DNA from: JAZDEY01 sp043808325 [NCBI: Candidatus Eiseniibacteriota bacterium] | GTDB lineage: Bacteria; Arandabacterota; Arandabacteria; Arandabacterales | Assembly: GCA_043808325.1 (NCBI GenBank) | Contig: JAZDEY010000013.1 | Span: forward strand, 1-37,687 | Reading direction: 5' to 3' | Length of the DNA stretch: 37,687 nt | Shown: one piece after another, positions 1 to 37,687 of the stretch | Numbering within the stretch: position 1 is the stretch's first letter | Layout of the letters: each line of letters begins with the position of its first letter | The notes under the pieces: generated by a model | Database searches by the model: none | The model's input: only the letters and a program-made list of their open reading frames with translations | What the model was told of the DNA's origin: nothing | Position numbers and translations under genes: made by a program

Positions 1-145
1 TGGCAAAGCAGGGCAACCACATCCGTATCACCCACATCATCCGCCACACCAATAACGTCGCAAGGCGTCCACGGCCCCACGCGCCATCATCCCCGTAACG
101 AACCCCTGCCCCCACCCGCGAAAACTGACAGAGGGCAAGAGTTTT

Positions 146-2764
146 TTGAGCTTGACAAGCCGCCAGGCCAGACCAATACTGCGCGTGAGCCTGAGTGCCC
201 TGCCCGGGAACTTCACCTCATCGAGGTGCCCTATGCCCTACGGCCCTGGAGTGCCTGCGCGCTATATCCTCCATTCCCGCATTCGGGCTGCGGCCGTTGG
301 GATCACAATCTTCCTGGTGCTCTTTGAAGCCCTGCTTGCGCGGCGAATCCCCCACGAACCATATAGCGGGATCATCCTGAATAATCTATCGGTCGTTCGC
401 GTCTCCCCGAAGTCCCCGGGCGAGGTCTCGGGCTTCAGGAAGGGCGACGAGGTTGTGAGTGTCCGCGGGATATCCTGCTCGAGCCTGAGAGACATATCAG
501 AATGTCTCTCATATGCAAGACCCGGCGACCGGCTTGTCTACGAGGTCAGAAGAGGTGAGAGCACCCTTCGGTTGCCGATCGTTTTTGCCCGGCCTCCCAT
601 CTCGGAGGTCCTAAGGAAAGCTCTGCTGATCCTGGTGGGCCTCAGTTTTGTGACCATAGGTCTACTGGTCTACTTCAAGAGAGCCGACAAACTTGCCCTG
701 GTGTTCTACCTCCTGTGTCTTGCCTTCGGCCTGGTGCTTGTCAGCATCGTTAACTTCGAGATCTCCTCTGCCAGGCACGCGTACAAGGCGGCTTTCTATG
801 ATCTTGCGGTGCTGGCTCTGCCAGCACTGTTTCTGCACTTTTTCCTGATGTTTCCAGAGCGTAGTTCCGTTCTTGTAAGGCATCCAAGACTCGAGTACTT
901 AATATATCTGCCGGCCGCGATCTTCTTCGGCTTCTCTGAGTTCCTCAACGTGATGGTCTTCAGTTACGGCAGAGCCTTTGCCAACGCCATCGGTCTTCTT
1001 CAGAGCGTCACCGCATCCTATTTGGTGCTGTTCGTTGTTCTCGGACTCGTCGCCTTTGTCCGGTCCTACGCCCGGGCCGGGTCGCCGGCCCTGAAGCAGA
1101 AACTGCGTCTGGTGCTGTGGGGGACCATGGCCGGGGTACTGCCCCTGATCTTCGTGCGGACCGTGATCAGCATAGGGCCTGCAGTCGAGATACCGGGGGA
1201 GAAGTTTGTCTTCCTGCCGCTCCTGCTCGTCCCGGTCGCCTTCGGACACGCGATCGTGAGATACGGGCTGATGGATCTTGAGATAGTGGTCAAACGCAGC
1301 CTAGTCTACACGATTCTCACCGCGGTACTCGCGTCAATCTATTTCGCCGTAGTCTATGGCCTCGGGCGGCTTGCCTCAGAGTATGTGGGAAGCGCCGATC
1401 TCCTCTTGTCGGTGATTTCGATATTCGTGATCAGCCTCCTGATCTCTCCCCTGAAGGCGCGGATTCGATCCAGCATAGACAAGATGTTCTTCCGGGAGGA
1501 ATACAACTACCGAACGGTCCTGAAGCAGATAAGCCATTCGCTTGCGGGTATCGTCAATCTGGAAAGCCTCCTGAGCTACCTGGCTGTAAGGATCGGTGAG
1601 GTCCTCCACTCAGGCACGATCGCAATCTACATGCTGGATGAGGAAAACGAACAGTACGCCCCGCGTTACGCGGCAGACGCCGGCGTAAGTGGACTCGGCG
1701 GTTTTCCCAGGCGGGGAACCCTGGTTCGGGGCCTTGAGGCACGCCAGCAGACCTTGAACGTTGAGAGGCACTTGGCATCGGACCGACCGCTGCCGCTTGC
1801 GGAGGACGAAGCCAGGGCCTTAGCCGGCATCGGTTCGGCGCTTGTCGTTCCCTTTGTCTTCAAGTCCAGACTCCTGGGGTTCCTCTCGATTGGTAAGCGG
1901 CTCTCAGGAGGCTTCTACGCCTCGACCGATGTGGAGTTGCTGGAGACCCTGTGTGACCAGGCCAGCGTGGGGATCGAGAATGCGAGGCTCTACCTTGAGA
2001 CCATTGAGAAGTATAAGATGGACCAGGAGCTTGAAGTGGCGAGAGAGATCCAGCGCCGCCTGCTGCCCAAGGCGTTCCCCCAGATAGGGGGCATTTCAAC
2101 TCATGGCATGAATGTACCCAGTAAGCAGGTGGGTGGCGACTACTATGATGTGATTCCTTTGAGTCCGAGCAAGACCGCAGTGATAATCGCCGATGTCTCG
2201 GGCAAAGGCGTCCCGGCCGCCCTCCTGATGGCGTCCCTCCAGTCCAGTCTGAGAGCCGAGGCCGATGCCAGCCGGCGGCCCTCCGAGGTGCTCGCGACCC
2301 TCAACGAGACCATCTACGAACACACATCGGGTGAGACTTTCGTCACCATCTTCTACGGGCTTATCGATTTCGAACGCGACACTCTGACCTATTGCAGCGC
2401 CGGCCAGACTCCTCCTTTCATCATGCACAGGGACCTGAGTTTCGACCGGCTGGATCGTACCGACATCGTCCTTGGAATTGAGAGCCACGCAAGCTACGCC
2501 GATACCGTGGTTGCGATTGCCGAGGGAGACCTGATATTTCTCTATACCGATGGCATCAGCGAAGAGATCGACGACCACGACGAGCCTTATGGCGAGGAAC
2601 GAATACTGGCAGAACTTCGAGAAGCCCACCGACTTGACCTTCGAACCATAGTCGAGAGAGTATACGGGGCGGTCATCAACCACACCGGCGGCAGGCCCCA
2701 GGACGACCTCACGGCTCTTGCCGTCCGGATAGAATCGCTACACGCCCTCCAGAAAAAGATCTAA
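146..2764 (+). CDS. PDZ-7TM-GAF-PP2C serine phosphatase (RsbU/SpoIIE type)
   Basis: Membrane-bound PP2C-family phosphatase, expected to dephosphorylate a serine on a STAS anti-anti-sigma factor in a partner-switching pathway. Domains in order: a first TM near residues 48-66, a PDZ-like domain about 70-150, a bundle of about seven hydrophobic segments about 155-440, a GAF domain about 465-625, a coiled-coil linker containing EVAREIQRRLLP, and the PP2C/SpoIIE domain about 650-865. The metal-binding motifs are intact: GGDYYD, IADVSGKG, YTDGISEE and DDLTALAV. The TTG start at 146 has GAGGG about ten bases upstream; an ATG at 233 with GAGGTG four bases upstream is an alternative. The nearest STAS partner in the window is at 10080-10394. 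No RsbW-type kinase is present, so the exact pathway is inference. Two micropeptides follow on the same strand before a terminator. Confidence 0.88.
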   Translation: MSLTSRQARPILRVSLSALPGNFTSSRCPMPYGPGVPARYILHSRIRAAAVGITIFLVLFEALLARRIPHEPYSGIILNNLSVVRVSPKSPGEVSGFRKGDEVVSVRGISCSSLRDISECLSYARPGDRLVYEVRRGESTLRLPIVFARPPISEVLRKALLILVGLSFVTIGLLVYFKRADKLALVFYLLCLAFGLVLVSIVNFEISSARHAYKAAFYDLAVLALPALFLHFFLMFPERSSVLVRHPRLEYLIYLPAAIFFGFSEFLNVMVFSYGRAFANAIGLLQSVTASYLVLFVVLGLVAFVRSYARAGSPALKQKLRLVLWGTMAGVLPLIFVRTVISIGPAVEIPGEKFVFLPLLLVPVAFGHAIVRYGLMDLEIVVKRSLVYTILTAVLASIYFAVVYGLGRLASEYVGSADLLLSVISIFVISLLISPLKARIRSSIDKMFFREEYNYRTVLKQISHSLAGIVNLESLLSYLAVRIGEVLHSGTIAIYMLDEENEQYAPRYAADAGVSGLGGFPRRGTLVRGLEARQQTLNVERHLASDRPLPLAEDEARALAGIGSALVVPFVFKSRLLGFLSIGKRLSGGFYASTDVELLETLCDQASVGIENARLYLETIEKYKMDQELEVAREIQRRLLPKAFPQIGGISTHGMNVPSKQVGGDYYDVIPLSPSKTAVIIADVSGKGVPAALLMASLQSSLRAEADASRRPSEVLATLNETIYEHTSGETFVTIFYGLIDFERDTLTYCSAGQTPPFIMHRDLSFDRLDRTDIVLGIESHASYADTVVAIAEGDLIFLYTDGISEEIDDHDEPYGEERILAELREAHRLDLRTIVERVYGAVINHTGGRPQDDLTALAVRIESLHALQKKI

Positions 2765-2845
2765 ACCCCGCCGCGGAAGGATCCGATCAACTAGATGAGC
2801 GAACCAGAAGCTCGCTCACAAACCTTTCGAAGGGGGGCGATAACG

Positions 2846-2920
2846 ATGTTGCTCATCGGGCAGTTCCTCCTGTTTGATCTGGTAAGCGAGATCCTCGACC
2901 TTTTCTGGTGGCTTAAGTAG
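2846..2920 (+). CDS. putative 24-aa membrane micropeptide
   Basis: A very short reading frame (start MLLIGQFLL, end LFWWLK) that is almost wholly hydrophobic, with two acidic residues (Asp, Glu) in the middle, as expected of an amphipathic or membrane-inserted helix. Support comes from a strong Shine-Dalgarno (AGGGGGG) eight bases before the ATG, a position 80 bp after the phosphatase stop, and a second micropeptide 29 bp downstream with its own good ribosome site. An in-frame ATG at 2795 would give 41 residues, but its GGAAGG is 14 bases away, so 2846 is preferred. Function unknown; co-transcription with the phosphatase is likely because no terminator intervenes. Confidence 0.5.
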   Translation: MLLIGQFLLFDLVSEILDLFWWLK

Positions 2921-2949
2921 CGCAACACCTTGGAAGGAGCCATAGCGAC

Positions 2950-3048
2950 ATGAAGCAGATCGTCGCAGTAGCGCTAGCGGCGCTAGCCGGCTATATCATC
3001 TACTCATTTGCCTCATCGTGGTTCCTGACAGCCTTCAGGGTAATCTAG
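2950..3048 (+). CDS. putative 32-aa single-TM micropeptide
   Basis: A 32-residue frame (MKQIVAVALAALAGYIIY...) with a lysine near the N-terminus followed by one continuous hydrophobic segment, typical of a small inner-membrane protein. GGAAGGAG lies about ten bases before the ATG. It is the last gene before the strong hairpin at 3068-3097. I recognise no family. It is either a stand-alone small membrane protein or a partner of the 24-residue peptide just upstream. Confidence 0.55.
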   Translation: MKQIVAVALAALAGYIIYSFASSWFLTAFRVI

Positions 3049-3067
3049 CCCTCGCCGCAGACGTAAG

Positions 3068-3100
3068 AAAGCTCCCTCTCAGATGAGAGGGAGCTTTCCT
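3068..3100. terminator. bidirectional intrinsic terminator
   Basis: A perfect 13-bp inverted repeat (3068-3080 with 3085-3097, loop AGAT) starting AAAGCTCCC and ending GGGAGCTTT, followed by CCTTT on the plus strand and a short T run (TTTCTTACG) on the minus strand. It separates the phosphatase/micropeptide unit from the convergent lipoprotein gene that ends at 3141. Confidence 0.85.
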
Positions 3101-3140
3101 TTAACGAGTGATCTCGGTTAAGACTCCCGTATGCCGAGAT

Positions 3141-3560
3141 CTACTTCCCAACAGGATTCGTAGGATTGCTGTGCCCGCGTTTATTCGTATAGACACCCAC
3201 GGTCCGGGAATATGCGCTCTCGTTTCCGCTCCTGTCCAGCGCGGTCACCCTGAAGTAGGTGACCTCTACCGGCGCCGCACGGTCGGTGTACCAGGGACAA
3301 AGAAGGGTTCTGGTTGTCACCGGCTCAAATGGGCCGTCCTCGCAGGACGACCGATAAAGCCTGTAGCCGGACAGATCCACCTCGGCATTCTGGCGCCAGG
3401 ACACTCGTACCATATCACCGGCATCAGGCGTCGCTTCAACTTCTACGGGCGGATTGGGTGGGACCGTGTCGACAGGCGTAATAGGACTGTCGGTCCCACA
3501 AGCTGCCGTCAAGACCAGAACCACGATTGAAACCATGATCACGTGCCTCAGTGCTTCCAT
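3141..3560 (-). CDS. lipoprotein with a fibronectin type III-like domain
   Basis: A 139-residue secreted lipoprotein. The ATG at 3560 follows GGAGGT by 11 bases and gives a clean signal peptide with lipobox LTAAC (Cys about residue 21). A Pro/Thr-rich linker (TPVDTVPPNPP) is followed by one Fn3-like domain of about 85 residues with the hallmark pattern VRVSWRQN, LSGYRLYRS, YFRVTALDRSGNESAYS. Such a domain mediates protein or carbohydrate contacts; no catalytic residue is seen. An in-frame start further upstream (3605) would place charged residues before the signal peptide and is rejected. The gene converges on the phosphatase unit, with the terminator between. Partner unknown. Confidence 0.75.
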   Translation of the reverse strand: MEALRHVIMVSIVVLVLTAACGTDSPITPVDTVPPNPPVEVEATPDAGDMVRVSWRQNAEVDLSGYRLYRSSCEDGPFEPVTTRTLLCPWYTDRAAPVEVTYFRVTALDRSGNESAYSRTVGVYTNKRGHSNPTNPVGK

Positions 3561-3642
3561 GTGCGCTTGCCACCTCCTGCTTGGGTTCGCGTTGGAACTG
3601 AACAAAGGCCTGCCGTCTCCGACGCGTCCGTATCAAGCAAGT

Positions 3643-3651
3643 ATTGTACCA
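3643..3651 (-). promoter_or_regulatory. possible extended -10 promoter for the Fn3 lipoprotein
   Basis: On the minus strand TGG-TACAAT forms an extended -10 element about 80 bases before the lipoprotein ATG. No convincing -35 is found at normal spacing. Weak support. Confidence 0.3.
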
Positions 3652-3794
3652 TCCAGCCACCGGACGTGCGCAATTAACTCGTTGTTATTGTTGATGTTAT
3701 AGTGCTGGTTTAATACTGGAAGAGGCGATTCGAATGCTCGGCTGCAGTGCCAATGCAGGTTGCAAGACGACCGTGCACCCTGCAAATGGAAGCC

Positions 3795-4772
3795 TTATCC
3801 TGGAATCCGTGTGATCTTGTGCACCTCTATGTGAGACCCGCTCCTTATCGCTATGAAGTAGACGCCCGGCGCTAGCACACCGCCATCTGAGTTCCGGGCG
3901 TCCCAGACGATCTCAGATCGATCCGGCGAAGATGCCGTGATTGTCCGGACCACCCTTCCCCCGACATCATAAACCGTCACCTCACCGAGCGGGCTGGTGC
4001 CATCAAGACTGAAGGCTCTTAGCACAAGATGGTCTCTGAACGGATTGGGGGATGCGAAGATCCGTATCCTGCCCTCCCATTCGTGAAGCAACGAAAGGAA
4101 GAACTCTCGCAGGCCGGATACACTGTCGGCTGAGCGCAGGTCATGGTTCTCGGCGCCCGATCCACATCTGGCGAGATCGCCCCCAAAGAGGATTCTAAAA
4201 TCCTCCGCAAAGATCTCGTGAGGCCTCGCGGCGTGCGCTTGAGATCCCGGAGCTGCACCGAGCGCAATCCCGCGTAAGGAGGCGTACTGTCTCCAGAGAT
4301 CATCTCTTGAATCCGGCATCAGGGCATGCTGGACCACGTGTCCTATCTCGTGGGTCACGGCATAATGGACGTGCTCCTGCGGGTAATCGATACTTCCCGG
4401 GGATAGAAAGACCACCATACCCTCGGCCGATGACTCGGGCAAATCACGACGTGGTGTGGCAAGAATCACGATATCGGCCTCAATTCCATCAAGGGGGTAG
4501 GTTATTCTGGCGAGGGCATCCACAACTTCATCTAGCGGCATGGGTCGATAAAGATCCTCGCGGCCGAGCAGGGTGCGGCGCGTTGTTCCGGGGAACTCGA
4601 TGTAGGCCAAGCCTCGATCCGTACCGCAGAACTGCGCAAGGTCTTCGTGGGAGTACACGGTCATCTTTCCGACCGACTCTTCCCCGCCGGCTCGGCCGCA
4701 TAAGACCACAATGCAAGCTGCTGCCACCCATATCCAAGTCGACTGGCCACGGCTGTGAAGTCGATCGTTCAC
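3795..4772 (-). CDS. secreted HExxH zinc metalloprotease with C-terminal FlgD-like domain
   Basis: A 325-residue exported protein. The GTG start at 4772 follows GAGGT by eight bases; a signal peptide covers about residues 1-30 (core WIWVAAACIVVLCG). The zinc motif THEIGHVVQH places His141, Glu142 and His145, and a candidate third ligand, Glu186 (HEIFAEDF), lies about 40 residues on. This spacing recalls the anthrax-lethal-factor-like (ATLF) / Pro-Pro endopeptidase group, but that assignment is tentative. Residues about 240-325 form a FlgD-like / type-A-sorting-like domain (SPNPF, VYDVGGRVV, APGVYFIA), so the enzyme is probably surface-bound or released. Its leader carries a sigma70 promoter, a GEMM-like aptamer and a terminator, which suggests control by a cyclic dinucleotide. 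Substrate unknown; a surface adhesin would be a reasonable guess. Confidence 0.8.
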   Translation of the reverse strand: MNDRLHSRGQSTWIWVAAACIVVLCGRAGGEESVGKMTVYSHEDLAQFCGTDRGLAYIEFPGTTRRTLLGREDLYRPMPLDEVVDALARITYPLDGIEADIVILATPRRDLPESSAEGMVVFLSPGSIDYPQEHVHYAVTHEIGHVVQHALMPDSRDDLWRQYASLRGIALGAAPGSQAHAARPHEIFAEDFRILFGGDLARCGSGAENHDLRSADSVSGLREFFLSLLHEWEGRIRIFASPNPFRDHLVLRAFSLDGTSPLGEVTVYDVGGRVVRTITASSPDRSEIVWDARNSDGGVLAPGVYFIAIRSGSHIEVHKITRIPG

Positions 4773-4784
4773 CCAGGGCTACCT

Positions 4785-4826
4785 CAAAAAAGAAAGAGCT
4801 GCCGAAAATGTGCGATTTTCGGCAGC
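4785..4826 (-). terminator. intrinsic terminator of the metalloprotease leader (riboswitch expression platform)
   Basis: Minus strand: a perfect 12-bp stem GCTGCCGAAAAT (4826-4815) with its complement (4809-4798), loop of five bases, then a U-rich tail (TCTTTCTTTTTT). It lies just upstream of the GAGGT ribosome site. The 5' arm shares GCTGCC with the 3' end of the aptamer-like element, so aptamer folding and terminator formation are mutually exclusive. Confidence 0.85.
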
Positions 4827-4913
4827 CCGGCTATCCTTGCAGATACCAGAGCTTTGCGGGGCTTCACCCCACCTTTTCGCTATCGCCCCAAGGTCTCCGT
4901 TTGTGCCCCACGC
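4821..4913 (-). ncRNA. GEMM-like (c-di-GMP-I-like) riboswitch aptamer
   Basis: Minus strand, transcribed from the promoter at 4920-4948. The 3' half carries the hallmark blocks of the GEMM family in the right order: a GC hairpin (GGGG/CCCC, 4870-4858), then CGCAAAGC (4858-4851), a short hairpin starting CTGGTATC, and GGATAGCCGGGCTGCC (4836-4821). The block GCGATAGCGAAAAGG (4886-4872) occupies the place of the usual 5' core (GCACAGGGCAAACC) but diverges from it, and I could not find a fully convincing P1 helix. It may therefore be a variant class (c-di-GMP-I variant, cGAMP-type or another ligand). The overlap with the terminator supports a transcriptional switch on the downstream metalloprotease gene. 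Confidence 0.6.
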
Positions 4914-4919
4914 ACTACT

Positions 4920-4948
4920 AGTCTATCACAGGAAGGCACCCGAGTCAA
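4920..4948 (-). promoter_or_regulatory. sigma70 promoter of the riboswitch-metalloprotease transcript
   Basis: Minus strand: TTGACT (4948-4943), 17-base spacer, TAGACT (4925-4920). The predicted start near 4913 places the aptamer-like element at the very 5' end of the mRNA. Confidence 0.7.
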
Positions 4949-5022
4949 GGGTTTTGGGGGCAACGTTAGGCCGGGGCAAGCTCGGGCTGAGCCCGGCGGC
5001 TAAGTTCATTCGGGTCGGGAAA

Positions 5023-5187
5023 TCAGCGTTGGGCGAGACTCTTAAGCAGCTTGTCCGCGAGTAGCAATACCACTCCGGGCGCTCGGGCGAGCACCCGGTC
5101 TTCCCTCAGGGCCGCGCAGATCTTGCGCGCCCGGTGAATGTTCCGGGCTTCGTAGAGTATTTCGCAGGTTGACTTGGCGCTAGGCAT
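5023..5187 (-). CDS. 54-aa protein coupled to the REC-HisKA gene
   Basis: The ATG at 5187 lies inside the last codons of the upstream response-regulator gene (ATGCCTAG contains that gene's stop), with GGAGAAGG three bases before it: strong evidence of translational coupling. The product (MPSAKSTCEILYEARN...) is basic and predicted largely helical, with a hydrophobic stretch APGVVLLLADKLLKSL near the end. I recognise no family. As the last gene of the fliA-kinase-regulator operon, it may be a small adaptor of the two receiver proteins upstream; that is inference from position only. Confidence 0.65.
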   Translation of the reverse strand: MPSAKSTCEILYEARNIHRARKICAALREDRVLARAPGVVLLLADKLLKSLAQR

Positions 5188-5953
5188 TGACCTTCTCCGA
5201 CTGGATGCCGATCATCTTTATCCCTTCCGCATAGTCCACGGTCGCAGGGTCCCTCAAGGAGCGCAGCCTTTCCATCACGGACTCGATCTCACGACACTCG
5301 GTGTCGATCTTGCCGAGAGTCTCTGAGGCTTCACCGGCAAGGACCTGTGAGTTCTTGAGGAACCTCGCCGCAGCTTGTATGCCTGCAAGGCTGTTGTTGA
5401 CGGTGTGGTTTATACTTACGACTACCTCACCTATGGCAGCGAGGCGTTCGGTTCTTACCAGGTCGGCCTGGGCTTGCCTCAAGAGATTGTTCAGATGCCT
5501 GAGTTCCGCAACCTTGTTCTCCAGAGCCTGATTGGCAGCAGTCAGCTCAAAAAGCAGTCTATCGTTTTCGAGCGCAAGGAACCGTTTCTCCAATGCCTTC
5601 TCGACATGAGCGACAATCTGGGTCGACGTCAGGGGCTTGGTCAAATAGGATAGAGCTCCCCGGTGCATGGCCTCGACGGCTGATTTGACTGAGGCATAGC
5701 CGGTTATCATCATGAATTGAGTCAAGGGGAAAACATTCTTGACCCGGCCAAGGAGATCTAAGCCGGCCACCTCAGGCATTTCAAGATCGCACAGGACGAG
5801 ATCGTATTCCTGCGAAGTTGCTGCAAGCAGAGCCTCGCGCGAGCTCGAGAAAAGATCAGGGTTGTAGCCGGCGCGCTTGAGCACCTCGCCCAGAAGGGCC
5901 ACGATGTCCTCGTTGTCATCGACAATTGCGATTCGTGCCTTGTTCGCTTCCAT
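5180..5953 (-). CDS. response regulator with HisKA-like domain but no ATPase domain
   Basis: 256 residues starting MEANKARIAIVDDN at the ATG 5953, just after the stop of the preceding kinase gene. An N-terminal receiver (about 5-125) carries the acidic pair DD, the phosphoacceptor in LVLCDLEMPE and the conserved Lys in YLTKPLT. A coiled coil (about 130-180) leads into a HisKA-like dimerisation helix with the H-box variant INHTVNNSL, matching the NNPL-type boxes of NtrB-like kinases. The protein ends about 55 residues after this, so no HATPase_c domain follows. It may be a phosphotransfer or phosphatase-type partner that uses the ATPase of the neighbouring hybrid kinase, or a dimeric output regulator. 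Longer in-frame starts upstream overlap the neighbouring gene and lack a ribosome site. Confidence 0.8.
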   Translation of the reverse strand: MEANKARIAIVDDNEDIVALLGEVLKRAGYNPDLFSSSREALLAATSQEYDLVLCDLEMPEVAGLDLLGRVKNVFPLTQFMMITGYASVKSAVEAMHRGALSYLTKPLTSTQIVAHVEKALEKRFLALENDRLLFELTAANQALENKVAELRHLNNLLRQAQADLVRTERLAAIGEVVVSINHTVNNSLAGIQAAARFLKNSQVLAGEASETLGKIDTECREIESVMERLRSLRDPATVDYAEGIKMIGIQSEKVNA

Positions 5954-5954
5954 G

Positions 5955-7172
5955 TCAGCCCCCGTTGCCTCGCGGCAGCCATACGCAGAACGTGCTGCCC
6001 TTGCCCGGCTTGCTCCGGGCGTCGATCTTGCCACCGTGCGCCTCCACGATAGCTTTCGCAACCGGCAGTCCAAGGCCCGCTCCATTGAACCTTCTGGTCT
6101 GCGTCATATCGACCTGGGTAAAACAGTCGAACATGCTGGACAACCTGCTTTTAGGTATGCCGATGCCGGTGTCCGAGACCGCAACATGGACGCCGTCCGG
6201 GTCGCTGGTCGCCGCGACCTTGATCTCGACCGAGCCGGACTCGAGATTGAATTTGATCGCGTTCTCCACAAGGTTGCTAAGAGCCACGCCCAGTTTCTCC
6301 GAGTCGCCTCTTATCCTGCTGTCAGCGTCGGACGTCACCGTGATCTTGATCTCTTTGTTTCTCGCGAGAGTCTCAAAACGTGACACCGACTCGGCAAGGA
6401 GATCACCGAGATTGATCTCGTCATCGGCGATCAGGAGGTCTCCGGCATTGGCCTCGGTCATCAGGAGCAGATTGAGGATGAGCATCTCAAGTCGCTCGAG
6501 GTTCTCCTTCATCGCGTGAAGCCACTTCTTCTCGATCTGTCCCATCGGCGCGCCGCCGTCCGCCGACTTCATGAGCATCATCAGATAGCCCTTGAGCGAG
6601 GTCAGCGGGGTGCGGAACTCGTGCGAAATCGTGCCGATGATGTTGGACTTGGTCTGATCGACCTCGACCATCTTTCTCATGAGATGGGAGAGCCCGAGGT
6701 TCTCCTTCGAGAGGTTGCGTTTCTCGATGCCGAGTCTCAGAGTCTTCTCAAGCTCGTGCACCGAAAAAGGCTTTACGACGTAGTCATAGGCGCCTTTCTT
6801 AAGCGCCTCCACGGCCGACTGTACGCTGGCATAGCCGGTCATGATGATAACCACGGTCTCGGGATCCACGTCCATGATATGTTCCAGGAGTTCCACCCCG
6901 TTCATGCCGGGTAGCCTGAGATCGCTGACGACGACGCTGAAGGACTTCTCGTGGATCAACGCTAAGGCCTGCCTGGAATTCGACGCCGTTTCGACTTCGT
7001 ATCCTTTCAGAGAAAGAAACTCCGAGAGAGCGCCGACCAGGGTCTCTTCATCATCCACGATGAGGACGGTCTTCTTACTCTCACTGGTCTCTTTGATCGA
7101 CTGGAATTCTCTTTCAAGCACAGCGGTAGATGACGCACGACTCATGCTGTTATGGTGTCCCACCTTGGTCAT
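5955..7172 (-). CDS. hybrid sensor kinase, REC-HisKA-HATPase_c
   Basis: 405-residue soluble histidine kinase with an N-terminal receiver domain (about 35-150; phosphoacceptor in VVSDLRLPGMNG, Lys in VVKPFS), HisKA (about 175-245; H-box TISHEFRTPLTSL) and HATPase_c (about 285-400; N-box NLVENAIKFN, G1 DTGIGIP, F-box FDCFTQ, G2 GAGLGL). No membrane segment, so it probably responds to phosphorylation of its own receiver or to a cytosolic cue. It starts nine bases after the fliA stop. The ATG at 7172 has GAAAGG directly against it, so the ATG at 7145 (AAGGTGG 14 bases before it) is a possible alternative. Probably co-transcribed with fliA and the next receiver gene. Confidence 0.9.
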   Translation of the reverse strand: MTKVGHHNSMSRASSTAVLEREFQSIKETSESKKTVLIVDDEETLVGALSEFLSLKGYEVETASNSRQALALIHEKSFSVVVSDLRLPGMNGVELLEHIMDVDPETVVIIMTGYASVQSAVEALKKGAYDYVVKPFSVHELEKTLRLGIEKRNLSKENLGLSHLMRKMVEVDQTKSNIIGTISHEFRTPLTSLKGYLMMLMKSADGGAPMGQIEKKWLHAMKENLERLEMLILNLLLMTEANAGDLLIADDEINLGDLLAESVSRFETLARNKEIKITVTSDADSRIRGDSEKLGVALSNLVENAIKFNLESGSVEIKVAATSDPDGVHVAVSDTGIGIPKSRLSSMFDCFTQVDMTQTRRFNGAGLGLPVAKAIVEAHGGKIDARSKPGKGSTFCVWLPRGNGG

Positions 7173-7181
7173 CCTTTCGGG

Positions 7182-8066
7182 TTAGTGAGTTGAAACCAGC
7201 TCATGCGCAACCACCTGACTTGCGATGGTTGCAGGGGCCTCAAGTTCTCCCGTATCCCGCTCCCCCAGCGTAGTGAGGAGCACCCCGCGTGTGGGTTTGA
7301 GCCTCCCTCTGAGCCTGAGCATGGCTTTGGTGTGTATCTGCGAGACTCGCGACTCGGAAACACCCAGAGTTCTGCCTATCTCCTTGAGGGTCATATCTTC
7401 ATAGTAGTAAAGGGCCAGAACCGTTCGCTCCTTCTCAGGCAGATTCAGGATGGCCTTGGCAAGTACTTCCCTCATCTCGTCAATCTCGATTGGCGCCGAA
7501 GGAGAGTCGCCGTTCTTAGAGCAGACAAGGTCGATTATTCTCGTGGTCTTCTCTCCGTCCTGGTTGCCGACAAAATCATCGAGGGACAGAAGTCCGGCCG
7601 ACGCCACTTCCTCGGTCATGGTTCTTAGCTCGTCAACCGAGATGTTGAGGCAACCGGAGATCTCTTCATCGCTGGCGGGCCTGTGGAGTTCGCTCTCGAG
7701 GTTGCTGTAAGCGTCCTCAATCTGTCTGGCCTTCCTTCTCACTGACCTGGGCACCCAGTCCAGGGACCTCAGATCATCCACGATCGCGCCTCGTATTCTC
7801 GAGACCGCGTAGGTCTCGAACTTGGTGTCCCGTTTAGGATCGTATTTCTCGATCGCGTCCATAAGACCCACGACACCGGAACTCACGAGATCGTCCAGCT
7901 CGACAGACGGCGGCACCGACATCGACATCTTGCCGGCGACGTACTTGACCAAGTACAGATAGTTCTCGATAAGCGCGTCCCGGAGGTGTCTCGTCCGGCT
8001 CTTGACATAATCGGTCCACATCCCGGTGATTTCCGCTTGAGTCATCTCCACACAGGTCTTGCTCAT
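7182..8066 (-). CDS. fliA: FliA/WhiG-type sigma-28 factor
   Basis: 294 residues from the ATG at 8066 (AGGAGG eight bases upstream). Sigma-70 region 2 is clear (LIENYLYLVKYVAGKM, VELDDLVSSGVVGLMDAIEKYD, KFETYAVSRIRGAIVDDLRSLDWVPRSVRRKA); the last block with its DLRSLDWVPRS is diagnostic of the FliA group. Regions 3 and 4 follow (LPEKERTVLALYYYEDMTLKEIG with HTH VSESRVSQI). The C-terminal 35 residues extend past the usual end. A sigma54-type promoter lies 45-70 bases upstream, with a sigma54 activator gene just beyond and a FlgM-like gene two genes upstream: the wiring of a motility cascade. It should recognise TAAA-N15-GCCGATAA-type sites such as that at 33264. Confidence 0.92.
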   Translation of the reverse strand: MSKTCVEMTQAEITGMWTDYVKSRTRHLRDALIENYLYLVKYVAGKMSMSVPPSVELDDLVSSGVVGLMDAIEKYDPKRDTKFETYAVSRIRGAIVDDLRSLDWVPRSVRRKARQIEDAYSNLESELHRPASDEEISGCLNISVDELRTMTEEVASAGLLSLDDFVGNQDGEKTTRIIDLVCSKNGDSPSAPIEIDEMREVLAKAILNLPEKERTVLALYYYEDMTLKEIGRTLGVSESRVSQIHTKAMLRLRGRLKPTRGVLLTTLGERDTGELEAPATIASQVVAHELVSTH

Positions 8067-8121
8067 CAGGCCAGCCTCCTTGTCCCTGTCTAGTTCCTGC
8101 CCACACCGCTGAGCTTCTATT

Positions 8122-8136
8122 TGCAACGGTTGTGCC
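8122..8136 (-). promoter_or_regulatory. sigma54 promoter upstream of fliA
   Basis: Minus strand: GGCAC-AACCG-TTGCA, with GG (-24) and GC (-12) exactly ten bases apart, matching TGGCAC-N5-TTGCA except for the first base. The start is expected near 8111, giving a leader of about 45 nt containing AGGAGG before the fliA ATG. An activator of sigma54 RNA polymerase is the gene immediately upstream. Confidence 0.75.
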
Positions 8137-8508
8137 GAGGCTGGCAAACGCCACAAAATCAGAAATGCCAGATTAACGATCATAACGCCAATGAGTTGCC
8201 GCCGCGATTGTGAGGCCGCTGGCCGCGGAGGGGCCCTGCCGGCATGATATCAAGCTCCGGCAGCTGCAATCTATTGATTTATCAGAGGTTATGCGCGTGC
8301 GATCGATCCAGTTCCAAAAGGTCCATGGCAAGGTATTTACCACCCGCCACGCCAAATGCGGGCACCTGCGGCTGATAGTGGGAGCAATCAAGGAGTGGTC
8401 AAAACCCGCAAACATCAGACAACAAAGGGCTGGACCGGGCCACAAGGTTCAAACTGGAAGAGCAGGCGTACCTGGAGATGGTCAGATGGTAGGAAATTTG
8501 CCGGGTGG
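8137..8508. other. intergenic region upstream of fliA with a possible activator site
   Basis: About 370 bases between the activator stop and the fliA promoter. The only structure I see is an inverted repeat TGCCGG-N14-CCGGCA (8237-8262), about 100 bp upstream of the -24 element, a typical distance for a sigma54 enhancer site. No terminator after the activator gene and no convincing coding region were found. Confidence 0.35.
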
Positions 8509-9588
8509 CTAGGAATTAGCCAGGCCCGAAGCCTTTATTTTCTGCCGGAGGGTCTGCCGAGATATACCCAGAGCCTTCGCTGCCTTGCTCTTGTTGCCAT
8601 CGGCCCACTTCAGGGCCTCGGCAACGGCACGCCCTTCGGCTTCCTTGAGAGTGATCGGCAGATCCCGGCAAGGGCTTGAGCTAGAATCGATCCGGCCGGC
8701 CGAGACCTTATCGCGAATCTCCCTGGGCAAGTGCTCCTCAAGGATCACATCCTTGCTCTCCAGCAGAATCACCCGCTCGATTACGTTACGCAGTTCCCGA
8801 ACGTTGCCGGGCCAGTCGTACGCCATCATGACTCCAAATGCCTCAGGGGATAGCCAGCGCACCGACCTGGCCAATTCCTTGTTGAAGGAATCAATGAAGT
8901 AGCTCGCGAGCATCGGCACATCGACTTTGCGCTCTCTGAGCGCCGGGATATAGACGGGAATAACCATCAATCTGAAGTAGAGGTCGTCCCGGAACTTCCC
9001 CTGCCCCTTGGCCGCGCTCAGGTCGCGATTGGTGGCAGCAATGATCCGCGTGCTTACCACGACATCCTCGACGCCCCCCACCCTTCTAAAGCGCTTGGTC
9101 TCAATCAGCCTGAGAATCCTCGTCTGAAGCGCAACCGGCATCTCTCCGATCTCATCAAGGAAGAGCGTACCGCCTTCGGCAAGCTCGACAAGACCCTGCT
9201 TCCGCGCCTTGGCGTCGGTGAAAGCTCCCTGCTCATAGCCGAAGAGCTCGCTTTCGAGCAGATTCTCCGGCAAAGAAGCGCAATTGATTTCGATGAATGG
9301 CTTTGTCCTCCCACACCCCTTGAAATGAATGGCCTTGGCCACCAATTCCTTGCCTGTTCCACTGTCGCCCTGAATAAGCACTGTTGACGCCTTGATGGCA
9401 GCGATCTTGTCGATCATCTCCGCGATCTCCCGCATACGGGGGCTCTCTCCGACCACCAATATGTCGGTCTCCCTCTGCCCAAAGACGACGATCCTTTGTC
9501 TCCAGTCGGGTTTCTCGATCACGGGCATCTCTATTCCTTCAAGGATGTTTTCAGGTTTCATACTACGTGGAAGGCCGGATTTAGTCAA
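8509..9588 (-). CDS. sigma54-dependent transcriptional activator (AAA+, Fis HTH)
   Basis: 359-residue bacterial enhancer-binding protein. About 45 N-terminal residues without a receiver or GAF domain precede the AAA+ core: Walker A QGDSGTGKE, ESELFGYEQGAFTDA (the GAFTGA sigma54-contact loop in its GAFTDA variant), Walker B GGTLFLDEIGEM, sensor I AATNRDL, DDLYFRLMVIP (R-finger region) and WPGNVRELRN. A Fis-type HTH ends the protein (NKSKAAKALGISRQTLRQKI). Lacking a sensory domain, it may be constitutively active or controlled by a partner protein. The start is uncertain: TTG at 9588 or ATG at 9561, neither with a good ribosome site; it sits just after the FlgM-like gene and is probably coupled. 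Likely targets are the sigma54 promoters at 8122 and 26249. Confidence 0.9.
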   Translation of the reverse strand: MTKSGLPRSMKPENILEGIEMPVIEKPDWRQRIVVFGQRETDILVVGESPRMREIAEMIDKIAAIKASTVLIQGDSGTGKELVAKAIHFKGCGRTKPFIEINCASLPENLLESELFGYEQGAFTDAKARKQGLVELAEGGTLFLDEIGEMPVALQTRILRLIETKRFRRVGGVEDVVVSTRIIAATNRDLSAAKGQGKFRDDLYFRLMVIPVYIPALRERKVDVPMLASYFIDSFNKELARSVRWLSPEAFGVMMAYDWPGNVRELRNVIERVILLESKDVILEEHLPREIRDKVSAGRIDSSSSPCRDLPITLKEAEGRAVAEALKWADGNKSKAAKALGISRQTLRQKIKASGLANS

Positions 9589-9591
9589 TGA

Positions 9592-9813
9592 TCAAGAAGT
9601 GAGGACCCCGCCCTCGAGGAGGCGGGCTGCGATTACGCGCAGCACATGACCTGAGTTATAATAGCCGCTGGCGACTCTCATCCTGGCAGCAAGAATCTTG
9701 TCGTACCTTACCCCCTGAGTTTCCACACGGAGATCCTCCGCCATGCGCTTGCACTCGGTCTTTATACCGGGCGGGACATCGTCGGTACCGCGGCTGCGCG
9801 ATGATCTACCCAT
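9592..9813 (-). CDS. FlgM-like anti-sigma-28 protein (candidate)
   Basis: 73 residues. The ATG at 9813 overlaps the csrA stop (ATGGGTAG), so translation is probably coupled. The C-terminal half ([20 protein letters not shown], then RVIAARLL) fits the FlgM sigma-binding pattern: hydrophobic helix, [AE]SG.Y turn, then [IV]A..LL. The N-terminal half is short and polar, as in FlgM, where it is disordered. Context supports it: csrA upstream, the sigma54 activator downstream, fliA next. It would bind FliA and hold it off promoters until released, classically by export. The match is by pattern, not a search; an unrelated small helical protein is possible. Confidence 0.6.
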
Positions 9814-10078
9814 TTATGTCGCGTCCCCCATTGTTTGGACCCGGGATGTGACCGTTATGGCCGTGGCTGCCGTTCAGCCTGTCCTTGCGCGGAGTCTTCG
9901 GCACCACGTGGCCGTTCTCGCGGACTATGGCCTCATAGACCTCTCTGCGGTGGACAGGAACAGTCTTGGGAGCATTGATGCCTATCTGAACCTGCTCCCC
10001 GCGTATGTCCACGACAATGATCTCTATTGTGTCACCGATCATTATCCGCTCATTGCGCTTGCGAGTCAGTATCAGCAA
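9806..10078 (-). CDS. csrA: CsrA carbon storage / translational regulator
   Basis: 90 residues from a TTG start at 10078 giving the canonical M-LILTRK N-terminus; AAGGAGG lies nine bases upstream and overlaps the end of the STAS gene. The CsrA core is complete ([41 protein letters not shown]), including the RNA-contacting LILTRK and [10 protein letters not shown] segments. A hydrophilic tail of about 30 residues rich in Gly, Asn, His and Pro extends the usual 60-residue protein. A longer in-frame reading upstream overlaps the STAS gene and is not used. CsrA binds GGA motifs in mRNA leaders. No fliW gene is in the window. Confidence 0.92.
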
Positions 10079-10079
10079 T

Positions 10080-10394
10080 CTAATCCGCCTCCTTGCAAGA
10101 GGTCTGTCCGACCACCTCACTGGCGTCTTTGCATATGCTGAAGTACTTATCAAGATTGGTGATGGTGAGCACTTTCATCACGCGCCCATTCACCCCGGCG
10201 AGGGCAATCACCCCACCGCAGGATGCCATCGCCTTGGCGTTGCCGACCAGGGTTCCGAGCCCCGAACTGTCGATCGCCCCCACGGAGGACAGGTCGAGCA
10301 CTATCGTGCGCACGCCGTCGGCTATCAGCGATTGAATCGCCTGACCGAGGACGCTTGCGGAGTAGACGTTTATGCCGCCATAGACCTCTATCAT
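10080..10394 (-). CDS. STAS-domain anti-anti-sigma factor
   Basis: 104 residues (ATG 10394) forming one STAS domain: [20 protein letters not shown] carries the phosphorylatable serine (DSSGLG), as in SpoIIAA/RsbV. Its stop is one base before the csrA start. The expected first beta strand begins upstream of the ATG: in frame lie LKITTRTGQTST preceded by AAGGGG at proper distance, so the true start may be a CTG at 10430 (116 residues). It would bind and neutralise an anti-sigma kinase when dephosphorylated. The PP2C phosphatase at 146-2764 is a plausible activator; no RsbW-type kinase is in the window. Confidence 0.85.
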
Positions 10395-10511
10395 GGTCGA
10401 GGTCTGTCCGGTCCTGGTTGTGATCTTCAGAATCCATCACCCCTTGTCGAGATTGCAGTCTTTACTTCCAGATTTATTATCGGCAAATCGGGAGGGTATC
10501 TGAATGGGAAT

Positions 10512-12293
10512 TTACTGCTCGGTTTCCTCGGGTTCCTTCGCGGTCCAAATCTCGTCCTCAAGGACGGTCCTGGTGACGCGCATCACTTCCTCAAGTGAGG
10601 TGACCCCGTTTTCCACCTTGTCGATTCCATCCTCGAACATCGCTCGGTAGGCGTTGCGGCGCGCGGCATGCTTTACATCTTGCTCGCTCGCGCGCTTAAC
10701 TATCAGGCGTCTTATCTCGTCGTCCACTACAACCATCTCGTAAAGGCCGATCCTTCCCTTGTAGCCCGACTGAGAGCACTTTTCGCAACCGACGGGCTTC
10801 AGGGCACGCCGCAGCTTACGCACCTCGCCGGTCTCAGGGACCAAGAGCTCGACCGGCTGCGCGGCCTCAGCACACTGGTCACAGAGCCTTCTTACCAGTC
10901 TCTGAGCGACCATCGCGGATACGGACGATGCAACCAGGAAGGGCTCGATTCCCATGTCCACCAGTCTGGTGATGCTGGATACCGCGTCGTTGGTGTGAAC
11001 GGTGGTGAAAACCAGATGCCCCGTGAGCGCAGCCTGGATCGCGATCTCGGCGGTCTCGACATCTCTGGTCTCGCCCACCATTATAATGTCCGGGTCCTGC
11101 CTGAGGATCGCCCTAAGGCCGCTGGCGAAGGTAAAGCCGGCAACTGGATTGGTATGGCCCTGGTTTATGCCGGAGATCTGGCTTTCTACAGGGTCCTCCA
11201 GCGTCACGATATTCTTGTCGGTTGTGTTGACGCTGTTCAAGGCAGCGTAGAGTGTCGTGGTCTTGCCGCTTCCCGTAGGTCCAGTGACGAGGACGATGCC
11301 GTGGCTCAGACCAAGCACCTGCCGGAATCTGCCCAGGATCTCTTCGTTCATGCCGAGATCATCAAGGGTGATCGTCATCCCCGATCTCTCAAGAATCCTC
11401 ATCACGACCTTCTCGCCGTGAATCGTGGGAAAAGTGGAGACCCGTAAGTCGATCTTCCTGCCCTGAACACTGACCGAGAAACGGCCGTCTTGCGGGATAC
11501 GCCGCTCTGCGATGTTGATCTTCGCCAGGATCTTGAGCCTGGAGATCACCGCGGCCTTGAGCATTCTCGGTATCACGATTTCGGGGTGAAGCACGCCGTC
11601 CACCCGGTATCTTATCTCCAGTGCCCGGTCGCTAGGTTCGGCATGGATGTCGCTTGCGCCTTTGGATATCGCCCGGTCGATCATCAGGTTGACCAGCTTG
11701 ACCACAGGAGCTTCCTGGCTGAGCTTCTGTGATTCCACCACATCTTGATCTTCCACCACCTCTTCGACCGCCTCGGCCTCATCGGTTGTGAGATCCTGAA
11801 TCGCCTCCATCACGTTGTCGGTTCTGCCGTAGTAAGTGTCGATCGCGGTCAGTATCTCCTGAGCCTTGGCGACCAGAGGCTCCACCTCACAACCGGTAAC
11901 GAATCGGATCTCCTTTATGGCCTCGGAGTCGGTGGGATCGGCCATGGCAATCGTGAGATTCTTCTCGATCTTGAAAAGGGGGATCGCCCTAAGGTCCCGC
12001 GCCATCGATTCGGGCATGAGGTACACCACCGAGGGGTCCATCACGGTCGAATCCAGGGTGACGAATGGAATCTTCAGCTGTTTGGCCAGAGCCTTGAAGA
12101 TCTGCTCTTCGCTGGCAAATCCCTGGTCGACCGCGAGCTCGCCCAGCCGCCTCTTGGTCACATACTGCTTCTGCAGCAGCTGCTCGAGGTCCTTCTCATT
12201 GATTATGCCGGCCTCAACCAGAATGGTCCCGAGCTTGTTTCTCGAGAGCCCGGTCTTTCTCATCTTCCTTGATCCCTGATCTACCATTCCCAT
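10512..12293 (-). CDS. pilB: PilB/GspE-type assembly ATPase with N-terminal MshEN domains
   Basis: 593-residue secretion/type IV pilus extension ATPase. Residues 20-43 (KLGTILVEAGIINEKDLEQLL...) and 49-72 (RLGELAVDQGFASEEQIFKAL...) form the tandem MshEN motif, known in MshE and several PilB proteins to bind c-di-GMP. The linker is acidic (about 165-190). The ATPase core has Walker A GPTGSGKTTTLY, the Asp box (NIVTLEDPVE), Walker B IIMVGETRDVETAEIA and the His box TGHLVFTTVHTNDA. Near the C-terminus is the zinc tetracysteine CDQC...CEKC. It begins three bases after the MCP stop. The ATG at 12293 has no clear ribosome site; a later ATG at 12260 is possible. Other pilus genes are not in the window. 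It could equally be a GspE. Confidence 0.88.
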   Translation of the reverse strand: MGMVDQGSRKMRKTGLSRNKLGTILVEAGIINEKDLEQLLQKQYVTKRRLGELAVDQGFASEEQIFKALAKQLKIPFVTLDSTVMDPSVVYLMPESMARDLRAIPLFKIEKNLTIAMADPTDSEAIKEIRFVTGCEVEPLVAKAQEILTAIDTYYGRTDNVMEAIQDLTTDEAEAVEEVVEDQDVVESQKLSQEAPVVKLVNLMIDRAISKGASDIHAEPSDRALEIRYRVDGVLHPEIVIPRMLKAAVISRLKILAKINIAERRIPQDGRFSVSVQGRKIDLRVSTFPTIHGEKVVMRILERSGMTITLDDLGMNEEILGRFRQVLGLSHGIVLVTGPTGSGKTTTLYAALNSVNTTDKNIVTLEDPVESQISGINQGHTNPVAGFTFASGLRAILRQDPDIIMVGETRDVETAEIAIQAALTGHLVFTTVHTNDAVSSITRLVDMGIEPFLVASSVSAMVAQRLVRRLCDQCAEAAQPVELLVPETGEVRKLRRALKPVGCEKCSQSGYKGRIGLYEMVVVDDEIRRLIVKRASEQDVKHAARRNAYRAMFEDGIDKVENGVTSLEEVMRVTRTVLEDEIWTAKEPEETEQ

Positions 12294-12296
12294 ACG

Positions 12297-14030
12297 CTAC
12301 CCAAGAAGTCGCTCAAGATTGCTTCTGAAGGCGGGACAATCATAGCACCTTCTTGCTCCGTGCACCTCACTGTCCTTATCGAGCCCGCAAGCCACCTCGT
12401 CTTCAAGAAAACACCGCCAGTCCCCCGTCTTGTAGGCTCCGCACCGATCTCGCAAGCCCTGACCGCACCCAACAATTTCCCAGCACCTGCCCGCGATTCC
12501 CTCCGGAGCGCTGGGTGTCTCCCTGACGATCGCCCTCGTGAGATCAGCGGCTTTTTCAACCGCTCTGGTACACATTACTACCTTCTGGGCGATCGAGTCC
12601 AGTGCAAATTTCGCCTTGCTAAGATTAGCCTGGGCGTTATCAATCATCCGGATCACGGTCTCGTCGCTCTCGGCAACTCCGACCAAACACGCCCCGAGCC
12701 CCTGCCCGGCTGTCTGACCCGCCTCACGTGCCTGGATCGCGCGAGCAGCCACGCTCCTGGTGGACAGCGCGCTGGCCACCCTTGCGGTCATCATGCTCGA
12801 ACGGTTAGTATTGAGATCGCTCATCTGACCGGACTCGAGGCGTCTTGCGATGTCGGTGAGCTTGTGAATTGATTTCACGACGCAGCTGCTGTCGATCCTG
12901 CGTTCGAATGTGGAGGCCGCAATCTCCTTTGCAAGGCTGCGGGAGGACTCGAACGATTCGAAGACCTTCTCCAGGACGCTTCCGGCGTCGCGCGCCAGCA
13001 GATCGCCCTTTTCCACGCTCTGCAGACTCTTCTTCATGCTATGGGCGACATTGGCCACGTTCCTCTGAACCGATTTAACCAGGTCATTGATCTCTTTGGT
13101 CGATGAACTTGTCCGCTCGGCCAGACCGCGTATCTCTTCGGCCACAACTCCGAATGCCTTGCCGTGCTCGCCCGATTGAGCGGCGATTATCGCTGCATTA
13201 AGGGCCAGTAGGTTGGTCTCATCGGTAATATCCTGAATCACTTCGACGATCTTGCCTACTTCCTCCGACCATCTGCCGAGGTCGTCGACCGCCGCACCGG
13301 CCTCCTTGACGCTGACAATGATAGCTTCGTTTTCCCTGCCAAGCTCGGTGACGACCTTGGTCCCCTCCAGGGCCACGCGGTTGGCGGTCTCCGTCGATGT
13401 TTCAAGGTCCTTGCCGCTCCGGGTCATGTCCTGAAGAAATGAGTCCAGCCGTGACATCGAGTAGGCAGTCTCTTCAATTGAGGCCACCAGTTCCTTTGCG
13501 TCATGATTGACCTGAGTTAAGACCTGTGCCATCCGGTCATTGGTCGAGACCACTTCTTCAAGAAGGGATGAGGTGTCGGAAGGGTCGTCGCTCCGGGCCT
13601 GAGGTCTGACCGGGCGCTCGCTCACCGTCCCGGAGTCCGCGTCGGCCGGCAGGCCATAAGATCGGTGTGCCTTCTCCAATCTGCAAATGGCATCTTCGAG
13701 ATCTGACCAATTGGCACTGAAACCTTGAATCGTCTCGAGCGTCTCATCCCTCAACTCGGACATCGTATGCTTGGCATGACACATTACCGCAGCCAGGGAG
13801 TAGCATGTCCTAACGGATCTCTGATAGCGCGCTCCCGCCTCGAGGGCATGCTTGCTGTAACGCACCGCCGTCACCAGCCACGTGACCAGTCCCGAGGCGG
13901 CAAACATAACGGTCAAGCCTGCAAGTACGCGGTGGCCCCCCAGGATCGCGGCCAGCAAGGAGCACACAAAAGCAAGTGCCATCGTGGCTGATAGATACCA
14001 GACGTGGAATGGAATACGACGCCTAAGCAA
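12297..14030 (-). CDS. methyl-accepting chemotaxis protein with cysteine-rich tail
   Basis: 577 residues. The TTG start (14030) follows GGGAGGG by four bases. Two hydrophobic segments lie near the N-terminus (about 10-32 and 35-56) with almost no periplasmic loop, so sensing is probably cytoplasmic or membrane-proximal. A long helical region follows, then the MCP signalling hairpin (ITDETNLLALNAAIIAAQSG, EHGKAFGVVAEEIRGLAERT), which contacts CheA/CheW. The C-terminal 60 residues hold seven cysteines (CWEIVGCG, RDRCGAY, DWRCFL, VACG, RRCYDC), a CW-type motif seen on sensors of anaerobic and metal-reducing bacteria and possibly binding a metal, heme or iron-sulfur centre. It lies between cheA and pilB, suggesting control of pilus motility. 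Confidence 0.88.
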   Translation of the reverse strand: MLRRRIPFHVWYLSATMALAFVCSLLAAILGGHRVLAGLTVMFAASGLVTWLVTAVRYSKHALEAGARYQRSVRTCYSLAAVMCHAKHTMSELRDETLETIQGFSANWSDLEDAICRLEKAHRSYGLPADADSGTVSERPVRPQARSDDPSDTSSLLEEVVSTNDRMAQVLTQVNHDAKELVASIEETAYSMSRLDSFLQDMTRSGKDLETSTETANRVALEGTKVVTELGRENEAIIVSVKEAGAAVDDLGRWSEEVGKIVEVIQDITDETNLLALNAAIIAAQSGEHGKAFGVVAEEIRGLAERTSSSTKEINDLVKSVQRNVANVAHSMKKSLQSVEKGDLLARDAGSVLEKVFESFESSRSLAKEIAASTFERRIDSSCVVKSIHKLTDIARRLESGQMSDLNTNRSSMMTARVASALSTRSVAARAIQAREAGQTAGQGLGACLVGVAESDETVIRMIDNAQANLSKAKFALDSIAQKVVMCTRAVEKAADLTRAIVRETPSAPEGIAGRCWEIVGCGQGLRDRCGAYKTGDWRCFLEDEVACGLDKDSEVHGARRCYDCPAFRSNLERLLG

Positions 14031-14067
14031 GTGTCCCTCCCGTGCTCAAGTTGCTCTTACCTTATGT

Positions 14068-14095
14068 CTATCGTCACGCGCCTGTGGGGGCATTA
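14068..14095 (-). promoter_or_regulatory. possible sigma28 promoter before the MCP gene
   Basis: Minus strand: TAAT, 16-base spacer, GACGATAG, compared with TAAA-N15-GCCGATAA. The -35 part overlaps the cheA stop. Two mismatches in the -10 and one in the -35; it may be chance. Confidence 0.3.
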
Positions 14096-16264
14096 GGAGT
14101 TCTCCGCCCCCAACCCCACGCCTACGGGTCGACCTGGGCACCGACCGTTGGCAAGAAGCGCCTGGAGTGCATGGCCGACGTCGACCACCGTTATTGTCCG
14201 GCCTTCCCACACAACCGTGCCGAAGCAGGATATGAGAGCCGAGCTCGGGCGGGCGGGATCGGGCGTCAGGTTCCGGACCGGAATCTCGTAGTCCCCGAAG
14301 GTCTCATCGGCAAGGATGCCGCATCGCTCGGGGTACTTGAAAGTGATAATCCTGGCGTTCCCCGCCCTACGTCCGGCAATACCTCGGGGTAGACTCAAGA
14401 GGCCGTGACACAAGCCCCTCACAAAGAAAAGGCCCTCCCAGGGATCGCCCACAACCGCCAATTGACCTACGTGACCTGCCGGCAGAACCTCGCTCAGGAT
14501 CCCCAGCGCGACGGCATAGGTCTGCCCCCCCCGCCGGAAGATCGCAAGTCGCAAGGTTCGCCCCGGGCCGACCTCCAGAACGGGCGCTTTCGGCTGCGTC
14601 GGCCTGCGCGGAGCCCATAGACGCCGGCCCGTTTGATGCACCAGTTTAAGAAGTCCTTCCGGCTGGAGTACCACGGCGGGTCTACCATCGTGAAGCTCGG
14701 TTGCCCCCGTGAGGAAGCTGGGCACAGTCATCGCCTCGGGTAGAGGACGGCTCACGATCTCGGTCTCTCCCTTAACGTGTTCGACAAGAATGGCTCGCCT
14801 TCTGTCGCCTATGCCGACAACCACGACGGACTTGGGGTCCTTGCGAGGGGTGGTCATCAGCATTTCGGCAAGGCTGATTGTGGCAATTGCACTCCCGCGG
14901 TACTCGATCCTTCCCGTTCGTTCGATCTGCTCGCGCAATCCGCGCGTGAGACGCAGCACTTCGACTACGCAGCCAAGCGGGACGGCAACGGCGACTCCTC
15001 CCTCTTCTATGAGCATCCCTCGCGAGACGGCCAAGGTCAGAGGAACCCAGATTGAAAACCTGATACCCTTGGTCACCTCGGTGCGGATACTGACCATACC
15101 TTTGATGGCTTCGATCTCCTCTCTGACTGCATCCAGGCCTACTCCGCGACCGGAGATCTCATCCCGTGCCTCCTTGGTGGTGAAACCCGGTCTAAACAGG
15201 ATCTCGATCGCCGATTCGCCATCGTCGATCGCAAGTCCCTTGGCGCGCGCCACCGCCTTTACCTTGTCCAGGTCGATGCCGCGGCCGTCGTCCTCAACAT
15301 CTATACGTATGTGGGCGGCTTCCTGTCGAGCGCGCAGCAGGATGGTTCCACGGGGAGGCTTACCTTGGGATGCTCTTTCCTCGCTCGATTCGATTCCGTG
15401 GCTCACCGCATTTCTAATCACGTGAAGCAGCGGATTGTAAAGATTGTCAAGCAGGGCTCTGTCAATCCGCGTGGTCTCCCCTTCGCATACGAGATCGATA
15501 TTCTTGCCCGCTTGCCTCGCGAGGCGCCGCACCTCACCATTGAAGCGGTCGTAGAGCATCGAGACCGGGACGAGCCTGGCCTCGACCACGGAGGCCTGGA
15601 GGTCCAACATCCGCTTCGAGAGCAACATGCTGACCTTGAGGAGATCATCTCGTAGTTTCCGGGTGGCACTGCTGCGAGGAAGCCGCCCGGCTATTCCGGA
15701 AAGCGCAAGTCGGGCTGAGAACAACTCCGATACCGAATTCATGATAGAGTCGAGCAAAGGAAGGTCGACTTTGACCGACAGGGAAACCGGCTGGCCATCC
15801 AGTGCCTTCTCGACCACAGTTGATAGCGCAGCAGTCGTCTCGGCCCCCGCGGCTCTTGCCTTGCGAGGCGCCGCTAGCAGACCCTGTATTCTCGCCTCTA
15901 CAGACAGCGCCTTGAGCCTACCGCCGGCGCCGTCCTCGCTGCCGTCCCCCCTCAGCAGGACCGCCAGATGATCGAGCGCCTCCACAAGGAGGTTCACGAC
16001 CTCATTGTCGACCTCGACATTCCCTGATCTCACGGCCTCCAAGAGGTTCTCGAAGAGTCCCGCGGCTCTTGAGGCCTCGCCGAGGCCGAACATGCCTGCG
16101 GTCCCCCGCAGCGAGTGTGCAGTGCGGAAGAGCGTATCGATAAGGTGTTTCGGATACTGGCCGGAGCGCTCGAGCCCGGCAAGTTTCTGGGATAGACGAT
16201 CGATGGACTCGGACGCATCGGTCACGAAATCCAGCTTCATTTGCTCGATGGATTGATCAGACAC
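14093..16264 (-). CDS. cheA: CheA-type chemotaxis histidine kinase with two CheW-like domains
   Basis: 723 residues from GTG 16264 (GGAGGA nine bases upstream). Order: HPt domain (about 5-115; phosphoacceptor His in RTAHSLRGTAGMFGL), short linker without an obvious P2 domain, dimerisation helices (about 165-235), HATPase (about 240-420; HVIRNAVSHGIES, DDGRGID, RPGFTTK, GRGVGLD), CheW-like P5 domain (about 425-555) and a second CheW-like domain at the C-terminus (about 580-705). The extra domain could replace a separate CheW, none of which is in the window. It phosphorylates its HPt His, then a CheY-type regulator (not present here). An upstream in-frame start at 16315 lacks a ribosome site. 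Next to the MCP and pilB, it may steer pili. Confidence 0.92.
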   Translation of the reverse strand: MSDQSIEQMKLDFVTDASESIDRLSQKLAGLERSGQYPKHLIDTLFRTAHSLRGTAGMFGLGEASRAAGLFENLLEAVRSGNVEVDNEVVNLLVEALDHLAVLLRGDGSEDGAGGRLKALSVEARIQGLLAAPRKARAAGAETTAALSTVVEKALDGQPVSLSVKVDLPLLDSIMNSVSELFSARLALSGIAGRLPRSSATRKLRDDLLKVSMLLSKRMLDLQASVVEARLVPVSMLYDRFNGEVRRLARQAGKNIDLVCEGETTRIDRALLDNLYNPLLHVIRNAVSHGIESSEERASQGKPPRGTILLRARQEAAHIRIDVEDDGRGIDLDKVKAVARAKGLAIDDGESAIEILFRPGFTTKEARDEISGRGVGLDAVREEIEAIKGMVSIRTEVTKGIRFSIWVPLTLAVSRGMLIEEGGVAVAVPLGCVVEVLRLTRGLREQIERTGRIEYRGSAIATISLAEMLMTTPRKDPKSVVVVGIGDRRRAILVEHVKGETEIVSRPLPEAMTVPSFLTGATELHDGRPAVVLQPEGLLKLVHQTGRRLWAPRRPTQPKAPVLEVGPGRTLRLAIFRRGGQTYAVALGILSEVLPAGHVGQLAVVGDPWEGLFFVRGLCHGLLSLPRGIAGRRAGNARIITFKYPERCGILADETFGDYEIPVRNLTPDPARPSSALISCFGTVVWEGRTITVVDVGHALQALLANGRCPGRPVGVGLGAENS

Positions 16265-16364
16265 TCCACTCCTCCAAAGGATTGGGTGCACACGTACACA
16301 CAGGATAATCGGCATCGGCGCTGAACGGCTTTACATGAGGCCTGAATTGCCGAAGGACGTGTTC

Positions 16365-16736
16365 TTACGGAAGGTTCCTATCCGCGAGGTATTGCTCTAT
16401 CACAAGTCTGTCATAGTCGCCGATATCGGTGAAGAAACAGCCGATCTCATAGCTCTTGACTTTGGGCGCAGGTTTCGCCGGCACCGTACGAACCACCATC
16501 CCCTTGCAGGTTATCACGTGATCCTGTTCCCGGCCGGAAGGTTCACTGACCGGAACGACCATCGAGAGGCTCAACTTGGTGAGCACGGGGACGAAGAAGG
16601 GAATCTTGCAATAGAAACCGCCGGCACTCAGGTTTATGGTCTTTGCCGTGAAGCTCTTGCGTGTGGCCTCGTGACTGTGGACATCCAGGGGAATCTCAAG
16701 AAATGCCCGTCTGTGTTTCCTTCTCTCCTTCACCAT
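16365..16736 (-). CDS. PilZ-domain c-di-GMP receptor
   Basis: 123 residues from the ATG at 16736, chosen because GGAGG sits five bases before it; the in-frame ATG at 16799 has no ribosome site. The c-di-GMP binding residues are present: the basic box ERRKHRRA near the N-terminus and the NLSAGGF motif (the [DN]xSxxG element) about 30 residues later. The rest forms the beta barrel (LSLSMVVPV, EIGCFFTDI). As a stand-alone PilZ protein upstream of cheA, it probably transmits c-di-GMP level to motility or pili. About 100 bases separate it from cheA; they may share a transcript. Confidence 0.85.
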   Translation of the reverse strand: MVKERRKHRRAFLEIPLDVHSHEATRKSFTAKTINLSAGGFYCKIPFFVPVLTKLSLSMVVPVSEPSGREQDHVITCKGMVVRTVPAKPAPKVKSYEIGCFFTDIGDYDRLVIEQYLADRNLP

Positions 16737-16805
16737 TCGGCCCTCCTTCCGATGACGTGATCCTATCAAAAGGCGCACTTCCTCGGCAAGAGATTTCATT
16801 TTGCA

Positions 16806-16833
16806 TTGACTTCGGCGGGGATTGAAATAGTAT
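16806..16833 (+). promoter_or_regulatory. sigma70 promoter of the thioredoxin/TPR gene
   Basis: TTGACT, 16-base spacer, TAGTAT. The predicted start lies about 20 bases before the ATG at 16860. Confidence 0.55.
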
Positions 16834-16859
16834 TAGGTCAAAATGCCCACTGAGATGCC

Positions 16860-17732
16860 ATGAAAACTCGCGCGATATTGCCGGTCTGTATTCTGGCAGT
16901 GCTGTTCGCATTTTGCTCCCGGGACAGGGAGATTACTCAACCCCAACCGCCCGCAATCGACTGGTCCGGCACCCTGGATGAGGCCAAGATCGAGGCTCAG
17001 AAGACAGGCCGCAGCATCCTCGCGAGCTTCGAGGCATACTGGTGCCCGTGGTCGCGGCTCCTGAGGGAAAGCCTATATGTCGCCCCCGCCGTCATCGAGT
17101 CGCTCAGCTCCTATGAGTGCGTGGCTATCGATGCCGACCGGGACAGTAGTCTGTGCAGGGAATACGACGTCAACCTCTATCCCACCATAATCGTGATGGA
17201 TCCGTACGGAGGCGAGTTGCAAAGGATTGTCGGCCACTATCCGCCCCGGGAATTCCTTAGACAGCTCTCATACGTCCGGCAGGGCGATCAGGTCTTACGG
17301 GAAATGTTCCGCAAGGAGGAACAATCGCGTGACGACCCTCGGTTCTTGATGGACTTCGGGAACCTGCTGCGCAACATGGGAACGTACGACGCTGCGCTCT
17401 TGAGATACGAGAGAGCCGGTCAGCTGGACAGGGGCAACAAGCTCGGGATATCCGAGGAGGCGGCCTTCGCGATGGCCGAATGCAATATGTTGGCCGGTCA
17501 GTTCGGGGAGGCTGGCAACAGATTCAAGGTTTTCGCCGAGGCAAGTCCCGGCAGCGAAAAATGCGAGGAAGCGGCCATACTGGCGGCGCTATGTTATCAA
17601 GAGGCAAAGGACCGGAAGTCGGCGATCGCGGCACTGGAGGAGTACCTCAGAGGCAATCGAGATGGTGCCTTTTCAGAATTCGCCCGGGCGAGGATTGCCG
17701 GTCTGAGGGGCGCAAAGACCCGCGGACGCTGA
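16860..17732 (+). CDS. secreted thioredoxin-fold protein with TPR repeats
   Basis: 290 residues. The N-terminal segment (ILPVCILAVLFAFCSRD) is a signal sequence, possibly a non-canonical lipobox (FAFC). Residues about 35-140 form a thioredoxin fold with WCPWS at the active-site position and the cis-Pro motif LYPTII. Only one cysteine is present, so it cannot form the usual CxxC disulfide; a monothiol or purely binding role is likely. Residues about 155-285 are two to three TPR-like helical pairs (FGNLLRNMGTYDAALLRYER, AAILAALCYQEAKDRKSAIA). Probably a periplasmic protein-folding or assembly factor. It is divergent from the PilZ gene, with about 120 bases between their starts. Confidence 0.8.
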   Translation: MKTRAILPVCILAVLFAFCSRDREITQPQPPAIDWSGTLDEAKIEAQKTGRSILASFEAYWCPWSRLLRESLYVAPAVIESLSSYECVAIDADRDSSLCREYDVNLYPTIIVMDPYGGELQRIVGHYPPREFLRQLSYVRQGDQVLREMFRKEEQSRDDPRFLMDFGNLLRNMGTYDAALLRYERAGQLDRGNKLGISEEAAFAMAECNMLAGQFGEAGNRFKVFAEASPGSEKCEEAAILAALCYQEAKDRKSAIAALEEYLRGNRDGAFSEFARARIAGLRGAKTRGR

Positions 17733-17938
17733 ACTCGCTGGCATCACCCCGAAGAGGCAATCGCTGGGCTCGCAATTCTATATACCCGAGAGTGGAATTC
17801 TCACGCCGACCCTGACGTCAGTGATCTCCGTGTTGCGCAGCAGATTTTCCCCTCGCCACACCTATAACGGTATGATACCATGCGCGTGCAGGCTGGGGGT
17901 AGCAAGTGAGGAACTGAGGCCAAGGAGGTAATCCTAAA

Positions 17939-18796
17939 ATGAAATGCGCCCTGCTGATAATGCTCGTGCTCGTCTGCCTTGCCTTGCCGGCTTTGGGATT
18001 TGAGAAGAAGGCCTATCAAATTGGTGAAGACTTCGGCACGGAGACCGTCACCGAATGTAACCTGCAGTACTATTACTACATCCCCTGTCCGACCTTCTCG
18101 TGGTTCTGGGGTTTCTACGGCTGGACCTATGGCGACAAAGTCGGCCAGTTCTATACAATCGGCGACGCTTCAACGGCGGGGTTTGCCACTTGCGACCCCG
18201 AGAGCTGCCACAGCATCGTAGGCATCCGGGTGCTGGACTTCGCCGGATACGGCCAGATCTATCCCGGCCTATACACCGTGAAATTCAACATCTACTGCTC
18301 GAATGAACTGGGCTGCCCCGTGGGGGCCTCGCTCTGGGAGAGCCAGCCTATCGAGACTTCACAGGACGACTGGACCTTCATCGAAGTCGACCCGCCGGTG
18401 CCCGTGACCGGTTGCTGCGTCCAGGTCTCCCCTCCCTTGATGCCGCGCATCCTTGTCACGGCGACCAGCATCGGCACGGACAACACCTATCCTCAATGGG
18501 GCATGGATAACGTGAGCGCCGCCGCAATTCAGGTCTGCGCGATGCATGATATTGGATCGGTGCCGGCTCTGTATCCGAGGCCGGCCTCCAGCCACTACTC
18601 GACCATACACTCGGGCTACTATGGCGTCGACTTCCAGTACTGCCCGCCCATCTGGTTTAAGGATGGTGCCGACACGACTCAGGACGCTTCGATCTACGGC
18701 TACTTGGAGTTTGCCTGGAGGCTTTACGTGAGATGCTTCGGACCTCAGGGAACAAAGCCGACAACATGGGGGAGCATCAAATCGATCTACAGATAG
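17939..18796 (+). CDS. secreted protein of unknown family, aromatic- and cysteine-rich
   Basis: 285 residues; AAGGAGG lies eight bases before the ATG. A typical signal peptide (residues 1-20, ending ALPALGF) is followed by a mature part rich in Tyr, Trp, Phe and Cys: LQYYYYIPCPTFSWFWGFYG, then GDKVGQFYTIGD, VLDFAGYG, YPGLYTVKFNIYC, TGCCVQV. The pattern of short beta strands and many cysteines suggests an extracellular, disulfide-stabilised beta sandwich. It has no C-terminal sorting domain, unlike most other secreted proteins here. I recall similar unannotated exported proteins from candidate phyla but recognise no named domain. No enzyme motif is visible. Confidence 0.75.
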   Translation: MKCALLIMLVLVCLALPALGFEKKAYQIGEDFGTETVTECNLQYYYYIPCPTFSWFWGFYGWTYGDKVGQFYTIGDASTAGFATCDPESCHSIVGIRVLDFAGYGQIYPGLYTVKFNIYCSNELGCPVGASLWESQPIETSQDDWTFIEVDPPVPVTGCCVQVSPPLMPRILVTATSIGTDNTYPQWGMDNVSAAAIQVCAMHDIGSVPALYPRPASSHYSTIHSGYYGVDFQYCPPIWFKDGADTTQDASIYGYLEFAWRLYVRCFGPQGTKPTTWGSIKSIYR

Positions 18797-18826
18797 TGAT
18801 GAAATAAGCCGACGCCTGCGCAGAAG

Positions 18827-18902
18827 TGGTAGGGCCACGGGGATTCGAACCCCGGTCTGATGGCTGAGAACCACCAATCCTAGACCCCTAGACGATGGCC
18901 CC
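18827..18902 (-). tRNA. tRNA-Glu (CUC)
   Basis: Minus strand. Acceptor GGGGCCA pairs with TGGCCCT, followed by A and an encoded CCA. D-arm block TCGTCTAGG. Anticodon stem GGTGG/CCATC with loop TTCTCAG gives anticodon CTC. T arm CGGGG-TTCGAAT-CCCCG. All four helices close; the first acceptor pair is G-U. Confidence 0.95.
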
Positions 18903-18926
18903 ACAATATGCAATTCGGCCTTAAGA

Positions 18927-18955
18927 AGTTAAGGCCGAGCTCCTGTGCTTGTCAA
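18927..18955 (-). promoter_or_regulatory. promoter of tRNA-Glu, overlapping an inverted repeat
   Basis: Minus strand: perfect -35 TTGACA, 17-base spacer, TTAACT (weak -10). A perfect 10-bp inverted repeat (18915-18924 with 18929-18938, TCGGCCTTAA and complement) covers the -10, so it may be an operator or a hairpin at the transcript start. Confidence 0.45.
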
Positions 18956-19141
18956 TACAGTTTTCCGAGAACATCTCAGACGTGCTACCTGCAATCCTCA
19001 TCGAGGGGGCAGCTCCAGGGCGCCCTCAGAATCTGACTCCAAATCGATCGGCTAGGCACCCGCCTGGCCGGTAAATCTCGGCGAGACTCCGACCTGGCTC
19101 CGAGGGAGTCTGGCGAAGTTAGGGTCTGGGTGAAGTTTCGC

Positions 19142-19170
19142 TTGACTAACTCGCGATTTTCTGATACACT
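19142..19170 (+). promoter_or_regulatory. sigma70 promoter of the first DUF11 gene
   Basis: TTGACT, exactly 17 bases, TACACT. The predicted start near 19177 leaves a leader of about 450 nt before the coding region. Confidence 0.6.
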
Positions 19171-19176
19171 GCGATG

Positions 19177-19626
19177 CGTGTCAGGAATTCGAGCGCGAGT
19201 GAGGAACTATAGGTGAATTCCGACCATGGGTTGAGTATCCTGGTTCGTCAACGGAGCTCCCACAAGAAGTGGAAGCCGGGAGTAGCAAATGCGCGACCAG
19301 GCGCGAAGTGTGAGGTTGTCTCTCATGCTTGGGTTCGTCATTCAAGTGACGGATACCGTGGGTATCGAGTTGGGGGGAGGAGACGATGTTCGGGACCCTC
19401 AAGTTAGGAGTAGTCACTCCGTGTGGAAAGGAGGGCAGATCACGGTGTAATTCGCCGTGTCTTTCTCAGGGAGGAGAAGACGCCGGCCGTTGTCATGGAT
19501 GAAGGGTCCGTATGGGCGAAGTCGCCGAGACGCGCAGTGCGTACGAGAGGTGGCTTTGCACAACCCAAGGATGGCAACAGGCTTGATTGAGGTTTGCGGG
19601 CTTTTCTAATCGAAGGGAGAACAAAG
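19177..19626 (+). other. long structured 5' leader of the DUF11 gene
   Basis: Several local hairpins are visible: GGAATTC...GAATTCC (about 19190-19230), CCAC-AAGAA-GTGG, GCGC-GACCAG-GCGC, GTCA-TTCAAG-TGAC, GATACC-GTG-GGTATC, GGAGT-AGTC-ACTCC, and CACGGTG-TAATT-CGCCGTG (19441-19459) followed by TCTTTCTC, which looks like a weak attenuator. I could not match it to a known riboswitch class. The last 60 bases are duplicated upstream of the second DUF11 gene. Confidence 0.45.
19386..19502 (+). CDS. possible 38-aa leader peptide
   Basis: The frame starts at an ATG with a very strong ribosome site (GGGGGGAGGAG, three bases spacing) and encodes MFGTLKLGVVTPCGKEG..., with four cysteines in the second half. 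It spans the attenuator-like hairpin at 19441-19459, so its translation could affect the fold. No homology known to me; the composition could also be chance. Confidence 0.3.
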   Translation: MFGTLKLGVVTPCGKEGRSRCNSPCLSQGGEDAGRCHG

Positions 19627-21192
19627 ATGAAGACCGTAAGACTATTAGTCTTGGGAATGTTTGTTGCGGCAATAGGTGCTGCGGGCCTTGCCGTGGCTGA
19701 GACGCCACCCTTATGTAATACCGCCGGGCTTGACGACCAATTGGCGCCGTCCGGCCTGATATACCACGTCGGTGAAGTTATACGCTACCAGATTAGTCTC
19801 AAAGTCAACCCGCCGGCTTGCGACATCGCGGATGCCACAGTGAGATTCTTGCGTCCGGATGACCCGCCTGGGGACGTCTGCGAGGTCGGGCACGTGCTAG
19901 CGGGGGGGCTCTATATTCCCCAGAGTCCTCTAGGTTTTCCAGCGATAGTTTTCGATTGCACTACCCACCCAGCTATCCTCTGCTACACGGTCCGCCAAGA
20001 GGACATAGCGGCAGACGGGACCGTGAAGGCCTATTATTGCATTTACGGTACCGCCTTGGTTGGTCCTCCTAATCTAGAGATCAGGGATGAGAAACCAAGC
20101 GTAAACTTTGTCCCGACACCTTGCATAAATGTCACAAAGGAGGTTTGCGCCTACTCCAAAGTGGGTGACGAAGTCACCTACACCATCTGCGTAAGCAACT
20201 GCGGCGACACCGACCTTCAGAACATTTCGGTCATCGACGACAAGTTGGGCAACCTGTCGGGCTCCTTCCCGAGTTCCTTGACACCTGGCCAGACAGAATG
20301 TCGAGATATCACGTATACAGTGGCGCCGGGCGATGACCCCGGTCCCATTGTCAACACTGTGACGGCCGGAGGCTTCGACGCTAGCGGTTTCGGGGTCTCC
20401 AGGACCGCCGAAGCCACGGTGAACCTCTTACACCCAGACTTCACAGTGACCAAGACCTGTCTGGTGGATCCGGTTCCGCCGGGTGAGGATGCCCAGTTTA
20501 GGGTAACCATCACCAATACTGGCGATGTGGCACTGGACTTCACAACTGACGATGCGGCGATTGGCTCCTTCAGCCTCGACCCGCGCGGCGTTTTCACGCA
20601 GGACGTCACTCGGCCGTGTGCGGTTCCGCAGGTATGCAACACGATTAACGTGAGAGCTACTATTCCGGCCAGGTACTGCGCGCTCCCGAACGTCTTGACC
20701 CGTTCATCGGGCGAAGCTTGCTGCCAGTGCGGAGGTGGCGAAGCCACCCGCACCCCGGGCTTCTGGCAGACACACTGCGTCTACACTCAGACGGTCTTTG
20801 ACCGGATCGGGCCCATCGATCTCGGTTGGAAGACTCTGGACAGCTACTCAGATGTGTTCGGTATGTTCTGGGCAAGCACCTCCAGGGAGTCCGATCGTAC
20901 GAAGCGCGGCCCGATATGCCAGGCGCAGATGATCGGTTCGTTCCAGTTGCTGGCGGCCATATTGAACACCGGCTTGCCGAACGGCGCTGATCCTGGCGAT
21001 ATGATCGCAGACATGCGCCAGGCCCTAGCTGATTGTAACCGAGATGAGATTCTGCGGCTGAGCGGCTTGCTCGACGTGTTCAACAACAGTGGTGACGAGG
21101 TCGAGATCGAGGAAGTGGTTCCACCTGCAGATCCGAAGTGTGCCAGGGATCTGGCGGGTATCCCATTCGCGGACTGTGGGGATTGCGACTAG
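19627..21192 (+). CDS. secreted DUF11-repeat surface protein (paralogue 1)
   Basis: 521 residues from ATG 19627 (GGGAGA upstream); signal peptide residues 1-26 (ending GLAVAE). An N-terminal domain of about 150 residues (DDQLAPSG, SLKVNPPACDI, DIAADGTVKAYYCI) is followed by one A-B pair of DUF11-like beta-sandwich repeats: A begins INVTKEVCAYSKVGDEVTYT, B begins DFTVTKTCLVDPVPPGEDA. The last 140 residues start with TPGFWQTH and contain a helical module with LLAAILNTGLPNGADP and LSGLLDVFNNSGD, ending in a Cys/Asp-rich tail. Such proteins are adhesin-like or S-layer-like. It lacks the FlgD-like C-terminal domain present in paralogue 2, so anchoring or export may differ. Confidence 0.8.
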   Translation: MKTVRLLVLGMFVAAIGAAGLAVAETPPLCNTAGLDDQLAPSGLIYHVGEVIRYQISLKVNPPACDIADATVRFLRPDDPPGDVCEVGHVLAGGLYIPQSPLGFPAIVFDCTTHPAILCYTVRQEDIAADGTVKAYYCIYGTALVGPPNLEIRDEKPSVNFVPTPCINVTKEVCAYSKVGDEVTYTICVSNCGDTDLQNISVIDDKLGNLSGSFPSSLTPGQTECRDITYTVAPGDDPGPIVNTVTAGGFDASGFGVSRTAEATVNLLHPDFTVTKTCLVDPVPPGEDAQFRVTITNTGDVALDFTTDDAAIGSFSLDPRGVFTQDVTRPCAVPQVCNTINVRATIPARYCALPNVLTRSSGEACCQCGGGEATRTPGFWQTHCVYTQTVFDRIGPIDLGWKTLDSYSDVFGMFWASTSRESDRTKRGPICQAQMIGSFQLLAAILNTGLPNGADPGDMIADMRQALADCNRDEILRLSGLLDVFNNSGDEVEIEEVVPPADPKCARDLAGIPFADCGDCD

Positions 21193-21207
21193 ATCAGAAA
21201 TGGCCCT

Positions 21208-21235
21208 GCATCGGGCAGCATCTGCTGCCCGATGC
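21208..21235 (+). terminator. strong hairpin after DUF11 paralogue 1
   Basis: Perfect 13-bp inverted repeat (GCATCGGGCAGCA and complement, two-base gap), followed by GGCTTTCGC. Very stable but with a poor T run; it may terminate or process the transcript between the two paralogues. Confidence 0.5.
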
Positions 21236-21374
21236 GGCTTTCGCAGCGGGGTATCTACTCGGCTGAGGAAGGAGCGTAGATGGGGTTCCGATCGTGCGAT
21301 TTCCTGCGAGGGGCAGGGATGGCGACAGGCATGATCGAGGTTTGGGGGTTCCTCTGGTTGAAAGGAGAACAGAG

Positions 21375-23888
21375 ATGAAAAGCCTGAAATTGATAGTCTT
21401 TGGGGTGTTTTTGGTGGTGATGGGTGTGGCGGGCCTTGCCGTGGCTGGGACGCCAAACGGGTGCAGTAGCGCCGGGTGCGACGACCAATTGGCGCCATCT
21501 GGCCGGCAATACCACGTCGGTGACTTCATAGACTATTCGATTAGTCTCAAAGTCAACCCGCCGGCTTGCGACATCTCGGATGCCTTGGTGACGTTTTGGC
21601 GTCCGGATGACGACCCTCAACCGTTGGCACCAGTCTGCGGTAGCCCCGGTGGCCATGCGATCGCTTTGGGGCTCTACATTGCCCAGAGTCCTCCAGGTGA
21701 TCCAGCGGTAGTTTTCGATCACACAACGAACCTGGAGCTTCGGTACCAGATCCGCGATCAGGACATAGCGGCAGACGGGACCGTGAAGGCCTATTATTGC
21801 ATTGATGGCATCGCTTTGGTCGGTCCTCCTGTCATGGAGTTCCAGGACGAGAAGCCAAGCGTGAACTTCGTGTGTCAGCCTTGCGTTAGGGTGACCAAGT
21901 CGGTTGACTGCGGCACTTCCAAGGTCGGTGACGAAGTGGTCTACACCATCACGGTCACTAACTGCGACACTCGTGGTAGAACTCCGCTGACCTTGGTTAG
22001 TGTGGTAGACGACAAACTGGGGGACCTATCGGGTTCGTTCTCGCCTGTGCTTGCATCTGGGCAGTCCGAGACTCGCACGTTCGACTACACAATCCTGCCT
22101 GGCGATAACGATCCGCTGGTCAACACCGTCACAGTCACTTACAGAGACGCGCTAGCCCTCGCTGTGAGCGATTTTGCCAGTGCCACAGTGGATCTTGTTC
22201 ACCCAGAGTTCACGGTGACCAAGGAGTGTACTAGCGTGGAGCCGCTCCGGCCTGGTGATACTGCTAACTACCTCGTGACGGTCGAGAACACGGGTGATGT
22301 GCGTATGGACTTCACCGCGGTTGATGCGGCCATACCTGCTATACCTCCGTTCAGTCTGGATCCTGGTGGCGTATTCACGCAGACTGTCAGCCTGCTGAAT
22401 GCACAGCCTCCGGAGATATGCAATGAGGTGACGGTGACGGCCACGATTCCGTACTGTGGTCTGCCGAATAGGATAGTCCGCTCGGCTCGTGATTGCTGCG
22501 GTGTCTGTCCTCCTCCTTGCGTGGAGATCGGCAAGTCGGTTGACTGCGACACTTCCAAGGTCGGTGACCGAGTCGTTTACACGGTCTCCATACGAAACTG
22601 TGGCCAGTCCGATCTAACGAATGTTGTGGTGACCGACGATCTGATGGGCACGCTGCCTGGGTTCCCGAGTACACTGACGCCTGGCCAGCGGGTATCCCTT
22701 GACTTCCCGTACACGATAGTTGCGGGTAACGAGCCCGGTCCGGTGGTGAACCAGGCACACGTGACTGCGATCGATGCCTGTGACCGGACGACTCGTGTGA
22801 CGGATGATTCCGAGATAGTCAGGGTCACACTTGTGCACCCGGACTTCACGGTGACCAAGACCTGTCAGACGGATCCAGTTCCTGTTGGTGGCACTGCCGA
22901 GTTCTTGGTGACGGTGACCAACACCGGTGATGTGCGTTTGGACTTCACCGCGGTTGAGCCGGCTGTACCTGCTATACCTCCGTTCAGTCTGAATCCTGGT
23001 GGCGTATTCACCCAGACTGTCACGATGCCTGTTCCGGCCGGTGTGGATGAAGTATGCGATACCATCACCGTGACGGCCAGGATTCCGTACTGCCGTCTTC
23101 CGAACGAGCTGGTGCGTGAAGCCATAGCTTGTTGCTCGGTCGCGGGAGAAGACGGTTGTACTCCGGGATTCTGGAAGAACCATCCTGACTGCTGGGCTTG
23201 CTTCAGTCCGAGCACTCTGGTAGGTACCGTGTTCACTGTGCCGGCAACCCTGAGTGAGCTTGCCGACGACACGCTGATGGAAGCCCTGGGTTACCCTGGT
23301 GGTAAGGGCACCATCGGTGCCGCGCGCAACCTGCTGCGGCACGCGGTGTCGGCTGTGCTTAACGCCTGTAACCCGAACGGCGCTTACCCGATGAGCCAGG
23401 ATCAGGTGATTCTTGCTGTCAACGCAGCTCTGGCTACGCTTGACAGGACCCAGATGGGTAGCCTCCAGAGCATGCTGGATCGGTACAACAACCTTGGTTG
23501 CTTCCTTGACGCGCACTGCAGACCGATATTGGAGCCGGCAGTGCCGATACCGGTGCAGCAGCCGCTCTTGGAGAACGGTCCGACGCCCATGGAGAGAGCC
23601 CTGCCCACGGAATTCGGTGTGACAGGCATCGTGCCTAACCCGCTGTCGGGATCGACAACCATAAGCTTTGCTATGCCAACTTCGGGCAAGACTACGGTTG
23701 ACATTTACGACATGCTGGGAAGGAAAGTAACGGCACTGCTGAGCCAGGATGTGGATGCCGGCTACCATGCGGTGGTCTGGAATGGAACCGACGCGCGTGG
23801 TAACGCGGTCGCTCCGGGTGTCTACTTCTGCAAGGTCGGCTTCATGGATCAGGCGCCGATCATGAGGAAGCTCGTTAAGCTGCAGTAA
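21375..23888 (+). CDS. secreted DUF11-repeat surface protein with FlgD-like C-terminus (paralogue 2)
   Basis: 837 residues from ATG 21375 (AAAGGAGA nine bases upstream); signal peptide ends GLAVAG. The N-terminal domain is closely similar to that of paralogue 1. Then come two A-B pairs of DUF11 repeats: A copies begin VRVTKSVDCGTSKVGD and VEIGKSVDCDTSKVGD; B copies begin EFTVTKECTSVEPLRPGD and DFTVTKTCQTDPVPVGG. The TPGFWKNH module follows (LLRHAVSAVLNACNPNGAYP, LQSMLDRYNNLG), then a linker and a FlgD-like domain (VPNPLSGSTTISF, VDIYDMLGRKV, APGVYFCKV). Probably a cell-surface or matrix protein. The internal duplication and the shared upstream region show that the pair arose by gene duplication. 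Confidence 0.85.
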   Translation: MKSLKLIVFGVFLVVMGVAGLAVAGTPNGCSSAGCDDQLAPSGRQYHVGDFIDYSISLKVNPPACDISDALVTFWRPDDDPQPLAPVCGSPGGHAIALGLYIAQSPPGDPAVVFDHTTNLELRYQIRDQDIAADGTVKAYYCIDGIALVGPPVMEFQDEKPSVNFVCQPCVRVTKSVDCGTSKVGDEVVYTITVTNCDTRGRTPLTLVSVVDDKLGDLSGSFSPVLASGQSETRTFDYTILPGDNDPLVNTVTVTYRDALALAVSDFASATVDLVHPEFTVTKECTSVEPLRPGDTANYLVTVENTGDVRMDFTAVDAAIPAIPPFSLDPGGVFTQTVSLLNAQPPEICNEVTVTATIPYCGLPNRIVRSARDCCGVCPPPCVEIGKSVDCDTSKVGDRVVYTVSIRNCGQSDLTNVVVTDDLMGTLPGFPSTLTPGQRVSLDFPYTIVAGNEPGPVVNQAHVTAIDACDRTTRVTDDSEIVRVTLVHPDFTVTKTCQTDPVPVGGTAEFLVTVTNTGDVRLDFTAVEPAVPAIPPFSLNPGGVFTQTVTMPVPAGVDEVCDTITVTARIPYCRLPNELVREAIACCSVAGEDGCTPGFWKNHPDCWACFSPSTLVGTVFTVPATLSELADDTLMEALGYPGGKGTIGAARNLLRHAVSAVLNACNPNGAYPMSQDQVILAVNAALATLDRTQMGSLQSMLDRYNNLGCFLDAHCRPILEPAVPIPVQQPLLENGPTPMERALPTEFGVTGIVPNPLSGSTTISFAMPTSGKTTVDIYDMLGRKVTALLSQDVDAGYHAVVWNGTDARGNAVAPGVYFCKVGFMDQAPIMRKLVKLQ

Positions 23889-23902
23889 GTGTCGGCGTTT
23901 TG

Positions 23903-23936
23903 GGAAAGCCCGCCCCAGTGGCGGGCTTTCCTTTTC
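23903..23936 (+). terminator. intrinsic terminator after DUF11 paralogue 2
   Basis: Perfect 12-bp stem GGAAAGCCCGCC with complement, loop CCAGT, followed by TTTTC. Starts 14 bases after the stop. Confidence 0.9.
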
Positions 23937-24054
23937 TGTCTGCCGCAGATCACAGGCTGGCAACAACCGAAGACTTGTCCTCGAGGGCACATGATCTGGT
24001 GAAGTGAGCCGCCACTGGGCGCTAGGGTGACCGCACCTTACGAGCACAGCAACT

Positions 24055-24083
24055 GGCCGGCGGCAAGAGAAAGGCCGCTGGCC
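24055..24083 (-). terminator. hairpin downstream of the RCC1-repeat gene
   Basis: Ten-bp stem (GGCCAGCGGC with GCCGCCGGCC, one G-U pair) just past the minus-strand stop at 24092. No T run follows, so terminator function is uncertain. Confidence 0.35.
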
Positions 24084-24091
24084 GGAATCCG

Positions 24092-26146
24092 TCAGCGAAC
24101 CACAACCGCCTTCAGCGGCCGAGACCCGCCGGTAGCACCACGCAGGCGCACAAAGTACACACCCGCGGCCAAATCGCCTCCACTCTCATCAAGTCCGTCC
24201 CACAAAGCCGAATGCCGGCCCGGTTCTATACACCCGACAGGAACTGCTCTCACGCACCTCCCCCTCACATCAAAGACTTCCATGCTCAGGAGGCCCCTCC
24301 AATCAGTCTGGAAAACAACCCTGGTCGACGTATTGAAAGGGTTCGGCTCCAGAGAGAGAATCTGAAACATTGCCGCTCCGGGAACATCTCCAGGGTCGGG
24401 TACCTTGACGCCGCTTCCAAGTGGGCGTCTCACGCCCAGGCTGTTATTCTCGCTCGCGGCGATCGCCACGAAGCCCTGGTTCGGCTCAGGCACGTTGCAC
24501 TGGCCGTCTGTGTTGTAACCCCAGGCTACGATAGTCCCATTCGCCTTAAGGCCCAAACTATGACCGACGCCCGCCGCCACCGCCACGAAGTCCGCGTTCG
24601 GCGTGGGAACCGTGCACTGACCATTATAGTTATCTCCCCAAGCCACGATCGTCCCGTTGGACTTGAGACCTAGGCTGAAACCCCAGCCCCCAGCCATCCC
24701 CACGAAGTCCGCGTTCGGCGCAGGCACGTTGCACTGGCCATAGTCGTTGTACCCCCAACCCACGACCGTCCCGTCAGACTTGAGGCCCAGGCTGTGATAC
24801 CAGCCCCCGGAAACCGCCACGAAGCCCGCGTTCGGCGCCGGCACGTTGCACTGGCCATAGTAGTTCAACCCCCAGGCCACGACCGTCCCGTCGGACTTGA
24901 GGCCCAGGCTGTGAGACCCACCCCCGGAAACCGCCACGAAGTCCGCGTTCGGCGCCGGCACAGTGCACCGACCATAGGTGTTGTACCCCCAGGCCACGAC
25001 TGTCCCATCGGACTTGAGACCCAGGCTGTGATACCAGCCCGCGGCAACCGCCACGAAGCCCGCGTTCGGCGCAGGCACGTTGCACTGGCCATAGCCGTTG
25101 TACCCCCAGGCCACGATCGTCCCGTCGGACCTAAGACCCAGGCTGTGCTGCTTGCCCGCGGCAACCGCCACCAAGCCCTCGTTCGGCGCCGGCACGTTGC
25201 ACTGGCCATAGGTGTTGTACCCCCAGGCCACGACTGTCCCGTCGGACTTAAGACCCAGGCTGTGATACCAGCCCCCAACAACCCCCACGAAGCCAGTATT
25301 CGGCGCGGGCACAGCGCACTGACCATAGGCATTGTATCCCCAGGCCACAGCCGTCCCATCGGACTTGACGCCTAGGCTATGGTACTGGCCGGTGGCAACT
25401 GCCACGAAACCCGCGTTCGGCGCGGGCACGGTGCACTGGCCATAATAGTTGTACCCCCAGGCTACGACCGTCCCGTTGGACTTGAGACCCACGCTGTGAC
25501 CCTCGCCCCCGGAAACCGCCCCAAACCCCGAGTTCGGCGCAGGAACGGTGCACTGGCCATAGCTGTTCCGCCCCCAGGCCACAATCGAACCGTCGGACTT
25601 AAGACCTAGGCCGTGATACCAACCCGCGGCAACTGCCACGAAGCCCGCGTTCGGCGTGGGAACCGTGCACTGGCCATAGTCGTTGTACCCCCAGGCTACA
25701 ATCGTCCCGTTGGACTTGAGACCCAAGCTGTAATACCCGCCTGCACCCACCGCCACGAACCCTGCATTCGGCGCGGGCACATCGCACTGGCCATAGTCGT
25801 TCCGCCCCCAGGCCACGATCGTCCCATCAGACTTAAGACCCAGATTGTGAAACCCACCCGCAGCCACCGCCACGAACCCCGCGTTCGGCGCAGGCACATC
25901 GCACTGGCCCTTGGAGTTGTACCCCCAGGCCACGACCGTCCCGTCAGGCCTAAGACCCACACTGTGATACCAGCCTGCGGCTAGCTCCACGAGACTATCA
26001 AGCGCCAACGGCTCCATAATGACCTGTAAGCCCCATCCCACGATTGACCCAGGGGATTGCCCTTGGGCTGCACCGGTACCGACGAGAAACACACACAGGC
26101 ACACCAGGCTCAACAATGATTTACTCAGCGATCCACTCAGCTTCAT
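24092..26146 (-). CDS. secreted RCC1-repeat (14-blade) protein with FlgD-like C-terminus
   Basis: 684 residues; AGGGGGTGAG lies shortly before the ATG. Signal peptide residues 1-28 (LVCLCVFLVGTGAAQG). Residues about 34-585 are 14 RCC1-type units of 39 residues (consensus GQCNVPAPNAGFVAVAAGWY, then HSLGLKSDGTVVAWGYN), enough for two seven-blade propellers. A short linker leads to a FlgD-like C-terminal domain (about 600-684; LEPNPFNTSTRVVF, MEVFDVRGRCV, AAGVYFVRL). RCC1 propellers act as protein-interaction platforms; no enzyme motif is seen. A sigma54-type promoter lies about 100 bases upstream, so it may belong to the regulon of the activator at 8509-9588. Confidence 0.88.
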   Translation of the reverse strand: MKLSGSLSKSLLSLVCLCVFLVGTGAAQGQSPGSIVGWGLQVIMEPLALDSLVELAAGWYHSVGLRPDGTVVAWGYNSKGQCDVPAPNAGFVAVAAGGFHNLGLKSDGTIVAWGRNDYGQCDVPAPNAGFVAVGAGGYYSLGLKSNGTIVAWGYNDYGQCTVPTPNAGFVAVAAGWYHGLGLKSDGSIVAWGRNSYGQCTVPAPNSGFGAVSGGEGHSVGLKSNGTVVAWGYNYYGQCTVPAPNAGFVAVATGQYHSLGVKSDGTAVAWGYNAYGQCAVPAPNTGFVGVVGGWYHSLGLKSDGTVVAWGYNTYGQCNVPAPNEGLVAVAAGKQHSLGLRSDGTIVAWGYNGYGQCNVPAPNAGFVAVAAGWYHSLGLKSDGTVVAWGYNTYGRCTVPAPNADFVAVSGGGSHSLGLKSDGTVVAWGLNYYGQCNVPAPNAGFVAVSGGWYHSLGLKSDGTVVGWGYNDYGQCNVPAPNADFVGMAGGWGFSLGLKSNGTIVAWGDNYNGQCTVPTPNADFVAVAAGVGHSLGLKANGTIVAWGYNTDGQCNVPEPNQGFVAIAASENNSLGVRRPLGSGVKVPDPGDVPGAAMFQILSLEPNPFNTSTRVVFQTDWRGLLSMEVFDVRGRCVRAVPVGCIEPGRHSALWDGLDESGGDLAAGVYFVRLRGATGGSRPLKAVVVR
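24407..26047 (-). repeat. 117-bp tandem repeats coding the RCC1 units
   Basis: About 14 in-frame copies of a 117-bp unit. Many neighbouring copies are highly similar at nucleotide level, pointing to recent duplication or gene conversion. Confidence 0.85.
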
Positions 26147-26248
26147 GATGTCTCACCCCCTTCATACATAAAGACGCTGTTGACGATGGTACCTCGACAA
26201 GGCGCTTGGCTAACCGTACCGCGCTCGCGGCACCGGGAGTGCGATTAA

Positions 26249-26264
26249 AGCAAGGTCCATGCCA
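26249..26264 (-). promoter_or_regulatory. sigma54 promoter of the RCC1-repeat gene
   Basis: Minus strand TGGCAT-GGACC-TTGCT: GG and GC exactly ten bases apart, one mismatch to TGGCAC-N5-TTGC. The predicted start is near 26238, giving a leader of about 90 nt. Confidence 0.7.
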
Positions 26265-26644
26265 CGGCGGGACACATGACTGAGCCAGGAGTGCCGCATA
26301 GATGCAGGCGGGTTCGGAGTGGCACAGTCCCATGAGGTTGCAGTCGCTATGTAGTTGCATTGCGCGGCACAAAACTGCAGGCCATCGTGCAAAATTCACC
26401 ATTGTTACGCCCCGCCCCACGGGTCGCCCAGGGCAGCTGCCACGACCGTGCTGCTAAGCAAACGGGCCACTGCCAGGGTAGGCTACCTTAGGCCATTCGA
26501 TGTCACAAACCACAAAGATCCGTATGCACGGAACCGATGCCGCACACCGAAGAGACTTCGTGAGACTTCATGAAACAGGGCATCGTGTAAATTAACAAGA
26601 GCCCGTGTGGCGTGTCAAGCGCATTTTTAACAGCGACTATAGCC

Positions 26645-26673
26645 TTGCGTTTGAATAGTCCGGCCCATATAAT
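26645..26673 (+). promoter_or_regulatory. sigma70 promoter of the ABC exporter genes
   Basis: TTGCGT, 17-base spacer, perfect TATAAT. The predicted start is near 26680, about 90 bases before the ATG. Confidence 0.65.
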
Positions 26674-26771
26674 CACCCTCGACTGCACTGGCTCTTGGGA
26701 TGGGCGTCGGACGGCCGTGGAACCAGGCTTCCTGGCTCGAGGGTCGCAGGCGCTTCATGGAGAGATCAGCC

Positions 26772-27620
26772 ATGATTGACCTGTCGCATCTGACAAAGAG
26801 GTTCGGCTCGATTGCCGCTGTCGACGATCTGTCTATCGCGATCGCGAGCGGCGAGGTCTTCGGTCTTCTCGGCCCAAATGGGGCCGGCAAGACCACAACG
26901 GTCAACCTGGCGGTGGGCCTGCTCCGGCCTGACAGTGGCTCGGTAAAGCTGGCCCGGCTCGGGCCGCCTTCATCCGCCAAAGTGCGCGCCAAGATCGGGG
27001 TGGCGCCGCAGGCACTCGCCCTCTACGACAATCTCTCCGGCGAAGAGAATCTGCGCTTTTTCGGGCGAATGCAGGGCCTGAGCGGACAGTGGCTCTCCGA
27101 GCGCGTAACCTGGGCCCTGGACTTCGTACAGCTCTCGGATCGGCGTCGGGATCGCGTTAAGACCTATTCAGGCGGAATGAAGCGCAGGCTGAACCTGGCA
27201 GTCGCGCTGATCCACGACCCGCCGATCCTCTTTCTTGACGAACCCACCGTAGGGGTCGATCCCCAGTCACGCAACGCCGTTTTCCAGAATATCGAGGCCA
27301 TGCGCAAAGAGGGCCGGACGATTGTCTATACCACCCATTACATGGAAGAAGCCGAGCGTCTGTGCGACCGCGTCGGCATCATGGACAGGGGCAAACTCCT
27401 TGCGCTCGATAGCGTCGATAACCTTATAGCAGCCCACGGCGGCAAGACCGTGATAATCGCCGAGTGTGCAGACGGCGAGACTCGCATCGAGACCGATGAT
27501 CCCATGAGCGAGCTGGCGGCTATCCAGCAAGGAAAGCGCCCGCTGCGCCTCAGGGTCGAACGGCCCGATCTGGAAGGCGTTTTCCTGAACCTTACCGGGC
27601 GACACCTGAGGGATAACTAG
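26772..27620 (+). CDS. ABC-2 type exporter, ATP-binding subunit
   Basis: 282 residues from ATG 26772 (GGAGAG eight bases upstream; earlier in-frame starts lack a site). All ABC ATPase motifs are present: Walker A GPNGAGKTTT, signature YSGGMKRRLN, Walker B PILFLDEPTVGVDP, H-loop VYTTHYMEEAE. The C-terminal 80 residues match the regulatory extension of drug, polysaccharide and antibiotic exporters of the CcmA/NatA type. The stop shares one base with the start of the permease gene, so the two form a two-gene operon and one complex. Substrate unknown. Confidence 0.93.
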   Translation: MIDLSHLTKRFGSIAAVDDLSIAIASGEVFGLLGPNGAGKTTTVNLAVGLLRPDSGSVKLARLGPPSSAKVRAKIGVAPQALALYDNLSGEENLRFFGRMQGLSGQWLSERVTWALDFVQLSDRRRDRVKTYSGGMKRRLNLAVALIHDPPILFLDEPTVGVDPQSRNAVFQNIEAMRKEGRTIVYTTHYMEEAERLCDRVGIMDRGKLLALDSVDNLIAAHGGKTVIIAECADGETRIETDDPMSELAAIQQGKRPLRLRVERPDLEGVFLNLTGRHLRDN

Positions 27621-28909
27621 TGGATAAGGTTCTGGCTTTAGCTCTCAAGGATTTGCGGCTGCTGCTCCGCGACAAAGCGGGCTTCTTCTTTACGTTCTTC
27701 TTCCCATTGATCATAGCGGTGTTTTTCGGGACCATATTTAGCGGTGAAGGGGGCGGCAGCGCAATCCCGGTCCTCGTTGTCGATGAGGACGGCTCCAGTG
27801 AGTCCCAGGCATTCGTGAGAACCCTGGGCTCCGCGCCGGAACTGAGCGTCCGCCTGACGTCACGCCAGGACGCCGTCGAGACCGTGCGACGGGGCAAGAC
27901 CACAGCCTACGTGGTCCTGACACCAGGTTTTGGCGACGCGACGAAGCAGATGTTCTGGGGTTCTCCACCGCGTGTCGAACTTGGGGTCGATCCGGCGCGG
28001 CGCGCCGAAGCCGGCATGATCGAAGGCATTCTGATGAAGTATGCCTCCAAGCGCTTCCAGGACTTCTTTTCGAATCCCGAGGCCCAGCGAAGGAATATGG
28101 CAGGGGCGAGAGATGCCCTAAACAAAGCGCCTTCAATGCCGCAGTCGGAGCGGCAGAACCTCGAGCAGCTATTTGCGTCCCTCGAACGCTTCTATGCAGG
28201 GCTGCCCGAGTCTTCGGACGCGCCCGATAGCAGTCGTCAGCGCGGTGTCAGCAACATCCAGCCGATTGAGGTCCAGAAGGTCGATGTAACTGTCCACCGG
28301 GCCGGACCGAAGAATGCGTACGCGATCACCTTCCCTCAGGGCATCATCTGGGGCTTCATCGGAGTCACTGCTGCTTTCGGCATATCGATCGTGACCGAAC
28401 GCACCAAAGGCACTCTGCTGCGACTTCAGGTCGCGCCCATCGGTCGGGCACACATCCTGGCAGGCAAGGCTCTCGCTTGTTTCATAATGGCCGTTGCTCT
28501 TTCGACGGGACTTCTGGCACTGGCTTTCTTCGCCTTCGGGGTACGGCCCACGTCATTCCCGATGCTTGCGCTCGCCGTCATCTCCAGTGCGCTCAGTTTC
28601 GTCGGTCTAATGATGCTCCTCTCTGTCCTGGGCAGGACCGAGGAAGCCGCCTCGGGCATCGGCTGGGCGGTGCTGCTGGTTTTCTCCATGCTGGGCGGCG
28701 GTATGATCCCCTACTTCTTTATGCCGGGCTGGATGCGGGGCGTGAGCAATTTCAGTCCGGTCAAGTGGGCGGTGCTTGCCATGGAAGGCGCAATCTGGAG
28801 ACAGTTCTCCCTGACGGAGATGCTTTTCCCCTGCGGGATCTTGATCGGCGTCGGCGCGATCTTTTTTGCAGCCGGGGTCCGTGCCTTCACTTGGACATCG
28901 GAGCAGTGA
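27620..28909 (+). CDS. ABC-2 type exporter, permease subunit
   Basis: 429 residues from a GTG overlapping the ATPase stop (GAGGG seven bases upstream). One TM near the N-terminus (FFFTFFFPLIIAVFFGTIF), then an extracytoplasmic domain of about 200 residues, then five TM segments (about 235-425) including AFGISIVTERTKGTLLRLQV and MLGGGMIPYFFMPGWM. This is the YhhJ/ABC2_membrane_3 layout with one half-transporter per polypeptide, so it should dimerise. The 3' end overlaps the convergent metallophosphoesterase gene by 23 bp. No periplasmic adaptor gene is adjacent, so the cargo cannot be predicted. Confidence 0.9.
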   Translation: MDKVLALALKDLRLLLRDKAGFFFTFFFPLIIAVFFGTIFSGEGGGSAIPVLVVDEDGSSESQAFVRTLGSAPELSVRLTSRQDAVETVRRGKTTAYVVLTPGFGDATKQMFWGSPPRVELGVDPARRAEAGMIEGILMKYASKRFQDFFSNPEAQRRNMAGARDALNKAPSMPQSERQNLEQLFASLERFYAGLPESSDAPDSSRQRGVSNIQPIEVQKVDVTVHRAGPKNAYAITFPQGIIWGFIGVTAAFGISIVTERTKGTLLRLQVAPIGRAHILAGKALACFIMAVALSTGLLALAFFAFGVRPTSFPMLALAVISSALSFVGLMMLLSVLGRTEEAASGIGWAVLLVFSMLGGGMIPYFFMPGWMRGVSNFSPVKWAVLAMEGAIWRQFSLTEMLFPCGILIGVGAIFFAAGVRAFTWTSEQ

Positions 28910-30017
28910 GGAGCGGTATGGTGAACTGCTTGTCGGATACCTTGCCGTCCGCATAGTCGACGACTGCCTTGCTGTCGAAGCAGTAGAGACACTCCGTGCC
29001 GACTTGGGCAACATAATCCAGGAGCGTAGCATCCGAAACGTAGGCGTAGGTCACCTCCACCCTATCCGGGAATACGTAGAAGTACCTTATTGAAGGATGA
29101 CCCACCAGTGTCGCGCCCACGTCGATATAGTAAATGCCATTGTGCTGCTCCACCCGATTGGCATGAACATGTCCGTTTATGACGGCTACAACATTGCCGG
29201 CCCTCTCAAGAACCTCCCTCAGGTCCTTCATGCCTCTGTACTCGGCGTAGTGGCGGGTGGTATCGAATTGAGAGTTCCAGAATCGTTCCCACATGTTGTA
29301 GTGAGATAGAACGAAGGTCGGCTTGTCCGGGTTGCGCACCAGGTCCTTGGCGACCCACAGCCTCAGGGTACTGTCGCACCCCACCGCACCGGGGGTATAG
29401 GGGTTGTTGGTGCAGTCAATCGCGATGAAGTGAAACCCCTTGACGTCAAAGGTGTAATCGGTCGAGTCACGGTGTGCGAATCTCTTCCAGCCTTGCTTAT
29501 TGTCGCTCTCGAAGTTGTCGTGGTTCCCAACAAGCGGATAGAGCGGACATGCCAGGCTATCCAGGATCTTCTGGGCAAGAGCAAATTCAGATCCGTTCCC
29601 CTTGTCGGTGACATCACCAAGGAGCACGACAAAGCCTACGCGGGGGCGGTGCGCGTTTATGTCACGAACGAATGTGGCAAGCAATTGGGGTCCCTTGTCG
29701 CCCGCCTTGATGTACTTATGATCGAAGGTACCGTTGACCGCGATATGCGGGTCGCCCACGGCCGCGAAGACGAAGAGAGGGTTGCCGGAGGGAATACTCT
29801 CTGCGCTTGCCAGAGGGACTGCCTTCGATGCGGGAGCTTCCGCGATGGCCGGACTCCCGGTTCTGGTCAGGCCACAACCCGCGGAGACCGACATCATGAG
29901 CATACAGGCCGCACACACTACGGCGACCAACGCGCGAGCCAGCCAACCGCCCGCGCCAGGATAGCAAACGAAGCGATCACTGTAGGACCTGGCCCCGAAC
30001 GGTGTCCCGCGCATCAT
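28887..30017 (-). CDS. calcineurin-like metallophosphoesterase lipoprotein
   Basis: 376 residues. The ATG overlaps the glnS stop (ATGA) and GGAGGGAGC precedes it, so the two genes are coupled. An N-terminal hydrophobic stretch ends in a lipobox-like SVSAGC (Cys about 48), which implies an unusually long basic leader; a later start is possible. The phosphoesterase motifs are complete: [34 protein letters not shown] and NGHVHANRV, which bind the di-metal centre. Expected in the periplasm or outer membrane; the substrate (nucleotide, phosphoester or lipid) is not predictable. The 3' end overlaps the ABC permease gene on the other strand. Confidence 0.85.
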
Positions 30018-31732
30018 GCTCCCTCCACCCTTCCAGACTTCTCAATGTTGGCCCACCGGTCACGCAACGTCACCGTACGATTGAAGATCGGACCGCCGGG
30101 GGATGAATCGACCGAGTCAACGCAGAAATAGCCCAGCCTCTCAAACTGCCAGTGACTCCCGGGAGGTGTCACCGCGAGGCCCGGCTCGACTCGGCAGTCA
30201 TTCAGGACTTCAACCGAATTGGGATTGAGACTGGATTTCCAGTCCTCACCCTCCGCCACATCACCCGGGTCTGCCTTCGTGAGAAGACTGTCATATAGCC
30301 GTACTACGGCACGGTGGGAATGCACCGCCGAGACCCAATGGATGGTTGCCTTTACCCGACGTTGGGCGGATCCCCCGTCGGTCGAAGCTTCCGCCGGAAG
30401 CGTTGCCGGATCATAGACGCAACGGAGCTCGACCACCTCCCCACTCTTGGGGTCCTTGACCACACTTACACACTTAACGATGTATGCATACCGCAAGCGC
30501 ACCTCACGTCCGGGTGCCAGGCGGTAGAACTTCTTGGGCGGATCCTCCCGAAAGTCGTCCCTGTCAATGTAAAGCACCTTCGAGAAGGGGACCCTGCGAG
30601 TTCCCGCGGCAGGGTCTTCAGGATTGTTGACCGCTTCGAGCTCTTCGGTCCTATCCTCGGGGTAGTTATCGATCGTGAGCTTAAGGGGCCGCAGAACAGC
30701 CATCACCCGCGGCGCCCACCTGTTGAGATCCTCTCTCGCACAGTGCTCCAGAAGTGCCATGTCCACGACACTGCCGGTCTTGGCTACCCCGACGCGCTTC
30801 ATGAACGTCCTGATCGATTCCGGCGAATAGCCACGCCTGCGAAGCCCGCATAGGGTCGGCATCCGCGGATCGTCCCAGCCGGTGACGTGTCCTCCCTCAA
30901 CCAACTCAAGGAGCTTGCGCTTGCTGGTGATAGTGTAGGTGAGATTCAGACGGGCAAACTCGATCTGCTGCGGATGGTAGACCTTGAGCTGGTCGAGAAA
31001 CCAGTCGTACAGGGGTCGATGATCTTCGAACTCCAGCGAGCACATGGAATGGGTTATCCCCTCGATCGAGTCCGAAAGACAGTGCGCAAAATCGTACATG
31101 GGATAGATACACCAGGTGTTGCCGGTCCGATGGTGCTCGGCCTTAAGGATCCTGTAGATCACCGGATCCCGCATATTCATGTTGGGAGAGGCCATGTCGA
31201 TCTTGGCCCGGAGCGTCCGCAACCCGTCTTGGAATTCGCCGGCGCGCATACGTGCGAGGAGATCCAGGCTCTCCTCTACCGAACGGTCTCGGTAAGGACT
31301 CGGCTTGCCGGGAGCCGTAAGAGTCCCGCGGTACTCGCTGGTCTCGTCGGGGCTGAGATCGCAGACGTAGGCCTTGCCCATCTTGAGCAGCTCCATCGCA
31401 TATCGGTAGAGCTGCTCGAAATAATCCGACGCGTAGAAAAGCCGATCGCCCCAGTCGAAACCCAGCCACCTGATGTCCTCCTTTATGGACTCGACGTACT
31501 CGACCTCTTCCTTGGCCGGGTTGGTGTCATCGAACCTCAAGTTGTAGAGGCCGCCGTACTCCTCGGCGATGCCAAAGTCTATGCATATGGCTTTTGCGTG
31601 GCCTATATGGAGGTAGCCGTTGGGCTCCGGGGGAAATCGGGTGTGCACTCGCCCACCGTACTTCCCGGTCTTCAAGTCCTCGTTAATGATGGCCCGGATG
31701 AAATCCACAGGTGTGTGGCTACCGGTACTCAT
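30014..31732 (-). CDS. glnS: glutaminyl-tRNA synthetase
   Basis: 572 residues from ATG 31732 (GAAGGGAG six bases upstream). Class I motifs: HIGH-box [15 protein letters not shown] and the KMSKS equivalent [12 protein letters not shown]; the catalytic region carries [20 protein letters not shown], typical of the GlnRS/GluRS family and specifically of GlnRS. The C-terminal part forms the two anticodon-binding beta barrels ([29 protein letters not shown]). It charges tRNA-Gln directly, which implies this organism need not depend on the GatCAB route. Length is close to E. coli GlnRS. Lies between the saccharopine-dehydrogenase-like gene and the phosphoesterase on one probable transcript. Confidence 0.96.
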
Positions 31733-31804
31733 ATGTGACTCCCTTCAGTCGGCCCACCTTCGCGCGATTCGAAACCCACCGCACCGTCTAAGGCAAGCCT
31801 TCAT

Positions 31805-33043
31805 CTACACAGCCGTAACCTCTTCGATTATGCTTATGTTGCGCCGTTCCAACTCCTTGATGAACTCCTTATAGAGGGCGCTGTCATAGCAATCCTCGGG
31901 AGCCACAATGCCCTTTGCCGTGATCTGTCCCCTGCCCACATGCACCGCGCCGATCGCCGCCGAAAACCCGGTCACTCTCGCCATCGAGGATATCTTGTTC
32001 ACTCTGTCGGCTTCATCCCACATGAAATACTCGACCTTTGTCTTCTTGCCGTTCTTGGTCCCTATCACAGTGTTGTACATGACGCAGACATCGGTCTCGC
32101 CCGGGTTTGCCATCAGCCTTGGCTCTATCAGGGCGAGCAGGGCCTCGCGCGGCACTACCTTAGTGCCTTTGACATCCACAGGCGTGAGGTCCAGAAGGCC
32201 GCACTCCTTCAGGGTTTGGATTGCCTGCCAGTGGCCCGGCCAGCGGCAGGTCTTCTCGGCAAATTCCTTGAGATAGGACCGAGTGTAGATGAAACTGGGC
32301 ATACCTGGGGTGACGAAACACTCGATCTCCTCGTCCTTGCCGAACTTGTTGAATCTGAATTTCTCGTGATCGCTCATGGCGGCGACGTCGACCACTTTGC
32401 CGCCCTTTATGATCTGGAGCTTCACCATGTACTCCCGAAGCACGTGGCTAAAGGCCCAGGTGATCATATACCTCAGTGGATGCCTCGCAGCAGCTTCCTT
32501 CGCGGGGATCCCTCCCACTCTTGCAAAAGCGATCTCAGCTTTGTCGAGTTTGCGAATGCCTTCGCCGACTGTGATGTTGCTTAGGCCGGGGGCGAAGCCG
32601 ATGCCGCTCATGAATGTGACGCCACTCTGGAGAGCTTGATTATGAAGCCACTCGCCGTAATCCGGAATCGACATCCCCGCCTTGAGCTCCAGGCCCTCTG
32701 TCTCATAGAGGTCAGGCCTTCGATGGTATTCCTCAAGCACATCAACGATATTGAGTTCAGCCTCGATCGCGGCCTCGGCGACCTTGTAGCTGGTTCGACG
32801 GTTCGGCATGGAAATGATGCCGACATCGTACTGCTTCATCATCTTCTTGAGGTCTGCCTTATTCGCAACATCAACTGCGTGGCAGGCGATCTTATCGCTC
32901 TTGACCCAGTTCTTGGTCCTCTCAAGGGTCTCCAGCCTCCGGCCGACAATGCCAACCTGGTCAACATCGCTGTTTTGCCTGACTAGGTCCCAGGCCATCG
33001 CGGCCCCGACTTTTCCCGATGCGCCAAAGACGATTACTTTCAT
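31805..33043 (-). CDS. saccharopine dehydrogenase-family reductase
   Basis: 412 residues from ATG 33043 (GGAGGAGG seven bases upstream). The N-terminal Rossmann fold carries the NAD(P) loop VIVFGASGKVGAAMA, followed by IVGRRLETLE and VDVANKADLKKMM. The middle part has the family signature SGIGFAPGLSNI, with a catalytic/substrate domain to the C-terminus. Members act in lysine metabolism (saccharopine or lysine dehydrogenase) or on carboxynorspermidine; sequence alone does not choose. Followed 72 bases later by glnS. Confidence 0.85.
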   Translation of the reverse strand: MKVIVFGASGKVGAAMAWDLVRQNSDVDQVGIVGRRLETLERTKNWVKSDKIACHAVDVANKADLKKMMKQYDVGIISMPNRRTSYKVAEAAIEAELNIVDVLEEYHRRPDLYETEGLELKAGMSIPDYGEWLHNQALQSGVTFMSGIGFAPGLSNITVGEGIRKLDKAEIAFARVGGIPAKEAAARHPLRYMITWAFSHVLREYMVKLQIIKGGKVVDVAAMSDHEKFRFNKFGKDEEIECFVTPGMPSFIYTRSYLKEFAEKTCRWPGHWQAIQTLKECGLLDLTPVDVKGTKVVPREALLALIEPRLMANPGETDVCVMYNTVIGTKNGKKTKVEYFMWDEADRVNKISSMARVTGFSAAIGAVHVGRGQITAKGIVAPEDCYDSALYKEFIKELERRNISIIEEVTAV

Positions 33044-33131
33044 TGCTAGCCTCCTCCGATCCAGTGCTATGAGTTATCGGTCGCTCCAGGACATATGGAT
33101 TGCCGTCTAATCCCGACGCGGTATACGGGGT

Positions 33132-33161
33132 AATATCGCACAGTTGCGGGCCCAAAATCAA
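33132..33161 (-). promoter_or_regulatory. possible sigma70 promoter of the reductase-glnS operon
   Basis: Minus strand TTGATT, 18-base spacer, GATATT. Moderate matches only. The start would lie about 80 bases before the ATG. Confidence 0.35.
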
Positions 33162-33263
33162 CCCCTATCGCCGCGGCTTTCATGGGCCCATCGGCCGCGT
33201 GGCTTCCTTACGACCGGTCGACCCGGGTCTCTCTTCGGCCGGCAGAAAGATCTGAAGATGCCC

Positions 33264-33290
33264 TAAAGATTTCCCCCTTAGGGCCGATAC
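33264..33290 (+). promoter_or_regulatory. sigma28 (FliA) promoter of the papain-like protease gene
   Basis: TAAA, exactly 15 bases, GCCGATAC, against the consensus TAAA-N15-GCCGATAA: only the last base differs. The predicted start is near 33297, about 58 bases before the ATG at 33355. Confidence 0.7.
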
Positions 33291-33354
33291 CACAGATGTA
33301 CAGATGTCCTCGCCGACAACACCTGGCAAGTACTGGTCAAAGGGGTGTATCAGA

Positions 33355-35577
33355 ATGCGAGATTCCAAGCCGCGAGGACATGCAACCACTGCACGGATCG
33401 CCACACTCAGTACGCTAACCATCATTCTCCTTGTCGTAAGTCTGGCTTTCGCTGCCGACCTAGGTGCAGGTGCCCTCGGTTCAGGCCAAGAGGCCGCGAT
33501 GCTTGAGGCGGTGCCGCAGATCGCACCGGCCCGGCCTTCGCAGGCCGATGACCAGCCGCCCGGGCTGGGCTTTGTGCCACCGCCGGGCGATTTCTCGCAC
33601 CTGAAGGCGCCACTGGCGAGCGGCTTCGCCATGCTGGGCTCAGCGCCGCCATCAAGGTTTGACTGGCGCACCACGGGCAAGATTACCCCAGTTAAGAACC
33701 AGGGCTCCTGCGGGGCATGCTACGCCTTCGCCGCTGTAGCCAACTTTGAGTCAAGGGTCCTGATCGATGCCGGCCACGCGTTGGACTTCTCAGAGAACAA
33801 CGTCAAGGAATGCGAATGGTTCGGATCAAGCTGCGGTGGTGGCAATGACTGGAGAGTCGCCCACTATCTGTCGACCAAGGGTACGGTTCTCGAATCCTGC
33901 GATCCATACGTAGCAAGCAATGCTGCCTGTACCGGCAGCTGCACGTATCAGAAGACGCTCCTGGACTGGCGCGTGATCTCCGGATCCGCCGTACCATCGG
34001 TGGACGTGCTCAAGAGCTACATCCAGACCTACGGACCGATCTATGCAGCCATGTACGCCGGAAATCGGGACGCGTGGTACACCGAGTTCCAGAGGTACAA
34101 CGGTTCATATGCCCTCTACTACAGCGGCGCCGGCGTTCAAAACCACGCGGTGCTGATCGTCGGGTGGGACGACAATCTGGCGCATGCCGGAGGCACGGGC
34201 GCGTGGATTGTCAAGAACAGCTGGGGGACAGCATGGGGCGGCACGTGCGGCTATGGATCGGAGCGGGGCTATTTCACGATTGCCTACGGCGCAGCCCAGA
34301 TAGGTTCCTATTCCTCCTTTCTCTATCGATGGCAGGACTCCGATCCGACTCGCCAACTACTGTACTACGATGAGGCCGGTTACACGGGCAGTCTCGGCTA
34401 CGGCGGCAAGACTGCGTGGGGATTGTGCAAGTTCGTTGCCTCACAGGACTGCTCCGTCGAGTGGATCGAGTTCTGGACGCTTGACGCAACAACCGACGTC
34501 GACGTTTACATTTATGATACCTTCAGCGGTAGCGCACCTTCCGCATTGCTTGCCAGCAGCCTGGACAACGCCTTCGATCTCGCCGGCTATCACTCGGTCG
34601 GCCTCTCATCCCCGCTGCGGGTGAGCAGAGGGAACGACATATACGTTGTGGTAAAGATCACCGATGCGACCAGCATTTATCCTGTGGGCTTCGATGCTGT
34701 CGGCCCGAAGAGCCCCGGATACTCCTATATAAGCTCGACCGGTGTGTCATTCATGCAGTTCAACAATGGGGATCTGGGCATTCGGATGCGCGTGGCTGCG
34801 GCCAGCTCGAGCGCCCCTATCGCAAAGACTCCGACCATAACGAATGTCAGCGACGTGCCGTCCGACAGAGGCGGATACGTCGAAGTCACCTGGACCAGGA
34901 GTAGCAATGACGACCAAGCCGCTTCACCACGGGTAAAGAAGTACGAGATCCGCAGAAAGCGCAAGGACGTACTGCCGAGCCTGCAGACCCTGGGCAGCGG
35001 GACCGGGCCGCAGGTTGGCGGATCCTATGAGTATGGCCCCGACGGCGCTGCCTGGGAAATCGTAGGGACGGTCGCGGCGGCGGGCCAGGCCTCCTACAGG
35101 TTCATCGCGCCTACAAATGGTGACGCAAGCGGCGACGACACATGTTGGACCCATTTCTACGTCACTGCGACCACGGGCCTGATGGGAGCACACTTCGATT
35201 CCCCCGTGGTGCGCGGTTTCTCGGTGGACAATCAGGGCGGACTCAATTTGCCGCAGGACGATCTCGATCCCGACAAGGCAGGGCCGGACACTACAATCTC
35301 CAGGGTCGTCTTAAACATGCCTGAGCCCAACCCGAGCTCAGAGGGCTTCCTCCTAAGATTCGAGCTACCCATGCCGGACAACGTCTATCTTGCCGTGTAC
35401 GATGTTGCCGGGAGGCGCATCGCCGTGTTGGCCGACGGCTGGGTCGGCGTTGGCCGTCATGAGGAAAGGTGGACTCCGGGACAGGACGGCACACCCAGGC
35501 AAGTGCCAGGGCTATATTTCGCGAGGCTCGTGACCGCATCGGAGGTCCGCACGCTGAAACTGGTACTTACCAGGTAG
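33355..35577 (+). CDS. secreted papain-family (C1A) cysteine protease with FlgD-like C-terminus
   Basis: 740 residues from ATG 33355 (AAAGGGG nine bases upstream; an earlier ATG at 33304 would start almost at the predicted transcript start and lacks a site). Signal peptide about 12-37 (LTIILLVVSLAFA). The catalytic set is complete: Gln116 and Cys122 in NQGSCGACYAFA, His264 in VQNHAVLIVGWDD, Asn288 in VKNSWGTAWG. Residues about 340-490 resemble the lectin-like beta domain that follows the peptidase in many prokaryotic papain homologues; an Fn3-like stretch (about 495-620) and a FlgD-like domain (about 655-740; EPNPSSEGFLLRF, VYDVAGRRIAV, PGLYFARL) end the protein. A surface or secreted protease; no I29 inhibitor domain is seen. 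A near-consensus FliA promoter suggests co-expression with motility functions. Confidence 0.92.
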   Translation: MRDSKPRGHATTARIATLSTLTIILLVVSLAFAADLGAGALGSGQEAAMLEAVPQIAPARPSQADDQPPGLGFVPPPGDFSHLKAPLASGFAMLGSAPPSRFDWRTTGKITPVKNQGSCGACYAFAAVANFESRVLIDAGHALDFSENNVKECEWFGSSCGGGNDWRVAHYLSTKGTVLESCDPYVASNAACTGSCTYQKTLLDWRVISGSAVPSVDVLKSYIQTYGPIYAAMYAGNRDAWYTEFQRYNGSYALYYSGAGVQNHAVLIVGWDDNLAHAGGTGAWIVKNSWGTAWGGTCGYGSERGYFTIAYGAAQIGSYSSFLYRWQDSDPTRQLLYYDEAGYTGSLGYGGKTAWGLCKFVASQDCSVEWIEFWTLDATTDVDVYIYDTFSGSAPSALLASSLDNAFDLAGYHSVGLSSPLRVSRGNDIYVVVKITDATSIYPVGFDAVGPKSPGYSYISSTGVSFMQFNNGDLGIRMRVAAASSSAPIAKTPTITNVSDVPSDRGGYVEVTWTRSSNDDQAASPRVKKYEIRRKRKDVLPSLQTLGSGTGPQVGGSYEYGPDGAAWEIVGTVAAAGQASYRFIAPTNGDASGDDTCWTHFYVTATTGLMGAHFDSPVVRGFSVDNQGGLNLPQDDLDPDKAGPDTTISRVVLNMPEPNPSSEGFLLRFELPMPDNVYLAVYDVAGRRIAVLADGWVGVGRHEERWTPGQDGTPRQVPGLYFARLVTASEVRTLKLVLTR

Positions 35578-35602
35578 CCCCGACTGCCGTGGCCGGCCGC
35601 CA

Positions 35603-35641
35603 ACAAAAAAGGCCAGCGTGGAAGGTCACCACGCTGGCCTT
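35603..35641. terminator. terminator between convergent secreted-protein genes
   Basis: Perfect 13-bp stem AAGGCCAGCGTGG with complement (35609-35621 and 35629-35641). On the minus strand it is followed by TTTTTTGTTG, a strong terminator for the HYR gene; on the plus strand only TTACTG follows. Confidence 0.85.
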
Positions 35642-35655
35642 ACTGCTGATTGTTC

Positions 35656-37687
35656 CTATAGCTTCATCAGTTTCTGCATTGCAGCAAGCTGCCCCTCGAT
35701 CTGGACTCTGCAGAAGTAAACACCGGAAACCACCGGCGCACCAAGATCATCAGTACCGTTCCAGGCGACGTTGCGGTAACCGGCGGCCACGCGCTCTCTG
35801 AGCACGGTCACAACCTTGCGGCCCTGAATGTCATAGATCTCTATGGCGACATTCCCATCCACAGGAAGCGCGAGACTTATCACAACACTGCTCCGGAGAG
35901 GATTGGGCTGTGCGGTCATTGAGAACTTCTCCGGCAGAGGCTGAGAAGCGCCCTCAGGAAGCTGACCATCGCCGAACCTATCCATGGTGCCGCTTGCCAA
36001 GAACGGCGGGTGCTCAGGCCTCCTCCCGTGGCCGCCACAGTCGCCAAAGAGCCAATTCATATAGGCGGTTGCAGCCTGGAGCCTCAGCAAACTGTTGCCG
36101 TACGGCAGCAACGCAGTCTTATCACCGCTCAGGGCGGCATCCGCAATCGCCAGGAGCTGATCCACAAAGAGACCCGAGAACCTAGGTACCTCCGGCGGCA
36201 CGACCACGCTGCCGAAGCAGGCAATCCCTCCCGGGCCGGCAAAATCGTGGAAATAGCCACCACACGAGAACTCTCGGTTGAGGCGCAGCGCCAGGATCTC
36301 GCCATAAATCGACCCAAGCGCACCCCGCTGCGGATCGGTGTAGTTGCGTTTGAGGGCGGCCGGCAGTCCATAGCCGCACTTGAAGTTCTCAACCGCTGCC
36401 GCACTGGTCCAAACCACGTGGTAACGGGTGCTCGTCCCGACCATTAGCCCATTGGGGAAGACTTCGCTGAAATGATCATCGCGCACACAGGTCGGCGTCG
36501 TAGATATCGAGCGGTTGGGACCCTCAAGGCAGTCGTCCGCCCAGTCCCAACAGATGAAGCTGCACGATTCGGCGGGTGCCGGTCCCGACTGAACCGTTAT
36601 GTTCTGGTAGCACTCGGTCAAGTTATCACAAGCATCCAATGCCGTCCAGGTCTTGGTGTAGACGGTGTCGCCATCCGCGGTCACACCGCCAACCACAGGC
36701 GGGCCGGACTGGAGAGATCCCGCCGCCGGGCAGGAGTCGTCGTATGCCGGTTCGTTGAAGATCAGCGGCTCCCCGGCCTGAATGGTCTTGGGGTCGCCAC
36801 AGATCAGAACCGGCGGGGTCGTGTCTTCGACCCTGGTTATGCGCTGGCAGACCTGGCTCGAGACGTTGCGGGTCGCATCAACGGCGGTCCAACACCTCAC
36901 ATGAATGTACTCGCAGGGCCCTGACCCGGGCAGTACAGTCGTCGTTACATCGGAAATCACGGGATTAGGATCGCAGTTGTCGCGGATCTGGGGCTCCGTA
37001 AACTCCACAAGTGCCTTACACGGCAGCACAAGGTCTGGAGCTACTGTCAGCACCGGAGGAACCGTATCGACCACACTGACTACCTGGACGCATGTGCTCG
37101 AGTTCCCACTGGCGTCTCTGGCAACCCAGGTACGATGAATCTGGTAATCCTGCAGACTGGTTCCAAGTATCGTCTGGTCGCTCGAGGTGATAGTCACCTG
37201 AGTATCGCAGTTGTCGGTCGCAGTCGCCTCGCCGAAATCGATCGGCTGGCCGCACTGGAAGGTCCTATCGCTCGGGCAGGTGATCGCCGGCGGGGTTCTG
37301 TCGATAATGGTCACAATCTGCGTGCACTCTGCAGAGTTCTGGCAGTCATCGACAGCCCTCCAGATAAGGCGTATCTGGTAGCTCTCAGGGTTGCTGCCAG
37401 GCACAATCTCGTCCGAGAACGTGATGGTCAGCTGGGTGTCGCAGTTGTCGCTCGCTGTCGCCTGACCGAAATCGATCGGCTGACTGCACTCAAAGGTCCT
37501 ATCGCTCGGGCAGGTGATAACAGGCGGAATCGAATCCTCTACATGAATCGTCTGCAGGCAGGTCGCGGAGTTGCCGCAACCATCGGTGGCTCTCCAGGTC
37601 CTCGCTATCGCGTAAGACTGAGGACAACTGCCGGGCGTCGTCACGTCGCTGTGGGTAACACTCGGCGGCACGCCAGAATCATCGGTA
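35656..37687 (-). CDS. secreted HYR-repeat protein with FlgD-like C-terminus (5' end outside window)
   Basis: The open frame runs off the right edge, so the start and signal peptide are missing; at least 676 residues are visible. The first about 370 visible residues are HYR (hyalin)-type beta repeats of about 80 residues with the signature TPPAITCPSDRTFQCGQPID, then DNCDTQVTIT and CVQVVSVVDTVPP. Next is a Cys-containing region with a helical module (LLAIADAALSGDK, LLRLQAATAYMNWLFGDCG) resembling the TPGFW-associated module of the DUF11 proteins, and finally a FlgD-like domain (AQPNPLRSSVVISL, IEIYDIQGRKVV, VSGVYFCRV). Likely an extracellular adhesive protein. Confidence 0.85.
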   Translation of the reverse strand, partial: TDDSGVPPSVTHSDVTTPGSCPQSYAIARTWRATDGCGNSATCLQTIHVEDSIPPVITCPSDRTFECSQPIDFGQATASDNCDTQLTITFSDEIVPGSNPESYQIRLIWRAVDDCQNSAECTQIVTIIDRTPPAITCPSDRTFQCGQPIDFGEATATDNCDTQVTITSSDQTILGTSLQDYQIHRTWVARDASGNSSTCVQVVSVVDTVPPVLTVAPDLVLPCKALVEFTEPQIRDNCDPNPVISDVTTTVLPGSGPCEYIHVRCWTAVDATRNVSSQVCQRITRVEDTTPPVLICGDPKTIQAGEPLIFNEPAYDDSCPAAGSLQSGPPVVGGVTADGDTVYTKTWTALDACDNLTECYQNITVQSGPAPAESCSFICWDWADDCLEGPNRSISTTPTCVRDDHFSEVFPNGLMVGTSTRYHVVWTSAAAVENFKCGYGLPAALKRNYTDPQRGALGSIYGEILALRLNREFSCGGYFHDFAGPGGIACFGSVVVPPEVPRFSGLFVDQLLAIADAALSGDKTALLPYGNSLLRLQAATAYMNWLFGDCGGHGRRPEHPPFLASGTMDRFGDGQLPEGASQPLPEKFSMTAQPNPLRSSVVISLALPVDGNVAIEIYDIQGRKVVTVLRERVAAGYRNVAWNGTDDLGAPVVSGVYFCRVQIEGQLAAMQKLMKL

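Follow-up and report, generated by a model that had tools for sequence, protein, structure and literature searches.

The described riboswitches closest to the leader reported here are those of the GEMM-I kind (Rfam RF01051, c-di-GMP-I). According to PMC3764141, ligand recognition in these RNAs needs G20, A47, A48 and C92, and a C44-G83 pair holds P2 and P3 parallel; PMC4744006 describes this pair as universally conserved. Class I switches are reported in PMC6366702 to be ON in some cases and OFF in others. In C. difficile a class I c-di-GMP riboswitch controls the secreted metalloprotease PPEP-1 (Zmp1), which is described in PMC11477304 as being secreted when c-di-GMP falls. In the pilM ON switch presented in PMC9262584, the terminator captures the ligand-pairing C of the aptamer.

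We analysed a stretch of 37,687 nucleotides (positions 1 to 37,687 of contig JAZDEY010000013.1, called the window below), in which a putative secreted metalloprotease is preceded by a leader of this type. The leader is probably an unusual member, with a short P2 arm, of the known c-di-GMP class I kind of switch.

Layout of the locus and its gene

The minus strand has a 250-base intergenic region between a 54-aa ORF (5187-5023) and the gene for a 325-aa protein (4772-3795). A promoter-like site, a GEMM-I-like aptamer, an intrinsic terminator, a ribosome site and the gene for the HEIGH protein, which has a GTG start at 4772, follow one another in that order (Table 1). The sequence-only reading of this DNA had proposed a promoter, an element with GEMM blocks, a terminator, a ribosome site and an ORF with a signal-peptide-like N terminus and an HExxH motif (here HEIGH), and all are present where it placed them. 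The 54-aa ORF starts within the 3' end of a response-regulator gene and lies just upstream of the protease promoter. Promoter-like sites numbered 3 in the 2.1 kb scanned, against 0.7 +/- 1.0 expected, and given this expectation the match to a promoter is weak evidence by itself.

Table 1. Features of the leader and of the gene that follows it
Feature	Position	Strand	Basis and details
Sigma70-like promoter, TTGACT-17-TAGACT	4948-4920	minus	consensus match only, 9/12; TG directly precedes the -10 hexamer
5' leader before the aptamer	4887..4913	minus	27 nt; start site predicted from the -10 box
GEMM-I-like aptamer	about 4886-4812	minus	Rfam search, block profile, own covariance models
P1	GCGAU (4886-4882) with AUCGC (4816-4812); CG (4879-4878) with CG (4821-4820)	minus	
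GEMM blocks, in this order	AAAAGGU (4877), CGCAAAGC (4858), UAGCCGGGCUGCCGAA (4833)	minus	
J1-2, AAAAGG	4872..4877	minus	4873 is the G20 equivalent; covariance alignment, Vc2 numbering after PMC3764141
P2, GUGGGG-UGAAG-CCCCGC	4856..4872	minus	17 nt; covariance alignment and length comparison
J2-3, AAA	4853..4855	minus	A47-A49 equivalents; covariance alignment
P3 hairpin with AG bulge on the 3' side	4824..4853	minus	G83 equivalent is 4831
CC	4821..4822	minus	4822 corresponds to C92, which pairs with the ligand; covariance alignment, PMC3764141
Intrinsic terminator, 14-pair stem and TTTCTTTTTT T run	4828-4796	minus	terminator scan
Ribosome-binding site, GAGG	4785-4782	minus	read directly; 9 nt 5' of the GTG start
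325-aa protein	3795..4772	minus	N terminus like a signal peptide (by eye); HEIGH; FlgD-Ig/type IX sorting domain at the C-terminal end

The N terminus of the 325-aa protein has a hydrophobic stretch, and 44 residues after HEIGH stands HEIFAEDF, by eye a plausible third zinc ligand. The type IX sorting domain was recognized by TIGR04183 at 26.6 bits (cut-off 23); Pfam PF18962 gave 20.8 bits, below its cut-off of 27. Residues 25-237 had no Pfam match up to an E of 10, with filters that drop most matches above 0.1, and the protein had no sequence match in the PDB. With neither a peptidase family nor a structure matched, the label "protease" is based on the motif. A single-sequence structure model had a pLDDT of 39.3 and was too poor to use. 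No relatives of the protein were found in viral contigs or plasmids. Among 299 genomes from a different phylum there was one match, of about 50 aa (E 5.1e-4, 21 bits); it lies over an ORF of the opposite strand and was judged spurious. The leader DNA had a single 35-base match in plasmids (E 4), which we rejected, and these searches yielded no homologous leader.

Similar C termini occur elsewhere in the window. A 684-aa protein with RCC1-like repeats (24092-26146, minus strand) has the same FlgD-Ig C-terminal domain, and further window proteins have a similar C terminus by eye. Such C termini would point to a lineage of the Bacteroidota-Fibrobacterota kind. The product of 33304-35577 (plus strand) is probably a second secreted protease: it belongs to the papain family, has a lectin-like domain and has a C terminus that by eye is sorting-like.

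Likeness to GEMM-I RNAs

In the covariance alignment, 16 of the 17 consensus pairs form in the leader and the seventeenth is a gap, the alignment being one that is fitted to structure. All nine consensus pairs of P3 are among those formed, with the G83 equivalent bulged at 4831. The equivalents of the ligand contacts G20, A47, A48 and C92 are present at 4873, 4855, 4854 and 4822. Eleven columns were invariant in 10 GEMM-I RNAs, and the leader retains nine of them. An alignment of the leader to GEMM-I RNAs by sequence only misplaced the middle blocks and kept 2/6 invariant columns, and the covariance alignment was preferred. The flanks that would form P1 pair no better than shuffled ones (103 of 300 mononucleotide flank shuffles were equally good), so P1 is without statistical support, and the outer helix GCGAU/AUCGC was rejected as proof of a GEMM element. 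The test was repeated on 21 GEMM-I loci and singled out L003 alone as clearly better than chance (1/300); the next locus had 38/300.

At gathering scores, an Rfam search of the whole window found tRNA only and did not call RF01051. At E <= 10 the window had seven Rfam rows, tRNA and six weak ones that include RF01051; the E of 9.7 for RF01051 applies to 4227 families and corresponds to about 0.002 for that family alone. The sequence-only reading had named a covariance search with the Rfam c-di-GMP-I models as a check on its proposal. Under relaxed limits, RF01051 is the best family for the 321-base region, with a full-length match (1-87) in which zero non-standard pairs are marked, but at 20.2 bits it stays below the gathering score of 35. 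The Rfam score alone does not prove that the element is GEMM-I.

Our GEMM-I reference RNAs were taken from genomes of the phylum to which Marinobacterium belongs, which we take to be the Pseudomonadota. RF01051 was over its cut-off in 12/200 and in 33/398 of these genomes (overlapping samples), so that an origin in a Gram-negative lineage is in itself nothing new. From 19 GEMM-I matches, of which 18 were over the cut-off and from which L010 and L017 had been omitted as near copies, we made a profile of three blocks: J1-2, the CGCAAAGC region, and the 3' strand of P3 as far as CCGAA. Gaps between the blocks are free and the P2 arm is therefore not counted; the gap range was deliberately made wide enough for a short P2. 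L015 and L049, which entered some of the comparisons, are RF01051 matches just below the cut-off (32.2 and 32.0 bits).

The leader scored 35.4 bits against this profile. The 19 members, scored with themselves included, had 33.5-49.6 bits except for L015 (24.2) and L020 (17.8, with a gap beyond the limit), and fetched strands that contain no GEMM-I match scored 20.5 at most. When the whole window was shuffled 3000 times with its dinucleotides preserved, no shuffle reached 35.40, nor did any of an earlier set of 1000; the best of the 3000 had 35.03, a value so high that the block score alone corresponds to about one in a few thousand windows. The P3 pairs that were tested all form in the leader (7/7 core and 3/3 outer), and all 10 formed in 4 of the 3000 best shuffled hits. 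Our first covariance model had the leader as its sole match in the window, with 19.5 bits and an E of 1.1e-5 by a rough calibration. The second gave the leader 21.6 bits and the GEMM-I RNAs, which are that model's own members, 48.9-83.3. In our own covariance search the leader scores clearly under every GEMM-I RNA.

A chance control was provided by L023, which was picked by pattern from viral contigs and lies inside an ORF that by eye looks like a transposase. It has 20.1 bits to RF01051, level with the leader, which makes the Rfam bit score alone a poor argument. It also keeps all 11 invariant columns, many of them selected by the pattern, and these columns alone therefore do not discriminate. 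With our two covariance models L023 has 16.3 and 16.0 bits, the latter a mere 5.6 bits under the leader. It scores 17.6 on the blocks and forms 9 of the 17 consensus pairs, with 7 gaps and 1 mismatch. Blocks and pairing taken together set the leader apart from this chance match. Pattern scans of viral contigs gave 0 and 1 match, the one being L023, and a scan of the genome collection gave one, L001, a GEMM-I RNA with a 21-nt P2; since the long-gap form of the pattern matches 0/52 GEMM-I loci, the scan is uninformative on rarity. The element in the leader is very probably an aptamer derived from GEMM-I.

Short P2 arm, terminator and proposed switch

The P2 arm of the leader is shorter than in nearly all of the GEMM-I RNAs compared. 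Counted from the equivalent of G21 to that of C46, it has 17 nt in the leader and 26-28 nt in 46 of 50 GEMM-I matches (48 over the cut-off), 2 of these 46 being read by eye. The outliers are L046 with 14 nt, L003 with 21 nt and L044 with 22 nt, and one match was not assigned; twelve loci of the sample had been chosen because they were short or scored low. The leader's P2 is a continuous hairpin that has neither the A23-A25/G42-C44 internal loop nor a GNRA tetraloop. A23 and C44, both invariant, are absent from it in the covariance alignment. G83 is present, and the base before GCAAA is a C, which the covariance alignment places in the P2 stem, with the C44 column empty; a C44-G83 pair could form in the leader at the cost of one P2 pair. 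P3 is short and by eye is without the usual receptor, which is also missing from some of the fetched GEMM-I RNAs. As both halves of the P2-P3 docking interface are absent together, random damage would be a poorer explanation than a minimal form that is coherent in itself. The sequence-only reading had taken the 5' half of the element to be divergent; the likeness to GEMM stands, and the divergence is narrower and lies visibly in the short P2, J1-2 (AAAAGG) being normal.

One GEMM-I RNA of the sampled phylum (L046/L056) is over the Rfam cut-off at 49.4 bits with a P2 of only 14 nt, from which it follows that so short a P2 does occur in a family member. Some 210 bases further 3' of it lies a 927-aa ORF, by eye similar to a TonB-dependent receptor. 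A different variation of P2 was seen in L021, L022, L042, L043 and L053, where the base of the arm is CC...GG and not GC...GC (C at G21 and G at C46), so that the junction pair beside the ligand site is changed. Our literature search, largely at the level of titles and abstracts, found neither a GEMM-I RNA with a shortened P2 nor a GEMM-controlled type IX protease, which is no proof of their absence.

The 5' arm of the terminator, GGGCUGCCGAAAAU (4828-4815), holds the 3' strand of P3, the C92 equivalent at 4822 and the start of the 3' strand of P1. That the terminator's 5' arm is also the 3' strand of the aptamer had been claimed from the sequence, and sequence, pairing and architecture all bear this out. 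A loose terminator scan was uninformative (2 found, 2.0 +/- 1.5 expected). A strict rule, which asked for a 10-pair stem with no more than one G-T and for 6 of 8 T, found 4 sites in the window and not one in 60 shuffles. The three other strong terminator-like sites are at 3071-3094 (plus), 23904-23930 (plus) and 35638-35612 (minus). The T run adjoins the ribosome site and the scan found no promoter-like site between terminator and protease gene, so the terminator, if it works, controls the gene.

Since aptamer and terminator are mutually exclusive, the switch is predicted to be ON with ligand. In the absence of ligand, the RNA past the aptamer would fold into the terminator, capturing the 3' strand of P3 and the C at 4822, and transcription would halt in the T run just upstream of the ribosome site. 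With ligand present, P1, P2 and P3 would close around it and hold the terminator's 5' arm in the aptamer, and read-through would allow transcription of the gene for the HEIGH metalloprotease. The G at the equivalent of position 20 predicts c-di-GMP as the ligand rather than cGAMP. Switches for cGAMP have an A at this position. A table in PMC11352751 lists a G20A GEMM-I sensor for cAMP-GMP. We consider it likely that the leader is a short-P2 GEMM-I riboswitch of the ON type, acting at the level of transcription on the gene for a secreted HEIGH metalloprotease.

Thermodynamic prediction has GUGGGGC (4911-4905) and ACCUU (4894-4890) of the 5' leader able to pair with the 3' strand of P2 and with AAGGU. 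The 5' leader strand, which repeats GUGGGG, is a possible competitor of the aptamer in this model, and it may tune the switch. When the 5' leader is left off, the minimum-energy fold is that of P2 and P3 (gap 0); when it is included, P2 and P3 lie 5.1 kcal/mol above the minimum. The same gap, calculated with 30 nt upstream for 18 GEMM-I loci (18 of 21 were in register; L006, L013 and L017 were excluded), was up to 6.3, and in 3 of the 18 it was as large as in the leader (5.2, 5.2 and 6.3). The GEMM-like fold with P1 has -21.0 kcal/mol and the leader hairpin with the terminator -52.2, values in which tertiary contacts and ligand are not counted. The long leader hairpin of the minimum-energy fold (GUGGGGC with GCCCCGC) was rejected as the P2 of a GEMM element, as it leaves no room for P1 and would put the equivalents of A18 and G20 upstream of the predicted start site.

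The window also encodes a PilB/GspE-type ATPase (10512-12293, minus strand) with an MshEN domain of 72.7 bits at residues 74-159. By eye, its residues 20-72 hold two c-di-GMP-binding motifs of 24 residues, each close to the consensus, separated by a 5-residue linker. Motifs of this MshEN-associated kind bind c-di-GMP according to PMC5013675. An MshEN ATPase with such motifs suggests that c-di-GMP signalling is likely to operate in the source organism.

An unrelated attenuator or leader, whether for another metabolite or a protein or as a simple terminator, in which the blocks stand by chance, seems to us very unlikely. Such an origin would agree with the sub-threshold Rfam score, with its E of 9.7 for the whole window and all families, and with the bits that the chance match L023 reaches in coding sequence. 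It does not account for a block score and a full P3 pairing so rare among the shuffles, for the low block score of L023 and its lack of 8 of the 17 pairs, or for the position of the element in a leader, on the correct strand, with a terminator exactly over its 3' strand. A GEMM-I-derived aptamer of altered specificity, recognizing cGAMP, another dinucleotide or something else, is the least probable of the explanations considered. P2 is changed near the binding pocket (C22 to U), and cGAMP switches share the GEMM-I fold as described in PMC9262584. The G20, A47, A48 and C92 contacts, however, are those that PMC3764141 gives for c-di-GMP switches, and the MshEN domain encoded in the window is of a c-di-GMP-receptor kind.

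Decay of a GEMM-I switch is improbable in our judgement. Loss of the P2 loop and of docking would then have abolished useful affinity and left a mostly constitutive terminator with low protease expression. The A23 and C44 missing from the covariance alignment, the lost GNRA loop and the very stable competing leader hairpin are what decay could leave behind, but P3 with its nine pairs, J2-3, C92 and G20 are intact, the terminator is well formed, and P2 shows an orderly, uninterrupted helix with no sign of scrambling. In addition, the GEMM-I RNA with a 14-nt P2 that is over the cut-off stands 5' of a 927-aa ORF. We favor the short-P2 ON switch. A bolder form of it, in which a minimal GEMM-I aptamer that has lost internal loop, interhelical pair, tetraloop and receptor, and with them the entire P2-P3 docking interface, still switches, perhaps with assistance from the leader strand, and turns on a type IX-exported protease, is put forward tentatively and is itself doubtful. 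If the switch works, it shows how little of the GEMM-I aptamer suffices for sensing a dinucleotide, and that shortened members can escape covariance libraries tuned to a complete P2. Production of a protease exported by the type IX route would then also be tied to c-di-GMP, in the opposite sense to C. difficile.

Comparison with known systems

The leader shares with the RF01051/Vc2 GEMM-I RNAs a J1-2 of the form AAnGG with G20, GCAAAGC, the AG bulge in the 3' strand of P3, the GCUGCCGAA end and the position in a 5' leader. It differs from them in its P2 of 17 nt, against the usual 26-28, with neither internal loop nor GNRA, in a short P3 that by eye is without the usual receptor, and in a score below the gathering cut-off. 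The c-di-GMP-I-GGC family (RF03167) belongs to the same clan, and a Marinobacterium litorale RNA (L001/L003) shares CGAAAAGG and CCGAA with the leader. That RNA has 43.2 bits to RF03167 (gathering 59) and 42.2 bits to RF01051, over the cut-off; the leader's own best member of the clan is RF01051. L046 resembles the leader in its strongly shortened P2 (14 nt and 17 nt) and differs in keeping GCAA and AC beside the P2 base and, by eye, a receptor-like P3, and in the TonB-receptor-like ORF downstream.

In its proposed mechanism the leader is like the cGAMP (GEMM-Ib) ON switch of pilM in Geobacter metallireducens. In both, the C that pairs with the ligand is drawn into the terminator, which cannot form together with the aptamer; the leader differs in having G20, another target gene and a short P2. 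With the PPEP-1 switch of C. difficile it shares a class I aptamer upstream of a secreted metalloprotease, which here is putative. The sequence-only reading had drawn this parallel for both target and regulatory logic. It holds for the kind of target and fails for the logic, as the sign predicted here, ON with ligand, is the opposite of that described in PMC11477304. The protein of this locus also carries a type IX sorting domain, and the two systems are alike in the kind of target that they would control.
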